Source: Streptomyces sp. CCM_MD2014
Lineage (GTDB): Bacteria; Actinomycetota; Actinomycetes; Streptomycetales; Streptomycetaceae
Reading direction: 5' to 3'
Length of the DNA stretch: 64,000 nt
Assembly (NCBI RefSeq): GCF_000772045.1
Contig: NZ_CP009754.1
Span: 8,122,001-8,186,000, forward strand
Below the pieces are notes generated by a model. The model saw only the letters and a program-made list of their open reading frames with translations, was not told the DNA's origin and did not search any database. The position numbers and the translations under genes were made by a program. This document shows, in pieces, positions 1 through 64,000 of this stretch (the stretch's first letter is position 1; every line of letters begins with the position of its first letter).

Positions 1-694
1 TGCCGTAGTACGGGTTCCAGGCGTAGTCGAAGTCGGAGGAGATGTCGACGCCGCCGTAGGACAGGCGTGAGGCGGCCGGACCGATGTTGTACAGGCTGAT
101 GATCTTGTCCGGCATGTTCGCGCGCAGGGCCGTCACCAGGTGGACGAACGAACTGTCGTTGGGCTGCGCGGTGCCGTTGGTGCCGTACTCGGCGTACTCG
201 TCGTCGAAGTCGATGCCGTCGAGGCCGTACTCCGCCACGGCGTCCGAGAGTTGCTTCGCGAACGCCGAAGCGTCCTGCTGGGACGGGAAGTTGGCGAATC
301 CGGCGCCCTGGTGGTTTCCGAGCACCGAGAGGAGGACCTTGATGCCCTTTCGCTGCAACGGCCGTATCTGCGTGGCAACGTTGTCGAGGACGCGCTGCAC
401 GTTGTCGTTGAAGTACAGATACGCCTTGTTCGTGCCGGTGTCGTAGTTGATGTTCGCCGCGAAGATCACGGCGACGTCGAAGACGTTGCCGCCCCCGTTC
501 GCCAGGGTGTACTTGCCGACGTTGAGCATGCTGTTGTTGTTCACCTCGACGTAGGCCACCGAGGCCGGCCCCTGCTTGACGGGGGCGGGGCCGGCCGGCG
601 CGCCGCTCGCGGCGGTGGCGCCGACGAGCAGGGCCGCGGCGGTCAAGAGCGCGAGTGCCGCCGTCCGGGCCTTTCTCCGTACCAGAGTGAACAT
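1..694 (-). CDS. Endo-beta-N-acetylglucosaminidase (EndoH type, GH18), C-terminus cut by window edge
   Basis: Secreted glycosidase that cuts the chitobiose core of high-mannose N-glycans. The 231 codons visible start at ATG 694 with a GGGAGG ribosome site and a signal peptide of about 34 residues. The mature part closely follows Streptomyces EndoH as I recall it. The GH18 catalytic motif LDGIDFDDEYAEYG lies at residues 158-171; D164 and E166 correspond to the catalytic Asp/Glu of mature EndoH (130/132). The barrel segment SLYNIGPAASRLSYGG is present. The last part of the barrel runs off the left edge. Family identity is seen in sequence; substrate is inferred from the close match. Confidence 0.95.
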   Translation of the reverse strand, partial: MFTLVRRKARTAALALLTAAALLVGATAASGAPAGPAPVKQGPASVAYVEVNNNSMLNVGKYTLANGGGNVFDVAVIFAANINYDTGTNKAYLYFNDNVQRVLDNVATQIRPLQRKGIKVLLSVLGNHQGAGFANFPSQQDASAFAKQLSDAVAEYGLDGIDFDDEYAEYGTNGTAQPNDSSFVHLVTALRANMPDKIISLYNIGPAASRLSYGGVDISSDFDYAWNPYYG

Positions 695-719
695 GGGTGA
701 TGGCCTCCCAACGCGGTGC

Positions 720-743
720 GGCGCCCCGCCTGTTCGGGGCGCC
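720..743 (-). terminator. Hairpin after the snapalysin gene
   Basis: Perfect 9-bp inverted repeat GGCGCCCCG / CGGGGCGCC with a 6-nt loop, lying between the snapalysin stop (846) and the EndoH start (694), both read leftward. It probably ends snapalysin transcription; it lacks a U-run, which is usual in Streptomyces. Confidence 0.6.
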
Positions 744-845
744 GACGAGTGCTTCCAGTCTTCCCCTGCCCGATCGAGCCCCCGGACGTGTGCCGGAACT
801 CTTCACGGCTTCCCCGCACGGCGCACGCCGGTGCTCGCGTCCCGG

Positions 846-1421
846 TCAGTCCGCGAAGAGGGTCCGAGCCGCCCCCGCGAGGGGTGACGTCGAGCCGGCC
901 GCACCGGCGAAGTTGTTCTCGACCTCCGCCTTCTCCGCCGCGTCCGGGTACGGGTTCGTGCACGGGACGCCCGCACTCGACCCCGACATCAGGCTGGAGC
1001 ACGGCCCGGGCTTGCGGTCCGGCAGCCCCAGGATGTGACCGAGTTCGTGGGACGAGATGCGCACCGTGTCGTAGCCCTCGTTCACCGCCTGACGCCCGAT
1101 CCAGACGGTGCCCCTGCCCAGGGACGTGGGGAGGGCGCGGGGCCAGCCGTCGTCGGCCACGACGCGGATGTCGGCCCGCTGCCCGGCCCGGACCGGACGC
1201 AACTGTGCGCCCTCGACGCTCTCGTTCCAGATCTCCGCGCCCCGGTCGACCGCGGACCTGAACTCGGCGGAACCGCCGGCGTCGTAGGTGAGAACACGGG
1301 CTGCGGCCGGAGTGCCAACGGTGTCGCCCGGCGAATCGACGGCCACGGCTTCGCCGCTCAGCAGCGGCAACGACATCAGCGCGGCCGCGGCGAGGTGCCC
1401 GGCCAGTGTGCGCACGTGCAT
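846..1421 (-). CDS. snpA: Snapalysin (small neutral metalloprotease, family M7)
   Basis: Secreted zinc protease of 191 residues. A signal peptide occupies roughly residues 1-28. The zinc motif HELGHILGLPD spans residues 125-135 (ligands H125, H129, D135; catalytic E126), and M145 in SSLMSGS fits the Met-turn. C141 and C154 can form the disulfide known in the family. In S. coelicolor and S. lividans snpA is next to a divergent LysR gene (snpR); none is here, so its regulation must differ or act in trans. Start ATG 1421 gives a complete signal peptide. Confidence 0.93.
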   Translation of the reverse strand: MHVRTLAGHLAAAALMSLPLLSGEAVAVDSPGDTVGTPAAARVLTYDAGGSAEFRSAVDRGAEIWNESVEGAQLRPVRAGQRADIRVVADDGWPRALPTSLGRGTVWIGRQAVNEGYDTVRISSHELGHILGLPDRKPGPCSSLMSGSSAGVPCTNPYPDAAEKAEVENNFAGAAGSTSPLAGAARTLFAD

Positions 1422-1509
1422 GCTCGACCTCCTTGTGGGGGAGAGGGGTCGTGTTCATGACATTACAGCGCTTCTCTGCCCGCCGGGAGGCCCCCGCAAT
1501 CGGTCGATC

Positions 1510-1540
1510 CGGCTCGGCCCTCCTCAAGAGAGCCGAGCCG
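1510..1540 (-). terminator. Hairpin downstream of the small secreted protein
   Basis: Inverted repeat CGGCTCGGC / GCCGAGCCG extended by CTC/GAG across one mismatch, loop CTCAA. It lies 31 bases beyond the stop at 1571 and upstream of snpA, so it separates the two leftward genes. Confidence 0.55.
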
Positions 1541-1570
1541 TTCAGGTCGTTGCCGTCCCGGCGGTCCGGC

Positions 1571-1870
1571 TCAGCAGGTCCGGCCGGTGTACCAGGCGCC
1601 GTCGATGTCGGAGCTGGCACCGATCCAGGTCACGCCGGGCACCACGCACCGTTCGCTGTTGGGCCCCCAGTCGTCGATCTCGATGACGATGTGCGAGCCG
1701 TCCGAGGTGCAGTGGTTGTAGTAGGCGTCGGAAGCGGTCTCGTAGAAGCCGCAGGGGTTCGCGGCGGCCGGTCCGGCGCTCAGGGTGAGGGCGCCGACCG
1801 AGGCGAGAGCCAGGGAGAGGGAGGCGAGGGTGCTGGTCACGATGCGACGAAGAGGCACGAAGGACTCCAA
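1571..1870 (-). CDS. Small secreted Cys-rich protein (DUF6355-like)
   Basis: Ninety-nine residues: a signal peptide (about 1-37, cleavage after AAA), then a mature part of about 62 residues with four cysteines (40, 54, 75, 99) that could form two disulfides, the last being the C-terminal residue. The mature start NPCGFYETASDAYYNHC resembles the small secreted actinobacterial family I remember as DUF6355; function unknown. It sits in a run of secreted proteins and has its own hairpin downstream. Confident that it is a real exported protein, less so of the family name. Confidence 0.75.
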   Translation of the reverse strand: MESFVPLRRIVTSTLASLSLALASVGALTLSAGPAAANPCGFYETASDAYYNHCTSDGSHIVIEIDDWGPNSERCVVPGVTWIGASSDIDGAWYTGRTC

Positions 1871-2251
1871 ACGGTAGGGGATCGCCGGGGCTGGACTGCC
1901 GGAGCCGGCCGATCCGTTGTCGGTGCGCGGCCCAGACTCACAGTTCGGGGAAACGGATCCGGTCGACGAAGGCGCCGTTCACCCGGCGAATCGATTCAGT
2001 GCTGCGCCGACCGGTTGATCCGCGCCGGTGCGCCGGACTCCGCGGCGGCGAGGTGCTCGGCGGCCGGCGGCCGCAGAGGCCGGGGAAGCCGCCCGGCCGG
2101 GTGGGGAAGTGGCTCCTTCCGGCGCCCCCGAAGTGGCCCACACGGGCGGAGTGACTGGGGCATACGGTCGAGATCACGACACGTGACGTGCCCACCGGGC
2201 CGCCGGGGGGACGTGTGTGTGCACGACCATCACTTCTTCCGAGGACTCCTC
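1871..2251. other. Intergenic stretch with no recognised gene
   Basis: 380 bases between divergent genes. No frame on either strand shows a plausible start, ribosome site and protein-like composition. It should contain the promoters of both neighbours, but no clear -35/-10 pair or operator stands out. GAGGAC at 2241-2246 is the likely ribosome site of the rightward gene. Confidence 0.5.
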
Positions 2252-3196
2252 ATGCAGGCCATCACCGTCCACGATCGCGACGCAGGAGCCGACGGGCTCA
2301 CCCTGACGGAACTCCCTCACCCCCATGCCGCCGAGAACGACGTCGTCGTGCGGGTGCACGCCGCCGGCTTCACCCGCGGAGAACTCGACTGGCCCGGCAC
2401 CTGGACGGACCGGGCCGGTCGCGACCGGACGCCGAGCGTCCCCGGACACGAGCTGTCGGGGGTGGTCGAGGAACTCGGCTACGGCACCACCGGCCTCACC
2501 GTCGGCCAGCGGGTGTTCGGCATGGCCGACTGGACGCGCAACGGATCGCTGGCCGAGTACACCGCCGTGGAGGCCCGCAACCTCGCTCCCCTCCCGGCCG
2601 ACGTCGACCACACCGTGGCCGCCGCGCTGCCCATCTCGGGGCTGACCGCCTGGCAGGGTCTCCTGGAACACGGGCGGCTCACCGCGGGACAGACGGTCGT
2701 GATCCACGGTGCCGCGGGGAGTGTCGGGTCGATCGCGGTCCAGCTCGCGCGAGAGGTGGGAGCGCGGGTGATCGCCACGGGTCGGTCCGCGGACCGGGAC
2801 ACCGCTCTCGGTCTCGGCGCCGACGTCTTCCTGGACCTCGAGTCGGAGCGGCTGGAGGACGCGGGCGAGGCCGACGTCGTCTTCGACGTCATCGGCGGCG
2901 AGATTCTCGACCGCTCGGCCGCCCTCGTCCGGGCCGGCGGCACCCTCGTCACCATCGCCCAGCCTCCCGAGGTCGGGCCGGAGAACGGCCGCGCGGTCTT
3001 CTTCGTCGTAGAACCCGACCGGGCCGGGCTCACCGCCCTGATGCAGCGGGTGCGGGACGGGCGGCTCAAGCCGTCCGTCGGGGAGGTGCGCCCGCTCGCC
3101 GAAGCGCCCGAGGCGTTCGCGCCCGGCCGCGGCAAGCGCGGCAGGACGATCATCCGCGTCGTGCCACCCGGCCCGGCACCGGCAGGCTCCCGGTGA
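2252..3196 (+). CDS. NADP-dependent oxidoreductase, quinone-reductase-like MDR family
   Basis: Medium-chain dehydrogenase/reductase of 314 residues without the catalytic or structural zinc ligands. An N-terminal GroES-like part (about 1-125) carries PGHELSGVV (64-72); the Rossmann part has the dinucleotide motif GAAGSVG at 153-159. The closest functional class is NAD(P)H:quinone reductase / zeta-crystallin-like enzymes acting on quinones or enones; the substrate cannot be read. ATG 2252 follows GAGGAC. The stop overlaps the next start (GTGA), so the HD-domain protein is probably co-translated. The C-terminal TIIRVV is typical of the family. Confidence 0.88.
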   Translation: MQAITVHDRDAGADGLTLTELPHPHAAENDVVVRVHAAGFTRGELDWPGTWTDRAGRDRTPSVPGHELSGVVEELGYGTTGLTVGQRVFGMADWTRNGSLAEYTAVEARNLAPLPADVDHTVAAALPISGLTAWQGLLEHGRLTAGQTVVIHGAAGSVGSIAVQLAREVGARVIATGRSADRDTALGLGADVFLDLESERLEDAGEADVVFDVIGGEILDRSAALVRAGGTLVTIAQPPEVGPENGRAVFFVVEPDRAGLTALMQRVRDGRLKPSVGEVRPLAEAPEAFAPGRGKRGRTIIRVVPPGPAPAGSR

Positions 3197-3804
3197 ACGG
3201 CGTCCGGCTCGAAGCCCTGGCCCCGCCCGACGGTGCGACGGCGGCCGCCGCGCTGGACGTGGCGACCGCCTACCTGCCCCCGGCCCTGCTCAACCACTCG
3301 CTGCGCGTCCACCTGTGGGCGGCGGCCCGCGGCACGACGGAGGGCGTCCCCTTCGACCCGGAACTCCTCTACGTCGCCGCGCTGTTCCACGACATCGGGT
3401 TGGTGCCGGCCTTCGACAGTCACACCGTCGCGTTCGAGGAGGCGGGCGGGCACGTCGCCAGGGTCTTCGCCGCCGGTGCAGGCTGGCCGGCCGAGCGCCG
3501 TGAACGCCTGTACGGCGTGATCGTCCGGCACATGCGGCCGCGGGTGGACGTCTCCGTGGACCCCGAGGGACACCTGCTCGCCCGGGCCGCCGCGACCGAC
3601 GTCGTCGGCAGCGAGGCGGACGCCTACCCGTCCCGCTTCCGCGACGAAGTGCTGGACCGCCACCCCAGGCTGGATTTCGCCGGGGCCTTCCTGGCGTGCT
3701 TCCGGGACCAGGCGGCGCGCAAGCCCGCAAGCTCCGCCGCCGGCGCGGTGCGGTCCGGACTCCCCGGCAGAATGGCCGTCAACCCGCTCGACGCCTCCAC
3801 CTGA
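3193..3804 (+). CDS. HD-domain protein (putative phosphohydrolase/hydratase)
   Basis: 203 residues starting at GTG 3193, overlapping the preceding stop by four bases, hence translationally coupled to the oxidoreductase. It has the metal-binding HD signature: LLNHSLRVHLWA supplies the first His, LYVAALFHDIGL the His-Asp pair, and VIVRHMRP a later His. The short HD proteins of this type include cyanamide-hydratase-like members and uncharacterised phosphohydrolases. No GGDEF or other partner domain is present. Coupling suggests a shared role in xenobiotic or electrophile metabolism, which is inference. Confidence 0.8.
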   Translation: MNGVRLEALAPPDGATAAAALDVATAYLPPALLNHSLRVHLWAAARGTTEGVPFDPELLYVAALFHDIGLVPAFDSHTVAFEEAGGHVARVFAAGAGWPAERRERLYGVIVRHMRPRVDVSVDPEGHLLARAAATDVVGSEADAYPSRFRDEVLDRHPRLDFAGAFLACFRDQAARKPASSAAGAVRSGLPGRMAVNPLDAST

Positions 3805-3883
3805 CCGTGCCCCGGACTTTTCGGGCCGGCCGGTCAGGGCACACGGTCGCTGACCGCGCCGTAACGAGACACGGGAGACCGAC

Positions 3884-4774
3884 GTGGCGGACGACCAGCA
3901 TCGCCGGCAGGACCCCACCGACCAGTATCCTCGTCCGGACTTCCCGGGCCAGGACCAGCCGCACCCGGGGTGGACCGGGCCGATGGACCCGCCTCCCGAC
4001 CACGGTGAGGAGTCGTACCGCGGGGCGGGGCGCCTGAAGGGGCGCAGGACCGTCGTGACGGGCGGCGACTCCGGCATCGGCCGAGCGGTGGCCCTGGCCT
4101 TCGCGCGGGAGGGCGCCGACGTGCTCTTCACCTTCCTCGAGCAGGAGGAGGACGAAGCCCGGGAGACGTCCCGCCTGGTGGAGGACGCCGGGCAGAAGGC
4201 CGTGGCCGTCTCCTGCGACGTCCGCGAGGAACGGAACTGCCGGACGCTGATCGACCGGGCCGTGGCGGAGTTCGGCGGCATCGACGTCCTGGTGAACAAC
4301 GCCGCCTACCAGATGGCCCAGCCGGACGGCATCGAGGCGATCTCGACGGAGCAGTTCGACCGGGTGATGCGGACGAACCTGTACGGCATGTTCTGGCTGA
4401 CCAAGTTCGCGCTGCCGCACATTCCCGCGGGCGGCAGCGTCATCAACACCACCTCGGTGCAGGCGTACAAGCCCAGTCCGCACCTGCTGGACTACGCGAT
4501 GACCAAGGGCGCCATCGTGACCTTCACACAGGGACTCGCCCAGATGGTCGCGGAGCGCGGCATCCGTGTGAACGCGGTGGCGCCCGGACCGGTGTGGACA
4601 CCACTGATCCCGGCGACGCTGCCGGACACGGCCGAGTTCGGCAAGCAGAGCCCGCTGGGCCGCCCCGCGCAACCGGCCGAGCTCGCCCCGGCGTACGTCT
4701 ACCTCGCCTCCGCGGAGGCCGGCTACGTCACCGCCGAGATCCTGAACGTGACGGGCGGGACGCCACTGCCCTGA
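3884..4774 (+). CDS. SDR oxidoreductase, YghA / general stress protein 39 type
   Basis: Short-chain dehydrogenase of 296 residues with the about 50-residue Pro/Asp-rich N-terminal extension characteristic of the YghA/YdaD stress subgroup. Cofactor motif TGGDSGIG 59-66, NNAA 138-141, catalytic S191, Y204 and K208. These enzymes are induced by stress and act on aldehydes, ketones or sugar alcohols; the physiological substrate is unknown. GTG 3884 follows GGGAGACC. It is convergent with the DUF2267 genes, and the stretch up to RheA looks like a stress island. Confidence 0.9.
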   Translation: MADDQHRRQDPTDQYPRPDFPGQDQPHPGWTGPMDPPPDHGEESYRGAGRLKGRRTVVTGGDSGIGRAVALAFAREGADVLFTFLEQEEDEARETSRLVEDAGQKAVAVSCDVREERNCRTLIDRAVAEFGGIDVLVNNAAYQMAQPDGIEAISTEQFDRVMRTNLYGMFWLTKFALPHIPAGGSVINTTSVQAYKPSPHLLDYAMTKGAIVTFTQGLAQMVAERGIRVNAVAPGPVWTPLIPATLPDTAEFGKQSPLGRPAQPAELAPAYVYLASAEAGYVTAEILNVTGGTPLP

Positions 4775-4896
4775 GCCTGTCCGACGATTCCCGTCTGCCG
4801 CCCTCGGGCGACGACGCGGATTGTCAGACAGGCCCCGGCCCTCGCCCGTGCGGCCCTGGCTCCGGTGGGCGGCGACTCCCGTGCCGCCCCCGGGTT

Positions 4897-5337
4897 TCAG
4901 GCAGCCTGGGTCAGTTCCGCGCGACCGAAGAGGATCGCGTAGCCGGGAGGCAGCTGGGCGAGGACGCGGTCGAGCAGATCCGGCCCGGCGAGGCGTGCGA
5001 CGACGCCCAGGACCGAGCCGACGTCCCACCGTGTGGTGGCGAGGGTGCCGCCGGTGCGGGCGGCGAGGTCCCTGACGAAGGCCCACCCGGTCATCGGTCC
5101 GGTCTCCGGGATCTGCGCGGCGAAGATCCTGGCCGCTTCGCGGGGGAGACGGGCGGCCAGATCGACCCGCTCCTCGCCGGTGACGCGACGGCCGAGGGCG
5201 GCCAGGACGGCGGCCACGACCTCTTCGGCGCGCTCCCTGGTGGGATAGGCGCCGTGGTATCGGACCTGCTCCAGCATCTGCACGAAGGACATGGCCGGCT
5301 CGGGCGTGATCGTCGTCGGAGCCGTCTGGGACTGCAT
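4897..5337 (-). CDS. DUF2267 protein
   Basis: 146 residues, mostly helical, with the DUF2267 pattern: YPTRERAEEVVAAVLAALGRRVTGEERVDLAARLP in the N-terminal half and LLDRVLAQLPPGYAILFG at the C-terminal end. No catalytic motif. The family is common beside heat-shock and oxidative-stress genes in actinobacteria and has no proven function. ATG 5337 has AGAAAGG upstream; an internal ATG at 5292 lacks a ribosome site. It is a paralogue of the next gene. Confidence 0.82.
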   Translation of the reverse strand: MQSQTAPTTITPEPAMSFVQMLEQVRYHGAYPTRERAEEVVAAVLAALGRRVTGEERVDLAARLPREAARIFAAQIPETGPMTGWAFVRDLAARTGGTLATTRWDVGSVLGVVARLAGPDLLDRVLAQLPPGYAILFGRAELTQAA

Positions 5338-5423
5338 CGGTGAGGGGCGCCTTTCTGTGTCGTGGGCTGGTGGTACGGCGTCGTGAGGTACGGCGTGGTC
5401 GGCGGTTGGCGCGAGAGCGGGCC

Positions 5424-5852
5424 TCAGCCCCGGGAGGCGCGGCCCGCGCTCGGGGCGGCGACGTCCTGGGGCCGCCCGAAGAGCAGGTCGTACCCGGGCG
5501 GGAGCTGGAACAGCACGCGGCGTGTCAGCTCTTCGCCGGCTGCGTCGGCGGCCACGCTGAGCACGGCCCCGACGTCCCAGGTGGCGGTCTGTTCGGTGGC
5601 TCCCTCGATCCACGCCGCCGTGGCCCGCACGAAGCGGTCGGCGGACAGCGGCTCGGTGGCCTGCAGCGGATTGAGGAGGATCAGGGCGAAGCTCTCCGGG
5701 AGCCTCGCGGCCAGTTCGGCCCGTACGTCGCCCACCAGGTGGGCGCCCAGGAGGGCCAGCACGGTGCGCGCCGCACGGTCGGCCTCGGCACGGGTCGGGT
5801 ACTCGCCGCGTTCCTGTACCTGATCGAGGAACACGTCCCACCGCATGGTCAT
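5424..5852 (-). CDS. DUF2267 protein, paralogue of the neighbour
   Basis: 142 residues, same fold as the 4897-5337 product: YPTRAEADRAARTVLALLGAHL, AELAARLPESFA and the shared ending LPPGYDLLFGRPQ. A strong GGAGG site precedes ATG 5852. It is read in the same direction as hsp18 and the other DUF2267 gene with gaps of about 90-100 bases, so the three may form one transcript driven from the hsp18 promoter. Function unknown. Confidence 0.83.
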   Translation of the reverse strand: MTMRWDVFLDQVQERGEYPTRAEADRAARTVLALLGAHLVGDVRAELAARLPESFALILLNPLQATEPLSADRFVRATAAWIEGATEQTATWDVGAVLSVAADAAGEELTRRVLFQLPPGYDLLFGRPQDVAAPSAGRASRG

Positions 5853-5950
5853 CGCAGTCCTCCTTCCCCGGGCGGTCGGTGCCGACGGGCGGGCGGAGGG
5901 CGTGGGCAGGGGACACCCGGTCCACCGCCCGCCGGAGCACGGCTCCCGCC

Positions 5951-6388
5951 TCAGCCGGAGATCTCCTTGTGGTCCGGGCCGGCACCGATCGAGATCTTGC
6001 GCGGCTTGGCCCGCTCGGCGATCGGGACGCGCAGCGTGAGCACGCCCGCGTCGTAGTTGGCGCTGATCCGCTCGGTGTCGAGGGTGTCCGCGAGCATCAG
6101 CTGGCGGGAGAACACGCCGAAGGAGCGTTCCGAGAGCTCCATCTGCGCCTCGTCGCCGCCGGCGACGGGACGACGTTCGGCCCGGACGGTCAGCATGTTG
6201 CGCTCGACGTCGATGTCGATCGCGTCCCGGTCGACTCCGGGGATGTCGAGGGCGATCACGTACACGTCGCCCTCGCGGTAGGCGTCCATGGGCATCGCCG
6301 ACGGACGGGACCAGGTGCCGGACGCGGTGGGGAACAACTGCTGGGTGAGCCGGTCGAGCTCACGGAACGGGTCGGTGCGCATCAGCAT
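5951..6388 (-). CDS. hsp18: Small heat-shock protein Hsp18 (alpha-crystallin family)
   Basis: ATP-independent holdase chaperone of 145 residues. Alpha-crystallin domain about residues 35-130 with the family signature GVLTLRVPI (115-123); short N-terminal arm [19 protein letters not shown]. The start is set at ATG 6388, nine bases after GGAGG; a longer reading to 6484 would run through the operator and is rejected. The divergent gene is rheA and the shared promoter carries an exact RheA operator, so expression should rise when heat inactivates RheA. Confidence 0.95.
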
Positions 6389-6442
6389 GGTGAAACACCT
6401 CCAGTTCGAGCGGGTCCGCTCATGCGCTGGTTCTTGCTTCTT

Positions 6443-6471
6443 CTTGTACCATGTCATCGAAACGATGACAA
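6443..6471 (-). promoter_or_regulatory. hsp18 promoter with embedded RheA operator
   Basis: On the minus strand: -35 TTGTCA (6471-6466), 17-bp spacer, -10 TACAAG (6448-6443). The operator TGTCATC-N5-GATGACA (6452-6470), identical to the RheA site described for S. albus, fills the space between and overlaps the -35, so bound RheA would exclude polymerase. A third TGTCATC half-site at 6479-6485 lies nearer rheA and may serve autoregulation. Confidence 0.9.
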
Positions 6472-6516
6472 CAATTGATGTCATCCATTGGACGACATCG
6501 AGGTCGGGAGGTGACC

Positions 6517-7182
6517 ATGGCCGCAGACCCGCGGGAACCCGCAGCCCAGCCCGTGTCCTTCCTCGCCGCCAAGGCGGCGCTGGCGGCGATCGAGGAGGCC
6601 GTCCACGGCGCCCAGGCGCCGCGGGACGGCGGGCAGTCCGGCGGCGAGGTCAGCTCGGACCAGGCGCTCGCCGCCCTGCTGCTCCTGCGCGAGATGCGCG
6701 ACCAGCTGGCCGGGTGGGAGACGGGTCTGATCGAGACCGCCCGCGAGGCGGGGGCCAGCTGGGCGGACCTCGCCGGCCCACTCGGCGTCGCCAGCCGCCA
6801 GGCCGCCGAACGCCGGTATCTGCGCCTGCGGCCCGGCGCCCCCGGCAGCACCGGCGAACAGCGCGTCCAGGCCACCCGCGACCGCCGCGCCGCCGACCGC
6901 GCCGTCACGACCTGGGCCCGGGGCAACGCCGCGGATCTGCGTCAGCTCGCCGGCCAGGTCACCGCAGTCACGGGTCTCCCCGCCGACGCTCGTACTCCGC
7001 TCGTCCAGGCCCTGGGCCGGGACGACGCCGCCGGCCTCATCGAGCCGCTGTCCGGTGCCCGCGAGCACCTCCGTGCGCACCACCGGGAACTGGCCGACCG
7101 CATCGACACCCTCACCCGGCGCACCGACCGGCTCCGGCGCACCGGCAGCACCGAGGAGCAGCCGCCCGGCGGAGGGGCGTGA
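6517..7182 (+). CDS. rheA: Thermosensing repressor of hsp18 (RheA)
   Basis: 221 residues, start ATG 6517 after GGGAGGTG. The sequence is Ala/Arg-rich and helical with a DNA-binding-like segment [28 protein letters not shown] (about 84-111), matching the actinobacterial HSP18 transcriptional regulator family. Known biology: RheA is both repressor and thermometer in S. albus, losing DNA binding reversibly at high temperature. Divergent position to hsp18 and the exact operator in the 128-bp gap support the assignment strongly. Confidence 0.88.
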
Positions 7183-7324
7183 ACGGTTAGGCACGGCGTG
7201 CCTCGACACATCGCGGGGCGGGGCGAGGGAGACCGCCGCGTCTTCTCCCTCACGTGCGACGACGTGGAGCGACGTCCAAGGAGACCGGGCCGAGCAACTG
7301 CTCCGGCCGGCGTCCGCCGGTGGT

Positions 7325-7993
7325 TCAGGCGGTCCGTCCGGGTGGGCCGACGACCACGCAGCAGTGGCCCGGGCGGGGTGCCAGGACGGCCCTTCCGGGC
7401 GGTTCCCCGCCCGCTTCGAGCAGCCCCCGCACCAGGTGCAGATTCAGCCAGCACACCAGTTCGGTGTGCTCCTGGGCGAGCCGGTGGAAGGGGCAGTTGC
7501 GCAGGTCGACGCCTCCCTCGGCGGTCGTCGACGGCTCGTAGCCGCAGCCGCGCAGCGCCGCCGTGAGGTCCTCGCCGCCGGCCGACCGGCCTGCCGCGTG
7601 CGCGGCCGCGGCGACCGCCTCCCGCACCGTCCCGGAGTCGTCGGCGGCGACGGCCTCGGCCAGTACCCCGGCCAGTAGGCCGTAGTCGCGGGGCGGCACG
7701 CTGACCGACAGCTCTTCGTCGGTGCGTGCGTAGCGCTTGGCCGGGCGGCCCGCGCCCGGGCCGCCACGTCCGGCGGCACGCGCGTAACTGGTCGTCAGCA
7801 AACCGGCCCCGGCCAGTCTGTCCAGGTGGTAGGCCGCAAGGGTGCGGCTGATCCCGGCCGCCCGCGCGGCCTCCTCCCGGCCCACGGGTTCATCGCGGGT
7901 CCGCACGTAGTCGTACAGCCGACGCCGCACCGGATCGTCCAGGCTGCTCAGGTCGCTGATGGCGTCCCTGTCACGGTCTTCGTTCGTACCCAC
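7325..7993 (-). CDS. HTH regulator with conserved Cys (COG2345, SufR-like)
   Basis: 222 residues from GTG 7993. Winged-helix part about 15-95 (PVRRRLYDYV, AAGISRTLAAYHLDRLAGAGLL). The C-terminal part has C150 (RGCGYEP), C167 (NCPFHRLA), C181 (LVCWLN) and C211/C212, the pattern of the COG2345 family that includes Fe-S-binding SufR. Whether it holds a cluster here is inference. No ribosome site precedes the GTG, suggesting a leaderless mRNA. It is divergent from the DoxX-like gene, its probable target. Confidence 0.82.
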   Translation of the reverse strand: MGTNEDRDRDAISDLSSLDDPVRRRLYDYVRTRDEPVGREEAARAAGISRTLAAYHLDRLAGAGLLTTSYARAAGRGGPGAGRPAKRYARTDEELSVSVPPRDYGLLAGVLAEAVAADDSGTVREAVAAAAHAAGRSAGGEDLTAALRGCGYEPSTTAEGGVDLRNCPFHRLAQEHTELVCWLNLHLVRGLLEAGGEPPGRAVLAPRPGHCCVVVGPPGRTA

Positions 7994-8086
7994 ACCGTCA
8001 ATGTAACACCAATGAGATTTGACAAACGTTCGGCGACGTGGCCAGCCTGTAAAAACAACAAACCTTGGTGATAGACGGAGGCCGTC

Positions 8087-8560
8087 ATGGCTGCTCCCGC
8101 TCATGTCCCCGCGCGCACGCACTCCCCCGAATCGGGATGGCGGCGCGCCGTGGACGAACCCGCATACGGCGCGTACTGGCTGCTGCGCGTCGGGTACACC
8201 GTGCTGCCGATCTGGATGGGCATCGACAAGTTCGTCAACGCCCTGACCGACTGGCCGTCCTACTTCGCGCCGTGGATCGTCGACGTGCTGCCGTTCTCCG
8301 CGCAGACCGCGATGTACGTCGTGGGAGCGATCGAGATCGTCGCCGGCGTCGCCGTGGCCCTCAAGCCCCGGTACGCCGCCTACGTCGTCGCGCTCTGGCT
8401 CGCCGGCATCATCGTCAACCTGCTGACCTACTCCGGGTTCTACGACGTTGCGCTCCGCGACGTCGGCCTGCTCGTGGGCGCGCTGGCCCTGGCAAGGCTC
8501 GCGGCCGCCCATGACCCGGCGTGGTCCTGGCGCCCCGGCGGCGGAGCCCGCACGCGCTGA
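8087..8560 (+). CDS. DoxX-like integral membrane protein
   Basis: 157 residues with four predicted membrane helices: YWLLRVGYTVLPIWMGIDKF, MYVVGAIEIVAGVAVAL, YVVALWLAGIIVNLLTY and VGLLVGALALARLAAA. Resembles the small DoxX/DUF417-like membrane proteins. ATG 8087 follows GGAGG. It is divergent from the Cys-containing HTH regulator and first in a rightward run with FolE, a flavoprotein and a ManD homologue. Role unknown; redox or respiratory association is only suggested by the neighbours. Confidence 0.8.
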   Translation: MAAPAHVPARTHSPESGWRRAVDEPAYGAYWLLRVGYTVLPIWMGIDKFVNALTDWPSYFAPWIVDVLPFSAQTAMYVVGAIEIVAGVAVALKPRYAAYVVALWLAGIIVNLLTYSGFYDVALRDVGLLVGALALARLAAAHDPAWSWRPGGGARTR

Positions 8561-8665
8561 ACACCCGCCGGCCCGCCCGCCCGGGCCGGCCGGCCACCGC
8601 TCGGGGTCCCGGCCCGGGCCCCGCCGGCCCCCCCGGGACCCGCCCGCTCACGAGGAGGACGAGGG

Positions 8666-9262
8666 ATGACTGCCACAGTCCCACTGCAGGTGATCGAGGA
8701 CGTCACCGGACCCGACCTGGAGGTCGCCGAGCGTGCGGCGCGGGAATTCCTGGCCGCGCTCGGCATCATGGTGGACAGCGAGGGGACGCGGGACACTCCG
8801 GCCCGGATGGCCCGCGGCTACGCCGAACTGCTCACCGCCCGCCCCTTCCGGATGACCACGTTCCCCAACGACGAGGGCTACGACGAACTCGTCCTCGCGC
8901 GCGACATCCCCGTGCGTTCGGTCTGCCAGCACCACATGCTGCCCTTCGTGGGGAAGGCGCACGTCGGCTACCTGCCGGGTGCGCGCATCCTCGGACTGTC
9001 GAAGCTGGCCCGGGTCGTGGAGCACTTCGCCTGCCGGCCCCAGGTGCAGGAACGGCTGACCAAGCAGACCGCGGACTGGCTCGCCGAACAGCTCCGGCCC
9101 CGCGGAGTCGGTGTGGTCGTCGAAGCCGAGCACACCTGCATGACCCTGCGCGGAGTCCAGGCCACCGGATCGAAGACCGTCACCTCCACCATGCTCGGAA
9201 CCCTGCGCGACGACCCGGCCTCCCGGCACGAGTTCCTCGCACTCACCGGCGTCCAGCGGTAG
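8666..9262 (+). CDS. folE: GTP cyclohydrolase I
   Basis: Converts GTP to 7,8-dihydroneopterin triphosphate, first step of folate/pterin synthesis. 198 residues, full length. Zinc ligands C87 and H90 in CQHHMLPF and C158 in HTCMTLRGV are all present, so it is the zinc-dependent FolE1 type. GAGGACGAGGG precedes ATG 8666. It is not beside folP/folB/folK as the housekeeping folE of Streptomyces is, so this is probably a second copy supplying a pterin for the adjacent genes; that link is inference. Confidence 0.93.
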   Translation: MTATVPLQVIEDVTGPDLEVAERAAREFLAALGIMVDSEGTRDTPARMARGYAELLTARPFRMTTFPNDEGYDELVLARDIPVRSVCQHHMLPFVGKAHVGYLPGARILGLSKLARVVEHFACRPQVQERLTKQTADWLAEQLRPRGVGVVVEAEHTCMTLRGVQATGSKTVTSTMLGTLRDDPASRHEFLALTGVQR

Positions 9263-9305
9263 CGAGGCACCGGCCCCGCACCATCACACTGTCCCGGAGG
9301 CAGTC

Positions 9306-10547
9306 ATGACCACAGCGCAGCACCCGCCCCGGCGGATCCTGATCGTCGGCGCCGGACTGGCCGGCGCGTCGGCCGCGGCGGCCCTGCGTGAACAGGGGTT
9401 GGACGGAGACATCACCCTGTTCGGGCAGGAAAGCCACGACCCCTACGAACTGCCCCCGCTTTCCAAGGGCGTCCTGCTCGGCGAGCGGGACGAACCGGAC
9501 TGGGTCCGGGAAGCGGGCTACTACGGCGAGCACGGCATCGCACTGCGCCGTGACACCACCGTCACCGCCCTGCGCCCGGCCGACCACGTGATCGTCGATG
9601 CCGACGGCGTGGAACACGGATACGACCGGCTGCTGCTGGCCACCGGCTCCCGCCCGCGCACCCTGCCGGGCTTCGACGGCCCCGGCGTGCACGTGCTGCG
9701 CACCCTCGACCACGCCCTGGCCCTGAGGGCGAAGCTGACCGGCGGTTCCCGGGTGGTGATCGTCGGCGCCGGCTGGATCGGCTGCGAGGTGGCCTCCGCG
9801 GCCCGCGCCCACGGCGCCCACGTGACCATGGTCGACCCCGTTCCCCTGCCGCTGCGCAACGTCCTCGGCGACCGCGTCGGGTCGGTCTTCCGCGATCTGC
9901 ACGCAGACCACGGCGTCACCCTGCGCCTGGGCGTCAGGGCGACCGGCACCCGCGCCGACGGCCGGGCGGTACTCCTGGAGGACGGCAGCGAACTGCCCGC
10001 CGACGTGGTGGTCGTCGGAGCCGGCGCCCTGCCCCGCACCGAACTCGCCGAAGCCGCGGGCCTGGACCTCGCGGCGGGCGGAATCGCCGTCGACGCCGCA
10101 CTGCGCACCTCGGCCCCCGACGTCTACGCGGCCGGGGACGTCGCCGCCCACGACCACCCGCGTCACGAGGGACGCGTGCGCGTCGAGCACTGGGCCAACG
10201 CCAAGGACCAGGGCACCCATGTGGCCGGCAACCTCCTCGGCGGCCACGACGCGTACGGCGCCGACCCGTACTTCTTCTCCGACCAGTACGACCTCGGCTG
10301 CGAGTACCCCGGCCTGGCCGACCCGGCCCATGACGAACTGGTCCTGCGCGGTGATCCCGACTCCCGCGAGTTCCTCGCCTTCTGGCTGCGCGACGGACGG
10401 GTCACCGCCGCCCTCAACGTCAACTCCTGGGACCACGGCGACGCACTCACGGCCCTGGTCGGCACCCGGGCCCGGGTCTCCGCCCGGCAGCTCGCCGAGG
10501 CAGACCTGGACACCCTCCCCACCGTCGGCGCGGCCGACCGGCCGTGA
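9306..10547 (+). CDS. FAD-dependent ferredoxin reductase family protein
   Basis: 413 residues, two-dinucleotide-binding-domain flavoprotein. FAD motif GAGLAGASAA near the N-terminus, NAD(P) motif GAGWIGCEVA in the middle, and the FAD-binding YAAGDVA. A C-terminal reductase domain follows. This is the class that passes electrons from NAD(P)H to a ferredoxin serving P450s or oxygenases (rhodocoxin/putidaredoxin reductase type). No ferredoxin or P450 is adjacent, so its partner is elsewhere. ATG 9306 follows GGAGG; the gene lies 43 bases after folE and is probably co-transcribed with it. Confidence 0.9.
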   Translation: MTTAQHPPRRILIVGAGLAGASAAAALREQGLDGDITLFGQESHDPYELPPLSKGVLLGERDEPDWVREAGYYGEHGIALRRDTTVTALRPADHVIVDADGVEHGYDRLLLATGSRPRTLPGFDGPGVHVLRTLDHALALRAKLTGGSRVVIVGAGWIGCEVASAARAHGAHVTMVDPVPLPLRNVLGDRVGSVFRDLHADHGVTLRLGVRATGTRADGRAVLLEDGSELPADVVVVGAGALPRTELAEAAGLDLAAGGIAVDAALRTSAPDVYAAGDVAAHDHPRHEGRVRVEHWANAKDQGTHVAGNLLGGHDAYGADPYFFSDQYDLGCEYPGLADPAHDELVLRGDPDSREFLAFWLRDGRVTAALNVNSWDHGDALTALVGTRARVSARQLAEADLDTLPTVGAADRP

Positions 10548-10584
10548 GCCCCTTCCCGAGCGACGAGCAGGAGCCCATGACCGC

Positions 10585-10824
10585 ATGAACGCCACAGCAG
10601 TCGACCTCGAGTTCCGCGGCCGCCGCGTCGTCAGCGACCGGCCCTTGGTGATGCTGACGGCGGGCCCCGCCGGCCGCATTTCCACCGGACCGCCCGGCCG
10701 GCCCACCGACCTGCGCCTGGCCTCCGTGATCGCCGAGGAGGACACCCTGCTCCTGCGCTACCTCACACGGCCCGCCGACCGCCCCGGTCAGGAGCAGGCC
10801 GTTGACGACGACGGCGACGCGTAA
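10585..10824 (+). CDS. Hypothetical small protein
   Basis: 79 residues with G/C-rich third positions and no recognised domain. AGGAG lies about 11 bases upstream of ATG 10585; a nearer ATG at 10577 opens a three-codon frame only. It sits in the folE-reductase-manD run. It could be a genuine small protein or a gene remnant; nothing in its composition indicates membrane location or metal binding. Confidence 0.4.
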   Translation: MNATAVDLEFRGRRVVSDRPLVMLTAGPAGRISTGPPGRPTDLRLASVIAEEDTLLLRYLTRPADRPGQEQAVDDDGDA

Positions 10825-10887
10825 AAGGGTGGACGTGGCCGGCGTCCCGCCGCCACCGCCGCTTCCGAGTCCCGAGGACGGACCCAC

Positions 10888-12129
10888 GTGAAGATCACCG
10901 CAGCCGACGTCGTCGTCACCAGCCCGGGCCGCAACTTCGTCACCCTGCGCATCACCACCGAGGACGGCCTCACCGGCCTCGGGGACGCCACCCTCAACGG
11001 GCGTGAGCTGGCCGTCGAGGCCTACCTGCGCGAGCACGTGGTCCCCTTGCTGCTCGGCCGGGACGCACACGCCGTCGAGGACACCTGGCAGTACCTCTAC
11101 CGGGGCGCCTACTGGCGCCGGGGCCCGGTGACCATGGCGGCTATCGCCGCCGTGGACACCGCCCTGTGGGACATCAAGGGCAAGGCGGCGGGCATGCCCG
11201 TGTACCAGCTCCTCGGCGGCGCGTGCCGCACCGGCGCGCTGGCCTACGGGCACGCCTCCGGCCGGGACATACCCGAACTGCTCGACTCGGTGCGCGAGCA
11301 CCTGGCCGACGGGTTCCGCGCCGTCCGGATCCAGAGCGGCATCCCCGGCCTCGACTCCGTGTACGGCGTGGCAGCCTCCGCCGCCGGAGAGGGCGAGCGC
11401 TACGACTACGAGCACGCCCGGCGTACGCGCACCACTCACCCGAGGCCCACCGAGGAGACCTGGGACACCCGCGCCTACCTGCGCCACATGCCCACCGTGT
11501 TCGAAGCCGTACGGCACACCTTCGGCCCCGAGCTCCCACTGCTGCACGACGGCCACCACCGCATGACGCCCATCCAGGCCGCGCGGCTCGGCAGGGACCT
11601 CGAGCCCTACGACCTCTTCTGGCTGGAGGACGCGACACCGGGCGAGGACCAGCGGGCGCTGCGGCTCGTCCGGGAGCACACCACCACCCCACTGGCCATC
11701 GGGGAGGTCTTCAACTCGGTCCACGACTACACCACGCTGCTCCAGGACCGGCTGATCGACTACGTCCGCTCGGCGGTGACGCACACCGGCGGCATCACCG
11801 CCGTGCGCAAACTGCTCGACATGGCCGCCGTGTACGGCATCAGGTCGGGCATGCACGGTCCGACCGACATCTCACCCGTGGGCATGGCGGCCGCCCTCCA
11901 CCTCGACCTCGCCGTGCACAACTTCGGCATCCAGGAGTACATGCGCCACGCCCCTCAGACGCTCGAGGTGTTCCGCACGTCCTACCGCTTCGAGAACGGC
12001 CTCCTGCACCCCGGCGACGCCCCCGGCCTCGGGGTCGAGCTCGACGACGCGGCCGCGTCCCGCTTCCCCTACGAGCCCGCCTACCTGCCCGTGAACCGTC
12101 TGCGCGACGGCACCGTCCACGACTGGTGA
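10888..12129 (+). CDS. D-mannonate dehydratase / RspA family (enolase superfamily)
   Basis: 413 residues, start ATG 10888. The enolase-superfamily barrel carries metal ligands D221 (LLHDGHHR), E247 (FWLEDATP) and E273 (AIGEVFN), general acid/base H223, and H323 with D327 in MHGPTDISP, the ManD-subgroup pattern. ManD members dehydrate D-mannonate or D-gluconate, but many RspA-type members are very slow enzymes or act otherwise. No uxaC/uxuB or sugar transporter is adjacent, so a uronate catabolic role is not supported by context. Confidence 0.88.
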
Positions 12130-12131
12130 GG

Positions 12132-12158
12132 CCCCGGGAGCCCGCCCGTCCCCCGGGG
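12132..12158 (+). terminator. Possible terminator after the ManD homologue
   Basis: CCCCGGG / CCCGGGG inverted repeat with a 13-nt loop directly after the stop at 12129. Short stem and no U-run, so moderate support. Confidence 0.4.
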
Positions 12159-12208
12159 AGCGTGGCAGAGTGGGGATGTCCCGTCCGTCTCCCGGAAAGC
12201 CCCGCCGC

Positions 12209-12871
12209 ATGCGTCTCCTGCTCATCAGGCACGGCCAGACCCCGTCCAACCTCAAGCACCTCCTCGACACCGCGGAGCCCGGCCCCGGTCTGACCTCCCT
12301 CGGCCAGGAACAGGCCGCGGCGCTGCCGGACGCGCTGGCGTCGGAGCGGATCGACGCGCTGTACGCCTCGACGCTCGTGCGTACCCAGCTGACCGCCGCG
12401 CCCCTGGCCGCCGCGACGGGGCTGGAGGTCCGGGTCCGGGCCGGTGTCCGGGAGCTGGCCGCCGGCGATCTGGAGATGCGCGGCGACGACGAAGCGGCAC
12501 GCCGCTACATGCACACCGCCTTCGCCTGGTCCGCGGGGGACGTACGGCTCCGTATGCCCGGCGGCGAGAACGGGGTGGAGGCGCTGGGCCGGTTCGACGC
12601 CGTCGTCGCCGAGGCCCACGAGGACGGCGCGGAGACGGTGGCCGTCGTCAGCCACGGTGCCGCGATCCGCATGTGGGTGGCGGCGCGGGCGGACAACGTG
12701 GACGTCGCCTACGCCGCGCAGCACCCCCTGGCGAACACGGGCATCGTCATCCTCACCGGTTCGCCCGGCCAGGGGTGGCGAGCACTGCTCTGGGAGGGCA
12801 CCTCACTGGGCCCCCTTCCCCACACCCCGGATCCGGACGACCCCACGGGCTCGGCTCTTTCCACGCCCTAA
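12209..12871 (+). CDS. Histidine phosphatase family protein
   Basis: Phosphoglycerate-mutase-like phosphatase of 220 residues. The RHG motif LLLIRHGQTPSN at the N-terminus provides the phosphorylated His and VVSHGAAIRMW the second catalytic His. The substrate is not predictable. ATG 12209 places MRLLLIRHG at the very start, as usual in the family; ATG 12176 would add 11 residues without a better ribosome site. Confidence 0.85.
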   Translation: MRLLLIRHGQTPSNLKHLLDTAEPGPGLTSLGQEQAAALPDALASERIDALYASTLVRTQLTAAPLAAATGLEVRVRAGVRELAAGDLEMRGDDEAARRYMHTAFAWSAGDVRLRMPGGENGVEALGRFDAVVAEAHEDGAETVAVVSHGAAIRMWVAARADNVDVAYAAQHPLANTGIVILTGSPGQGWRALLWEGTSLGPLPHTPDPDDPTGSALSTP

Positions 12872-12994
12872 CGCGCACGCTCGGCACCATCGGGAACAGC
12901 GGGGCCGGCCCGCGCTGTTGCACAGGCGCATGCCCGCCCCATTCGTTCGAGACGCATGTCTTTCGAGACGTGTGTCCGCAGGAGGAAGACTTTT

Positions 12995-13828
12995 ATGACG
13001 GACCGACCCTTGACGCTCATGGCCGTGCACGCCCATCCCGACGACGAGGCCACCGGAACGGGCGGTGTCCTGGCGCGGTACGCGGCGGAAGGCGTCCGCA
13101 CGGTGCTCGTGACGTGTACCGACGGCGGCTGCGGTGACGGGCCGGGGGGTGTCAAGCCGGGCGATCCGGGACACGATCCGGCGGCCGTCGCCCTGATGCG
13201 CCGTCAGGAGCTCCGGGAGAGCTGCGACGTCCTGAAGATCAGTGACCTGGAGATGCTGGACTACGCCGACTCCGGGATGGCGGGCTGGCCCGGCAACGAC
13301 GCCCCCGGCTCCTTCTGGCGGACACCGGTGGAGGAGGGCGCCGCACGACTGGCGGAACTCATGCGGCACTACCGGCCCGACGTGGTCGTCACCTACGACG
13401 AGAACGGCTTCTACGGCCACCCCGACCACATCCAGGCGCACCGCATCACGATGGCGGCACTGGAGATGACGGAGTTGACGCCGAAGGTCTACTGGACGAC
13501 GGCGCCCCGCTCGATGATGGGACGTTTCGGCGAGATCATGCGCGAGTTCGGAGAGGACGTGCCCGAGCCGGACCCCGACGAGGCCGCCGCGATGGCCGAG
13601 ATCGGCCTGCCCGACGACGAGATCACCACCTGGGTCGACACCACCGCGTTCAGCGGTCAGAAGTTCGACGCGCTGGCCGCGCACGCCAGCCAGGGCGAGA
13701 ACATCTTCTTCCTCAGGATGGGCAAGGAGAGGTTCGGCGAACTGATGGGCATGGAGACCTTCGTACGCGTCCGGGACACCACGGGCGCGCCCCTGCCGGA
13801 GAACGACCTCTTCGCCGGACTGCGCTGA
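12995..13828 (+). CDS. PIG-L family deacetylase, Mca/MshB-like
   Basis: 277 residues, start ATG 12995 after a strong AGGAGG. Zinc site: H14, D17 (AHPDDE 13-18) and H145 in YGHPDH. The LmbE/PIG-L family includes MshB and Mca of mycothiol metabolism as well as antibiotic-pathway deacetylases; the opening MAVHAHPDDE and segment ENGFYGHPDHIQAHR are close to Mca. It differs enough (DSGMAGWPGND, truncated C-end) that I call it Mca-like rather than mca. It stands alone in front of a GNAT gene. Confidence 0.85.
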   Translation: MTDRPLTLMAVHAHPDDEATGTGGVLARYAAEGVRTVLVTCTDGGCGDGPGGVKPGDPGHDPAAVALMRRQELRESCDVLKISDLEMLDYADSGMAGWPGNDAPGSFWRTPVEEGAARLAELMRHYRPDVVVTYDENGFYGHPDHIQAHRITMAALEMTELTPKVYWTTAPRSMMGRFGEIMREFGEDVPEPDPDEAAAMAEIGLPDDEITTWVDTTAFSGQKFDALAAHASQGENIFFLRMGKERFGELMGMETFVRVRDTTGAPLPENDLFAGLR

Positions 13829-13868
13829 ACCCGGGCCGGCGGGGTTTTGGGGCTGTTAGCCTGCGCGC

Positions 13869-14408
13869 ATGTCAGACCTGGGACCCGTCGCCTGGCCGCC
13901 CGAGCCGATCAGGACCGCCAGACTCGTGCTCCGCGGGTCCGAGGCCCGGGACCGCGCGGTGTTCATCGAGCTGCTGGCCTCGCCGGAGGTGCACACCTAC
14001 CTCGGCGGTCCCCGCGCGCGTGAGGAGCTCGAGCGCGAGATGCCCGGGCTGCCGGGGCGGTGGCTCGGGTGTTTCGTCGTCGAGCTCGACGGGGCGATGA
14101 TCGGCGAGGTCCTGCTCAGGAGACCGGCCGAGCACCAACGTCCGGCTGCCGTGGGGAAGGTCGATCTCGGCTACCTGTTCCTGCCGCGGGCGTGGGGTTT
14201 CGGGTACGCCGGCGAGGCGTGCGCGGCGGCTCTCGACTGGCTCGACCGCGCCCTTCCGGGCGAGCCGGTGGTGCTCACCACACAGACCGCCAACGCCCGC
14301 TCGATGCGTCTCGCCGCGAAGCTGGGGTTCACCGAGGCCGAGCGGTTCCGGGCATGGGACGCCGAGCAGTGGCTGGGCCTGCGGTCCCCGGCCGAACCGT
14401 CATCCTGA
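13869..14408 (+). CDS. GNAT family N-acetyltransferase
   Basis: 179 residues of the RimJ/RimL-like subgroup: TARLVLRGSEARDRAVF at the start, DLGYLFLPRAWGFGYAGEACAAALDWLD forming the acetyl-CoA loop, and NARSMRLAAKLGFTEAERF near the end. The acceptor substrate is unknown. The 40-base gap from the PIG-L gene makes a shared transcript possible. Confidence 0.85.
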   Translation: MSDLGPVAWPPEPIRTARLVLRGSEARDRAVFIELLASPEVHTYLGGPRAREELEREMPGLPGRWLGCFVVELDGAMIGEVLLRRPAEHQRPAAVGKVDLGYLFLPRAWGFGYAGEACAAALDWLDRALPGEPVVLTTQTANARSMRLAAKLGFTEAERFRAWDAEQWLGLRSPAEPSS

Positions 14409-14474
14409 GCCGGATGCGCTGTGAGCGGGCGGCAGTTGGCCCCATCACGCGCGGCTCTGTGTGAAGCTTTGCCC

Positions 14475-15278
14475 ATGAGTGATCCGAGTGAAGAAGTCAG
14501 GGCCAGACTGCAGACGGATCGTCCGCACTCCGCCCGTGTCTGGAACTATCTGCTGGGGGGCAAGGACAACTATCCGGTCGACAGCGAGGCCGGTGAGGTC
14601 ATCCTGACGACGTTCCCCGAGTTCGCGGCCGTCGCGCGGGTGCAACGACGGTTCCTGGCACGCGCGGTGGGCTTCCTGGCGGGCGAGGCCGGTGTCCGCC
14701 AGTTCCTCGACATCGGCACGGGACTGCCCACCGCGGACAACACGCACGAGGTGGCCCAGCGCATCGCGCCGGAGAGCCGCATCGTGTACGTGGACAACGA
14801 CCCACTCGTCCTCACCCACGCCCAGGCACTGCTCACCAGCAGCCCGGAGGGCGCCTGCGCCTACGTCGACGCCGATGTCCGGGACCCCGAACGGATCCTG
14901 GCCGAGGCCGCCAAGACCCTCGACCTCAGCCGCCCGGTCGCGCTGACCATGCTGGGGATCATGGGGCAGATCTCCGACGCCGAGCGTCCCGCGGAGCTGG
15001 TGAACACCCTGCTGGCGGGGCTGCCCCCGGGCAGCTACCTGGCCCTGAGCGACGGCACCAACGGCAACGAGGCCCTCAACAGGGCGGTCGAGGCCTACAA
15101 CGGGCAGTCGGCCAACACCTACCATCTGCGGTCCCCGCAGGAGATCGCGGCCTACTTCGCCGGACTGACCCCGGTGGATCCCGGAGTCGTGTCCACGGCC
15201 ACCTGGCGCCCGGACGCCGACCGGCCCGAGGAGACCACGGCCGACGTGTCCGTGTGCGGGGTCGCGGTCAAGCCCTGA
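14475..15278 (+). CDS. SAM-dependent methyltransferase, DUF574 / Methyltransf_19 family
   Basis: 267 residues of a family expanded in Streptomyces. Hallmarks: ARVWNYLLGGKDNYPVD (20-36), the SAM-binding loop FLDIGTGLPT (77-86) and VYVDNDPLVLTHAQALL. No substrate is known for most members. ATG 14475 gives the usual MSDPSE-type N-terminus. A strong hairpin at 15369-15393 lies beyond the stop. Confidence 0.9.
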   Translation: MSDPSEEVRARLQTDRPHSARVWNYLLGGKDNYPVDSEAGEVILTTFPEFAAVARVQRRFLARAVGFLAGEAGVRQFLDIGTGLPTADNTHEVAQRIAPESRIVYVDNDPLVLTHAQALLTSSPEGACAYVDADVRDPERILAEAAKTLDLSRPVALTMLGIMGQISDAERPAELVNTLLAGLPPGSYLALSDGTNGNEALNRAVEAYNGQSANTYHLRSPQEIAAYFAGLTPVDPGVVSTATWRPDADRPEETTADVSVCGVAVKP

Positions 15279-15368
15279 GACGTCCCCGCCACTGGGCGCG
15301 GCGCGCGGGCGTGGGCGGCCCTGCCGAGGGGCCTGCTGCGCCGTGAGGCGCAGGCTTTCGACCAGGGA

Positions 15369-15393
15369 GGGGCTCCGGACGGACCGGAGCCCC
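15369..15393. terminator. Bidirectional terminator between convergent genes
   Basis: Perfect 10-bp stem GGGGCTCCGG / CCGGAGCCCC with 5-nt loop, between the methyltransferase (+) and the cellulase (-), placed to end both transcripts. Confidence 0.75.
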
Positions 15394-15401
15394 ACCGCGG
15401 G

Positions 15402-16787
15402 TCAGCTCGTCGGGAAGTTGTCGGCGGTGCTGATCCGGCTCTTCAACAGAGCCCCGGACTCGGTCAGCACGGCGCTGCTGCTGAAGTCGGTACCGTTGCA
15501 GGTGCCCGGCTTGAAGGCGGCGCTGCCCTCGTCGGCGTCGGAGAACGTCCAGTTCGCATAGCTGATCTTCAGCTGGTCGAGCAGGTCCAGCCACGCGATG
15601 CTGCTCGACCGGTCCACCGCGCCTCCGCCGGTGGCGCTCACCGTGCCGAACTCGGAGACGAACAGGGGCAGTTTCGAGGCCGCTCGGCTCACCGTCGCCC
15701 GGTAGTCGTCCTTGTGGCTCGCCGCGTAGAAGTGGAACGCGTACATGATGTTGGTCGCGTTCACCGGGTTGTTGACCACCTCGCTCTCGTTCGAGCCGTC
15801 CGAGACTCCCAGCGAGGACCAGCCGCGGGTGCCGACGATCACGACGGCGTCCGGGTCGGCTGCCCGGATGACCGGGATGACCTGCTCGGCGTAGTTCTTG
15901 ACGGCCGCCCAGCTCACGCCGTTGGGCTCGTTGGCGATCTCGTAGATCACGTTCTTCTTGTCCGCGTTGCGCGCGGCGACGGAGGAGAAGAAGGTCTTGG
16001 CCCGGTCGAGGTTGTAGTTCGGGTCGCCCGGCGTGAGCGTGTGGAAGTCGATCAACGCGTACATGCCCCGTGCCTCGGCCATGTCGACCAGGCCGTTCAC
16101 CCGGCGGGTGAACCCGTCCGGGTCGGTCTCGTAGCCGTCCTCCTGCACGTACATGGCCACGCGGAGCAGGTCCGACTTCCAGTCGTCGGCCAGCGCGTCA
16201 AGGGACGCGTCGTCGTAGCACGAGCCGAACCACTGGATGCCGTGCGTGCTCATGCCGCGCAGTTGTACGGGACGGTCGTACTGGTTGCACAGATGCACAC
16301 CGCAGACGTGCAGCTGCCCGTTGACGTCGGTGGGGGTGCCGGTCGCGGGCGGGTCGGTCGGAGGGTCCGTCGGCGGGTCGGTGACGGACCCGGTGCAGGC
16401 CACGCCGTTGAGAGTGAACGACGTGGGCGCCGGGTTGGAACCCGTGAAGGATCCCACGAACCCCAGGTCGGCCGACGCACCGGTGGCGAGGGTGCGGTTC
16501 CAGTCGACGCCGGCGGCGGTGACCGTGGAACCCGACTGCGCCCAGGTGGCGTTCCAGCCCTGGACGACCTTCTGGCCGGCGTCCGGCATCGTGAACCCGA
16601 GCGTCCAGCCGCTGATGGGATCACCCAGGTTGGTGACCTTCACGCCGGCCTGGAAACCGCCCGACCACTGACTGGTGATCGTGTACTCGGCCGTGCAGCC
16701 GGTGGCCGCCTGGGCCGGGGGCCCGGCGAGCGCGGTGAGACCGACGACCGATGCGCCGGTCGCGAGTAGGGCCGAAAGGCGTTTCAA
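15402..16787 (-). CDS. Secreted GH5 endoglucanase with N-terminal CBM2
   Basis: 461 residues. Signal peptide 1-28; CBM2 cellulose-binding module about 30-132 (CTAEYTITSQWSGGFQ, W61, W79); a linker with three TDPP repeats (about 133-153); GH5 catalytic domain about 157-455. Acid/base E287 in IYEIANEPN and nucleophile E379 in LFVSEFG. It hydrolyses internal beta-1,4-glucan bonds outside the cell. An exact CebR operator lies 46 bases upstream, so induction by cello-oligosaccharides is expected. Confidence 0.95.
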   Translation of the reverse strand: MKRLSALLATGASVVGLTALAGPPAQAATGCTAEYTITSQWSGGFQAGVKVTNLGDPISGWTLGFTMPDAGQKVVQGWNATWAQSGSTVTAAGVDWNRTLATGASADLGFVGSFTGSNPAPTSFTLNGVACTGSVTDPPTDPPTDPPATGTPTDVNGQLHVCGVHLCNQYDRPVQLRGMSTHGIQWFGSCYDDASLDALADDWKSDLLRVAMYVQEDGYETDPDGFTRRVNGLVDMAEARGMYALIDFHTLTPGDPNYNLDRAKTFFSSVAARNADKKNVIYEIANEPNGVSWAAVKNYAEQVIPVIRAADPDAVVIVGTRGWSSLGVSDGSNESEVVNNPVNATNIMYAFHFYAASHKDDYRATVSRAASKLPLFVSEFGTVSATGGGAVDRSSSIAWLDLLDQLKISYANWTFSDADEGSAAFKPGTCNGTDFSSSAVLTESGALLKSRISTADNFPTS

Positions 16788-16832
16788 CGCGAACCTCCTT
16801 CAATGGCGTGTGCATGACAGGCAGGCGACCGT

Positions 16833-16846
16833 TGGGAGCGCTCCCA
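16833..16846 (-). promoter_or_regulatory. CebR operator upstream of the cellulase
   Basis: TGGGAGCGCTCCCA, a perfect 14-bp palindrome identical to the consensus bound by the cellobiose repressor CebR in Streptomyces. No cebR gene is in the window, so control is in trans. Confidence 0.9.
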
Positions 16847-17015
16847 AAAGGCCGTCGGCCGGAGACCGTACACCCGTGTGCCGATGTGCAACAGGTGTGG
16901 GGCCGCCGAACTGTTCCTCGTCGGCCACCACCGCCGGCCGCCACGGCACGACTCCGGTGTAGGTTCCGTGGGTCAGGGGCGGCGAACAAACCAAGGTCCA
17001 GCCGGGGGAAACGCG

Positions 17016-17390
17016 GTGCACACACTCAGAACGGCGCTACTGCCGACGCTCGCCCTGCTCGTGCTGACGGCCGGGTGCTCCTCCTCCGGCAGCGAGGACG
17101 AGCGGCTCCTGACCGCCCGGCAGGAGAAGTACTGCCGACAGCTCGGGGTGTGGCAGAAGGCTCGCGACGCCGCACGGACGGCCGAGGCCGAGCCGTCCGG
17201 GTACGACGAGGCCGACGGGCTCGCACGGATCGCCCTCCTGACCGTGCGGCCCCTCCGGGACGAGTCACTCGGAGACGGCCGCACGCTGGGGGAGGCGAGC
17301 GCCCAGGCGATGAACAACGGTGATCCGGAGGCGGAGGGACGTCTCGTCGAGTACTGCGCGGACGCCGGCTTCGAAACGCTGACCCGCTGA
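17016..17390 (+). CDS. Putative lipoprotein
   Basis: 124 residues from GTG 17016. A signal peptide ends in the lipobox LTAGC with the lipidated cysteine at 21; the mature part is charged and helical with two further cysteines. No known domain. It probably sits on the outer face of the cell membrane; function unknown. Confidence 0.75.
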   Translation: MHTLRTALLPTLALLVLTAGCSSSGSEDERLLTARQEKYCRQLGVWQKARDAARTAEAEPSGYDEADGLARIALLTVRPLRDESLGDGRTLGEASAQAMNNGDPEAEGRLVEYCADAGFETLTR

Positions 17391-17433
17391 GTGTCCCCGC
17401 GTCGCGGACCGGAGACGGGCGAGGTGCTGCCCC

Positions 17434-18159
17434 TCAGCCGGCGCGTCGCACCGTGAACTCGTTGCCGTCCGGGTCGAGCATGAACGCCCGGCCGCGGTCC
17501 CCCTCACCGGCACCCGCGGCGTGCCTCGCCCCGAGCGAGAGCAGACGGTCGGTCTCCGCCTCGAAGTCGGCGTCGAGGGGCAGCGCGAGTTCGAGCTGGA
17601 GCCGGTTGGTGCCGGACTTGGGCGCCACCGGCGGGCCACCCCAGGTGATCTTGGTGCCGCCGGCCGGGGACTGGATCGCGGTCTCCTGGTCCTGGTCCCA
17701 GACCAGCGGCCACCGCAGCGCCTCACTCCAGAAGTAGCCGACCTCCTGAGTGCCGTCACAGGCCAGCGCTCCGACGGTGCCGGTGCCCGCCAGGAAGTTG
17801 TTGCCCGCCGCGACCACGCAGAACTCGTTGCCGTCCGGATCGGCGAGCACCACATGCCCCTCTTCCGGGAGTTGGCCCACGTCGATGTGTGTGCCGCCCA
17901 GTCGCAGCGCCCTGGCCACCGTTCGCCGCTGGTCTTCGGGGGACGTGCTCGTGAGGTCGAAGTGCGCCCGGTTCTGGCCGGTCTTGGGCGTTCCGTTCGG
18001 CAGGAACCGGATGCGGAACCCGATGCCGTCAGGAGGAAGAATCGCGAGGCCGTCGTCCGCACCGGTGGCCGGCTCCCAGCCCAGGACGCCGGACCAGAAG
18101 CGCGCCAGGCCCGCGGGCAGGGAGGTGTTGAAGCAGATCGCGAACAGTTGACTGGTCAT
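17434..18159 (-). CDS. VOC (glyoxalase/bleomycin-resistance fold) protein, two domains
   Basis: 241 residues made of two VOC repeats. The first (about 1-120) ends HVVLADPDGNEFCVV and the second (about 125-241) ends AFMLDPDGNEFTV, the repeated DPDGNEF marking each domain end. Such tandem proteins may bind small molecules or act as dioxygenase-like or resistance proteins; the ligand is not predictable. It stands alone between divergent and convergent neighbours. Confidence 0.85.
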   Translation of the reverse strand: MTSQLFAICFNTSLPAGLARFWSGVLGWEPATGADDGLAILPPDGIGFRIRFLPNGTPKTGQNRAHFDLTSTSPEDQRRTVARALRLGGTHIDVGQLPEEGHVVLADPDGNEFCVVAAGNNFLAGTGTVGALACDGTQEVGYFWSEALRWPLVWDQDQETAIQSPAGGTKITWGGPPVAPKSGTNRLQLELALPLDADFEAETDRLLSLGARHAAGAGEGDRGRAFMLDPDGNEFTVRRAG

Positions 18160-18382
18160 ACGCCGCTCAACCTCGATCCATCACGTCTTCCATGACGTTC
18201 GTACCCGGAACTCCGGCCCGCGAGAGGCCCCTGCGGCGACATGCCCGCCCCATGCGCGCAGCCTAGAGGCGGCCGCCTCGCACCCGCATCCGAGTTTCCC
18301 GCCCCCGGCACGGATCGGTGTTCCGTCCGGAAGCCGTAGGGTCGGACCGACCAGTCGACGACCAGGCGAGGAGGGGCACCCG

Positions 18383-18898
18383 GTGGCCCGGACGGGGACG
18401 ACGGCGGTGCTGGCGCTGGTGCCGGACGCCGAGCCGCTGTTGCGGTCGGCCGCGGAGGTGGACGGGGCGGCGGTCCGGCCGGGCGTGCCGGCACACGCCG
18501 CGCTGCTCTACCCCTGGTTGCCCGCCGGTGAGGTGGGGGAGCCGGAGCTGCACCGGTTGCGGGCCGCCCTGCCGGCCGGCCCGATCCCCGTCAGTCTGGC
18601 CGCGGTCGAGCGAACCGGCGGCTTCGTAGGTGTCCCGGTGCCCGGACTGAGCCAGGTGGCCGACGCCGTGCGCACGGCGTTTCCGGCCCAGGTGCCCTAC
18701 GGCGGCCGGTTCGGCCCTCGCCCGCCGGTGCACGTCACCGTGGCCCTCGACGCGGCCCCGCGGACCGCCGCCGTCATCGCCCGCCGCACCGCCGCCGCGC
18801 TGCCGATCACCACGGTGATCAGCGCCTTGCACGTGGTCGGCCTCACGCCCGCCGGGTGGCAGGGTCTCGCCGAACTGCCGCTCGGGCACCAGCGGTAG
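18383..18898 (+). CDS. 2'-5' RNA ligase family (2H phosphoesterase) protein
   Basis: 171 residues from GTG 18383. The two family motifs are present: HAALLYP near the N-terminus and HVTVAL in the second half, fitting the H-x-[hydrophobic] pairs of the 2H superfamily. Members hydrolyse or ligate 2',5' or cyclic phosphodiesters in RNA or nucleotides. The bacterial substrate is unknown. Confidence 0.75.
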   Translation: MARTGTTAVLALVPDAEPLLRSAAEVDGAAVRPGVPAHAALLYPWLPAGEVGEPELHRLRAALPAGPIPVSLAAVERTGGFVGVPVPGLSQVADAVRTAFPAQVPYGGRFGPRPPVHVTVALDAAPRTAAVIARRTAAALPITTVISALHVVGLTPAGWQGLAELPLGHQR

Positions 18899-19120
18899 CG
18901 GGTACGCACCGGCGGACAACCGCCGGGCGACCGCGACCGGAGCGCCGGACTTCACGCTGATCTCGTCCACAGCACTGCGATCCGGCCAACCTCCCGCGGT
19001 TTCCACCCTCTGGACAACCGGGCAGCCGACCCGTCCCTCTCACAGCGCGAGCACAGCAACAACGTGCCCGCCTGCTTCCTTCCCACAGCACCCCCCAAGC
19101 ATCAGAAGGACGAGGGATCG

Positions 19121-20860
19121 ATGACCAGAACGCGCACCACCCGGCTGCGACGTCCACTGCTCGCAGGTACCACGGCCGTCGCCGCGATGGCCGTGACCGC
19201 CTCACTCGTGGCCGCCACCGCGGAGCCGGCGAAGGCGGCGACGGGGCCGGAACTGAGCCTCATCGCCGCCACCGGCTCACTCACGCTCACCTCCTGGAAG
19301 GAGGACCCGGGCGTCTACCTCGACCTCGGCACCTACCTCACCGCGGACGGCAGGCCGCTGGAGCTGAAGGTGACCCGGAAGTCCTACAAGGACCCGGTGA
19401 CCATCACCCAGACCGTGTACGAGGGCGGAAAGGCCAAGCCCAGGACACTGCCCAAGGGCACGGTGAAGGACTTCTCCGGACTGCCCGGCTTCGCTGAGAT
19501 CACCGTCACCGACAAGGCGGGCAAGAAGGTCCTCACCAGGACCGAGGACTTCTGCCCGAACAACGCCAGCGGCCGGGTACGCCCCGACGCGCCCGCCACC
19601 TCCAAGTATCCGGAGAGCTGCCCCACCAACCCGTTCACCCTCGGCTCGGTGTGGGGCGTCGAGAAGGGCTGGGCGGCAAACACCTACGCGGGTTCCTACA
19701 CCGAGCCCGTCGCACTGGCGGCCGGGACCTACACCGCCAAGGTCGCCGTCGCCAAGAAGTACCGCGACCTGTTCGGCATCGCGAACAAGCCGGCCACCGT
19801 CAAGGTGACCGTGGTGGAATGGAGTTACGAGGACGACCAGGGCGCCGCCGGGGCGGCCGCGTCCCGGTCCGCGACGGCGAACGAGCACGCCGGTCACCCG
19901 GCCGCGCACGCGGACCACGGGCCGGGGCACGCCCCGGCACCCGCCCAGGCCGCCGCGCCGGTCACGAGCGGGGCGGGTCCCTCCTACAACGTGGGCCACG
20001 GACCGCTCAGGGCGGCGCCGCCCGCCCTGCCGTGGGCGCTGAAGAAGAAGCAGACCGCACGCTCCCTGCCGGTCGGTGACAAGGGCGGCCAGACCGACGG
20101 CTCCCGCAAGGCCCTGGCGCTCCAGCCGCTGGCCAAGCGCCCCACCGGCAAGGCCTCCGTCCCGGACGTCCCCAAGCCCGACCTGCGTTCGCTGCCGGCC
20201 TACGGCATCGTCGTCACCGACGGGGAGGAGGACATCCCCGGGAAGGACTACCTGGCCTTCAGCGCCAACGTGTGGAACGCCGGTCCGGCGCAACTGGTGG
20301 TCGACGGCTTCCGGTCGCCCGGCAAGGCCAAGATGGACGCGTACCAGTACTTCTACGACGCCAAGGGCAAGCAGGTCGGCTACACCCCGACCGGCACCAT
20401 GGAGTGGGACCCGCGTCCGGGGCACGTGCACTGGCACTTCACCGACTTCGCCAGCTACCGGCTGCTGAAGGCGGACAAGAAGGAGGCCGTGCGCAGCGGC
20501 AAGGAGGCCTTCTGCCTGGCCAACACCGACGCGATCGACTACACGGTCAAGAACGCCAACTGGCACCCGTACAACACCGATCTGTCCACCGCGTGCGGTG
20601 AGGAGAACTCCATCTCCGTCCGCGAGGTGCTCGACGTCGGCTCCGGCGACACGTACTCCCAGGACCTGCCGGGCCAGTCCTTCGACATCACGGACGTCCC
20701 CAACGGCACGTACTACATCCAGGTTCTGGCCAACCCGGAGAAGCGGCTCAAGGAGACCAACCTCGACAACAACAGCGCGCTGCGGAAGATCGTGCTAGGC
20801 GGCAAGCCGGACGCCCGGACGGTGACCGTCCCGGCCCACGACCTGGTGAACGCGAACTGA
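19121..20860 (+). CDS. Secreted lysyl-oxidase family protein
   Basis: 579 residues. Signal peptide about 1-38 (AEPAKA cleavage region). A beta-rich N-terminal part (about 40-240) with Lys-rich repeats, an Ala/His/Pro-rich linker (about 245-300), then the lysyl-oxidase domain (about 345-565). HVHWH at 435-439 is the copper-binding His cluster. Animal lysyl oxidases deaminate Lys side chains in collagen; bacterial members have been little studied. Export suggests action on cell-surface or environmental proteins. ATG 19121 follows AGAAGGACGAGGG. Confidence 0.9.
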   Translation: MTRTRTTRLRRPLLAGTTAVAAMAVTASLVAATAEPAKAATGPELSLIAATGSLTLTSWKEDPGVYLDLGTYLTADGRPLELKVTRKSYKDPVTITQTVYEGGKAKPRTLPKGTVKDFSGLPGFAEITVTDKAGKKVLTRTEDFCPNNASGRVRPDAPATSKYPESCPTNPFTLGSVWGVEKGWAANTYAGSYTEPVALAAGTYTAKVAVAKKYRDLFGIANKPATVKVTVVEWSYEDDQGAAGAAASRSATANEHAGHPAAHADHGPGHAPAPAQAAAPVTSGAGPSYNVGHGPLRAAPPALPWALKKKQTARSLPVGDKGGQTDGSRKALALQPLAKRPTGKASVPDVPKPDLRSLPAYGIVVTDGEEDIPGKDYLAFSANVWNAGPAQLVVDGFRSPGKAKMDAYQYFYDAKGKQVGYTPTGTMEWDPRPGHVHWHFTDFASYRLLKADKKEAVRSGKEAFCLANTDAIDYTVKNANWHPYNTDLSTACGEENSISVREVLDVGSGDTYSQDLPGQSFDITDVPNGTYYIQVLANPEKRLKETNLDNNSALRKIVLGGKPDARTVTVPAHDLVNAN

Positions 20861-20897
20861 CGCGATCCCCGGGGACGCCGGCGTCCCGGGCCTGAAC

Positions 20898-20927
20898 GCC
20901 GACGGCCACCGGCGGGTGGCCGTCGGC
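20898..20927. terminator. Bidirectional terminator after the lysyl oxidase gene
   Basis: Perfect 13-bp stem (GCCGACGGCCACC and its complement) with a GGCG loop, between convergent genes. Confidence 0.8.
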
Positions 20928-20954
20928 CACGGCGCAGCCCCGACCGTGCCGTGG

Positions 20955-21770
20955 TCACCCGGCCACCTCACCGCACACCTCGGCGACCAGCCCGTCGGCG
21001 TCGTCCAGCGCGGCACCGAGCGCGTCCGGCGCCGTACCGAGCGCGGAGAACAACGCGTGCGCCCGCCCGGCGAAGTCCGCAGGGGCACCGTCGAGCTCCG
21101 CCGCGGCCCGCACCGCGCCCTTCTCGTTGAGCACCCAGCACCTGGCATGGGCGTGGAGCGCGTGCACGAGGAGTCCGACCGCACGGAAGAGGCAGCCGGC
21201 GACGTAGAACGTGTCACCGCGCGCGGCCCCCTTGCGGGCGCCGGCCAGGATGAACGGAGCCTCCCACCGGGCGTTGTGGATGAGCGCTTCGCGCAGCGGC
21301 TCCGGATAGACGCGCATCTGCTCCCGCAGGGTTCGCAGCTCGCCGCTGGGATCGGCGAGAACGCGTCCCAGGGCCACCTCACCGGCGTAGGCGTGGGAGT
21401 ACACCCCCAGAGGATGGCCCGGCTGGGCGCCCACCTCGAACCGCCCGGCCCGGCACTGCCGCCAGACGCGATGTACGCGATCCATGTCGCGGTAGATCCA
21501 GTCGACGCGATGGCCGTCGATGGTCAGCCAGCCACCCCCGTCGACCCAAGGTCCCCAGCCGCCCGGCTCGGTGACCTCCACCGTCCCGCCGGTCAGCTCG
21601 GCCGCCAGCAGACGCAGAGCCGCGGTGTCCAGCGGCGGCCGGTAGTACAGGCCCAGGTCGTAGTCGGAGTCGGGGCCGTGCGTCCCCGTCGCCCGGCTGC
21701 CTCCCAGACACACCGCGACGACGCCCCCGACGCCGACCAGTCGATTCGCGATCTCCATCAAGCGGTCCAC
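20955..21770 (-). CDS. Nucleotidyltransferase domain protein
   Basis: 271 residues from GTG 21770. Pol-beta-type nucleotidyltransferase motif GGSRATG (23-29) with the metal-binding Asp pair D36/D38 in DSDYDLG. A C-terminal helical part (KGAARGDTFYVAGCLFRAVGLLVHALHAHARCWVLNEKG) resembles kanamycin-nucleotidyltransferase-like proteins. It may adenylylate a small molecule; none is identified. The alternative ATG 21758 lies four codons in. Confidence 0.8.
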   Translation of the reverse strand: MDRLMEIANRLVGVGGVVAVCLGGSRATGTHGPDSDYDLGLYYRPPLDTAALRLLAAELTGGTVEVTEPGGWGPWVDGGGWLTIDGHRVDWIYRDMDRVHRVWRQCRAGRFEVGAQPGHPLGVYSHAYAGEVALGRVLADPSGELRTLREQMRVYPEPLREALIHNARWEAPFILAGARKGAARGDTFYVAGCLFRAVGLLVHALHAHARCWVLNEKGAVRAAAELDGAPADFAGRAHALFSALGTAPDALGAALDDADGLVAEVCGEVAG

Positions 21771-21923
21771 GCGCCACAGTCTGTTGAGGACGGTCGCCGG
21801 ACGCGACCGATTTACCGCCGTCCGCGTCCAGGGCCCGACCGCACGAACCACTGCCACGGAGGGTGAACCGGTTCGACGCGCACCGGCGCGTTGCCGCACC
21901 GTCGTCCCGGCCGGTGGCGGAGC

Positions 21924-22403
21924 ATGTCACCCATGCTGTCCGGTCTCCTGGCCAGATTGGTCAAACTGCTGCTCGGGCGCCACGGCAGTGCGCTCCACTG
22001 GAGGGCCGCGTGCGCCGCGACGGTCGTCCTGGTGTTGGTACTTCTCGCGGGTTCGTACGGTGCCGTCCTCGCCGAGCGAGGCGCGCCGGGTGCGCAGCTG
22101 ACCACGTATCCGAGGGCGCTGTGGTGGTCCGTGGAGACCGCGACGACCGTCGGCTACGGCGATCTGTATCCCGTGACCCTGGGGGGACGGCTCGTGGCCG
22201 TGGTGGTGATGGTCGCCGGGATCACGGCCTTCGGTCTCGTCACCGCCGCGCTGGCCACCTGGTTCGTCGGAAGGGAACAGGAGCGCCGGGGCCACTTGGT
22301 GCGCCACACCGAGCGGGCCGCCGAGGAGGTGTACACGCAGGCGACCCAGGCGCTGCACGAGCGTTTCGACCGGCTGGAGCGGATGCTCGACGACCGCCGA
22401 TGA
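21924..22403 (+). CDS. Potassium channel, two-helix pore type
   Basis: 159 residues (156 if ATG 21933 is used). First membrane helix about 27-50, pore loop with the selectivity filter TVGYGD at 75-80, second helix about 88-115, then a charged cytoplasmic tail (HLVRHTERAAEEVYTQATQALHERFDRLERMLDD) likely to form a tetramer coiled coil. The layout equals KcsA of S. lividans; it is K+-selective by the filter sequence. Confidence 0.92.
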   Translation: MSPMLSGLLARLVKLLLGRHGSALHWRAACAATVVLVLVLLAGSYGAVLAERGAPGAQLTTYPRALWWSVETATTVGYGDLYPVTLGGRLVAVVVMVAGITAFGLVTAALATWFVGREQERRGHLVRHTERAAEEVYTQATQALHERFDRLERMLDDRR

Positions 22404-22509
22404 GTTTGCGCGAGCTGAAGGCGTGGGCGGCACCGTCGTCGGCGTCTGCCGGCCGAACGGCGAGCCCGGCTGCGACGGCTACCAGCCCGAGGTGGCCGCA
22501 CGGCGTGGT

Positions 22510-23217
22510 TCACAGCGTCGCCCGAGGCTGCCCCGGGGTGAGGCAGTGCACCCGGGTCCGGTCGGCGTGCGGGATCAGCAGGTCCCGCAGTTCCCCGGCG
22601 GCGGTCTCGACGAGGGGTCCGTCGGTGGCGGCGCGGAGGGTTTCGAGGACGAAGGCGACGTGCGTGGAGCCTTCGGTGACGCGGGTGCGGTGTGCGTCGC
22701 GGTGGTTCCAGTGCCGGGTGAGCACGCCCGTGGAGTCGGTGTAGACGATCTCTCCGGCCTTGGGACTCTCGACGGTGTCGGGTTCGCCGAGCGGCGTGAA
22801 GGTCTCGCTGCCGTCCGCGTGGCGGATGTCGACGGTGCCGGTGACGTGGTCGAGGTCGAACGCGCCGGCGGGGAGGCCGTGGCGGACGGAGACGGAGTTG
22901 TAGGAGTCGACGGCCGGGTTGATACGGGGCAGGGTGCCCTTCTTCGCGAGGCGGCGGCCGAGGGCGTCGACGCTGGGGCGGATGCGGCGGGGATTGGTGC
23001 CGAAGGCCCGGTAGGCGGTGTGCCATGCCTCGATGCGGGGGTCGTTCTCGTCGGCGGGAGCCCAGGCGCCGTCGGCGAACCGCTGCTCCAGATCTTCCAG
23101 CGCGCTGCTGGTGGCGGGCCAGGGTTCGCGGCCGCGCAGGCCGGTCGCGGTGACGACGGCGACGAGGGTGCCGGGGAAGGCTTCGGCGACGGCGGGGCTG
23201 AGCCGGAAGGTGCTCAT
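22510..23217 (-). CDS. B3/B4 tRNA-binding-domain protein
   Basis: 235 residues of the stand-alone B3/B4 family, the fold that forms the editing domain of phenylalanyl-tRNA synthetase beta. Recognisable segments: AYRAFGTNPRRIRPSVDALGRR and NPAVDSYNSVSVRHGLPAGAFDLD. Stand-alone members are thought to bind or hydrolyse aminoacyl-tRNA or an amino-acid-like ligand; the role here is unproven. ATG 23217 lacks a good ribosome site and overlaps the stop of a 14-codon leader frame (ATGA), so coupling is likely. It forms a set with the XRE-cupin and MFS genes. Confidence 0.82.
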   Translation of the reverse strand: MSTFRLSPAVAEAFPGTLVAVVTATGLRGREPWPATSSALEDLEQRFADGAWAPADENDPRIEAWHTAYRAFGTNPRRIRPSVDALGRRLAKKGTLPRINPAVDSYNSVSVRHGLPAGAFDLDHVTGTVDIRHADGSETFTPLGEPDTVESPKAGEIVYTDSTGVLTRHWNHRDAHRTRVTEGSTHVAFVLETLRAATDGPLVETAAGELRDLLIPHADRTRVHCLTPGQPRATL

Positions 23218-23258
23218 CGGCGCTGCTCGGCGGGCTTGTGATCGTCGTACTCGAACAT
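23214..23258 (-). CDS. Short leader frame coupled to the B3/B4 gene
   Basis: Fourteen codons, MFEYDDHKPAEQRR, with GGAAGG five to ten bases before its ATG and an ATGA overlap with the B3/B4 start. The better ribosome site belongs to this frame, which suggests that the downstream start is reached by coupling. It could be a regulatory leader or simply a translation enhancer; it contains no run of one amino acid. Confidence 0.45.
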   Translation of the reverse strand: MFEYDDHKPAEQRR

Positions 23259-23348
23259 CGGGGGGTCCTTCCGGGCGCGGGAGTCGGGTGCAGGACGGCG
23301 GCGGGGGAGCGACCGCACGAGGCGCATGCGCATCCCCTACCATCAGCA

Positions 23349-23403
23349 GAACGACTGCACCGTACAACGGACCGACCGTCGCGGGTCAACCGAACGACTG
23401 CAC
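23349..23403. promoter_or_regulatory. Direct repeat in the divergent B3/B4-XRE promoter
   Basis: GAACGACTGCAC occurs twice (23349-23360 and 23392-23403), 43 bp apart, about four helical turns. The similarity continues weakly past each copy to CCGACCG. It lies between divergent starts at 23258 and 23443, where the XRE regulator would be expected to bind. Confidence 0.5.
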
Positions 23404-23442
23404 GGTCCAGTGTGCCGACCGATTCCTTGAGGGGCGACAGTT

Positions 23443-24018
23443 ATGGCCGAGACCGAGGCGGCGCTGCGGACGCTCGCCCACAACGTCCGCACGGCCCGCA
23501 CCCGCGCCGGACTGTCCCTGGACGAACTCGGCCGGCGTGCCAAGGTCAGCAAAGGGTCACTGGTCGCGCTGGAGAAGGCGCAGGGCAACCCGAACTTCGC
23601 CACCCTGGTGCGGCTGGCCGACACCCTCGGTGTCTCGGTGTCCGCCCTGATGGAAGGGGCGGCGCGGGAGCGCGTCCGGGTCGTGTCCGGCGACACCGTG
23701 ATGCCGCTGTGGGCGGGACCGCGGGGCAGCGAGGCCAGGCTGATGCTGACGACCTCGGGACCGGCCCCGGTCGAGGTGTGGCGCTGGAAACTCCAGCCCG
23801 GGGAGGAATACCCCAGCCACCCCCACCAAGCCGGGGTGGTCGAGACGGTCAGCGTCACCGACGGACGCATGGTCCTGGTCGTCGACGGTGTCGAGTACTC
23901 CGTCGAAGCCGGGCAGACCGCCACCTTCGACGGCGACGTCGGCCACGCCTACCGGGGCGCCGGCGAGGAGACCTGCCACGTGATCATGACCGTCCAGTTG
24001 CCGCCCGGACCGGGCTGA
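23443..24018 (+). CDS. XRE-family regulator with cupin domain
   Basis: 191 residues. HTH domain about 8-65 (LSLDELGRRAKVSKGSLVALEKAQGNPNFATLVRLADTLGVSVSAL), cupin about 85-188 (HPHQAGVVETVSVTDGRMVLVVDGVEYSVEAGQTATFDGDVGHAYRG). This architecture senses a small ligand through the cupin and controls neighbouring transport or amino-acid genes. ATG 23443 follows GAGGGG. Divergent from the B3/B4 gene and upstream of the MFS gene; probably controls both through the direct repeats. Confidence 0.9.
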   Translation: MAETEAALRTLAHNVRTARTRAGLSLDELGRRAKVSKGSLVALEKAQGNPNFATLVRLADTLGVSVSALMEGAARERVRVVSGDTVMPLWAGPRGSEARLMLTTSGPAPVEVWRWKLQPGEEYPSHPHQAGVVETVSVTDGRMVLVVDGVEYSVEAGQTATFDGDVGHAYRGAGEETCHVIMTVQLPPGPG

Positions 24019-24083
24019 CGGCCTCGTCCCGTTCGCCGCGCCGGTCTCTCAACAGCCTCGAAGATCAAGGACAGCCGAGATCC

Positions 24084-25349
24084 ATGTCTGAACGAGCGAC
24101 GCAATCCGTCCTGCGGTCCCCGGGAATACCCCACCTGCTGACCGTGATGCTCTTCTGCTTCGCCGGATTCGCCCTCCTGCTCCCCGTCTCACCGGCATGG
24201 GCCGTCGGCGGAGTCGCCGACGAGTTCGGGGCCGGACTCGTCACGGCCGTCCTCATGGCAGCCACCGTCCTGGCCCAGATGTGCGTCCGAACGGCACTGC
24301 GCACCCTCGGGTGGACCCGCACGCTCGCCCTCGGCGCCTGCCTGCTCGGCGTGCCCGCCCTTCTGCAGAGCCTCAGCGACCACCTGCTGCCCATCCTGTT
24401 GACGACCGCCCTGCGCGGTGCCGGCTTCGGCATCGTCACCGTCTGCGGCTCCACCGCCGCGGCCGCCCTGGCCCCGCGCGGACGCCAGGGGGCGGCCATC
24501 GGCCTCTACGGACTCGCCGTCGCGCTGCCCCAGGTGGTGCTGACCCCGGCGGCACCCTGGCTGACGGCGACGTTCGCCCTCCCCGTGATCATCGCCTGTG
24601 GGGTGCTCCCGGTCCTCGCGCTGCCGTGGACCCGCGCCCTCGGCCGTGCCGTCGAATCCCGGACGAAGGAGCCGGTCACACGGGGCAGCCGTGTGGAACG
24701 TCCCGCCCGCGTGGCCACGGTGCTCCGGCGTATCCTGCTTCCGCTCGCCGTCCTGCTCGTGGTCACCGCGGCCGGCGGAGCGGTCCTCACCTTCGCCCCG
24801 CAGTTCACGAACACTCCCTCGCTCGCCGCCGCGGGGCTGCTCGCCCTCACCGCCACCGCCGCGGTGGCCCGCTGGGGCTGCGGAGAACTCGCCGACAGGA
24901 TCGCCCTGCGGCCGATCATCGCCGTCCTGGTCTCGACCGCCTGCGCGGGACTGGCGGTGACCGCCCTGGCCGTCGGCGCGGACGGCGCGGCCGTCCTCCC
25001 CCTGCTCACCGGGCTGCTCCTGCTGGGAGCGGCGTACGGGGGGCTCCAGAGCCTCACGCTGGTACAGGCCTTCGACCTCGCGGGCGCGGAGAACCGCCAC
25101 ACGACGTCGGTCGCGTGGAACATCGGCTACGACGCCGGCACCGGGCTCGGTTCCCTCGTGCTGGGCCTGGCGGCGCAGGCCGCCACCTTCTCCGCGGGCT
25201 TCGCCCTCATGTCCGCGGTGATGGCAGCCGCGGTCCTCGCGGTCGCCCTCACCCCGACGCACCTCTCCGGTTCTCCGGCAACCGGCCGTCCCGGTAAGCA
25301 GGCGGGAGGGCATCGCCCGTCCACCACTCGGCTGCGGAAACGGCCGTAG
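24084..25349 (+). CDS. MFS transporter
   Basis: 421 residues with about twelve hydrophobic segments; charged loop RTLGWTRTLALG between helices 2 and 3 and a long central loop (SRTKEPVTRGSRVERPARVATVLRR) dividing two six-helix halves. Related to the CynX/YfcJ-like efflux group. It follows the XRE-cupin gene by 65 bases, so the pair is likely one operon. With the B3/B4 protein it suggests handling of an amino-acid-like compound: export plus tRNA quality control. The substrate is unknown. Confidence 0.88.
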   Translation: MSERATQSVLRSPGIPHLLTVMLFCFAGFALLLPVSPAWAVGGVADEFGAGLVTAVLMAATVLAQMCVRTALRTLGWTRTLALGACLLGVPALLQSLSDHLLPILLTTALRGAGFGIVTVCGSTAAAALAPRGRQGAAIGLYGLAVALPQVVLTPAAPWLTATFALPVIIACGVLPVLALPWTRALGRAVESRTKEPVTRGSRVERPARVATVLRRILLPLAVLLVVTAAGGAVLTFAPQFTNTPSLAAAGLLALTATAAVARWGCGELADRIALRPIIAVLVSTACAGLAVTALAVGADGAAVLPLLTGLLLLGAAYGGLQSLTLVQAFDLAGAENRHTTSVAWNIGYDAGTGLGSLVLGLAAQAATFSAGFALMSAVMAAAVLAVALTPTHLSGSPATGRPGKQAGGHRPSTTRLRKRP

Positions 25350-25400
25350 CGACACGAACGCCCAGGGGCGGGCACCCGAGCGCCCGCGCCCCGGACGGCA

Positions 25401-25450
25401 GACAAGGCGAGACGTATCGTCTTGTCAATGTCGTCGTCCTGGCGTACCGT
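25401..25450 (+). promoter_or_regulatory. Promoter with TetR-like dyad ahead of the ABC-F gene
   Basis: A 26-bp imperfect palindrome (25401-25426; arms GACAAG and CTTGTC, 12 of 13 positions pair counting one G-T) is typical of TetR-family operators. It overlaps the -35 TTGTCA (25422-25427); a 17-bp spacer leads to -10 TACCGT (25445-25450). No TetR gene is adjacent. Confidence 0.6.
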
Positions 25451-25457
25451 CCTCCCC

Positions 25458-25472
25458 ATGGGTTCCCTGTGA
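25458..25472 (+). CDS. Four-codon upstream frame in the ABC-F leader
   Basis: ATG-GGT-TCC-CTG-TGA (MGSL) starts about eight bases after the -10, so the transcript would begin at or next to this ATG and be leaderless. ABC-F resistance genes are often controlled by ribosome stalling on short upstream frames; that is the reason to list it, not proof of function. Confidence 0.35.
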   Translation: MGSL

Positions 25473-25586
25473 GATCACCGGCGCCGACGGCGTAGAGCAC
25501 CGCTCCGCCGTCGCAGCGCCTCGCCGTGCAGCCATCCACCCCGATCCGGCCGGGCCACCACAGGCGCGGCCAGGAGGGACCCGACC

Positions 25587-27299
25587 TTGCACACCTCACA
25601 ACTCGCCCTCAGCCACGTCACCAAGCGCTACCCGGGCCGCACCGTTCTGGACCAGGTCTCCTTCTCCCTGAAACCGGGTGAGAAGGCCGGACTGATCGGT
25701 GACAACGGCGCCGGCAAATCCACCCTCCTCAGGATCCTCGCAGGCCGGGAGCGCCCCGACAGCGGTGAGGCGACGGTGACCGCCGCCGGCGGGATCGGCT
25801 ACCTGCCGCAGACCCTCCCGCTGCCCCCGACGGCCACCGTCCAGGACGCCGTGGACCTGGCCCTCGCGGACCTGCGGGCTCTGGAGGCCGAACTGCGCCG
25901 GGCCGAGCACACGCTCGGCGAGGGCGAAGACCCGGCGGCCCTCGCGGCGTACGCCGTGCTCCTCGCGCGCTACGAGGCCCGAGGCGGCTACGACGCCGAC
26001 TGCCGCGTGGACATCGCGCTGCACCACCTCGGCCTTCCGGGGCTCCGCCGTGAACGCCGGCTCGGCACCCTCTCCGGAGGCGAACGCTCCCGTCTGGCGC
26101 TGGCCGGCGTCCTCGCCGGCCGCCCGGAGACCCTGCTCCTGGACGAGCCGACCAACGATCTGGACGACCACGCCGTGGAATGGCTGGAGGGGCAACTGCG
26201 GGCGCACCCCGGCACGGTGCTCGCGGTCACCCACGACCGTGTCTTCCTGGAGCGCCTGACCACCACGGTGCTGGAGGCCGAGGCGGGGAACGTCACGCGC
26301 TACGGCGACGGGTACTCGGGCTACCGTACGGCGAAGGCGGCGGAGCGCCGCCGACGGCTTCAGGAGTACGAGGAGTGGCGGTCCGAGCTGGCCCGCAACG
26401 AGCACCTGGCCGCCGGCCACGCCGCCCGCCTCGACGCCATCCCGCGCAAGGTGTCCCTGGCCAACTTCGGCCACGGCGGCTTCCGGGCCCGTGGCCGCGC
26501 ACACGGAGCGATGTCCCGCATCCGCAACGCGCGCGAACGGGTCGAGCGACTGACCGAGAACCCGGTGGCGCCGCCGCCGGATCCGCTCGTCTTCACGGCG
26601 CGCGTGCGGACGGCGGAAGGCGTCGCGGCGGCCCCCGGGACCGCTGCGGCGGAGCTGCCCGCCGTACGGCTGTCGGGCGTACGCGTGGGTGACCGCCTGT
26701 GCGTGAACTCCCTCGCCCTCGGCCGCCGGGGCCGCCTTCTCGTCACCGGCCCCAACGGCGCCGGCAAGACGACGCTGCTGAAGCTCCTCGCCGGTGAAGT
26801 ACGGCCGGACGAGGGCTCGGTGCGGGTGCCGGGCCGGGTGGGTCATCTGCGCCAGGAGGAGACGCCGTGGCCGCCGGACCTGAGGGTGGTCGAGGCGTTC
26901 GCAAGGGGCCGGGCGGGTGGTGCCGACGAGCACGGCGCTGCCCTGCTCGCCCTGGGTCTGTTCCGCCCGGCGGAACTGCGCCTGCGCATGGGCGAGTTGT
27001 CGTACGGCCAGCGCCGCCGAGTGGATCTGGCGCGGCTGGTTTCGGAGCCCGCCGATCTCCTGCTGCTCGACGAACCGACGAACCACCTGTCACCGGCCCT
27101 GGTGGAGGAACTCGAGGAGGCGTTGACCGAGTTCCCGGGCGCGATCGTGCTGGTCACGCACGATCGCGCGCTGCGGGCCCGGTTCCGGGGCGAGCATATG
27201 GAACTGCCGGAGACCGCGGCTCGCTCCCGGAGGCCTCACGGACGCGGGAGCGGGAATTCGGCCTTGGCCCAAAGAGCCCGGAGATCGGCCGTGGGCTGA
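25587..27299 (+). CDS. ABC-F ATPase, ribosome-protection/antibiotic-resistance type
   Basis: 570 residues with two ATPase domains and no membrane segment. Walker A motifs GDNGAGKST and GPNGAGKTT, signatures LSGGERSRLAL and LSYGQRRRVDLA, Walker B LLLDEPTNDLDD and LLLDEPTNHLS; an Arg-rich linker (about 245-330) enters the ribosome in this family. Closest to the actinobacterial TlrC/OleB/CarA resistance group. TTG 25587 follows AGGAGGG. The last 25 or so residues, after MELPETA, are unusual Arg/Ser/Ala-rich sequence overlapping a decayed gene on the other strand, so the original stop has probably been lost. Confidence 0.9.
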   Translation: MHTSQLALSHVTKRYPGRTVLDQVSFSLKPGEKAGLIGDNGAGKSTLLRILAGRERPDSGEATVTAAGGIGYLPQTLPLPPTATVQDAVDLALADLRALEAELRRAEHTLGEGEDPAALAAYAVLLARYEARGGYDADCRVDIALHHLGLPGLRRERRLGTLSGGERSRLALAGVLAGRPETLLLDEPTNDLDDHAVEWLEGQLRAHPGTVLAVTHDRVFLERLTTTVLEAEAGNVTRYGDGYSGYRTAKAAERRRRLQEYEEWRSELARNEHLAAGHAARLDAIPRKVSLANFGHGGFRARGRAHGAMSRIRNARERVERLTENPVAPPPDPLVFTARVRTAEGVAAAPGTAAAELPAVRLSGVRVGDRLCVNSLALGRRGRLLVTGPNGAGKTTLLKLLAGEVRPDEGSVRVPGRVGHLRQEETPWPPDLRVVEAFARGRAGGADEHGAALLALGLFRPAELRLRMGELSYGQRRRVDLARLVSEPADLLLLDEPTNHLSPALVEELEEALTEFPGAIVLVTHDRALRARFRGEHMELPETAARSRRPHGRGSGNSALAQRARRSAVG

Positions 27300-27872
27300 T
27301 CACGGGGGTCCGCGTGGCCGCCGGTCGTCCACGTCCTGACCTCGGTGGCGGAGTCGCGGACGGGTGACCGGCCCGGGCTGCCGGTGGCCGCGAAGTCCGC
27401 CCAGGCGCGCACCATACGGCGGGCCGGCGTCCGGTCCGCCGGGGTGGGTGCGCCGCCGACGAGGAAGGACAGGCTCGTCGTCCAGGTTGCCGAAGGCGAA
27501 CGGAACGTCCGCACAGTGCCAGGCGCGCACGGCTCCTCGCGCGTCGGCGCGCCGCCGGTCGAAACGGGACAGGAAGGTCCGGCCGCCGGCCCGGGCGTGG
27601 AGTTCGGCGAGCCGGTTGCCGTACTCACCGAAGATCAGGTCGGCGTAGACGGCGAGGTAGACGTCGAGCACCGGGGCATGGGGCATCGCGGCGCGGTAGC
27701 CGGCTGTCAGGCCGTCGGGCAGCCCGAAGGGCCACGCCGACGCCGCAAGAGGCTCCCGGAACCGGTTGTCGCCGAAGGGCGGGGCCGCGTAAGGGATCCC
27801 GAGGACGGCGACGACGTCCGCGCGCGCCCGAAAACCCCGGACCGCACCGTGTTCCGTGGGGAACACGTCCAC
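27236..27872 (-). pseudogene. Carboxylesterase (type B) remnant with internal deletion and frameshift
   Basis: Reading leftward from 27872, VFPTEHGAVRGF and VAVLGIPYAAPPFGDNRFREP match the N-terminus of type-B carboxylesterases. The text then jumps directly to C-terminal sequence (YRAAMPHAPVLDVYL, AWHCADVPFAFGNLDD), omitting some 300 residues including the catalytic Ser region. Near 27470 the frame changes, and the C-terminal end (ARRMVRAWADFAATGSPG, ALWAKAEFPLP) continues in another frame to 27236. Both lesions are visible directly; the gene cannot make an active enzyme. Confidence 0.82.
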
Positions 27873-28022
27873 CGAGACTGCCTCTCACCGCATGCCGAAG
27901 GACCAGGGTGCTTCAGCTTGGCACGGGGCGGCGGACCAGGACCGACCCAGATCACCCGCATTGACGCGCCGGTGATGTCAATTCCCGCACGGGGTGGGCC
28001 GGTTCGAGCCTCACCGCCGTGG

Positions 28023-28397
28023 CTACCGCAGCCAGATCCAGGCCATGGCGTGCAGTCCCGTGGCGGACGCCAGCGCGGCCGACACCCAGCCCGCGTGCCG
28101 CCTGAGCAGGGCGCGGCGCAGCTGGAGATAGCGTCCCTCGTACTCCTGGCGCAGCTCTCCGGCCCGTGTCACGGTCGCGCTGAGCATGGCCCGCACCAAG
28201 GTGATCCGGTGGTCGACATAGTGCCGGGTGAAGTCTTCGGCCTGGGCCGTGGTCATCCACGGCATCCGGTCGCACAGCGCCCGTGCCTCGGCGCGGGCTT
28301 CGTCGTAGTGGGCCTGTGCCCGCAGAAATCCCTCCGCCTGCGTGGCAATGGCCGAGGCGTCGCCCGCGGGCGGGTGCGGGCGACGACCGCCGGTCAT
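28023..28397 (-). CDS. Conserved small protein coupled to ctaD
   Basis: 124 residues, mostly charged helix ([27 protein letters not shown]) with one C-terminal hydrophobic segment ([20 protein letters not shown]) that could anchor it in the membrane. Its ATG overlaps the ctaD stop (ATGA), so it is translationally coupled to oxidase subunit I. An assembly or accessory role is plausible but not shown. Confidence 0.72.
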
Positions 28398-30130
28398 GAC
28401 CGTTCGCCTTCGTGGCCTGCCGCGTCGATCACGTCACGCTGGCCGGTGTTCTCCTTCTGGTCCAGCGACGTGAGGTCGAAGTGGTGCAGGTCGAAGGCAG
28501 GGGATTCGGAGCGGATGCGGGGCATGGTGCAGAAGTTGTGCCGGGGCGGCGGGCAGGAGGTCGCCCACTCCAGTGAACGGCCGAAGCCCCACGGGTCGTC
28601 CACGCCGACCGGCTTGCCGTACTTCGCCGTCTTCCACACGTTGTACAGGAACGGGAGCATGGACAGGCCCAGCAGGAACGAAGAGATGCTCGAGATCGTG
28701 TTCAGGGCGGTGAAGCCGTCTGCGGCCAGGTAGTCGGCGTAGCGGCGGGGCATGCCCTCGGCGCCCAGCCAGTGCTGGACCAGGAAGGTGCCGTGGAAGC
28801 CGACGAACAGCGTCCAGAACGTGATCTTGCCGAGGCGCTCGTCGAGCATCTTGCCGGTGAACTTGGGCCACCAGAAGTGGAAGCCGGCGAACATCGCGAA
28901 CACCACGGTGCCGAACACCACGTAGTGGAAGTGCGCCACCACGAAGTACGAGTCGGACACGTGGAAGTCCAGCGGCGGCGAGGCCAGGATGATGCCGGTC
29001 AGCCCGCCGAAGAGGAAGGTGACCAGGAAGCCGGTGGACCACAGCATCGGCGTCTCGAAGCTGAGTGATCCCTTCCACATGGTGCCGATCCAGTTGAAGA
29101 ACTTCACACCGGTCGGGACCGCGATCAGGAAGGTCATGAAGGAGAAGAACGGCAGCAGCACGCCGCCCGTGACGTACATGTGGTGGGCCCACACCGTCAC
29201 CGACAGGCCCGCGATCGCGATCGTCGCTCCGACCAGACCCATGTAACCGAAGACGGGCTTGCGGGAGAAGACCGGAAGGATCTCCGTCACGATGCCGAAG
29301 AACGGCAGCGCGATGATGTACACCTCCGGATGCCCGAAGAACCAGAACAGGTGCTGCCACAGCAACGCGCCGCCGTTGGACGAGTCGAAGATGTGGGCAC
29401 CGAACTTGCGGTCGGCCTCCAGCGCGAACAGGGCCGCGGCCAGCACCGGGAAGGCGAACAGGACCAGCACGGCGGTCAGTAGCACGTTCCAGGTGAAGAT
29501 CGGCATGCGGAACATGGTCATGCCCGGCGCGCGCATGCAGACGATGGTGGTGATGAAGTTGACCGAGCCGAGGATGGTGCCGAAGCCGGAGAAGGCCAGA
29601 CCCATGATCCACAGGTCACCGCCGATCCCGGGCGAGTGCTCCGCGTTGGACAGGGGGCTGTAGGCGAACCAGCCGAAGTCGGCGGCACCGTTCGGGGTCA
29701 GGAACCCGGCCACCGCGATGAGCGAGCCGAACAGGTACAGCCAGTAGGCGAACATGTTCAGCCGGGGGAAGGCGACGTCCGGCGCGCCGATCTGCAGCGG
29801 CATGATCCAGTTGGTGAAGCCCGCGAACAGCGGCGTCGCGAACATCAGCAGCATGATCGTGCCGTGCATCGTGAACGACTGGTTGAACTGCTCGTTGGAG
29901 AGGATCTGCAGACCGGGCCGGGCCAGCTCGGCGCGCATGAAGAGCGCCATCACTCCGCCGATCAGGAAGAACGCGAAGGACGTCGCCAGGTACAGGGTGC
30001 CGATCGTCTTGTGGTCCGTGGTCGTCAACCACTTGATCACTGCGTTGCCGGGCGTCTTGCGCGCAAGAGGCAATTCGTCCGCGTAATGGTCGCCAGCTGC
30101 GGGGCTGTGAGGCCCTTCGACGGTGGTCAC
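28394..30130 (-). CDS. ctaD: Cytochrome c oxidase subunit I (extra copy)
   Basis: 578 residues with twelve membrane helices. Ligands visible: heme-a His in TMHGTIM, the CuB His with cross-linked Tyr in [13 protein letters not shown], the two CuB His in VWAHHMY, and the final heme His pair in [10 protein letters not shown]. The start is set at GTG 30130, ten bases after GGAGG; ATG 30139 is too close to that site. ctaC, ctaE and ctaF are not adjacent, unlike the main oxidase operon, so this is an orphan second subunit I that must use subunits made elsewhere. Confidence 0.93.
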
Positions 30131-30378
30131 AGCGAGCATGCCTCCAGATACTTTGCGTCAGGTACGGGGGCATTCTCGTCGCGCGAAGCGCAGCAGGACG
30201 CCGAAGGCAAACGAAACGCCGGTCGGCGCGGGCTCATTGCACTCGAACGGGCCAGGCGTGCTCGGCGGCGGCCGGAGGGCGCCCCTTCGGAACGCGTCCC
30301 CCGCGAGCCTCTCCGCAGCGGGACGCGGAAGCCCCGCCGACCGGTCGGACATGGGTGCGCGCGAGCCGGGCACCGTCG

Positions 30379-30410
30379 TTGGCATCGATAACATCGTCTG
30401 CCATAGTTCC
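30379..30410 (+). promoter_or_regulatory. Beta-galactosidase promoter with LacI-type operator O1
   Basis: -35 TTGGCA (30379-30384), 17-bp spacer, -10 CATAGT (30402-30407). The operator GGCATCGATAACA (30381-30393) overlaps the -35 and spacer. All 32 bases recur in reverse orientation at 36608-36639 with a single mismatch, upstream of the GH101 gene. Confidence 0.82.
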
Positions 30411-30434
30411 TGTGCACGGGCGAAAGTCCGGCAA

Positions 30435-30447
30435 GGCATCGATAACA
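30435..30447 (+). promoter_or_regulatory. Second operator O2 in the beta-galactosidase leader
   Basis: GGCATCGATAACA again, identical to O1 and 54 bp downstream (about five helical turns), placed after the expected transcription start. Two in-phase copies would allow looping or a roadblock. Confidence 0.75.
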
Positions 30448-30530
30448 TGATGAGCCTGTACACAGTGATCACCTTCCTCGCGCGCCGGAGGCTCTGGCGC
30501 GCGGGCATGACCGCTGGAGCCGTCACGTGA
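30447..30530 (+). CDS. Possible 27-codon leader frame overlapping the beta-galactosidase start
   Basis: Starts MMSLYTVITF and ends GMTAGAVT; its TGA overlaps the GTG start of the GH35 gene (GTGA). It begins inside operator O2, so repressor binding would cover it. No clear ribosome site precedes it, and the GH35 gene has its own GGAG, so coding status is doubtful. Confidence 0.3.
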   Translation: MMSLYTVITFLARRRLWRAGMTAGAVT

Positions 30531-32326
30531 CCACCTCCTCCCCGTCGGCCACCCTGACCCACGCCGGCGGCACCCTGTTGCGGAACGGGCGCCCGCACCG
30601 CCTCCTGGCGGGCTCGCTGCACTACTTCCGGGTCCATCCCGGCCACTGGGCCGACCGGCTCCGGCGGCTGGCCGCCCTCGGCCTGAACACGGTCGACACC
30701 TACGTCCCGTGGAACTTCCACGAGCGCACCGAGGGCGACATCCGCTTCGACGGCCCGCGCGACCTGGCCGAATTCGTCCGGCTGGCCCAGGAGGAGGGGC
30801 TGGACGTCATCGTGCGGCCGGGCCCCTACATCTGCGCCGAGTGGGACAACGGCGGCCTGCCCGCCTGGCTGACCGGCACCCCCGGGATGCGGCTGCGCAC
30901 CTCCCACGGCCCCTTCCTGGAAGCGGTCGACCGGTGGTTCGACGAGCTGATACCGCGCATCGCGGACCTCCAGGCCGGCCGGGGCGGACCGGTCGTGGCC
31001 GTGCAGATCGAGAACGAGTACGGCAGCTACGGCGACGACCACGGCTATGTCCGCCACGTGCGGGACGCCCTCGTCGCCCGGGGCGTCACCGAACTGCTCT
31101 ACACGGCCGACGGACCCACCCCGCTGATGCAGGACGGCGGCGCCCTGCCCGGCCACCTGGCGGCGGCGACCTTCGGCTCCCGCCCCCGCCAGGCCGCGGA
31201 ACTGCTGCGCTCCCGCCGTCCCGGGGAGCCCTTCTTCTGCGCGGAGTTCTGGAACGGCTGGTTCGACCACTGGGGCGAGAAGCACCACGTCCGGCCGGCG
31301 GCCGGCGCGGCGGAGACCGTCGGCGACATCCTCGACGAGGGCGGCTCGGTGAGCCTCTACATGGCGCACGGCGGCACCAACTTCGGCCTGTGGGCGGGCG
31401 CCAACCATGACGGCGACCGCATCCGGCCGACCGTGACCAGCTACGACTCGGACGCTCCCATCGCCGAGAACGGTGCGCTGACACCCAAGTTCCTCGCCCT
31501 GCGGGAGAGACTGACCGCGCTGGACGGCGCGGGAACCCCGCCCCCGCCGCCGGCCGAACCGCCGGTGCTGGCACCCCGCGCACTCCCGGTGACCCGGCAC
31601 GCGGCCCTGCTCGGCGGGCTGCGCGCGACGGCCGAACCGGTGCACGCACCCCTGCCGCTGAGCTTCGAAGAACTCGCCCTGGACTCCGGCCTGGTGCTCT
31701 ACGAGGCCGAACCGCTGCTGCCGCCGGGCGACCACGAACTGACCGTCACCGGCCTGCACGACCGCGCCCAGGTGTTCGCCGACGACGCACCGGTCGCCGT
31801 ACTGGACCGGGAGACGGCCTCGTTCACCCTCTCCGGAAACGGAGCACCCGTCCGGCTGGCGCTGCTGGTGGAGAACCAGGGACGGATCAACTACGGTCCG
31901 CTGCTGGGCCAGGGCAAGGGCATCCTCGGGGGCGTAAGGGTCGAGCGGCGGCTGGTGCACGGCTGGACGATGCGTCCGCTGCCGCTCGACCGGTGGACGC
32001 CGCGGGACGTCGCCCGTGCCGCGGCGGCGGCCCCGCCGGAGGGCCGGGCCGGTTTCGCCACCGCGGTCCTGTCCGTGGCCGAGCCCGCGGACGCCTGGGT
32101 CGCCCTGCCCGGCTTCGGCAAGGGCTTCCTCTGGGTCAACGACACCCTGCTGGGCCGCTACTGGGAGATCGGCCCGCAGACCACCCTCTACCTGCCCGGC
32201 CCGCTCCTGCACCCCGGTGACAACACGCTGACCGTGCTGGAACTCGAACGCCTCGGCGACCGCCTCACCCTGCACGACCGCCCCGACCTCGGACCACCGG
32301 AGGAATACGTGGAGACCTTCGACTGA
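30527..32326 (+). CDS. Beta-galactosidase, GH35
   Basis: 599 residues, no signal peptide, so cytoplasmic. GH35 barrel about 10-335: acid/base E164 in QIENEYGSY and nucleophile E241 in FFCAEFWNGWFDHWG, followed by C-terminal beta domains. GH35 enzymes remove terminal beta-Gal, often beta-1,3-linked. GTG 30527 has GGAG seven bases upstream. With the shared promoter and the GH101 gene opposite, the likely substrate is the Gal-beta-1,3-GalNAc disaccharide released outside the cell; that is inference. Confidence 0.93.
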   Translation: MTTSSPSATLTHAGGTLLRNGRPHRLLAGSLHYFRVHPGHWADRLRRLAALGLNTVDTYVPWNFHERTEGDIRFDGPRDLAEFVRLAQEEGLDVIVRPGPYICAEWDNGGLPAWLTGTPGMRLRTSHGPFLEAVDRWFDELIPRIADLQAGRGGPVVAVQIENEYGSYGDDHGYVRHVRDALVARGVTELLYTADGPTPLMQDGGALPGHLAAATFGSRPRQAAELLRSRRPGEPFFCAEFWNGWFDHWGEKHHVRPAAGAAETVGDILDEGGSVSLYMAHGGTNFGLWAGANHDGDRIRPTVTSYDSDAPIAENGALTPKFLALRERLTALDGAGTPPPPPAEPPVLAPRALPVTRHAALLGGLRATAEPVHAPLPLSFEELALDSGLVLYEAEPLLPPGDHELTVTGLHDRAQVFADDAPVAVLDRETASFTLSGNGAPVRLALLVENQGRINYGPLLGQGKGILGGVRVERRLVHGWTMRPLPLDRWTPRDVARAAAAAPPEGRAGFATAVLSVAEPADAWVALPGFGKGFLWVNDTLLGRYWEIGPQTTLYLPGPLLHPGDNTLTVLELERLGDRLTLHDRPDLGPPEEYVETFD

Positions 32327-32345
32327 CATCCGCGCGCACGGCGAG

Positions 32346-32375
32346 GTGCGGCCCACCCCTCGGGGCGGGCCGCAC
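32346..32375. terminator. Bidirectional terminator between the two glycosidase genes
   Basis: GTGCGGCCC / GGGCCGCAC stem, extended inside by CCCC/GGGG after one mismatch. It sits between convergent stops at 32326 and 32388. Confidence 0.75.
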
Positions 32376-32387
32376 GCGGTCGCTGAC

Positions 32388-35300
32388 TCAGCGGGTGCCG
32401 GCGGGGCGTTCGCCCGGCGGGTAGCCCGTCGGCAGCTCCACGGGCACGCCGTACACGCGCATCTCCGCGGCGGCCGCATAGGGCTGCCTGTTGAGGGCGT
32501 TGAGCGCGGTGAACCGGACGTAGGAGGCGCGGACCCGGTCGAAGGAGACCCGCTGCGTGCGCGGGACGTCCTCCAGGGTGCCACCGGCCACCGTCGTCCA
32601 GTCCTTCCCGTCGTCCGACACGGCGACCTCGTAGTCGGCCACGCGCCCGTTCGGGCCGCCGCTCTGACGGCCCAGGTATCCGAACCCGTCGATGTCGGCG
32701 GCGCCGCCGAACTTCAGCGTCACCCAGTGCGGATACGGCGCCTGGGAGGCCGTGTAGTCGGTGTGCCAGATGGTGCCGGCGTCACCGTCGAGGACGTTGG
32801 ACACCGGTCCCTCGCCGGGCCCCGAGGAGGTGTTCTCCGAGTCGGCGGTCGCGGTCATCGAGCCCGGTGAGAGGACGGGTTCGTCGGTCACCGAGGCCCG
32901 TGCGCCGGCCGAAACGGTCTTGGTGTCTCCGCCGTGGGCGTACGTGGCGGTCACCTTCCACACGGGGGAGGTGTCCGTCGTGCCGGCCGGCGGGGTCAGC
33001 AGCCAGGCGGTGCGCACGGTCGCGCCCGGCTCCACGCTCTCGAAGAGGTTGCCGTTCTTCTCCTTCACCTCGGCCTTCCAGCCCTCGGGCAGGCCGGGGA
33101 GCGCGATGCCGACGTTCACGGCGTCGGCGGACTCGTGGTTGGTGAAGGCCGTGACGTACTCACCGGGTACGCCGGGGCTCAGCTCGACGCCGTTCGGTGC
33201 CGTGACCGCCGCGCAGGCGGCCCCGGTCTCCGCCACGCCCAGGTCGGTCACGGTGAAGTCGTCGATGACCAGGTCGGCGCCCCGGGCGCTGCCGAGCTTG
33301 CGCAGCCCGACCCAGGTGTCCCCGCAGCCGGCGACGATCTCACGGGAGTAGGCCGCCGTGTCCAGGGCCGGCTCCAGGACGTCGCGGGTGATGTCCCGGG
33401 AAGTGGTCTTCCCGTCCGCGACCCGGTCCGCACCCGTCACCCAGGCCCACTGGCCCTCGATGTTGGTCTGGTACGAGAAGGAGACCCGGTACGTGTGGCC
33501 CTCCTCGAAGGGCACCGTTGCGGGGGTCGTGCGGTGGACCAGCCCGGTGTTCTCCGCGTGGGACTTCAGCGAGTGCCGGCCGGCCAGTACGTCGTCGACC
33601 GCCTTGCCCTTCAGGGCCCCGGAGTCGTAGGGGGAGTAGGTGTTCTTCCACTCCTTCTGGCTGTAGGGCTCGTGCAGGTCGCTGATGCTCGTGCGGGGAT
33701 CGGTGACGCCTCCGGCGTCGCCCTTGACGAACGGTCCCCAGCCGGGCTGGTTGCCCTCGAAGTCGTCGTGGGCGATGACGGTGCCGTCCTCGGCGGTGGG
33801 GAGGGGAGCGGTGGTGTCCGCCATGACGCGCACGTCGTCCAGTACGACCGGGGCGCTGCCCGGGACGGCCCCGAGTTCCACGGTGACCGTACCGCCGCGC
33901 GGCGCGGTGAACGAGACGGAGGCTCGCTGGGAGTAGGTGTCCCGCTTCTCGTCGGAGGCCATCCTGTTCCGTGCCGGCGTGATGTCGAAGCTCCGGGCCT
34001 CCGTGTCCGTTCCGCCGCGCACCCGCAGGGTCGTGGCCCGGCGTGCGCCGGGGCCGATCTCGACGTCCGCGCCGAGCGTGTACCGCTTGCCCGGGGTCAG
34101 ACCGCGGACCCGCTGAGAGATGCCGGAGGCTTCGTCACCGAGTCGCACCACGTTGTCGCCGTTGTCGGCCCGGACGATCCGCGCGCCGCCCCGTGCGTTC
34201 CAGTCGTCCAGGTCCCCGCCGTTGAATCCGGGGTCGGACAGCCCGGTGAACTCGCCGTAGTGGGCGCTGCGATGCGGTGCCTTGCCGCCGTTCGGCACGA
34301 GGACGTAGGGCTGAGCCTTCTCGGCGGTGAGGGTCACCCGGCCGTCATGGGCCTTCACCCGGGCCTTCTTCGCCCGGCCCTGGTCGTTGAGTTCGTAGAG
34401 AGTGAAGTTCTGGTTGCCCGCGAACTGTTCGGTCAGTTCGAAGGTGTGCTCTCCGCCGGACGCGCTGTAGAAGTACATCTTGTCGGCGTCGCCGGGCGAG
34501 GAGACGCCGTCGCCCTTCGCGCTGCCCCAGGGCAGCAGATAGGTGTCGCCCCGGAGGACTTCGGCACCGCCCATGGAGATCCGCCGCTCGCCGTCGACGG
34601 ACTCCACGCTCACACCACCGGTGAGCTTGGCGGACTTGCCGAGCTCCCAGTCCAGCACCTCGTAGTGCTGGAGGAACTTGGTCGGCAGGTTGTCGGTCCA
34701 GATGTTGCGGTAGAAGGCGTTCCAGTCGTCGTGACCGGTCCACCCCTCGAACTCGACGACGCTGGCCCCGCCGAGCAGCGGGTCGACGTTCCACACGTCG
34801 CGGTCGGCGTTGGCGATGAACCGGACGATGTTCGAGTTGATGCCCTTGTTGGTGGCGCCGCCGTAGTTCTTGTCGGCGGCCCAGTGCGACCACACCGAGG
34901 AACCCTCGAACTTGTACGCCCACTCGGTGGCGACCTCGAAGCCCATCTTGCGCAGCTCGGCGGCCAGGCCGTCGGCCAGCCAGCCGCTGGAGTAGTAGGC
35001 GTCGATGTAGACGGTCTTGATGCCCGGCGCGTCTTTTCGGAGTTGCTTGAACCGGTCGAGGACGGCGCCGGTGCCCAGGTCCTTGCGCTGGTCGATGTGG
35101 TAGGCCTGGTTGAGCCAGTCCCACCCGTCGGGCTGGCCCTCGACCATGTCCTCGGTGAAGGTCTTCGCCTGTGCGTAGGCCTCGGTGGCGTTGACGTGGA
35201 CGGCGAAGTCGGCGTTGTAGCCGGCGCCCGTGCGGGTGAGGCGGTTCAGATCCTTCCAGCCGCCCGCGCGGACGTTCTCGTTGCCGCCGTAGTCGGGGTG

Positions 35301-36431
35301 GGCGGAGTCGTGGCCCTCGCTCGCGTACCCCTTCTCCAGCACCCACTGGCCGAGGTTGTCGGTGGCCATGGAGATGCGCTTGGTGTTGTCCAGTGTCTTG
35401 AGGAACGGGTTGGTCGCCTGGCCGGCGAAGTTGAACGGGATCCGCTGGACCACGCGCTCGGGCACCCGCTCCGCGCCGAGCGGGCTGCGCATGTGCGCGC
35501 GGTGGGCGATGGCGCCGTCCTGCCAGTCGACCGTGCCGTCCTCGTTGGCGTCGGCGGCGAGGACCACGGTCGCCCGGGGCAGCTCGTAGGTGTCGACGCG
35601 GGGGTCGGTGGCGCCCTCGGGGTGGTAGGTGTAGGTGCCGACCGACAGCTCCGCCCGGCGCCGGCCCTCGCCCGCGTCGACGATGCGGGACTGCAGGCGG
35701 CCGTTCCAGTTGGTGTTGTCGTCCTGCGGCGAGTCCTCGGTCGCGTTGGTGATGACGCCCGCCGAGAGCTGCGCGTTGCCGACGAACGCGTACGGGGTGC
35801 CGACCGGTTCCCTGTCCGGGGACGTGCCGGCCGTGATGGGGATGAAGCGGTCGGCGGTCGTCGTCGAATCCGTGGAGATCTTCGTCCGCGCGAGGTTCGC
35901 GCCCGGGTCGGAGGAGTCCACGGAGACCAGGGACTGACCGGGGATCGCGAGGGTGTGCACGGTCGAAGCGGCCGTGCCGGAGATCTTCTCGACGGCGAAG
36001 ACGACCGTCGTGTCCTTGGTGACCGTGATCGTGGAGGTGATCGTGAGACCGGGCAGGTCCTCGAACACCGAGGTGTAGGTCGCCCTGCTGCCGTGCGCCG
36101 TCATCGTGGTGGTGGCACGGTGGGCCTCGCCGTTGACGGTGAAGCTGTCCAGCGCCGTCGCCTGCCCGCCGAGAGTGCGCTGTCCCAGCCGGTAGGAGAC
36201 GATCTGGGGGAACTCCCTGGCCACGGTGACGGTCAGACCGCCCTCGCTCAGTTCCACCGCCGTCGCAGCCGGAGCCGGGGAGGAGGCGGTCCGGGGCGGG
36301 GCCGCGCCCGCGGGGACGGCGGCGGTCGACAGCATGCCGAGGGCGAGGCCGAGCGCCGCGGCGACGGTGCCGGAACGCGGCACTCGTCTGCGTCCGGGCG
36401 GGCGGGGTGACGAGGGTGCCTTGGTGTCCAC
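32388..36431 (-). CDS. Secreted endo-alpha-N-acetylgalactosaminidase, GH101
   Basis: 1347 residues. The start is GTG 36431 with GAGGAGG ten bases upstream; a longer frame to 36509 is not used. Twin-Arg-like signal region GRRRVPRSGTVAAALGLALGMLS. Order: N-terminal beta domain; GH101 catalytic barrel about 300-640 with D477 (TVYIDAYYSSGW) as nucleophile and E503 (VATEWAYKFEG) as acid/base; beta domain; two galactose-binding-like modules; a NEW3-type domain (GVPGEYVTAFTNHE); a C-terminal CBM32/F5-8 module (YPHWVTLKFGG, DYEVAVSDDGKDWT). The family releases Gal-beta-1,3-GalNAc from Ser/Thr of mucin-type glycoproteins. Confidence 0.93.
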   Translation of the reverse strand: MDTKAPSSPRPPGRRRVPRSGTVAAALGLALGMLSTAAVPAGAAPPRTASSPAPAATAVELSEGGLTVTVAREFPQIVSYRLGQRTLGGQATALDSFTVNGEAHRATTTMTAHGSRATYTSVFEDLPGLTITSTITVTKDTTVVFAVEKISGTAASTVHTLAIPGQSLVSVDSSDPGANLARTKISTDSTTTADRFIPITAGTSPDREPVGTPYAFVGNAQLSAGVITNATEDSPQDDNTNWNGRLQSRIVDAGEGRRRAELSVGTYTYHPEGATDPRVDTYELPRATVVLAADANEDGTVDWQDGAIAHRAHMRSPLGAERVPERVVQRIPFNFAGQATNPFLKTLDNTKRISMATDNLGQWVLEKGYASEGHDSAHPDYGGNENVRAGGWKDLNRLTRTGAGYNADFAVHVNATEAYAQAKTFTEDMVEGQPDGWDWLNQAYHIDQRKDLGTGAVLDRFKQLRKDAPGIKTVYIDAYYSSGWLADGLAAELRKMGFEVATEWAYKFEGSSVWSHWAADKNYGGATNKGINSNIVRFIANADRDVWNVDPLLGGASVVEFEGWTGHDDWNAFYRNIWTDNLPTKFLQHYEVLDWELGKSAKLTGGVSVESVDGERRISMGGAEVLRGDTYLLPWGSAKGDGVSSPGDADKMYFYSASGGEHTFELTEQFAGNQNFTLYELNDQGRAKKARVKAHDGRVTLTAEKAQPYVLVPNGGKAPHRSAHYGEFTGLSDPGFNGGDLDDWNARGGARIVRADNGDNVVRLGDEASGISQRVRGLTPGKRYTLGADVEIGPGARRATTLRVRGGTDTEARSFDITPARNRMASDEKRDTYSQRASVSFTAPRGGTVTVELGAVPGSAPVVLDDVRVMADTTAPLPTAEDGTVIAHDDFEGNQPGWGPFVKGDAGGVTDPRTSISDLHEPYSQKEWKNTYSPYDSGALKGKAVDDVLAGRHSLKSHAENTGLVHRTTPATVPFEEGHTYRVSFSYQTNIEGQWAWVTGADRVADGKTTSRDITRDVLEPALDTAAYSREIVAGCGDTWVGLRKLGSARGADLVIDDFTVTDLGVAETGAACAAVTAPNGVELSPGVPGEYVTAFTNHESADAVNVGIALPGLPEGWKAEVKEKNGNLFESVEPGATVRTAWLLTPPAGTTDTSPVWKVTATYAHGGDTKTVSAGARASVTDEPVLSPGSMTATADSENTSSGPGEGPVSNVLDGDAGTIWHTDYTASQAPYPHWVTLKFGGAADIDGFGYLGRQSGGPNGRVADYEVAVSDDGKDWTTVAGGTLEDVPRTQRVSFDRVRASYVRFTALNALNRQPYAAAAEMRVYGVPVELPTGYPPGERPAGTR

Positions 36432-36514
36432 TGGCTGACTTCCTCCTCGGTCGGACGGGACATGGGGTCGGCCTGCGGTCTCGGCGCGCGGTTCCCGACG
36501 AGTGCCCACCGCGG

Positions 36515-36527
36515 TGTTATCGCTGCC
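36515..36527 (-). promoter_or_regulatory. Operator O4 in the GH101 leader
   Basis: TGTTATCGCTGCC, one base different from the O3 core TGTTATCGATGCC and 110 bp downstream of it in the direction of GH101 transcription. It mirrors the O1/O2 arrangement at the beta-galactosidase gene. Confidence 0.6.
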
Positions 36528-36607
36528 ATCCAGTCGTCACTTCGGCTCCCGGGTGTCTGCTACGGCACTTGTCGACGAGACCCGCCCACGCGAGGTGGGC
36601 GTTGGCG

Positions 36608-36639
36608 GGAACTATGGCAGAGGATGTTATCGATGCCAA
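36608..36639 (-). promoter_or_regulatory. GH101 promoter with LacI-type operator O3
   Basis: On the minus strand -35 TTGGCA (36639-36634), 17-bp spacer, -10 CATAGT (36616-36611), with operator TGTTATCGATGCC at 36625-36637 (plus-strand reading). It is a reversed copy of 30379-30410 (31/32 identical). The divergent LacI gene begins 83 bases away and may be autoregulated here. Confidence 0.82.
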
Positions 36640-36721
36640 TAGGGGTGGCCTGGCTAGACTCAGAGGCGGACCATCACCTGCGCCGACGGCTCGGGCCACG
36701 GTGTGAACGGAGAGGCGAGCG

Positions 36722-37807
36722 ATGGCATCGGAAACACCAGGAGCCGGCGGAACGCCCGTGAACAAGCGGACGGTCGACGACGGCGTCGCACGGCAGCCCG
36801 GCATGACCGACGTGGCCCGGCTCGCCGGAGTATCCGCCCAGACGGTGTCACGGACCCTGTCCGGCCATCCCAACGTTCAGCACAAGACCCGCGCCAAGGT
36901 GCTGGCCGCGGTGGAGCAGCTCGGCTACCGCAAGAACAACGCGGCGCGGATACTGTCGTCCGGGCGCAGCCGGACGATCGGCGTCATCACGTTGCAGACC
37001 ACCTTCTACTCCCGCGCGAACCTGATCTTCGGCATCGAGACCGCGGCGCACGAGGCCGGCTACTCGGTCAGTACCGCGACCACGGCGTCACTGGACACCG
37101 CGGCCATCGAAAGCGCGTTGTCCCGGCTCGCGGAGCAGGACGTCGAGGGAGTGATCCTCTCCGTGCCGCTGGTCCACGTGAGCCCCAGGATCGAGCAGCT
37201 CACGCGCTCGGTTCCGACCGTCACCGTCGACGGATCGAGGACCTCGGCGACGGAGGTGGTCGCCGTGGACCAGACACTGGTCGCGCGCCTGGCCACACGC
37301 CATCTGACCGAACTGGGCCACGAGACCGTCTGGCACGTGTCGGGGCCGAAGGAGTGGCTCGACGCCGCCAGCCGGTGCGCCGGCTGGCGGGACACTCTCG
37401 TGGAGGACGGACTGTCCGTGCCGCCGGTGCTGGAGGGAGACTGGACCCCCGCCTCCGGGTACCGCAACGGACTGGTCCTCGGCAAGATCCCCGACGTCAC
37501 CGCGGTGTTCGTGGCCAGCGACGAGATGGCCTTCGGCGTGATCCGGGCGCTGCACGAACTCGGCCGCAGAGTGCCGCAGGACATCTCCGTCGTCGGGGTG
37601 GACGACATCGCGCTCGCCGAGTACTGCTCGCCTTCGCTGACCACCGTGGCCCAGCCGTTCGCCGAGATGGGCGCCCTCGCGGTCGCTCACCTGATGCGGT
37701 ACATCGCGGACCCGGCAGCGACACCGGAACCCGCCTCGGTCGAGCCCGTGCTGGTCGTGCGGGGCAGCACGGCGGCGATCGAAAGCCCTGCGGCACGGCA
37801 GCCCTGA
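36722..37807 (+). CDS. LacI-family transcriptional regulator
   Basis: 361 residues. HTH about 27-75 (MTDVARLAGVSAQTVSRTLSGHPNVQHKTRAKVLAAVEQLGYRKN), including the hinge-preceding NNAARILSSGRSRTIGV; periplasmic-binding-like ligand domain about 88-345 (VFVASDEMAFGVIRALHELGRRVPQDISVVGVDDIALAEY). GGAGAGG precedes ATG 36722. Four similar operators lie at the two glycosidase genes, so it is the obvious repressor of both; the inducer is likely Gal-beta-1,3-GalNAc or a breakdown product (inference). Confidence 0.92.
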   Translation: MASETPGAGGTPVNKRTVDDGVARQPGMTDVARLAGVSAQTVSRTLSGHPNVQHKTRAKVLAAVEQLGYRKNNAARILSSGRSRTIGVITLQTTFYSRANLIFGIETAAHEAGYSVSTATTASLDTAAIESALSRLAEQDVEGVILSVPLVHVSPRIEQLTRSVPTVTVDGSRTSATEVVAVDQTLVARLATRHLTELGHETVWHVSGPKEWLDAASRCAGWRDTLVEDGLSVPPVLEGDWTPASGYRNGLVLGKIPDVTAVFVASDEMAFGVIRALHELGRRVPQDISVVGVDDIALAEYCSPSLTTVAQPFAEMGALAVAHLMRYIADPAATPEPASVEPVLVVRGSTAAIESPAARQP

Positions 37808-37901
37808 AACGGCGCCGGTCGCACCGGCTGCCACCGCGCCGCCTCGCACGGTCCCCGCGGCGGGGGAGGGGCGGCGTCCCGTGACCGGTATGCGTCCGAC
37901 G

Positions 37902-38795
37902 TCACCGCAGCCCGGCCCGTGGCGCGGCGTAGGAGAACCCGTACCCGGCGAAGTCGGCGACGTGGACGTACCCGAGGCGCTGGTAGAGCGCGTTGCTGGT
38001 GGGATTGCCCGGGTCTGCGAACAGGACCACGTCCGTCGCCCCTGCGGCCTGCGCGGCCCTGCTCGCCTCGGCCGTCACGGCCCCCGCGTAACCGCGGCCC
38101 CGGACGTGGGCGGGGGTGTAGACGGGGTCCACCCGGACCATGCCCCCGACGACCGGGGTCGAGGCCGCCATGGAGACGGGGACGCCCTCCGGGGTCTCCC
38201 AGAAGGTGAACCGCCTGTCGCCGAAACGCGATTCCTCCCAGGACCCGGCGTCGATCATGTCGAGGGAGGACCGCTCGCCGACGGCGACGCAGAACTCACG
38301 GCACCACCGCACGATTTGCTCACGGTCCTTGCCACTGGTCGGCCGCCCCCGGCCGTCCGGGGGCGGCTGCGGTGGCGTGAGTGTGCCGAGACGGTACAGA
38401 TGCGTCCGCCAGAAGGGCACCGACGCCGCACCCGTGCACCGCCGCCACGACTGCGCGAAGGCACCGGCGGTGTCATGGTCCGCGATGACGTGGGCGGGAG
38501 AGTGACCGAGGGCGGCCAGACGGGCGGCGAGGACCTCGGTCTGCCCCGGCGGGAGGGGAGTGAGGCCCAGACGTCCTCGAGCAGTGAGACAGAAGGCGGC
38601 GCGGACCTCGCCCGCCGACTCCAGCCGTCCGAAAACGCCGGATTCGGCATCATGATCGGCCGTCCCGCGTACCCGCAGCTTCTCCAGGTCCGTCAGCGGT
38701 GTGTTGTGCAGGGCGGCGCGCGAGCGCAGGAAGTTCCCGGCCCGGGCGAGGAAGTCGTCGACGTCTTCGGTGAGGTGCCAGTCGTCCGAGAGCAT
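37902..38795 (-). CDS. GNAT family N-acetyltransferase
   Basis: 297 residues. A poorly conserved N-terminal domain (about 1-150) precedes a GNAT domain with VDPVYTPAHVRGRGYAGAVTAEASRAAQAAGATDVVLFAD, the acetyl-CoA pyrophosphate loop, and NALYQRLGYVHVADF at the end. Matches the double-domain GNATs common in Streptomyces; substrate unknown. It is convergent with the LacI gene and has no clear operon partner. Confidence 0.82.
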   Translation of the reverse strand: MLSDDWHLTEDVDDFLARAGNFLRSRAALHNTPLTDLEKLRVRGTADHDAESGVFGRLESAGEVRAAFCLTARGRLGLTPLPPGQTEVLAARLAALGHSPAHVIADHDTAGAFAQSWRRCTGAASVPFWRTHLYRLGTLTPPQPPPDGRGRPTSGKDREQIVRWCREFCVAVGERSSLDMIDAGSWEESRFGDRRFTFWETPEGVPVSMAASTPVVGGMVRVDPVYTPAHVRGRGYAGAVTAEASRAAQAAGATDVVLFADPGNPTSNALYQRLGYVHVADFAGYGFSYAAPRAGLR

Positions 38796-38828
38796 GCTTC
38801 ATGGTCCCGGACTCTGGCGCCGGTCGCC

Positions 38829-40298
38829 TCACTCCGGCAGCGTGCCGCCGTGCGGTGCCCGGAAACCGCCGATCCGCTGCTCGAGCAGTTCGGCCAGTCG
38901 CAGCGGCGTGCGGTCCTCGTACATCGGACCGACGATCTGTACGCCCACCGGCAGGCCGCCGGGAGACGGGCCCGCCGGTATCGCGGTGGCCGGCAGGCCG
39001 GGCATCGTGGCCAGACCGGCCCAGACGAGCTGGTCGAAGAACGGGTACTCGACGCCGTCGATGTCGATCCGGCGTTCCAGCAGATCGGGATCGTGGTCGT
39101 GCGGGAACGCGGGAGTCGGCGTGATCGGGCACACCACGGCGTCGAACTCGGCGAAGAACCGCCGCCAGCCGTGACGGTGGAGTTCACGGCGGTCGTTCGC
39201 CTCGAGCCAGTCGCGGTGGCTGAGCACCATGCCGCGCAACCGAGCCGCGTCGAGACTGCGGTCGTCCGCGCTCAGTCCTGCGGCGCGCGCACGAAGCTGC
39301 TCGTACGCCTCCACGGGAAAGCGCGCTACGGAGCCCGAGAACAGCAACTGCGTGTAGAGCGTCGCGGCTTCGGCCAGGTCGGGCAGGAGCGGAGTGTGCC
39401 GTTCGACGCGGGCGCCGCCGTCGACGAGTGCGTCGGCCACTCGGTTCACGCCGGCCCGTACGGCGGAGCCGGTCGGAATCAACGGATGCTCGTCGAGGAC
39501 CAGGACCCGGAAGTCGCTCAGCCGCTGGTGGCGTGCGAGCGGCAGCGTCAGGTCGTGCGCCACGCCGAGCGTCAGCGGGTCCGGCCCGGCCATGACGTCG
39601 AGCAGGAGCGCGAGGTCGCGGGCGGTGCGCGCCATGGGGCCGACGACCGCGAGGTCGAGGTCGACCGGCAAGGCCGGTGCGGGCGGTGGGACCATGCCAC
39701 GGTTCGCCGCCAGCCCCAGTGTCGGCTTGTGCGCGTAGACACCGCAGAAGTGTGCGGGCGTACGCAACGAACCGCCGATGTCGGAGCCGATGGACAGCGC
39801 GCCGAAGCCGCACGCCAGGGCCGCCGCCGAGCCACCGGACGATCCGCCCGACGTGCGCGTGTGGTCCCACGGGTTGTTGGTCGTTCCGTAGATGTCGTTG
39901 AAGCTCTGCAGATCCTGCAGCCCCAAGGGCACATTGGTCTTGCCGAGCATCACCGCGCCGGCCTGCCGGAGCCGCGACACCTGTACCGCGTCCTCGGCCG
40001 GCACATGGTCCCGGTACTGAGGCATGCCCCATGTCGTGGGCAGCCCGGCGACGTTGTAGGACTCCTTGACCGTCACGGGAACACCGAGCAGTGGCCGGTC
40101 CTCGCCCCGGCCGCGCGCCCGGTCGGCGTCGCGCGCGGCGGCCCGCGCACGGTCGAAGTCCGGCACGCAGATCGCGTTGATCGCCTTGTCGTCCCGCTCG
40201 ATGCGGGCGATCGCCTCGTCGGTCAGCTCCACCGATGTCACTTCACCGGCACGCAACGCGGTCACGAGGTCTTCCGCAGCATGAAATTCGTACCCCAT
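38829..40298 (-). CDS. Amidase (amidase-signature family)
   Basis: 489 residues. Catalytic triad visible: K78 (PVTVKESYN), cis-Ser S154 (SGGSSGGSAAA, 150-160) and nucleophile S177 (IGSDIGGSLRTP). The amidase-signature family hydrolyses a wide range of amides; GatA is excluded because gatB/gatC are absent and the sequence lacks the GatA C-terminal features. Full length. Biological substrate unknown. Confidence 0.9.
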   Translation of the reverse strand: MGYEFHAAEDLVTALRAGEVTSVELTDEAIARIERDDKAINAICVPDFDRARAAARDADRARGRGEDRPLLGVPVTVKESYNVAGLPTTWGMPQYRDHVPAEDAVQVSRLRQAGAVMLGKTNVPLGLQDLQSFNDIYGTTNNPWDHTRTSGGSSGGSAAALACGFGALSIGSDIGGSLRTPAHFCGVYAHKPTLGLAANRGMVPPPAPALPVDLDLAVVGPMARTARDLALLLDVMAGPDPLTLGVAHDLTLPLARHQRLSDFRVLVLDEHPLIPTGSAVRAGVNRVADALVDGGARVERHTPLLPDLAEAATLYTQLLFSGSVARFPVEAYEQLRARAAGLSADDRSLDAARLRGMVLSHRDWLEANDRRELHRHGWRRFFAEFDAVVCPITPTPAFPHDHDPDLLERRIDIDGVEYPFFDQLVWAGLATMPGLPATAIPAGPSPGGLPVGVQIVGPMYEDRTPLRLAELLEQRIGGFRAPHGGTLPE

Positions 40299-40489
40299 GC
40301 GCCGACCGTACTGACCTCACGGAGAAGCCATAAAATGCCGATTCGCACAATGGCTCGGACGTCTCCCCGCGACATCCCGCGGCGGGCGCGTGCCGGCCCC
40401 TTGTCGGTCGGTGACCCGGTGACGGTCACCGGCCGGGGTGTCTCAGAAATGTGAGCAGTGGGCCTCGGCACGGCCCGGCATCCGCACGG

Positions 40490-40948
40490 TCAGTTCCGAG
40501 AGCGGCGGAGATACCGGGCGACGGCGGTCTCGAAGGCCGTGTGTGCCTCGCGGGCACGGTCGCCCGACGCGTCCACGCCGACCCGGTCGTCGTAGTCGGG
40601 TTCGCCGACCTCGGTCGACGCATCGACCAGGCTGACGGCCAGGCGGAGGAGTGCCGCGTCGTCAGTCGTGAGCGTCAGCTGGGTCAGGGCCTTCGTCATG
40701 CCCGACCGCGCCTCGTAGCGGGCCGCCCGGATCTCCGGCGTCTCTTCCTCGCCCTTACGGCGCATGACGTGCTTGAGGTACTGGTGACGGCGGTGGTCGG
40801 TCGCAGCGCCGAGGAGGCCGGCCGCGGCGTCGGCGAGTGCCTGGCGGTCGCGGTCGCGACGGGCGGCCACGACGGTGAGGTGCTGCATGGCACCTGCGGT
40901 CAGGGCGCCGAGAAGTGTGCCGAGCACGGCAATGATCGCTGTGGCCAC
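40490..40948 (-). CDS. Hypothetical membrane-anchored protein
   Basis: 152 residues from GTG 40948 (GGGGGA upstream). An N-terminal hydrophobic segment (IIAVLGTLLGALTAGAM) anchors a charged helical part with many Arg/Asp residues. I do not recognise the family. Similar anchor-plus-helix proteins of unknown role are frequent in Streptomyces. Confidence 0.6.
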   Translation of the reverse strand: MATAIIAVLGTLLGALTAGAMQHLTVVAARRDRDRQALADAAAGLLGAATDHRRHQYLKHVMRRKGEEETPEIRAARYEARSGMTKALTQLTLTTDDAALLRLAVSLVDASTEVGEPDYDDRVGVDASGDRAREAHTAFETAVARYLRRSRN

Positions 40949-41096
40949 GACATCCCCCAGTCAATGTTCGGCATGGCCCTCTGGAGGACCATCCTGGACC
41001 ACTCGGCCGTGCCGACGGGAACGAGCCCTGGCGGCAGCCTCCGGAACGGGGCGGTCGCCGACGACGACCCGCCCCTGTTCGACCAGCGCTCTCGCC

Positions 41097-41342
41097 ATGG
41101 CCGGGCTGAGCGAGGACCGGCTCGCGCAGGACGTGACCCGGGAACGAGCAAATGTGAAACGCCGGGTCATGCTCTGCCGGGGCGACCCTGCCACACCCCA
41201 CGCCGAGAACGCCGACGTCTGCCTCCGGCAGCCGCCGGACTTTCGCGCGGCCGGCCTCCGGTACGACGACTTCGACCAGGTCGGCGACGACCGAGTCGCC
41301 GAAATCCTGAACGGGCACCGGACCTCGCGCTCCCGCCCGTGA
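41097..41342 (+). CDS. Hypothetical small protein in an otherwise empty 516-base gap
   Basis: 81 residues if ATG 41097 is used; GTG 41153 gives a 62-residue form with GGGAACGA upstream. Third positions of the latter part (LRYDDFDQVGDDRVAEIL) are almost all G/C, so the plus-strand frame looks coding, perhaps as a remnant of a longer gene. No domain recognised. The rest of 40949-41464 shows nothing I can support. Confidence 0.3.
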   Translation: MAGLSEDRLAQDVTRERANVKRRVMLCRGDPATPHAENADVCLRQPPDFRAAGLRYDDFDQVGDDRVAEILNGHRTSRSRP

Positions 41343-41464
41343 GGTGCCCGGCGCCCGACCTTCCGGGCCGGACCGGCGCGCCGTGCGCGGCCGCCCGTGA
41401 GCGCCTCGCACCGCGGCTCCCGCGTTCGCACCGGATCGATCGGGACCATCTCGTGACCGGCCCC

Positions 41465-42709
41465 TCAGGCCGGCCCCGCCGCCGGTGTACCGGCGGGCTG
41501 GTGCTCTGCGAAGTAGCGGACGATCGCCGGCGCCGGCGCGGGAACGTCGACCGGTGTGCTGCCCGAGCGCAGCGAGGTGGTCGCGGCGACCGCGGCGGCG
41601 ACGGCCTCCCGGGCGGCCACGGGCGACGTCTCCGTGGGACCCCCGACGGCGGCGAAGCGCAGGAACTCCTCGACGAGCGCCCGGTCCGCGCCACCGTGTG
41701 TCTCCTCCGACGCCACCACGACGGGTACGGAGAGGTCGGCGTCGGCACGATAGCCGGAGCGGCGACGGTTCCACACGTCGACCCGCGCCGGATCGCCGTC
41801 GATGCCGTCGCCGAAGTTCTCCAGACGGCCCTCGTCCCCGATGACCGTGTAGTTGCGCCAGTAGTCGGGCGTGAAGTGGCACTGCTGGTAGCTGGCGAGC
41901 ACACCGTTGTCCAGCCGGGCCAGCATCATGCTGATGTCCTCGACGTCGACGACGGGATTGAGGTCGCGCAGGGCGGACGGCGGCCAGACGTCCGGGTCGA
42001 ACCAGTCGGGCATGCGCAGACCGGGCGGCACGGTCTCCTGCGTGGCCCGCCGCGGGTTGTCGCCGTAGACGGCGAGCGCGCCCTGGGCGACCACGTTGCG
42101 GGAGTAACCACCGGCGAGCCAGTGGATGACGTCGAGGTCGTGGGCGCCCTTCTGCAGCAGCAGACCTGTGGTGTTCGCCCGCTGGGCGTGCCAGTCCTTG
42201 AAGTAGAAGTCCCCGCCGTGGCCGACGAAGTGGCGGCACCACACGGCGCGCACACGGCCGATCGCCCCGTCGTCGATCAGCTCGCGCATCCGCCGCAGCA
42301 TGGGAAGGTGACGCAGGTTGTGGCCCACGTAGAGCCGGGTACGGGAGCGGAACGCGGCTTCGAGCAGCGTGTCGCAGTCGGCGAGGGTGATGGTCAGCGG
42401 CTTTTCCACGAACACCGCCACGCCCGCCGCGAGGAAGAACAGCGCGGGCTTGGTGTGCAGATGGTCGGGGGTGAGCACGAACACGGCGTCCAGCTCGTCG
42501 TCGAGCATCCTCTCGTACCGGTCGTGCACCGCGACGTCGGCCCCGAACAGCCGCCGGGCGTCCTCCTGGCCCCGCGGGTCCGGGTCGGCGCAGGACACGA
42601 TCCGGGCGGTGCCGGACCGGTTCACCAACGCGGCCATGTCCGCGCGCTGTCCGATGCCGATCACGCCGACGCGCAGCTGCGCAGCCGGTATCTGGTCACG
42701 GGTGCTCAC
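41465..42709 (-). CDS. Gfo/Idh/MocA-family oxidoreductase
   Basis: 414 residues from GTG 42709. N-terminal Rossmann domain with GVIGIGQRADMA and the family lysine in VFVEKPLTI; C-terminal alpha/beta domain with HNLRHLPMLRRMRELIDDGAIG and KGAHDLDVIHWLAGG, where the catalytic His/Asp pair of the family lies. These enzymes oxidise or reduce sugars, inositols or glycosides with NAD(P). The start overlaps the stop of a decayed ROK-type regulator frame (GTGA). No sugar transporter is adjacent. Confidence 0.9.
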   Translation of the reverse strand: MSTRDQIPAAQLRVGVIGIGQRADMAALVNRSGTARIVSCADPDPRGQEDARRLFGADVAVHDRYERMLDDELDAVFVLTPDHLHTKPALFFLAAGVAVFVEKPLTITLADCDTLLEAAFRSRTRLYVGHNLRHLPMLRRMRELIDDGAIGRVRAVWCRHFVGHGGDFYFKDWHAQRANTTGLLLQKGAHDLDVIHWLAGGYSRNVVAQGALAVYGDNPRRATQETVPPGLRMPDWFDPDVWPPSALRDLNPVVDVEDISMMLARLDNGVLASYQQCHFTPDYWRNYTVIGDEGRLENFGDGIDGDPARVDVWNRRRSGYRADADLSVPVVVASEETHGGADRALVEEFLRFAAVGGPTETSPVAAREAVAAAVAATTSLRSGSTPVDVPAPAPAIVRYFAEHQPAGTPAAGPA

Positions 42710-42999
42710 TGGGCTGTCCCTTCGTTCCTTCGTTCCTGTGAGGGTTCGCGCACGTGCGTGTGCCCGCGCCCCACGGTCGGCGTCGGAGGCGCGGCCGGCG
42801 CCGCCAGTCCCTCGCTCACAAGCCGGCTCTCGACCTCGTTCAGGGCCGGCCGCACCGCCCCCGGCGCCACGCTCCGGGACAGACCGGACGGGGACGCCCG
42901 CTCGGTCACCGCGGACGGCGGGTTGCCGAGCAGTGCTCCCACGACGGACAGCCGATCCGCCTCGCGCATCCGGGACATGTCCGTTCCGGTCGTCGCCAT
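42706..42999 (-). pseudogene. Remnant of a ROK-type regulator N-terminus
   Basis: 97 residues from ATG 42999. MREADRLSVVGALLGNPP and LSRSVAPGAVRPALNEVESRLVSEGLAAP resemble the N-terminal winged helix of ROK regulators (RxxNxxxVLxxLLxxPx, then TGLSRATVSxLVxELxxxGLV), but conserved positions are altered and the sugar-kinase-like domain is missing. The frame then runs PTPTVGRGHTHV into the start of the Gfo/Idh gene. It is either a decayed regulator of that gene or a short HTH protein still in use. Confidence 0.45.
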
Positions 43000-43034
43000 G
43001 CCCGGTACTCCCGGGACACGTTGCGGTGCCCATC

Positions 43035-43052
43035 GCCGAACAATGCCGAACA
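43035..43052. promoter_or_regulatory. Tandem 10-bp repeat upstream of the ROK remnant
   Basis: GCCGAACA at 43035-43042 and 43045-43052, exactly one helical turn apart, beside an AT-rich TAAAGT (minus strand). It is a candidate regulator site for the leftward pair. Confidence 0.4.
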
Positions 43053-43463
43053 CTTTACTGATTCACCGCCGCGGCCGCGTGCGGCACGAGTCTGCTCCCG
43101 GTGCTCACCGCACGGGTGCGCCGTCGCGAGCTGACGCCGGCCACCGCGTCCGTACGCCGGGATACGCGCTCGACGCGTCGGACTTCTCGTCCTTCTTCCG
43201 CTCGGCGCCAGGTGAACACCCCCGCCGCAGGTAGTGAAGAGACATCAACCCTTCGCGGTACCACCGGAGTTGCAGCGTGGTCGGACTACCGCCGCAGGCG
43301 GGGCCGAGGTTCAAACCAGCGTGTGACGACGTGACCCGGTCCCGCCCGTAGCTTTTGTGCCGCACCACGCGGTGCCCGCCGACCACGGGCGCCGTAAGGG
43401 TCACGGGCCGACGGGCGACCCAACGGGGGGACCGGGCCCGCATCAGGAAGGGACAGTCATACC
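43053..43463. other. Intergenic stretch with no recognised gene
   Basis: About 410 bases without a convincing coding frame or RNA gene. It ends in the promoter and ribosome site (GGAAGGGA at about 43445) of the protease-inhibitor gene. Confidence 0.45.
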
Positions 43464-43841
43464 GTGAGTATTCGCCAGCACGCCCTCCTCGTCGTGGCAT
43501 CCGCAGCCATCGGCCTCGGCCTCACACTCGCTCCGACGGCCTCGGCCGCGGGTCAGCACCAGTCGGGTGAGGCCAACGTCCAGGCCTCGTGCACCTGGCC
43601 GTACGTCTGCTTCTACAACGGCAGCACCAAGACCGGCCAGTTCAAGGACGTCACCTCCGGGTACCAGAACCTCCGGAGCAGCCGGGGAGCCACCAAGGTC
43701 GTCAACACCCGCAACGACGACGCGGTGCTGCTGCGCCGCGCCAGCGGCGGCCCGCTGTGCATCCTGCCCAACTACACGGTCGACCTGAGGCCGTGGGGCA
43801 CGGTGACCGGCATCAGGATCCTGAACAGCTCGACCTGCTGA
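43464..43841 (+). CDS. Secreted peptidase inhibitor, family I36-like
   Basis: 125 residues from GTG 43464. Signal peptide 1-28 (APTASA), then a mature part with cysteines 43, 49, 99 and 125, giving two disulfides. WPYVCFYNGSTKTGQFKDVTSGYQNL is the beta-gamma-crystallin-like core of Streptomyces metalloproteinase inhibitor (SMPI) relatives. The target protease is unknown; snapalysin and other secreted metalloproteases are natural candidates. Confidence 0.8.
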   Translation: MSIRQHALLVVASAAIGLGLTLAPTASAAGQHQSGEANVQASCTWPYVCFYNGSTKTGQFKDVTSGYQNLRSSRGATKVVNTRNDDAVLLRRASGGPLCILPNYTVDLRPWGTVTGIRILNSSTC

Positions 43842-43860
43842 CCGAGACGGCGGGAAAGAA

Positions 43861-43901
43861 GCGGCGCCCCGTCCTTGCCTGGCTGGGGGACGGGCCGCCG
43901 C
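43861..43901 (+). terminator. Terminator after the I36 gene
   Basis: Fourteen-base stem with one mismatch (43861-43874 with 43888-43901; arms GCGGCG...CCGTCC and GGACGGG...GC) and a 13-nt loop, 20 bases past the stop. The remaining 247 bases to 44148 show no gene. Confidence 0.6.
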
Positions 43902-44148
43902 GACCGGCACGAGTCGTCGGCCGGCCCTCGGTTCCGGGGGAGGGAAGGACGGCAGTGGCTCCGGGGATCACGCGAGCGGGCGGCCGCGTTCGCCGGCACA
44001 GAGGGTGACGAGGAGGCGGAGGTGCCGCCCGTGCCGGGGCCAGCACCCTTCACCACCGGGCGCGGTGCGGCCCGCGAGAGCCGACCCTCACAGGTCACGA
44101 CGAGGATGTGTTCCCCGTCGGACCGCAGGACCGCAGGACCTTGGCGTT

Positions 44149-44727
44149 CTATCCGTCGTCGCTCGGCTGCTCGGCAGAGCGGGAGCGCCGATGGGCTGCG
44201 ACTCGTTCGCGGGTCGCGCATCGGCGGGAGCAGTAGCGACGCTCCGGACCGCTGCCCTGGGTGATGAAGATGTTCTGGCAGGCGGGGGATGCGCAGATCC
44301 TGCCGGGCGGACGTTGGCGGTCCCAGACGAGGACGGTCAGGGCCATGCAGGACGAGGCGAGGAGCCACTCGGCCCAGGGGGCGTTGTCGTCGCGGTCGAG
44401 GTGAGGGTGCCAGGGAGTGCTGCCGCCGTGTGAGGTCAGGCGGAGCGGTCCGGTGTGGTCCGTCAAGATCTGGTTGAGGGCGGCCGCGGCGTCATCGGCG
44501 TGCTCGGCGGCGAAGACCGGCCTCAGCAGGGAAGCAGCTGTCCGCATCTCCGCGATATCGCGGGTGGTGAGGTCGACGGGGTCGGTCTCGCCGTAGGCGC
44601 GGAGCACGTCGGCGACATCGGCTGGGTCGGGGCAGTCGTCGGACAGGGCGTTGATCAGGGCGGCGGTGCGCCGGGCTGTGGTCAGCACGGAGTGCCGGGT
44701 GGACCAATCGTCGCTGTGGAATGACAC
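44149..44727 (-). CDS. CGNR zinc-finger regulator (ABATE domain)
   Basis: 192 residues from GTG 44727. N-terminal ABATE-like ligand domain (about 10-130) and C-terminal CGNR-type zinc finger with C145, C150, C166 and C170 (ICASPACQNIF, RYCSRRCATRERV). The family is thought to regulate adjacent transporters or enzymes. It is divergent from the MFS gene with only 56 bases between starts, so that gene is the expected target. No ribosome site before the GTG, so probably leaderless. Confidence 0.85.
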   Translation of the reverse strand: MSFHSDDWSTRHSVLTTARRTAALINALSDDCPDPADVADVLRAYGETDPVDLTTRDIAEMRTAASLLRPVFAAEHADDAAAALNQILTDHTGPLRLTSHGGSTPWHPHLDRDDNAPWAEWLLASSCMALTVLVWDRQRPPGRICASPACQNIFITQGSGPERRYCSRRCATRERVAAHRRSRSAEQPSDDG

Positions 44728-44736
44728 GTGTGGAAT

Positions 44737-44765
44737 GTAACGCATCTTGCGAAGTTTTGAGTTAC
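44737..44765. promoter_or_regulatory. Inverted repeat between CGNR and MFS genes
   Basis: GTAAC (44737-44741) and GTTAC (44761-44765) enclose an AT-richer 19-base core, with another GTAAC following at 44770. It lies in the only space available for both promoters and is a candidate operator for the CGNR protein. Confidence 0.4.
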
Positions 44766-44783
44766 CTCCGTAACGTCCTGGCG

Positions 44784-45989
44784 ATGAGAAAGCGTTACTC
44801 ATTCCGCTCGTACCTCGTCGGTGCAGTGGCAGCCCGTGCCGGGGACGAGATGTCAGGACCGGCGCTGATGCTGGCGGCATTCGCCGTGACCGGATCGACC
44901 ATCGCCGCGTCGTCGCTGCTCGCGGGTATCACGATCTCCGCCGCGGCAGCGGGGCCGATGCTCGGGGCGCTCCTCGACAGGGCGGATCGGCCGGGACGCC
45001 TGCTGGCCGGGGCCCTCGCCGCGTATGCGGTGGGGCTGGGGATGATTCTCGGGGGACTCGGCCGGTGGCCGTTCGCCGTCACGCTCCTGATCGCAATGGT
45101 GACAGGGCTGCTGGGGCCGGCCCTGTCAGGCGGATGGACGGCTCAACTTCCGCGTGTGGTGGTGGGTGACCACCTGCCTCGGGCGAATGCGCTCGATGCC
45201 ATGACGTTCAGTGTGGCGAGTCTGGCTGGTCCGGCTCTCGCCGGCGGCGTGGCAGAGGCGTCGGGCGCCCCGATGGCCGTGGTGGTCTCCGTGGTGCTCA
45301 TCGCCTCGGCGCTGCCCGCCGCGTGGATGCTGCCCGCCCGTCCGGGTCGAGTGCCGGGAGTGCAGGCGACTTCGGTGGCCGGCGACCTTGTCGCCGGAGT
45401 CCGGGTCATCGTCGGAAGACCGTCCCTGGCCCGCGCCACTCTCACCTCGAGCGTCTCCTGCATCGCCCAGGGAATGCTGACGGCGTGCATCCCGCTCCTG
45501 GGCGAACGTGTTCTGGGCGGGGCCGGCCGTGGCGCGGTGCTGCTCTCCTGCGTGGCGATCTCGGCTTTGGCGGCCAACGTCGTACTCGCGCGGTTTCCGC
45601 GCTCCGTTGCCCCCGACACGGTCATCTGGGCCAGTGCCCTTGTCCAGGCTGCCGCACTGGCGTTGGCCGCGTGGGGCCAGCCAGTCGTACTCGTCGTGGC
45701 CGTACTCATAGCGGGAACGGGTGAGGGACCCCAGATGGCCGCCTTGTTCGCAGTCCGCCACCGGGAGGCCCCAGAACACCTGCGGGGTCAGATCTTCACC
45801 ACCGGCGCCAGCCTGAAGATCACCGGATTCGCCCTGGGGGCAGCAGTTGCCGGGCCAGTCGCGGCTTGGTCGCTTCCAGGCGCTTTGGCACTCGCAGCGG
45901 GCGTGGCGGTCTTCGCCGCACTGGCCTTCTTCGTGGTCGGGTCGGCAACCGCCGCCCACTCGTCCGGGGACAGCACGACGTCGACTTGA
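44784..45989 (+). CDS. MFS transporter
   Basis: 401 residues, about twelve membrane helices, no extra domains. Segments AGPALAGGVAEASGAPMAVVVSVVLIASALPAAW and GTGEGPQMAALFAVRHREAPEHLRGQIFTTGASLKITGFALG mark it as a drug/metabolite efflux MFS of the kind paired with small regulators. ATG 44784 is used. Its likely control is by the divergent CGNR protein. Confidence 0.86.
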   Translation: MRKRYSFRSYLVGAVAARAGDEMSGPALMLAAFAVTGSTIAASSLLAGITISAAAAGPMLGALLDRADRPGRLLAGALAAYAVGLGMILGGLGRWPFAVTLLIAMVTGLLGPALSGGWTAQLPRVVVGDHLPRANALDAMTFSVASLAGPALAGGVAEASGAPMAVVVSVVLIASALPAAWMLPARPGRVPGVQATSVAGDLVAGVRVIVGRPSLARATLTSSVSCIAQGMLTACIPLLGERVLGGAGRGAVLLSCVAISALAANVVLARFPRSVAPDTVIWASALVQAAALALAAWGQPVVLVVAVLIAGTGEGPQMAALFAVRHREAPEHLRGQIFTTGASLKITGFALGAAVAGPVAAWSLPGALALAAGVAVFAALAFFVVGSATAAHSSGDSTTST

Positions 45990-46133
45990 GCGATTCTCAA
46001 CGAAGGTTGAGCGCACGCTCGCGGCCGCCCCGGAGTTCCCGCGCTCGCCGCGTAACCGCTTCCAGCAGCGGCCCCCGTTCGGCGCATGCACCACGGCGCC
46101 AGTGCTCCAGGTGAGGTACATATACGCCTTTCG

Positions 46134-46166
46134 TACGTCATGCATACGTGATGCGTACGGTTGACG
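46134..46166 (+). repeat. Three 11-bp direct repeats upstream of tap
   Basis: TACGTCATGCA, TACGTGATGCG and TACGGTTGACG follow without gaps, each one helical turn. A TAGAGT -10-like hexamer follows at 46168-46173. They end 28 bases before the tap ATG; the HTH in the Tap N-terminus could bind them, or they may serve another regulator. Confidence 0.55.
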
Positions 46167-46194
46167 CTAGAGTGCTGCTTTCAGGAGGTGCTCC

Positions 46195-48429
46195 ATGTCC
46201 GAGCTGTTCGACGCGGTCGACGCCCTCGTCGCGTCCCGGTCCGCGCTGCCGTCGGCGGCGGAGCGCAAGCGGTTGCGCACGGCGCACGGTTTGACGCTGG
46301 ACGAGGTCGCCGCCGCGCTGAAGGTGCGGCGGGCCACGGTGTCCGGCTGGGAGTCGGCGAAGAAGCCGGTCGAGCCGCGCGGTCCGGAACGGGAGGCGTA
46401 CGCCCGGCTGCTGAGGCAGCTCGCCGAGCTCTACCCCACGCCGGAGGAACCGGCCGGCCCGGTGACCGTCACGCCCGCCGCCCCCCATGTCCCGGGGCAG
46501 ACCGAGGCCCTGACCACCGAACCGGCCGTCGAAGAGGCGGCCCCGCCCGCGACCGGGAACACGCAGCTCTCGGCTTCCGTCCCCGGCGCCACCGCTTCCG
46601 CCCCATCGCCCCGACCGGCGCGTGCGGCCGGGGCCTCGTCGACGTCGCACCGTCGGGGCGCCCGGAAGGCGGCCCCGGTCGGCGCACCGGCAGGCGTCGA
46701 CCCACGGTTCGAGAACGGTCCGCTGGCGGTCGTCGACGCCGGCGCCGACGGCCGGGTTTCGGCGTACTGCACCGGGGGCCTGGTCCTGGACGTGCCCGCC
46801 AAGAGCCTCGCGACCCTGGTGGAATGGACGCTGAGCGAGGCGCGGCTCGGGCAGGCGAGGCTGTCGGGGCCGGGCAAGGACGCCGACCCGCTGCTGGTGC
46901 TCACCGAGTCCGCCCTCGAACGCTACGGTCTGCCCACCGCTCTCAACGACGAGGAGCGGCTCGCCGGGCGAATCCCGGAGAACCACAAGGTCGTCAAGCA
47001 ACTGGTCCGCGCACAGTGGAAGCTGACCAAGCGCGGCTTCGGCCCGTGGGCGAGGGTCTACCGTCCCGCTCAGGGTTCGGAACGGGCCTGTGTGCAGTTG
47101 TGCATTCCCTCCTGGCACGCACTGGATGCCCGGCACTGGGGCGCGACCGGACAGCTCCCGCCCGCCGAACTCGCCCGTGTGCTGGGCCTGTACGCCTCCC
47201 GCGTGATGACACCGCGCGGATCGACCGCCGTGACGGGCCTGGAGTTGATGACCGCACTGCGTCCGCCGACCCGCGCCTCCGGCCTTGACGCGGCGGGCAG
47301 GCGGCATTCCGAGCACAACCCCGGCAGCCTGGGCAAGGACCCGGTCGACTGCGCGCCCTGCGAGGCCCCCGACGGGCACCCGCTCCTCAAAGAACTGCCG
47401 CGCTTCCACGTCCGAGGCCCGGGAGAGAAACTCTTCGAAGAGGCGTACGACTGGGCCCGGCCGATGACCGACGACGAGTGCACCCTGCGCCACCTGGTCG
47501 GCATCGACGTGAACATGGCCTTCGCCGCCGGCGCCAACGGCCTGAACGTGGGCCTCGGGGCCCCGACACGCGTCAAGGCCCCCGCGTTCGACCCCAAGCT
47601 GCCGGGCTCGTGGCTGGTGGACCTGTCCCACGTCGACCTGTCGAAGGTGAAGGCCGGCAAGGAGTGGGTGGAGCTGCAAGGCAGCCTCCTGCCCTCCCCG
47701 TTCACGCCGAAGGGCGACCGCCCGGAAGGACCGTCCTGGTACGCCACGCCCACCGTCGCCTACGCCGTGGAACTCGGCTACGAGGTACGCCCGCTGGAGG
47801 CCTACGTCCGCTACGAGAACGGCCGCTACCTGGACGACTGGTACCAGCGGCTGCGCGACGCCTACCTCGCCACGATGGCCGACCTCGGCGTTGCCGCCGA
47901 CATGCCGCCGGCCGACTTCCTCAGGGCGATGGACGGCTACAAGGACCGCGACCCTCAGCTAGCCGTCGTCGCCTCCGCCATCAAGGCGACCGTCAAGGGC
48001 GGGCTGGGCAAGCTCCGCGAGCGCCCGCGCGGAGAGGGCTGGAAGCCCGGGCAGCCGTGGCGAGCCCTGTCCCGGCCCACCTGGCGGCCGGACATCCGGG
48101 CGGCGGTCATCTCCCGTACCCGGGTCAACCTCCACCGCAAGATCGTCAAGCACGCGGCGTTCACCGGTCAGTACCCCGTCGCCGTCCTGTCGGACTGCGT
48201 CGTCTACGCGGCCGACGGCGAAAGCCCGCTGGACTTCCTGCCCTACCGCGACGGCAGGCCGCTGCCCGGCGGGTTCAAGCTCGGCGTCAACCCCGGTCTG
48301 GTCAAGCACGAGGGCACCCAGAGCGTCCTGTGGGGCGAAGAGGTCCGCGACCGGTTCGACGCCCCGGACCTCAACCTCGCCCGTTACATCAAGGACGGCA
48401 CCGTCACCGACGCCGACCACGGCGAGTAG
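46195..48429 (+). CDS. tap: Telomere-associated protein Tap
   Basis: 744 residues, close to the length of S. coelicolor Tap. N-terminal XRE-like HTH about 25-58 (RKRLRTAHGLTLDEVAAALKVRRATVSGWESAKK), a Pro/Ala-rich linker about 80-165, then the conserved Tap body (HVRGPGEKLFEEAYDWARPMTDDEC, VGIDVNMAFAAGANGLNVGLG, PTVAYAVELGYEVRPLEAYVR, VLSDCVVYAADGESPLDFLP). Tap binds the telomeric 3' overhang and recruits the terminal protein for end patching. AGGAGG precedes ATG 46195. tpg follows 15 bases downstream. Confidence 0.95.
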   Translation: MSELFDAVDALVASRSALPSAAERKRLRTAHGLTLDEVAAALKVRRATVSGWESAKKPVEPRGPEREAYARLLRQLAELYPTPEEPAGPVTVTPAAPHVPGQTEALTTEPAVEEAAPPATGNTQLSASVPGATASAPSPRPARAAGASSTSHRRGARKAAPVGAPAGVDPRFENGPLAVVDAGADGRVSAYCTGGLVLDVPAKSLATLVEWTLSEARLGQARLSGPGKDADPLLVLTESALERYGLPTALNDEERLAGRIPENHKVVKQLVRAQWKLTKRGFGPWARVYRPAQGSERACVQLCIPSWHALDARHWGATGQLPPAELARVLGLYASRVMTPRGSTAVTGLELMTALRPPTRASGLDAAGRRHSEHNPGSLGKDPVDCAPCEAPDGHPLLKELPRFHVRGPGEKLFEEAYDWARPMTDDECTLRHLVGIDVNMAFAAGANGLNVGLGAPTRVKAPAFDPKLPGSWLVDLSHVDLSKVKAGKEWVELQGSLLPSPFTPKGDRPEGPSWYATPTVAYAVELGYEVRPLEAYVRYENGRYLDDWYQRLRDAYLATMADLGVAADMPPADFLRAMDGYKDRDPQLAVVASAIKATVKGGLGKLRERPRGEGWKPGQPWRALSRPTWRPDIRAAVISRTRVNLHRKIVKHAAFTGQYPVAVLSDCVVYAADGESPLDFLPYRDGRPLPGGFKLGVNPGLVKHEGTQSVLWGEEVRDRFDAPDLNLARYIKDGTVTDADHGE

Positions 48430-48444
48430 GGGAGCAGGCAGGCG

Positions 48445-49002
48445 ATGAGCATGTTCACGGACGGCCTGGAGGCCGCCGTACAGAAGGCGTTCACCCGCCC
48501 CGCGCCCAAGACCGCGCCTGCGCAGATGCGCTATCTGGTCCGGCAGTTGAAGGGCACCCAGGCGGTCGCCCAGCTGCTGCGGATCTCCCAGCGCACCGTC
48601 GAGCGCTACGTGAAGGGCCAGATCAGAAAGCCCCGGCCGGACCTCGCCGCCCGTCTGGAGGGCGAGGTGAGGAAGCGGTGGCAGCCACAGGTCCGGGCCA
48701 GGGCGAAGGCGAAGGCGGCGACGACCGACGGCATCGTCATCGACACTCGCGCCCGCATGGGCTACACCGCGCCGGTCGGCTCGACGGACCAGGACCGCGT
48801 CCGGCACCTGACCGTCGCCCTGCCCCCGCGGTACGCCGCCCGCCTCTTCGAGGCGCAGGAGGCCGGCTCCGGCGAGCAGCGGCTCCGGGAGATCGCGGCG
48901 GAAGGCCTCAAGGAGGTGTACTTCCAGGACGGCGGCCGTCGCGCCGGAAGCCTGGAAGAGGTCCGCTTCACGGACATCGAGCACCTGGAATTCGATTTGT
49001 AG
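48445..49002 (+). CDS. tpg: Telomere terminal protein Tpg
   Basis: 185 residues. The N-terminal HTH-like region (TQAVAQLLRISQRTVERYVKGQIRKPRPDLAARLEGEVRKRWQPQV) is the most conserved; T114 (VGST) coincides with the threonine reported to receive the first deoxynucleotide in S. coelicolor Tpg, as I recall. The protein stays covalently bound to chromosome 5' ends and primes end synthesis. The usual tap-tpg order and spacing are kept. Confidence 0.95.
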   Translation: MSMFTDGLEAAVQKAFTRPAPKTAPAQMRYLVRQLKGTQAVAQLLRISQRTVERYVKGQIRKPRPDLAARLEGEVRKRWQPQVRARAKAKAATTDGIVIDTRARMGYTAPVGSTDQDRVRHLTVALPPRYAARLFEAQEAGSGEQRLREIAAEGLKEVYFQDGGRRAGSLEEVRFTDIEHLEFDL

Positions 49003-49074
49003 CGGCGTCGATGTCGAGATCCCGTGTCCGGCTCCGTCCCCGCACCGAGCCCTTCCCCCAACGAGGAGCACGAG

Positions 49075-49674
49075 ATGAACCAGCAGACCGGCGGTCGCAT
49101 CGTCACCAACATGGCCCTCTCCCTCGACGGCCACTACGCCGCACCCGACAACCCGCTCGACATGAGCTGGGTGATGCCCTACGCGGTCTCCGACGTGGCC
49201 CGCGACCATCTCACCGGCCTGTGGGAGACGGCCACCACGGCCTTGCTCGGCCGGGTCAACGCCGAGGGATTCCTCGGATTCTGGCCCACCGTCATCGGCA
49301 TGGAGGGTGCCGACCCGCGAGACGAGGCCTTCGCCGAGTGGCTCGTCGGCACGGAGAAGGTGGTCCTGTCCTCCACCCTTGACACGGCACCCTGGGAACG
49401 GACGACGGTCGTCGACAAGCCGACCGCCCAGGTCGCCGAAGACCTCAAGAGCACCCGGAACGGCGACATCCTCGTCCTCTCCAGCGCGAGCGTCGTCAAG
49501 GCGCTGCTCCGGGCGGACGCGATCGATCGCCTGGCGCTCACCGTCTTCCCCGTACTCCTCGGTGGCGGACCGCGCCTGTTCGAGGACGGTCTGCCCGCCG
49601 GCGGGTGGACGCTCGCCAGGCAGGCCGCGGGCGAAGACGGCACGCTCGCGCTGGTCTACGACCGCAAGCGCTGA
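49075..49674 (+). CDS. Dihydrofolate-reductase-fold protein (RibD C-terminal type)
   Basis: 199 residues. VTNMALSLDGHYAAPD at the start, TALLGRVNAEGFLGFW, GDILVLSSASVVKALLRADAIDRLALTVFPVLLGGGPRLFEDG near the end: the pattern of the RibD_C/DHFR-like reductases of unknown substrate. GAGGAG precedes ATG 49075. It is probably not a true DHFR. A perfect 16-bp hairpin follows. Confidence 0.86.
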   Translation: MNQQTGGRIVTNMALSLDGHYAAPDNPLDMSWVMPYAVSDVARDHLTGLWETATTALLGRVNAEGFLGFWPTVIGMEGADPRDEAFAEWLVGTEKVVLSSTLDTAPWERTTVVDKPTAQVAEDLKSTRNGDILVLSSASVVKALLRADAIDRLALTVFPVLLGGGPRLFEDGLPAGGWTLARQAAGEDGTLALVYDRKR

Positions 49675-49755
49675 CAAGAGCCTGCGAGTGCCGCATCCGG
49701 GCAGGAGGACCGAGGCCTCCCGGCGGATCTGCGACGGGGGAGCGGTGGATCATCG

Positions 49756-49791
49756 GGTCGGCTCACCGGTGCTTTCACCGGTGAGCCGACC
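49756..49791. terminator. Strong terminator after the DHFR-fold gene
   Basis: Perfect 16-bp stem (GGTCGGCTCACCGGTG with its complement) and CTTT loop, 82 bases past the stop. It is the longest perfect hairpin noticed in the window. Confidence 0.75.
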
Positions 49792-50010
49792 GGCCGAGGT
49801 GGCGGCAGGACGAAGCCCGCCGGCCCGGCGCCCGCGTTGAGAGCACGTCCGTGGCCGCGACCGTGCTCCTCGCCGTGGCGGCGCTCACCGCCCTGCCCGC
49901 CAGGCTCCACACCCGCGGACCCGCCGGGCACGTCCTCGGTACCCGCCCCGCCTGACTTGGCCCTCCCCGAGCGGGCGTGGGAAGGAACACGGTGCGGCCC
50001 ATGCCGATGT

Positions 50011-50178
50011 CACGTCCCGCTGGACGTCCGCGCGCGGCGGGCCGGGAAAGCGGTGGACCGGGTGGCCGAGGCCGGCGCCACGGTGCTGAGGACCAAGGAC
50101 GAGCCGGACATGGGACTCCGCGCAGCGGCCGTGCGGGATCCGGAGGGCAACGAGTTCGACGTCGTGGGACCACCACCT
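50011..50178 (+). pseudogene. VOC-family C-terminal fragment
   Basis: HVPLDVRARRAGKAVDRV, EAGATVLRTKDEPD and AAVRDPEGNEFDVVG are the last third of a glyoxalase/VOC protein. There is no start or N-terminal VOC half upstream (49675-50010 has no matching frame), and the frame runs on past the normal end. A decayed gene. Confidence 0.7.
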
Positions 50179-50260
50179 CACCCGGTGCCCGACGGCACGG
50201 ACGGCCACCGGCAAGGGACTTGGAAAGAGCGATGCCGCTCAGCGGCCGGCGGGCACGCGG

Positions 50261-51109
50261 TCACGGGTCCGTCGGTGCCAGGTTCTGCAAGCCCACCACC
50301 CGCAGCAACTGCAAGCGCTCGTACGACTCCGTGCCCGGACGGGCCGTGTGGACGACGAGCTGCTGGTTGTGGTCGGAGTTGACGAGGACCTCGCAGTCGA
50401 GCTCGAGGATGCCGATCGCAGGGTGCCGGAAGCGTTTCGTGGAGGCGCGCCGCACAGCGACCTCGTGATCGTCCCAGAGACGGGCGAACTCCGTACTTGC
50501 GGTGCGGAGTTCGGCGACAAGAGCGGCCGGTTCGGGGTCCGCGGGCCGGGACGCGGCCACCGCTCGCAGGCCGGCGACCTGCTCGCGGGCGCGCAGGGGG
50601 CGGTCCTCGGGCGGGAACAACTCCTGGGCCGCCGGGTCCAGGAAGAAGCGGCGGATCATGTTGCGTCCTCGGGGCGGGCGGGCCAGGACGTCTCCGCTCA
50701 GCGCCCGCGACAGCGCGTTCTGGGCCAGGACCTCGCCGCAGTCGGTCACCACCATCGCCGGGGTGTCGTGCAGCCGGTCCAGTACCAGGAGCAGGCCCGG
50801 GCGCACGTGCGCGCCGGTCGCCTCCCGGCGCGACGGCTCCTCACCGGCGAGGTGGAAGAGGTGGTCGTGTTCGTCCTCCGTCAGGCGCAGGGCGCGGGCC
50901 AGCGCGGTGAGCATCTGGCGGGACGGGCGTGGTCCCCGGGACTGTTCCAGCCGTGTGTAGTAGTCCACGGACATGCCGGCCAGCTGGGCGACCTCCTCGC
51001 GGCGCAGCCCTGGTGTGCGGCGGCGCGCTCCGGCCGTGAGGCCCACGTCGGAGGGGTGCAGGCGGGAGCGGGCGCGGCGCAGGAAGTCGGCGAGTTCGGC
51101 ACGGTTCAC
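50261..51109 (-). CDS. XRE-family regulator with MmyB-like ligand domain
   Basis: 282 residues from GTG 51109. HTH about 8-75 with the subgroup signature RRTPGLRREEVAQLAGMSVDYYTRLEQSRG; the C-terminal MmyB-type domain (about 105-270) binds fatty-acid-like ligands in a related structure. This class commonly represses a divergent SDR or dehydrogenase, as seen here with the gene at 51246. An imperfect repeat CAGGGAC / GTCCCCTG in the 136-bp gap is a possible operator. Confidence 0.9.
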   Translation of the reverse strand: MNRAELADFLRRARSRLHPSDVGLTAGARRRTPGLRREEVAQLAGMSVDYYTRLEQSRGPRPSRQMLTALARALRLTEDEHDHLFHLAGEEPSRREATGAHVRPGLLLVLDRLHDTPAMVVTDCGEVLAQNALSRALSGDVLARPPRGRNMIRRFFLDPAAQELFPPEDRPLRAREQVAGLRAVAASRPADPEPAALVAELRTASTEFARLWDDHEVAVRRASTKRFRHPAIGILELDCEVLVNSDHNQQLVVHTARPGTESYERLQLLRVVGLQNLAPTDP

Positions 51110-51245
51110 CCTTCCAGGGTGCGGGAGGCCGACCGGGTTATCCAGGGACTCGCGGTCCCCTGATGAAGAGGTCTCTCCCGGCTCGTGCCGCCGCGGCCGA
51201 GGGTGGTCGTCAACGACGGACGACACGACGCGTGAGGAGCACATC

Positions 51246-52100
51246 ATGCTGACCTTGGTGACCGGCACGACGGGACAGATCGGACGCCGCTTCGTGCCCA
51301 GGCTGCTGGACCAGCGGCAGCCCGGCGAGCAGGTGCGCGTCCTGGTGCGGGACGCGGCCCGCGGCAAGCGCTTCGCCGACCTGGGCGCCCAGGTCGCCGT
51401 GGGAGACATGCGCGACGAGGGGACACTCCGCGAGGCGCTCGCCGGCGTGGACACGGTCGTGAACGTCGCCGCCTCCTTCCGCGGCGTGCCGGACGAGGAG
51501 GCGTGGGCCGTGAACCGGGACGCCGCGGTGGCCCTGGGCCGCGCCGCGCAGGCCTCGGGCACGGAGCGGTTCGTGCAGGTCAGTACGAACAATGTCTACG
51601 GCGTCGGACGGGGCCGCCCGCTCACCGAGGAGGACGAGAGCCGGCCGGGCGGCGCGTTGTGGGGCGCCTACCCCGAGTCCAAGGCCGAGGCCGAGCGCGA
51701 ACTGCTCGCGCTCAAGGGTCTGGACGTACGCATCGGACGGCTCCCCTTCGTGTACGGCGAGGGCGACCCGCACCTCGTCAACGTCTTGCAGTGGGCGGCC
51801 CGTTGGGCACCGCACCAGCGCCTGCAGATGGCCCACCACGCGGACGTCGCCCAGGGCCTGATGCGTCTGCTGTACGCACCGGGCATCGCCGGCCGCGTCT
51901 ACAACATCGCCGACGACGCCCCCGTCACGACGGTGGAGCTGTACCGGCTCAACGGCGTCGAGGTGCCCGCCGGGCTCCACGAGCTCACGGACCCCGACCC
52001 GTGGTTCGGGATCATGTCCAACCAGCGCATCCGCCGGGAGCTCGGCTTCCGGCCGATCTACCCGAGCGTGTGGACCGCCCGGGACGCCGGAGCCCTGTGA
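51246..52100 (+). CDS. NAD(P)-dependent epimerase/oxidoreductase (extended SDR)
   Basis: 284 residues. NAD(P) motif GTTGQIG 7-13, VGDMRD, active-site S113/T114, Y142 and K146 in YPESK. A short C-terminal domain binds the substrate, likely a nucleotide sugar or a small ketone. GAGGAG precedes ATG 51246. The expected repressor is the divergent MmyB-type protein. Confidence 0.88.
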   Translation: MLTLVTGTTGQIGRRFVPRLLDQRQPGEQVRVLVRDAARGKRFADLGAQVAVGDMRDEGTLREALAGVDTVVNVAASFRGVPDEEAWAVNRDAAVALGRAAQASGTERFVQVSTNNVYGVGRGRPLTEEDESRPGGALWGAYPESKAEAERELLALKGLDVRIGRLPFVYGEGDPHLVNVLQWAARWAPHQRLQMAHHADVAQGLMRLLYAPGIAGRVYNIADDAPVTTVELYRLNGVEVPAGLHELTDPDPWFGIMSNQRIRRELGFRPIYPSVWTARDAGAL

Positions 52101-52270
52101 CGCGCCGGTCCTCCGGCACCGGCAGTCCTGACGCCGTCGAGCGGCTACTCCTCGGGCTCCCGGGGGATCGGACGCTCGAACACCTGCGGAGCCGCCCTCG
52201 GTCTTCAGGTCGCGCGGCGTGAGGCGGCCCCGGACGAGGAGGGCGGCCGGGGTGAGGCGGCCCTCCGGCG

Positions 52271-54265
52271 TCAGCCGGCCGGATCGGCTCGGAAGGCGAT
52301 CAGGGCGATGTCGTCGCGGTTGTCGGAGAGGCTTTTCTGCAGGGAGACCAGAAGTCCGGACAGCTCCTCGTCCCGCTGTCGCGCGGCCGCGGTCAGAAGT
52401 CTGTGCTGGCCCTCGTCGAGGGAGGAGGTGGGGGTCTCGATGAGGCCGTCGGTGTAGAGCAGGAGGGTGTCCCCGGGGGCCATGGTGTGGGCGTGGCAGG
52501 TACGCGGGAGGCCGGGGTCGACGCACAGCGGGGGATCCTCGTCGGTGCCGGTGAGGAAGTAGGGCTCAGCCTTGGCGGGGACCAGCAGTGGCGGCGGATG
52601 CCCGGCGTTGGCCCAGGTCATGCGCCAGGTGCCGTCGGACAGACGTTGCAGGCGGGCGTGGATGGCCGTGGCGAAGGAAGCGATGTCCAGCCCCTCGGCG
52701 GCGTTCTCCAGCATGGTCAGGACGGCCGAGGGCCGGCAGTCCGGACCGTTGTTCCAAGCCAGGCCCCGGAGCATGCTCCGCAGCTGTCCCATGGCGGTGG
52801 CGGCCGTGAGGTCGTGCCCGGCGACGTCGCCGATGTCGAGAACGAGGGTGCCGTCGGTGTGGACGACGGCGTCGTACCAGTCGCCACCGATCTCGTTCGC
52901 CGAGCTGGCCGGCTCGTAGCAGGCGGCCAGACTCGCGCCGGAAACGGCCGGCGGGCTGGTGAGATGAGCATGCTGGAGGCGCAGGGCGGTGCGGCGTGCC
53001 CGCTGGAGATCAAGCGCCTTGCGCAGGGGCCGCTCCGCGAACTGGAAGATCCTCTGCAGTCGCTCGGTGTCGGCCGGACCGGGAGCGGGGGAGTCCCCGT
53101 TGGCGCTGATCACGGCGTAGCCGAGGACGATGTCTTCGGCCACCAGCGGATACAGGGTCACGCTGGTGGCGTTCGCAGTTCTGAGCCATTGCTCCGTGAC
53201 CGCCGGGACGACGCCTGGCGGCACGCCTTCGCCCGCCGGCAGACGGAAGGTGCGCGGGGTGCGTCGCTCCAGCATGTCCCGAACCGTGTCACCGACGACG
53301 ACCGTCTGGTCCCGCAGCGGAGGCCGGGCCGGCAGGCCGTGACGGGTCGAGGAAGCGGCCCGTCTGGCCGTGACGGGTACGTGCTCGGGCAGCGGCCACT
53401 CCTCCTGGGTCAGCAGCATGATCACGCAAGCGTCGGCGAGGTCCGGAACGATCGCCTTCACCACGGCCGCGAAGGACTCGTCCAGCCCCCCACCGGACAC
53501 CTGCGCGATCTGCGCGAGAAGGCGTTCGCGCAGCGCGGCGTTCCAGGTGTCCTCGACGTCGTCGGTCGCGGCGATCCATTCCTCGGCGCGGCCGTTGCGC
53601 AGGATGGGCACACACCGGGACCACACATGACGGTACGAGCCGTCGGCGGCGCGCACCCTGAACGTGGTCTCGAACAGACTCGGCGGCTCCCGTTCGAGCG
53701 CGGCACGCCAGTCCCGCCGAAGACGGGCCCGGTCGCGGGGGTGGATGAACGCGGCCCATCGTTCGTCCATCCGGTCGTGCCACGGGCTCCCGGTCAGCTT
53801 CTGCCAGCCGGGGACGAGCTCCTGAGCGGATCCGTCCGCACGCAGCACCCAGACCATCTGGGAGACGGCCGTCACCACCGCCTCGTACCGCTCGAGTGCC
53901 ATCGTCTCGGCCGTGGTGTCCAGCGCGACGACCATCACGCCGTGGCCTTCCGCGAGGGAGACGGGCGTACAGGAGTACACGAAGTACCGGGCCTGTTCCG
54001 GGGCGCCGGGGTCGGGCTCGCGCGTTTCGGGGAGCCGGCGGGGCCGCCCGGTGGCGACCACCTCGTCCAGCACGGTCAGAAACTCCTCCGCGTCCGGTTC
54101 GGCAAACGCCTCCCTCGCGGGCAGTCCGACCGGCCGGGCTCCGAGCAGCCTTGCACACGCGGCGTTCTGGTAGACCAGCCGGTGTTCGGAGCCCGCGAAC
54201 AGCGCGATCGCCGCCACCGTCTCGTCGAAGAGCCTCACGTCGAGGGCTCTCACCGAGCCCGTCAC
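52271..54265 (-). CDS. PAS/GAF SpoIIE-type protein phosphatase
   Basis: 664 residues from GTG 54265. Two PAS domains (about 5-115 and 125-245), a GAF-like domain (about 255-425), and a PP2C-type SpoIIE phosphatase (about 440-664: LAACYEPASSANEIGGDWYDAV, LVLDIGDVAGHDLTAATAMGQLR, LLLYTDGLIE, DDIALIAFR; metal-binding Asp residues in GDWYD, GDVAGH and DNRDDIA). Such proteins dephosphorylate anti-sigma antagonists in response to signals. No anti-sigma or antagonist gene is adjacent and no HATPase domain is attached. Confidence 0.9.
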   Translation of the reverse strand: MTGSVRALDVRLFDETVAAIALFAGSEHRLVYQNAACARLLGARPVGLPAREAFAEPDAEEFLTVLDEVVATGRPRRLPETREPDPGAPEQARYFVYSCTPVSLAEGHGVMVVALDTTAETMALERYEAVVTAVSQMVWVLRADGSAQELVPGWQKLTGSPWHDRMDERWAAFIHPRDRARLRRDWRAALEREPPSLFETTFRVRAADGSYRHVWSRCVPILRNGRAEEWIAATDDVEDTWNAALRERLLAQIAQVSGGGLDESFAAVVKAIVPDLADACVIMLLTQEEWPLPEHVPVTARRAASSTRHGLPARPPLRDQTVVVGDTVRDMLERRTPRTFRLPAGEGVPPGVVPAVTEQWLRTANATSVTLYPLVAEDIVLGYAVISANGDSPAPGPADTERLQRIFQFAERPLRKALDLQRARRTALRLQHAHLTSPPAVSGASLAACYEPASSANEIGGDWYDAVVHTDGTLVLDIGDVAGHDLTAATAMGQLRSMLRGLAWNNGPDCRPSAVLTMLENAAEGLDIASFATAIHARLQRLSDGTWRMTWANAGHPPPLLVPAKAEPYFLTGTDEDPPLCVDPGLPRTCHAHTMAPGDTLLLYTDGLIETPTSSLDEGQHRLLTAAARQRDEELSGLLVSLQKSLSDNRDDIALIAFRADPAG

Positions 54266-54559
54266 CGGCCCGCGCCGTGCGCCCGCCAGACTCGCGGCAG
54301 ACCGGGAGTCCGCCGGAGCAGGGTCGCCACCTCGGACTCCCCTTCCACGACCGGCCGTCGGGGCCACCCTTCGGCACGCGCGGACTCCGAAGGCCGAACC
54401 CGCGGGGACCGCGCCGTCACCCGGTCCCACCGGACCCGCTCGGCACCCCTGCGCTTCTCTGCGGCCATGAAACCATCCAATGAGACCCCACCGAGTCCCG
54501 CGCGCGGCCGTACGCCAAACGGGGCCGACGGTCCCGGCATCCCGCGAGGGCCAGCAGCG

Positions 54560-54690
54560 GCCGACCGAAAGGCCGCCGCGCCCGCTGAGCCGGACTTCCC
54601 GGTGCCGTTCGGGCCGGGAAGCCGGTCACCTCGCCGGGGCGCACACTGCAGCTCAGATCGTCTACGGCCAGAACCTCGCCCTGGCGGGCG
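54560..54690 (-). pseudogene. ABC transporter ATPase N-terminal remnant
   Basis: GEVLAVDDLSCSVRPGEVTGF (minus strand, from about 54680) is the start of an ABC ATPase. The Walker A GPNGTGKS follows only if the frame is shifted by one base near 54617, where the codon expected to be Leu-Gly is short by one nucleotide. After the P-loop the homology fades (GSAGAAAFR), with no signature or Walker B. Dead gene. 54266-54824 otherwise holds nothing I can support. Confidence 0.7.
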
Positions 54691-54824
54691 CGCCGTCGCT
54701 CGGCGAGGGCACTCCCGGAAGCATGGCCGTCTGCACGGTCCTCCGCCGTGGCCGCCCAGGCCCACGGCCCGACGACGCCCACGGGAAGCGGCACGAGCAC
54801 GGCAGGTTCTGATCGCGCCGCCTG

Positions 54825-56060
54825 CTACGAGGCGGCGTCGGCCCACAGGCCGGTGCTGTGGGCCTCGACGAGGGTGCTGATGCGGTTCACGACCTCACCG
54901 GCCGGCCGCGGATCGAGTCGGCGTCCGTCACGCAGGCGCAGTGCGACGTGATCGCCGGCGGCCTCCTTGGCGCCGATGACCGCTTGGTAGGGAACCAGGC
55001 GGAACTCTCGGACACGGGCACCCAGGCTCCCTCGGTCCGGCCCCACGATGCGGGCTCTCAGTCCCAGTCGGGTGCAGCGTCGGACGAGGGCGGCGGCGTT
55101 CGGCAGTTCGGTGTCGGAGATCGGGAGGATCACCAGTTGGGTCGGGGCGAGCCAGGGTGGGAAGGCCCCGCCGTGCTGTTCGACGAGGTGGGCGACGGCT
55201 CGCTCCACACTGCCGATGATGCTGCGGTGGACCATGACCGGCCGGTGCTTGGCGCCGTCCCCGCCGGTGTAGTGCAGGTCGAACTGCTCGGGCTGGTGGA
55301 AGTCGACCTGGACGGTGGACAGGGTGGATTCCCGGCCGGCGCCGTCGGTGACCTGGACATCGATCTTGGGGCCGTAGAACGCGGCCTCTGCCTCGGCGGC
55401 CTCGTAGGGCAGACCGGAGCGGTCGAGGACATCGGTCAGCAGGGCGGTGGACCGCTGCCACTTCTCAGGCGCGGCCACGTACTTGCCGCCAGGGCCCGGG
55501 AGGGAGAGCCGGTAGCGAGTGGCGGTGATGCCGAGCGCCTCGTACGCCTGGCGGATCATCTCCAGTGCCGCCCGGGCCTCCTCGGCGACCTGGTCCAGGG
55601 TGCAGAAGATGTGCGCGTCATTGAGCTGGATGGCCCTCACCCGGGTCAGTCCGCCGAGCACGCCGGAGAGTTCGGAGCGGTACATGCCGCCCAGTTCGGC
55701 CATGCGCAGGGGCAGTTCGCGGTAGCTGTGGGGGCGGGAGCGGTAGATCACCGCGTGGTGGGGGCACAGGCTGGGCCGAAGGACGACCTGCTCCCCGCCG
55801 AGGTCCATCGGCGGGAACATGTCGTCCCTGTAGTGCGCCCAGTGCCCGGAGATCTCGTACAGTTCCCGCTTGCCGAGGACAGGTGAGTACACGTGCTGGT
55901 AGCCCGCCCGCCGCTCGGCGGCACGGATGTACTCCTCCAGGGTGTGCCTCACGGCCGCGCCGTCGGGCAGCCAGTACGGCAGGCCCGCGCCGATCAGCGG
56001 ATCGGTGTCGAACAGGCCCAGTTCACGGCCGAGCCTGCGGTGGTCGTGCGCGGTGGTCAT
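54825..56060 (-). CDS. thrS: Short threonyl-tRNA synthetase lacking N-terminal domains
   Basis: 411 residues, about 240 fewer than full ThrRS: the TGS and editing (SAD) domains are absent. The class II catalytic domain (about 25-300) keeps the zinc ligands C99 (SLCPHH), H150 (NDAHIFC) and H278 (VMVHRSIIGS) and motif 2 (RMAELGGMYRSELSG); the anticodon-binding domain is about 305-405. It should charge tRNA-Thr but lacks the domain that removes Ser. GAGGAG precedes ATG 56060. A Thr-codon leader and hairpin upstream indicate attenuation. It is probably a second ThrRS beside a full-length one elsewhere. Confidence 0.9.
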   Translation of the reverse strand: MTTAHDHRRLGRELGLFDTDPLIGAGLPYWLPDGAAVRHTLEEYIRAAERRAGYQHVYSPVLGKRELYEISGHWAHYRDDMFPPMDLGGEQVVLRPSLCPHHAVIYRSRPHSYRELPLRMAELGGMYRSELSGVLGGLTRVRAIQLNDAHIFCTLDQVAEEARAALEMIRQAYEALGITATRYRLSLPGPGGKYVAAPEKWQRSTALLTDVLDRSGLPYEAAEAEAAFYGPKIDVQVTDGAGRESTLSTVQVDFHQPEQFDLHYTGGDGAKHRPVMVHRSIIGSVERAVAHLVEQHGGAFPPWLAPTQLVILPISDTELPNAAALVRRCTRLGLRARIVGPDRGSLGARVREFRLVPYQAVIGAKEAAGDHVALRLRDGRRLDPRPAGEVVNRISTLVEAHSTGLWADAAS

Positions 56061-56105
56061 CGCGGTCTCCTCGCTGGTTGCGGGGCAAGTGACCGGGCCT
56101 GCGGC

Positions 56106-56136
56106 GAAGCCCCGGGGCACTCGGCCCCGGGGCTTC
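56106..56136 (-). terminator. Attenuator hairpin in the thrS leader
   Basis: Perfect 13-bp stem (GAAGCCCCGGGGC with its complement), 5-nt loop, beginning 10 bases after the leader stop codon and ending 45 bases before the thrS ATG. Its 5' arm (56130-56124) can alternatively pair with GUCCCGG (56161-56155) inside the leader frame. Confidence 0.8.
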
Positions 56137-56146
56137 AGGTCGTCCG

Positions 56147-56197
56147 TCAGCGCGCCGGGACACTCTCCGGCGTCGTCGTCATGGCAGCGCGCTTCAT
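56147..56197 (-). CDS. Threonine-rich leader peptide of thrS
   Basis: Sixteen codons, MKRAAMTTTPESVPAR, with three consecutive ACG threonine codons (56179-56171). TAACGT lies seven bases before its ATG and would make the transcript leaderless. Immediately after the Thr codons CGCCGG (56172-56167) can pair with CCGGCG (56158-56153); a stalled ribosome would block that pairing and free the segment that opens the terminator. Arrangement seen in sequence; function inferred. Confidence 0.7.
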   Translation of the reverse strand: MKRAAMTTTPESVPAR

Positions 56198-56325
56198 GCC
56201 GCGGACGTTAGCAGGATGCAGCGACGACCACACGTTCATTACGCGTCAGGAATGCCGGCCCTCGGGTGGCCCCCTGTCCGACTACGCCGCCCGTGCGTGA
56301 CCTGCGGAGGCCGCCGGGCGGTGTC

Positions 56326-57747
56326 TCAGTTGTCCACCCCGGCTTCCCACTTGCGCCGACGCAGCACGTGGTCGCTGAAGAGGTGCCGGCACCGGTCGAG
56401 CAGTTCGCCCACCTCCGAGTCCCCGCGTCGCTCGTCCGGTGACGCATGCCAGCGCTGTACGGATTGCGCGGCCCAGGTGCGCAGCTTCACATCCGGATCC
56501 TCCAGCAGACCGACCGCAGCCCGCAGTGCCGCGACGCCTCCACGTGCGTCGAGGAGGCGGAACGCGCCGACGCGGACGTGCCGCGGCCGCTCGCAGCCGA
56601 TGCGCTCCAGCAGCCAGTCGGCGGGCAGCTCCTCGGCCGTGGGCAGCAACGCGGCGGCGGTCTCGCGGACGACCCCGGCGGCAGGGTCGTCGAGGAGCGG
56701 CCGCAACCGCTTCGCATCCACGCGGTCCAGCGCCCGCAGCCCTGCCACCGCCCGTGCCCGCACCCCGGCCGACGGGTGCGCGAGCAGCGGCCGCAGCAGC
56801 CCGGCGTCCGAGCGGTTTCCGCACTCGGCGAGCCCGATGACCGCACCGGGCGGCAACTCGCGGTCGTCCGCCGCCGCGCACCGCCCGCGGTACCAGGCCG
56901 CCGGGTCACCACCCTGTTGCCGTACGACATAACGGGCGCAAGCACGCACGAGCGCGGAACGGTCGGTGAGAAACGGCTCCGCCCGCGGGGACCGCTCTGC
57001 CCGTCTCAGCGCGGTGACGCCGGCCGAACGGACGCGTGGGTTGCGGGCGGACAGCAGTGGAGTCAGTACGCGCTCGTGGTCATCCTCGTCTGCCAGTGCC
57101 GTGAGCGCCGCTGTGGCGCACAGGTCCTGCACCACGGTGTCCTCGTCCCGGGCGGCAGCGCGGGCCAGTTCGGCGGGGCGGAGCAGCCGGCCCTCTACGG
57201 CCAGCCGGTAGGCGAACCGGCGGACGGTACGGTCGGGATCAGTGAAGAGTGCGGCGAGCCGGCCGTGGGAGGCCTGACGCAGAGTGCGGCCGAGCGCGTC
57301 GACGCCGAAGGCGCCTCTGTCGCGGCTGCCGACGCGGAGGATGAGCGGTGCGAGGCCGAGGGCGGAGTCCGCGTTCAGGGCTTCGCTCAGCAGACGCCGG
57401 GCGTCCTCGCGTACCGGCTCGGCCCAGTCGGTGCAGCGGATCACGACCAACGGCAGCAGGCCGGGGTGTCGCAAGGACTGGCGCAGAGCTTCCTGACGTA
57501 TCCGCCCGTCGCGGTGGCAGAGGGCGAGGGCGAGCCGGGACTCGTCGAGCCGAGTGAGGTCGGCGGAGGGCGGGCCGGAGTGCCACCATGCCGGCAGGAG
57601 CCGGGGACGGCACCAGGCCGCCTCGCGTACTGCCGCGTCCAGCGCGAGCCAGTCACCGGGATCGGTGACGTCGAGCGCGCTGTGCAGCGGTACACCTCCC
57701 GCGAGCCGCGACGCTGCCTGTGCCCAGTCCTCGATGTCCCCGAGCAT
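56326..57747 (-). CDS. HEAT-repeat protein
   Basis: 473 residues built of repeated helical pairs of about 31-36 residues, e.g. RNPRVRSAGVTALRRAE, HPSAGVRARAVAGLRALDRVDAKRLRPLLDDPAAGVVRETAAALLP, and DPDVKLRTWAAQSVQRW, typical of HEAT/PBS-lyase-like repeats. No signal peptide. It is likely a protein-protein scaffold; partner unknown. Reads in the same direction as the serpin gene 39 bases upstream, so the two may be co-transcribed. Confidence 0.85.
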   Translation of the reverse strand: MLGDIEDWAQAASRLAGGVPLHSALDVTDPGDWLALDAAVREAAWCRPRLLPAWWHSGPPSADLTRLDESRLALALCHRDGRIRQEALRQSLRHPGLLPLVVIRCTDWAEPVREDARRLLSEALNADSALGLAPLILRVGSRDRGAFGVDALGRTLRQASHGRLAALFTDPDRTVRRFAYRLAVEGRLLRPAELARAAARDEDTVVQDLCATAALTALADEDDHERVLTPLLSARNPRVRSAGVTALRRAERSPRAEPFLTDRSALVRACARYVVRQQGGDPAAWYRGRCAAADDRELPPGAVIGLAECGNRSDAGLLRPLLAHPSAGVRARAVAGLRALDRVDAKRLRPLLDDPAAGVVRETAAALLPTAEELPADWLLERIGCERPRHVRVGAFRLLDARGGVAALRAAVGLLEDPDVKLRTWAAQSVQRWHASPDERRGDSEVGELLDRCRHLFSDHVLRRRKWEAGVDN

Positions 57748-57786
57748 GTGTCCGCCCCTCCGGCAGTGGTACTGGCGATCGCAGGA

Positions 57787-58971
57787 TCAGCAGTCTTCCT
57801 CGAACGTGTCAGGGCTGGTGACCCAACCCGCGTTGAGGACGAGTCGGGAAGCGCCGTGCAGTGCGAGGAACCCGAAGGGACGGTCGAAGCGGACGCTGAC
57901 CTCGCGGGCTCGGAACGGGTGGCGGGGCATGCCCGCGGCTCTCATGCCGAAGCCGGTGACGGCCGCGGAGCGGAAGCCGCGTGCGCCGAACGTCGCCGTC
58001 GCCGTCTGCGCGGCGGCCTGGACGGCGAGTGGCTTGGCACTGATGCCGGGAAAGTGGCCTCGCGAGGCGTCCGTCGCCGTGCGCAGCCCGAACAGGCCGG
58101 GGTCGCCGAGCAGGTCGTGATGGGCTGTGACGGTGAACGGCACGGTGGATACGTGGAGCGTGGGTTCGCCGTCGACGCTGGGAACGCGGGTCACGGACAG
58201 ACCGGGGCCCGGGGCGCCGTACGGGAGTCGGCTGCCGGGGACCATGGCCCGGCGGTTGTGGAGTGCGTCCACGGCGGCAGTCAGTACCTGGCCCGCGGCT
58301 GCTTCGGGTGGTCCGAGGTACAGGTGGACGTCGACGCCCTGGGTGCCGATGATCCGGAGTTCGGTCAGGGGGCCGGCTGTCGTGTCCGCGACGCCGACCC
58401 GGTTCAGGAGACTGGTGGTGCGGTGCAGGGCGGCCAGGTCCATGCCGCGCCAGGGTCCTGTTTCGGCTGCCATCGCGCCCGGAGTGAAGGGCCGGATCCA
58501 GTCGGTGCGGAGGGTCAGGGCGCCGGCCAGCACCAGCAGGGTCTCTTCGTCCACGGTGACCGGCATCGCCTCGATCTGTCCTCGGGTGCATTGGGCTGCC
58601 CAGGTGTCGAGGCGCGACTGGTCGCTGTGGGGGTCACCGGTGAGCTGCCCGTGCACGTCGGCGGGCAGCCGGTCCAGCCAGGCCGGTTCGACGGGCAGGG
58701 TGCTGCGGGTCCACAGTCCCAGGGCCGCGCCCAGGCCGCGCGTCGCCCTGAGCATGGAGAGCAGATCTCGCGCTGCCGTCGAGGCGTCGGCCGCCGGCAT
58801 GCCGAGTGCGTCCGACAGTTCCTGCCGGGCGGGACCTGCGGCACCGTCGGCGAGAAGGCCGAGCAACGGCCATACCCCGGCTGCGGCGAGCACTGTGCCG
58901 TCGTGGGGCAGGGCCGCGGCCCAGCGCGAGGTCAGTCCGTTGATGGCTCTGACTGTGCCGTGACTGGCCAT
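57787..58971 (-). CDS. Serpin-family protein
   Basis: 394 residues from ATG 58971 (GGAAGGGCAGG upstream); no signal peptide. N-terminal segment DGTVLAAAGVWPLLGLLADGAAGPARQELSDALG, hinge-like VQAAAQTATATFGARGF preceding the reactive loop, and the serpin signature as FDRPFGFLALH. Bacterial serpins may inhibit serine proteases, but the hinge region is Ala/Thr-rich with A-T-A-T spacing, so inhibitory capacity is plausible but unproven. A cytoplasmic location is unusual for a protease inhibitor. Confidence 0.85.
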   Translation of the reverse strand: MASHGTVRAINGLTSRWAAALPHDGTVLAAAGVWPLLGLLADGAAGPARQELSDALGMPAADASTAARDLLSMLRATRGLGAALGLWTRSTLPVEPAWLDRLPADVHGQLTGDPHSDQSRLDTWAAQCTRGQIEAMPVTVDEETLLVLAGALTLRTDWIRPFTPGAMAAETGPWRGMDLAALHRTTSLLNRVGVADTTAGPLTELRIIGTQGVDVHLYLGPPEAAAGQVLTAAVDALHNRRAMVPGSRLPYGAPGPGLSVTRVPSVDGEPTLHVSTVPFTVTAHHDLLGDPGLFGLRTATDASRGHFPGISAKPLAVQAAAQTATATFGARGFRSAAVTGFGMRAAGMPRHPFRAREVSVRFDRPFGFLALHGASRLVLNAGWVTSPDTFEEDC

Positions 58972-59227
58972 GCCTGCCCTTCCGATGCTCCCGATCCTCG
59001 GGACAGTAGAGCCGAAAGCGCCTGACTGGCGAGCGAATTCGACGTCGACGTCACTGACGAAGCGCCACTGACTGAGGAAGCGCCACTGGCGGGGGAGCAC
59101 GTGGCACTACGGCACACCTCGATGCGGTTGCCGTGCCGCGCAAAATCGGTCGACAGGCGCGTCCGTGAACCACTGTGATGGCTACGACTGCCCGCCGCAC
59201 GGGGCGGGCCGGACAAGGGAGTTGTCC

Positions 59228-60127
59228 TTGGCGGCTGTTCGAACCGCGGACACACGCCCTCAGATCGATGAGGCGCTGGTCAGGCGCCTGGTCGACACTC
59301 AGTTCCCGCAGTGGGCGGGGCTGGCCCTGAGGCCGTTCAGCCCCGCCGGCTCCGATCACGTGATCTACCGGTTGGGTGAGGAGCTGGCCGTGCGGCTCCC
59401 GCGCCATCCGGGAGCCGTCGGACAGGCCGGGAAGGAACTCCAGTGGCTGCCACGACTCGCCCCGCACCTCCCGCTGGCCATCCCGGTACCAGTGGGAGTG
59501 GGCGGCCCCGGCTTCGGCTATCCGTGGCCGTGGGGGGTGTCCCGGTGGCTGGACGGCGAGGTGGCGAGCGTTGACACACTGGGGGACTCCACCGAGGCGG
59601 CCGTCGAACTGGCCCATTTCCTGGCCGCCTTGCAGCGGTTCGCACCCGACCACACCCCCGCCGGGCACACCACGGAAGCCCTCGCCGGCCACCCGTTGTC
59701 CGACCGGGACCGCGAGACGCGGATCGCCATCGCCAAGGCACACGGCGTGTTCGACACCACGGCGATGACGGAACTGTGGAACGCGGCACTGAACGCGCCC
59801 GGATGGGACCGCTCCCCGGTGTGGTTCCACGGCGACTTCCACACCGGCAACCTGCTGACCTCCGACGGCTGTCTGAGCGCCGTCATCGACTTCGGCGGGC
59901 TCGGAACGGGCGACCCGGCCTGCGACCTGACCATCGCCTTCACCCTGATGTCGGCAAACAGCCGAGCCGCCTTCCGCGAGGCACTCGGCGTGGACGACGC
60001 CACCTGGCTGCGGGGACGCGGCTGGGCCCTGGCCACCGGCCTGAACGCCTACACCTCCTACGCCGCGGTCAGCCCCCGGGTCGCCGCGCAGACGACCCGG
60101 CAGATCACCCAGGCCCTCGTCGGCTGA
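59228..60127 (+). CDS. Aminoglycoside phosphotransferase family protein
   Basis: 299 residues from TTG 59228, six bases after AAGGGAG; GTG 59165 would add 21 residues of non-conserved sequence. Kinase-like fold: catalytic HGDFHTGN with D203 (201-208) and the metal-binding D221 in VIDFGG. This family phosphorylates antibiotics or small metabolites; the C-terminal half resembles the APH(3'')-like aminoglycoside-type group without a close match I can name. Resistance is possible, not shown. Confidence 0.85.
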   Translation: MAAVRTADTRPQIDEALVRRLVDTQFPQWAGLALRPFSPAGSDHVIYRLGEELAVRLPRHPGAVGQAGKELQWLPRLAPHLPLAIPVPVGVGGPGFGYPWPWGVSRWLDGEVASVDTLGDSTEAAVELAHFLAALQRFAPDHTPAGHTTEALAGHPLSDRDRETRIAIAKAHGVFDTTAMTELWNAALNAPGWDRSPVWFHGDFHTGNLLTSDGCLSAVIDFGGLGTGDPACDLTIAFTLMSANSRAAFREALGVDDATWLRGRGWALATGLNAYTSYAAVSPRVAAQTTRQITQALVG

Positions 60128-60131
60128 CCAC

Positions 60132-60196
60132 GGCACCACCATGCCGTCGCCGACGACCACTCGGCATGGACGGGCCCGCACGAGGAGGGTGGTGCC
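60132..60196. repeat. Nested inverted repeats after the phosphotransferase
   Basis: Outer arms GGCACCACC (60132-60140) and GGTGGTGCC (60188-60196); inner arms CATGCCG (60140-60146) and CGGCATG (60162-60168). Both pairs are perfect. It may fold as a transcription terminator with a large loop. No gene is recognised in 60128-60320. Confidence 0.45.
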
Positions 60197-60320
60197 GGCC
60201 CGGCAAGCAGCGCACGGCCCGCAGGCGGCCCCGCGGAGCCGGACCTGGCGGCCTGGGCCCCGCACGGGCACGCTCCGCGACGACGTCGCAGTCTGCCCCG
60301 TCGAGGGAGTCGGGACCGCG

Positions 60321-61193
60321 TCAGGGTCTCTCTGGCGGCGGGGCGTCCGCCGGTCCGTCGTGTGCTGTACCGGCGGACTCGGTGTGTGAGAGTGCGGCGA
60401 GGAGGCGCAGCTTCTCGTCGCTGTCGCTGTCCTTGTCGGGGTAGTAGACGACGAGGATGACGTCGTCGATGGCCAGTTTGTCGCGGTGGAGGCGCAGCTC
60501 ACCGACGACGGGGTGGTGGACGGTGGTCGTGCCTCCGTCGAGACTGCGGACGTCGTGGCGGGCCCACAGGGTGCGGAACCGCTGACTGGCCAGGGCGAGC
60601 TCTCCGACGAGTTCGACGAACCGGGGATCGTCGGTGTCGTCCCCGATGGTGGTGCGAAGGGCGGCGACGAAGTCGGCGGTGGCTTTCGTCCAGTCCTGGT
60701 GGAAGGCTTGTTCCTCGGGATCGAGGAGGAGAGAACGCAGCCGGTTCTGGCCGGGCTGCAGGCGGGGGGAGAGCGCGACCGCCATCGGGTTGGAGGCCAG
60801 TACGTCGAACGCGCGCCCCTCGACGAACGCGGGGATCTGCAGGTGGGCCAGCAACTCGTGCACGCGCGCCGGTACGTGCTCGGGACGCTTGCGTCGCGGC
60901 GCCCTGGGGCGTGCCGCCGCGAGGCCGAGCAGATAGGTCCGCTCGACGTCGTCGAGTCGCAGGACCCGCGCGAGTGACTCGAGTACCTGCGGTGAGGGGT
61001 TCTTGTCACGGCCCCGTTCCAGGCGCAGATAGTAGTCGGGACTGATTCCGGCGAGCAGGGCGACTTCCTCGCGGCGCAGGCCGGGCACCCGGCGGTTGCC
61101 CCCGGGCGGGAGTCCTGCCTGTGCCGGGGTGACCAGTTCGCGTCGGGCACGGAGGTAGCTGCCGAGCCGGTTGCCGGATGCCTCGTCCTTCAT
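60321..61193 (-). CDS. XRE-family regulator with MmyB-like ligand domain
   Basis: 290 residues from ATG 61193. HTH about 5-75 with RRVPGLRREEVALLAGISPDYYLRLERGRD, C-terminal MmyB-type domain about 100-270. A paralogue of the regulator at 50261-51109 and likewise divergent from an SDR gene (61382), which it probably represses. Confidence 0.9.
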   Translation of the reverse strand: MKDEASGNRLGSYLRARRELVTPAQAGLPPGGNRRVPGLRREEVALLAGISPDYYLRLERGRDKNPSPQVLESLARVLRLDDVERTYLLGLAAARPRAPRRKRPEHVPARVHELLAHLQIPAFVEGRAFDVLASNPMAVALSPRLQPGQNRLRSLLLDPEEQAFHQDWTKATADFVAALRTTIGDDTDDPRFVELVGELALASQRFRTLWARHDVRSLDGGTTTVHHPVVGELRLHRDKLAIDDVILVVYYPDKDSDSDEKLRLLAALSHTESAGTAHDGPADAPPPERP

Positions 61194-61299
61194 ACCGACA
61201 CCGTAATGCGGTACGCGCGTCCCAGCGGGGGCCCTGGCAGGACCAGGGAAGACGAGGGATCTGCCACACCCGGCGGATCCCGTCAAGACTGCGACTGCA

Positions 61300-61317
61300 C
61301 TGTTTCGAAAGAGACAG
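61300..61317. promoter_or_regulatory. Dyad in the regulator-SDR gap
   Basis: CTGTTTC GAAA GAGACAG, one mismatch in a 7-bp dyad. It lies midway between the divergent starts 61193 and 61382 and is a candidate operator for the XRE/MmyB protein. Confidence 0.4.
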
Positions 61318-61381
61318 AGAGCGTCACTGTCTGTGCCGCGGCCCCGACGCCGGCGGCACCCTGGACTGAAGGGAAGATCTC

Positions 61382-62143
61382 GTGGATCTCTCCAACCGCA
61401 CCGTTCTCATCGTCGGAGGAACCTCGGGTATCGGGCGAGAGCTGGCCCGGCGGTTCGCTGCGGCGGGCAGCACCGTGGCCGTCGGCGGCCGCAGCCCGGA
61501 GGCACTCTCGGAACTCGCCGACGAAGGGTTCGGCACGTTCGCCGTCGACGTCACCGACGGTTCCTCCGTCGCGTCTCTCCGTGATGCCGTGCTCGCCCGG
61601 TACCCCGGGCTGGACACCGTGGTGACGATGTCGGGCGTCATGCTCCTCGAGGATCTGCGCGACCCCGCGCACTTCGAGGCGGCGGCGACGACGATCGACA
61701 CCAACCTGCTCGGCACCATCCGGGTCGTCGACGCCTTCACCCCCCACTTGGTCCGGCGGGGTACCGGCACCTTCGTCACCGTCACCTCCGGCATCGCCTT
61801 CCTGCCGTTCCCGCCGATGCCCTCCTACGCCGCCTCGAAGGCCGCGGTGCACGCCTACTCCGAGGCACTGCGTGCGCAGCTCGACGGCACCGGTGTCGGC
61901 GTCGTCGAGCTCGTTCCCCCGGCCGTCGCCACGGCAGGACAGGAGAAGGTGAACCCGCACGCGCTGCCGCTCGACGACTTCGCCACCGAGGTCATGCACC
62001 TGCTGTCGCAGGACCCCACCCCCCACGAGATCCTCGTGAAGGGCGTCCATGTGCACCGCTGGGCCGAGCGCGACGGCACCTACGACGACCTCGTCGCTCA
62101 GCGGTCCCGGGCCCTGGCCATGCTCCCCGGCCGCCAGGGCTGA
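61382..62143 (+). CDS. Short-chain dehydrogenase (DltE-like)
   Basis: 253 residues from GTG 61382 (GAAGGGAAGA upstream). Cofactor motif GGTSGIG 12-18; the usual NNAG is TMSG (82-85), a variant seen in DltE-like SDRs; catalytic S136, Y149 and K153 present. Substrate unknown. Expected to be repressed by the divergent XRE regulator. Confidence 0.88.
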   Translation: MDLSNRTVLIVGGTSGIGRELARRFAAAGSTVAVGGRSPEALSELADEGFGTFAVDVTDGSSVASLRDAVLARYPGLDTVVTMSGVMLLEDLRDPAHFEAAATTIDTNLLGTIRVVDAFTPHLVRRGTGTFVTVTSGIAFLPFPPMPSYAASKAAVHAYSEALRAQLDGTGVGVVELVPPAVATAGQEKVNPHALPLDDFATEVMHLLSQDPTPHEILVKGVHVHRWAERDGTYDDLVAQRSRALAMLPGRQG

Positions 62144-62348
62144 CACCGTTCCCCTCCCGCCTGACCAACGGCCTCGTGACTCGTCTCCCGCATCGCGATG
62201 TCGCGGCCCGCTGATCCGTGTCCGCTGTGCCCCCGGCCGCCGCGGTCGCCGACGGGGCGCCTACCCGGCCGCCGACGACCGCGCCCCTGGGGCCCCGTCC
62301 CTGACGGCGCCATACTTCGGTGAACGGTCATGTGAGGGTCGTGCGTCG

Positions 62349-62708
62349 TCACAGCCTGGTGGCCAGCCAGATGGTCACGGCCGCCGTGGCGACGAGTCCG
62401 ACGTTGAGTGCGATCCGGCGGTCTTCACCAGTGAGGTGCACGGCGATCGCACCGGTCTGCAGCACGACGAAGCCGACGGCCGCGGCCGTCGCCAGCGAGG
62501 GCGCGATGCCGGTCAGCGGTGGCAGGACCAGGCCGACGGCGCCGAGTATTTCGACCGTTCCCAGCGCCCTGACGGCGGGCAGGGGCATGCGGTCGACCCA
62601 GGCCATCATCGGACGGAGCTGATCGCGGCTTCGGGACACCTTCAGCGTGCCCGCGTAGCAGTAGAAGAGGGCGAGGAGTCCCGCGACGATCCAGTAGGCG
62701 ATGTTCAT
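62349..62708 (-). CDS. DoxX family membrane protein
   Basis: 119 residues, four hydrophobic segments (YWIVAGLLALFYCYAG, VRALGTVEILGAVGLVL, LATAAAVGFVVLQTGA, ALNVGLVATAAVTIWLA), the DoxX-like layout. It follows the cupin gene in the same direction with 80 bases between, and both probably answer to the divergent LysR protein. Function unknown, possibly in thiol or quinone redox balance. Confidence 0.82.
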   Translation of the reverse strand: MNIAYWIVAGLLALFYCYAGTLKVSRSRDQLRPMMAWVDRMPLPAVRALGTVEILGAVGLVLPPLTGIAPSLATAAAVGFVVLQTGAIAVHLTGEDRRIALNVGLVATAAVTIWLATRL

Positions 62709-62788
62709 CGTTTCCGTTCACGGGCCACGGGTTCGCGCGGCCCTGTCGATTGCGTAGGTTGCAGGAGGGCTTTTCCGTCCCGTCGGCT

Positions 62789-63283
62789 TCAGCCGAGGTC
62801 GGTGGCGGGCTCGGTCGCGTAGCGGCTCATCGCGTCGATGTTGGCTTCTCGCGTCGGCGGCCGGCCGCCGACGAACACGTCCTGGAGATCGCGGAAGTAC
62901 TGCACGTACAGGTCGGGGGTGAAGGTGCTGAGCATGACGGCGGGCTGGTCGGTCGGGTTGGCGAAGGTGTGCGGGGCCCCGGGCGGAACCATCACGAGCG
63001 TGCCCGCGGTGGCGTCGTAGTCGTCGTTTCCGACGGTGAATCGCACGGTGCCGGACAGGACGTAGAAGCCCTCGTCGTGCCGGGCGTGGCGGTGCTGCGG
63101 CGGTCCCTGGGTCCGCGGGGCGAGGACGGACTCGGCGATTGCGAGGCGGTGCCCGGTGTGGCTGCCGTCCTCCAGGATGCGCATGCGCGTGGTGCCCAGA
63201 AGGATCGTCTCACCGTCGCCGGGACCCACCACCGATATCGCGGGGTCGACCTGCGGCTCGCTGTTCCTTGCTTCTTCGGTCAT
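62789..63283 (-). CDS. Cupin-domain protein
   Basis: 164 residues with a single cupin barrel. Metal ligands H64, H66, E71 and H105 (QHRHARHDEGFYVLSG; PPGAPHTFANP) are complete, so it is a metal-binding cupin, perhaps a dioxygenase or isomerase of a small aromatic or quinone. ATG 63283 is used; an in-frame GTG lies two codons further out. Divergent from the LysR gene, with an operator-like dyad between. Confidence 0.86.
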   Translation of the reverse strand: MTEEARNSEPQVDPAISVVGPGDGETILLGTTRMRILEDGSHTGHRLAIAESVLAPRTQGPPQHRHARHDEGFYVLSGTVRFTVGNDDYDATAGTLVMVPPGAPHTFANPTDQPAVMLSTFTPDLYVQYFRDLQDVFVGGRPPTREANIDAMSRYATEPATDLG

Positions 63284-63338
63284 GCTCACGAGTGCACCGC
63301 CGGGACCCCGCCCCTGTCCAAGACCCATCCCGCAGCGC

Positions 63339-63357
63339 CGATACCTCGTGGGTATCG
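63339..63357. promoter_or_regulatory. LysR-type dyad
   Basis: CGATACC TCGTG GGTATCG, a perfect 7-5-7 palindrome containing the LysR ATAC-N7-GTAT type core, 7 bases before the LysR GTG and 55 bases from the cupin start. Confidence 0.7.
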
Positions 63358-63364
63358 TTGCAGC

Positions 63365-64000
63365 GTGGAGCTACGTACCTTGCGCTACTTCGTGGCGGTC
63401 GCCGAGGAACTCCACTTCGGCCGGGCCGCCGCCCGACTGCACATGAGCCAGCCGCCGCTGAGCCGGGCGATCAAGCAGTTGGAGGCCGACGTCGGGGCTC
63501 CGCTCTTCGCCCGCTCGCCGGCCGGCGTCGCGCTGACGCCGGTGGGCACGGTGCTTCTCGACGAGGCGCGAGCGCTGCTCGACCATGCCGACCGCGTCCG
63601 TGAACGCGTCGGCGCCGCGGCCGGCGCCGCCACCGTCACCGTGGGCATTCTGGGAAACGGCAACGATCCGGGGGCCTCCAGGCTGGCCGCCGCCTACCGC
63701 CGGGACCACCCCGGCGTCGACATCCGCATCCGCGACACCGACCTGACCGACCCGACGTGCGGGTTGCGCGCCGGACTGGTCGACGTGGCCCTCACGCGGG
63801 CGCCGTTCGACGAGACCGGTCTGACGGTGCGTGCGCTGCGTACCGATCCGGTCGGCGTGGTCCTGCGCGCCGACGATCCGCTGGCCCGCCGCGACCGGTT
63901 GTGGCTGGCCGAACTGGGCGACCGCCACTGGTTCCAGTTCCCGCAGGGCACCGACCCCGTCTGGCAGGCGTACTGGAACGGTGGCAGGCCGCGAAAGGGG
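63365..64000 (+). CDS. LysR-family transcriptional regulator, C-terminus cut by window edge
   Basis: 212 codons visible from GTG 63365. Complete winged-helix N-terminus (LRTLRYFVAVAEELHFGRAAARLHMSQPPLSRAIKQLEADVG) and the first part of the co-inducer domain (TVTVGILGNGNDPGASRLAAAYRRDHPG). It likely controls the divergent cupin-DoxX pair through the dyad next to its start and is autoregulated as usual for the family. Confidence 0.92.
   Translation, partial: MELRTLRYFVAVAEELHFGRAAARLHMSQPPLSRAIKQLEADVGAPLFARSPAGVALTPVGTVLLDEARALLDHADRVRERVGAAAGAATVTVGILGNGNDPGASRLAAAYRRDHPGVDIRIRDTDLTDPTCGLRAGLVDVALTRAPFDETGLTVRALRTDPVGVVLRADDPLARRDRLWLAELGDRHWFQFPQGTDPVWQAYWNGGRPRKG

Follow-up and report, generated by a model that had tools for sequence, protein, structure and literature searches.

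A putative ribosome-mediated, threonine-codon attenuator in front of an auxiliary thrS gene of Streptomyces

The 64,000-nt stretch of Streptomyces DNA analyzed here, referred to as the window, encodes on its minus strand a short form of threonyl-tRNA synthetase (ThrRS), and the RNA in front of this gene contains a 16-codon leader with three consecutive Thr codons, followed by a hairpin. Based on comparison with several hundred homologous regions, this element is most probably (we put the probability at roughly 85%) a ribosome-mediated, Thr-codon attenuator of the auxiliary thrS. A first-pass annotation made from the letters of the window had proposed as much, and the leader, its three ACG codons, a perfect 13-bp hairpin, a 6-bp stem and a competing 7-bp pairing were all confirmed, position by position. 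The gene, the leader and the promoter element are as follows:

54825-56060, minus strand: short thrS, encoding 411 aa with a class II core and an anticodon-binding domain
56147-56197, minus strand: leader ORF MKRAAMTTTPESVPAR*, 16 codons, from ORF reading and homologue comparison
56171-56179, minus strand: regulatory codons ACG ACG ACG, recognized from the Thr runs of homologous leaders
56205-56210, minus strand: -10 box TAACGT, with 7 nt between it and the leader ATG, from which a leaderless transcript is predicted

In a profile search the 411-aa product matched TIGR00418 with 428.7 bits (cut-off 383.65) as well as PF00587 and PF03129, and it aligns with residues 241-617 of the 645 residues of 1nyq, its best solved relative, while a domain search found neither a TGS nor an editing domain in it, that is, the N-terminal domains are absent. 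A second ThrRS, a longer frame that represents the housekeeping enzyme, is encoded elsewhere on the same 8.27-Mb single contig and is 42% identical to the short form. The idea of a zinc-free ThrRS was dismissed, as the Cys and His residues at what we take to be the zinc ligand positions of ThrRS look kept when the alignment with 1nyq is judged by eye. The ThrRSs of loci L021, L022, L072, L217 and L282 seem to be N-terminally extended, the conserved start being preceded by repeated codons for His/Asp/Asn or Lys/Gln. At L288 (positions 1-837) the reading frame of thrS contains tandem GGCTTGGCGGGGAGC-like repeats some tens of codons into the gene, and the match of this homologue to the window ThrRS begins only at residue 87. 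In the window the upstream neighbor (56326-57747) has HEAT repeats, and two genes upstream of thrS lies a serpin-family gene (57787-59100; PF00079, E 2e-18).

Short thrS genes are widespread in the genus, where a protein search gave, among the matches listed, at least 150 of 392 genomes with a homologue at least 72% identical. A named sample contributed 80 loci kept of 447, and in the class 62 of 394 genomes had a match at E 1e-110 or better, which yielded 56 new regions once the window's own locus, four previously read regions and another at the edge of a contig had been set aside. The 286 upstream regions read are therefore made up of 30 and 120 from the genus, 80 from the named sample and 56 from the class, with species overlapping between the sets. 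By a strict rule (a TAnnnT box, a start codon, two or more Thr codons in a row and a stop within 16 codons), a leader is present in 280 of the 286 regions (30/30, 117/120, 78/80 and 55/56 in the respective sets). The first-pass annotation had held that homologues lacking the Thr run or the hairpin would speak against an attenuator of the short thrS; this near-universal retention of the Thr-run leader is instead comparative support for one. Among the regions missed by the rule, L052 and L283 offer just 146 and 101 nt of upstream sequence, L164 and L237 contain a Thr-run frame with no start that satisfies the rule, at L146 a hairpin was found and no leader, and at L071 neither a Thr-run leader nor a hairpin was found. 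A narrower leader pattern missed 12 of 120 loci, and inspection by hand showed that 11 of these do have a frame in which Thr codons stand two or three in a row. The strict-rule matches include 193 distinct leaders; the Thr run is three codons long in 189 of them, and 572 of the 575 codons in these runs are ACG.

Within the class, leaders with a Thr run also occur in five families other than that of the window. Locus L118 (genome G432), from another class of the same phylum, has the window's 26-nt leader core letter for letter, again preceding a short thrS (80%), which suggests horizontal transfer. Taken alone, the fold of the window leader RNA is only mildly unusual (z = -2.32), and short ORFs are common, so the verdict that the element goes beyond chance is decided by the homologues: with 193 distinct leaders conserved before short thrS genes, the notion of a chance ORF next to the ordinary terminator of the upstream gene was ruled out, and we give it virtually no credence.

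The leader belongs to the short thrS rather than to genes in general. Its core pattern (ACGACGACGCCGG-N8-CCGGCG) is found in 188 of 392 genus genomes, at least 7 of which, among the listed rows, match at a chance place only, and the backward control is found in 5. Twelve leader matches outside the listed short thrS genes, chosen from the listed pattern matches and not all that exist, were opened. Nine of them precede a short thrS that is degraded, divergent or cut off, which is the basis for assigning the leader to this gene, and judging from these sequences the short thrS is often broken or lost. The remaining three (L297, L298 and L302) have no recognizable thrS after the leader, and at L302 the contig ends 196 nt further on, past the start of another frame. 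L297 and L298, where leader and hairpin persist with no recognized short thrS, are possible scars of gene loss. At the level of the phylum a DNA pattern for TTTPxxVPA matched 6 of 396 genomes; five matches, the window's included, precede a short thrS, and the sixth (L114), which no thrS follows, matches by chance. These matches, together with the 12 further leaders, rule out that the leader is shared with other genes. A fixed gene neighborhood was also rejected: each ORF family is confined to at most 3 of 81 loci, by an ORF finder that is weak in GC-rich DNA and with two clusters set aside that are mainly thrS in some frame (83 of their 102 members overlap thrS).

What is conserved in the leader is not simply its peptide. 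In 91 distinct leaders, representing 108 loci kept of the 110 in the first two sets, the core ACG ACG ACG CCG GAN NNN GTC CCG GCG CGC TGA is nearly fixed, third positions included, where the search pattern itself fixed positions one and two in most codons and left only third positions and codon 6 free to vary. Almost all variation is at core codons 5 and 6, mostly the loop of stem 1:2 described below. Since third codon positions are nearly fixed, the leader RNA must be under selection beyond the peptide, and because core codons 5 and 6 in addition change the amino acid, a conserved peptide was rejected as the main selected feature. In L289-L291, whose ThrRSs are 52-59% identical to that of the window, the leader keeps TTTP and differs in its C-terminal half. 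In two of these loci, L290 and L291 (52-54% identical), the TTTP leader is followed downstream by a different fold, with CCCACGA...TCGTGGG, in place of the standard hairpin.

Of 243 distinct loci, 241 have a TAnnnT box that precedes a leader start by 6, 7 or 10 nt (by 7 nt in 177 of them), compared with 87 of 1235 control starts elsewhere, and from this spacing the transcript is probably leaderless, beginning at the leader start. A transcription start downstream of 56147, the other finding that according to the first-pass annotation would have told against an attenuator, is unlikely because the -10-like box precedes the leader start. Farther upstream, 32-36 nt from the -10 box, a GAAAWY (WblC-type) box occurs in 94 of 241 distinct loci, as opposed to 0.8% in shuffles, and it is absent from the window. 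The thrS2 gene of S. coelicolor is presumably the short form of thrS. The GAAAWY position fits the place described for WblC, and thrS2 appears among the WblC-activated genes of S. coelicolor in the same report (PMC7157823). The frequency of the box and the WblC activation of thrS2 would both be expected if the leader were an antibiotic-sensing uORF, comparable to uORF attenuation of wblC, in which translation inhibitors that slow leader ribosomes, and not a lack of Thr-tRNA, are the trigger. We regard this as very unlikely, given that no feature of the peptide is better conserved than the Thr run, which is kept even where the leader diverges (L289-L291), and that the window locus lacks the box.

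The leader RNA and the hairpin contain five arms:

56187-56193, minus strand: arm 0 (AGCGCGC), with its partner GCGCGCU at 56155-56149, from the free-RNA fold and the common start ATG[A/C]AGCG[C/T]GC
56167-56172, minus strand: arm 1 (CGCCGG), which pairs with arm 2, overlaps the third Thr codon and does not vary among the 67 aligned sequences
56153-56161, minus strand: arm 2 (GUCCCGGCG), which pairs with arm 1 or arm 3
56124-56136, minus strand: arm 3, the 5' arm of the hairpin (GAAGCCCCGGGGC), of which 56130-56124 is the antiterminator partner, with covariation in 3:4
56106-56118, minus strand: arm 4, the 3' arm of the hairpin (GCCCCGGGGCTTC), terminator-like and with no U-tract

Stem 1:2 consists of 6 bp between CGCCGG (56172-56167) and CCGGCG (56158-56153), stem 2:3 of 7 bp, one of them G-U, between GUCCCGG (56161-56155) and CCGGGGC (56130-56124), and hairpin 3:4 of 13 perfect base pairs that enclose the loop CGAGT (56123-56119), begin 10 nt past the leader stop and can be lengthened at the base by a U-G pair. 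As expected of an attenuator, 1:2, 2:3 and 3:4 are mutually exclusive, and the control codons overlap arm 1, which a ribosome stalled at the Thr codons is predicted to mask.

The hairpin comparison kept 269 of the 286 regions, the rest having no leader match or no 8-bp hairpin, and for the alignment 257 regions were reduced to 79 representatives of less than 88% identity, of which 67 form the aligned rows (L057, L153, L181, L192, L203, L222, L223, L235 and four more were left out). Hairpin 3:4 is the only one of the three stems with covariation: 97.0% of its cells are paired, both sides have changed at 6 of 12 pairs where 1.5 are expected from shuffles, and none of 500 shuffles scored as high on any measure. 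Stems 1:2 and 2:3 pair in 100% and 97.9% of cells, respectively, with no change on both sides, so that covariation says nothing for either, and 2:3 is consistent with the alignment, with no proof from covariation.

When only the 5' arm of the hairpin has emerged, the predicted fold depends on the position of the ribosome. Free RNA forms the arm 0 stem (AGCGCGC/GCGCGCU), a ribosome at the start leaves 1:2, a ribosome stalled at a Thr codon gives 2:3, and with a ribosome at the stop neither 1:2 nor 2:3 is formed. The first-pass annotation had suggested such folding with and without the ribosome, and its antiterminator does appear with a ribosome on the Thr codons; once arm 4 has been made, however, hairpin 3:4, by far the more stable of the two, beats 2:3 in every ribosome state folded, and any antitermination can therefore only be kinetic.

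The hairpin is not filed as a canonical intrinsic terminator of the U-tract type. No U-tract follows it in the window, a terminator scan returned 0 terminator-like sites in 55900-56500, and only 5 of the family's 194 distinct hairpins adjoin a T run of at least four. Terminators lacking U-tracts exist in actinobacteria. In one relative (L161, positions 1-481; genome G103) a similar leader is followed by a hairpin of other sequence and a six-T tract, which is a canonical terminator.

An element of this kind is already in print, although the first-pass annotation knew of no Thr attenuator of thrS described in Streptomyces. The 2021 reannotation of S. lividans TK24 placed thrL (MKRVRPFLETTPGFVPAR, SLIV_19412) upstream of the thrS gene SLIV_19410 and describes it as leaderless and with one hairpin that has no U-rich stretch (PMC8079986). 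The window leader likewise has adjacent Thr codons, ends in VPAR*, precedes a hairpin with no U-rich stretch and lies upstream of thrS, and from the distance of its -10-like box a leaderless start like that of thrL is predicted. At L224 and L234 a peptide identical to MKRVRPFLETTPGFVPAR precedes a short thrS. Adjacent Thr codons number two in thrL (ETTPGF) and three in the window leader (TTTPES), which, given its match to the published element, belongs to the thrL kind but has the longer run. The available text of that account (PMC8079986) has neither the 1:2 and 2:3 arms nor a Shine-Dalgarno hairpin, a pairing of the loop with an anti-Shine-Dalgarno segment or the distribution of the element.

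Other leader elements of the phylum are related in logic. A 2005 survey reported candidate classical attenuators of trpS and leuS in Streptomyces and, in its available text, none for threonine (PMC1262725), which corrects the assumption of the first-pass annotation that synthetase genes of Gram-positive bacteria use T-boxes instead. These candidates resemble the window in having a leader with cognate codons and a terminator/antiterminator arrangement before a synthetase gene, in the same phylum, and differ in that the leuS terminators carry poly-U-tracts. The LEU element of actinobacterial leuA (PMC1262725) also combines a leader peptide with alternative structures that reach the Shine-Dalgarno sequence, but there the run of Leu codons itself pairs with the Shine-Dalgarno sequence. 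The Thr codons of the window are unpaired with 56074-56064 in the predicted folds, and identity with the LEU element was rejected on this ground. A T-box or another Rfam family was also rejected, since 53000-60000 contains no Rfam match at the gathering threshold.

The proposed mechanism, whose trigger and order of folding we infer from these features, is as follows. With ample Thr-tRNA, the ribosome would reach the leader stop codon and cover arm 2, 3:4 would form, and transcription would be stopped or reduced. When Thr-tRNA runs short, whether by starvation or by inhibition of the housekeeping ThrRS, the ribosome would stall on ACG-ACG-ACG and mask arm 1, arm 2 would catch arm 3 before arm 4 has been made, and RNA polymerase would read through into thrS. 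A possible second layer, apparently undescribed for the thrL kind, would involve three segments downstream of or within the hairpin:

56118-56123, minus strand: segment L (CGAGUG), apical, complementary to segment 5, from the alignment and from changes on the ThrRS tree
56085-56094, minus strand: segment 5 (GGUCACUUGC), anti-Shine-Dalgarno, which can pair with L or with segment 6
56064-56074, minus strand: segment 6 (GCGAGGAGACC), the Shine-Dalgarno sequence of thrS, which may be sequestered in a hairpin with segment 5

This possible Shine-Dalgarno hairpin and the complementarity of the loop to the anti-Shine-Dalgarno segment, like the arm 0 stem and the -10 box, go beyond the first-pass annotation.

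The comparative evidence that suggests a Shine-Dalgarno hairpin and an L:5 pairing is mixed. The Shine-Dalgarno sequence is less accessible than its own shuffles in 193 of 238 distinct tails, with a mean unpaired probability of 0.25 versus 0.36 in shuffles, and across 234 loci 5:6 is stronger between own partners (-13.0 kcal/mol) than between swapped ones (-11.6 kcal/mol, sd 0.1). In the 67-row alignment 5:6 pairs in 78.5% of cells, and its covariation is not above shuffles (43, 225 and 29 of 500 were as high for cells paired, both-side pairs and pair types, respectively), to which misalignment near the start codon may contribute. For L:5, 90.0% of cells are paired against 85.4% in shuffles (sd 0.6; 0 of 500 as high), 21 cells have changed on both sides where 7.4 are expected (0 of 500), the covariation score also exceeds all 500 shuffles, and slid versions pair in at most 46% of cells. 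The number of both-side pairs (4 versus 2.7 shuffled; 91 of 500 as high) and of pair types (9 versus 8.9; 322 of 500) is not above shuffles. In the 88 loci with a non-consensus loop, L:5 is again stronger between own partners (-10.0 kcal/mol) than between swapped ones (-8.2 kcal/mol, sd 0.2). On a ThrRS tree of 123 of 139 proteins, L:5 changes were parsed on 101 of the 123 tips, by patterns that admit only some letters per place, so that the counts lean towards pairing. One pair has six changes that all keep pairing, five of them double, c5:p2 stays paired in 18 of 21 changes and c3:p4 in only 5 of 13, and such counts are inflated by shared ancestry. In the window the predicted fold makes L:5 unaided when 2:3 is imposed and the Thr codons are masked, and the Shine-Dalgarno sequence opens only from 0.33 to 0.42 with 2:3 imposed.

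Joining the Shine-Dalgarno hairpin with L:5, we infer a double lock. In the OFF state 1:2 and 3:4 would be formed and, in transcripts that leak past the hairpin, segment 5 may cover the Shine-Dalgarno sequence of thrS; in the ON state 2:3 would open L, which could pair with segment 5, and the Shine-Dalgarno sequence would be freed. Whether thrS has a real translational layer is a question on which we lean slightly towards no. A literature search, with most subscription journals outside its scope, recognized no Shine-Dalgarno lock or loop switch at thrS. The TRAP-regulated trp operon of Bacillus subtilis combines, on one leader RNA, transcription attenuation with blocking of a Shine-Dalgarno sequence; it is sensed by a protein, whereas the window element is proposed to be sensed by the ribosome.

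The attenuator reading also has a narrower form, in which the element acts on transcription alone, as in the trp and his leaders, and the Shine-Dalgarno hairpin and L:5 have no regulatory role. It is a serious contender, if short of an even chance. The four classical arms are sufficient in folds of the emerging RNA, thrL in its available description is a leader peptide and one hairpin only (PMC8079986), and neither the covariation of 5:6 nor two of the five measures for L:5 exceed shuffles. Against it are the three L:5 measures that exceed all 500 shuffles (cells paired, cells changed on both sides and covariation score), the advantage of own over swapped partners for both L:5 and 5:6, the low accessibility of the Shine-Dalgarno sequence in 193 of 238 tails and the L:5 pair for which the tree shows five double changes. 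The opposite view, in which 3:4 does not terminate and all that the leader ribosome controls is the masking of the thrS Shine-Dalgarno sequence by segment 5, would account for the missing U-tract and for the low accessibility, and Actinobacteria do have candidate translational T-boxes and LEU elements with stems that reach the Shine-Dalgarno sequence (PMC1262725). We nevertheless consider purely translational control unlikely, as a conserved, GC-rich hairpin of 13 bp directly after the leader, with 2:3 in competition, has the layout of a terminator, and homologue L161 has a six-T tract after its hairpin.

The benefit of such control may lie in inhibitors of the housekeeping ThrRS. Fourteen positions that contact borrelidin have been named for human ThrRS (PMC4389257). 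In the short family, human M411, Q460 and L567 are replaced by S, L and Q in 123 of 123 sequences, with S at A592 in 120 of 123 and H at Q566 in 123 of 123. The housekeeping ThrRS of the same genome has M, Q, L and A at M411, Q460, L567 and A592 and differs from the human enzyme at H391 (W) and Q566 (N). According to the same paper human L567 corresponds to E. coli L489, a borrelidin resistance site (PMC4389257). Change of Gly463 is described as protecting ObaO (PMC11252418), and this residue is unchanged in the short ThrRS. The natural ThrRS 1nyq has L at the place of Q460 and G at that of A592, and because some of the contact residues are thus seen there as well, inhibitor insensitivity of the short ThrRS is offered tentatively, with the odds a little against it. 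The second TrpRS of S. coelicolor is regulated by attenuation, and Kitabatake in 2002 reportedly described its induction together with indolmycin resistance. As in the reading given here, an auxiliary synthetase whose expression is induced would confer resistance to an inhibitor of the main enzyme; the amino acid is different, and drug insensitivity is the claim of the title there, whereas for the short ThrRS it is suggested. An accessory ThrRS under the proposed attenuator would be switched on exactly when a natural inhibitor blocks the housekeeping enzyme. The full combination, a ribosome-sensed double lock made of a U-less hairpin and a Shine-Dalgarno switch, guarding an inhibitor-insensitive ThrRS and with WblC as a second input in many relatives, is doubtful as a whole.

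The possible Shine-Dalgarno lock, the WblC-type box in 94 of 241 loci and the substitutions at contact positions may be new. If the attenuator reading is true, a spare ThrRS is controlled in a large part of Streptomyces by a direct readout of Thr-tRNA charging, and its leader would exert control on transcription and possibly on translation at once. Such a leader would be a testable model for U-less hairpins in GC-rich actinomycetes, and the search for compounds resembling borrelidin or obafluorin would gain a ready-made sensor of ThrRS inhibition.
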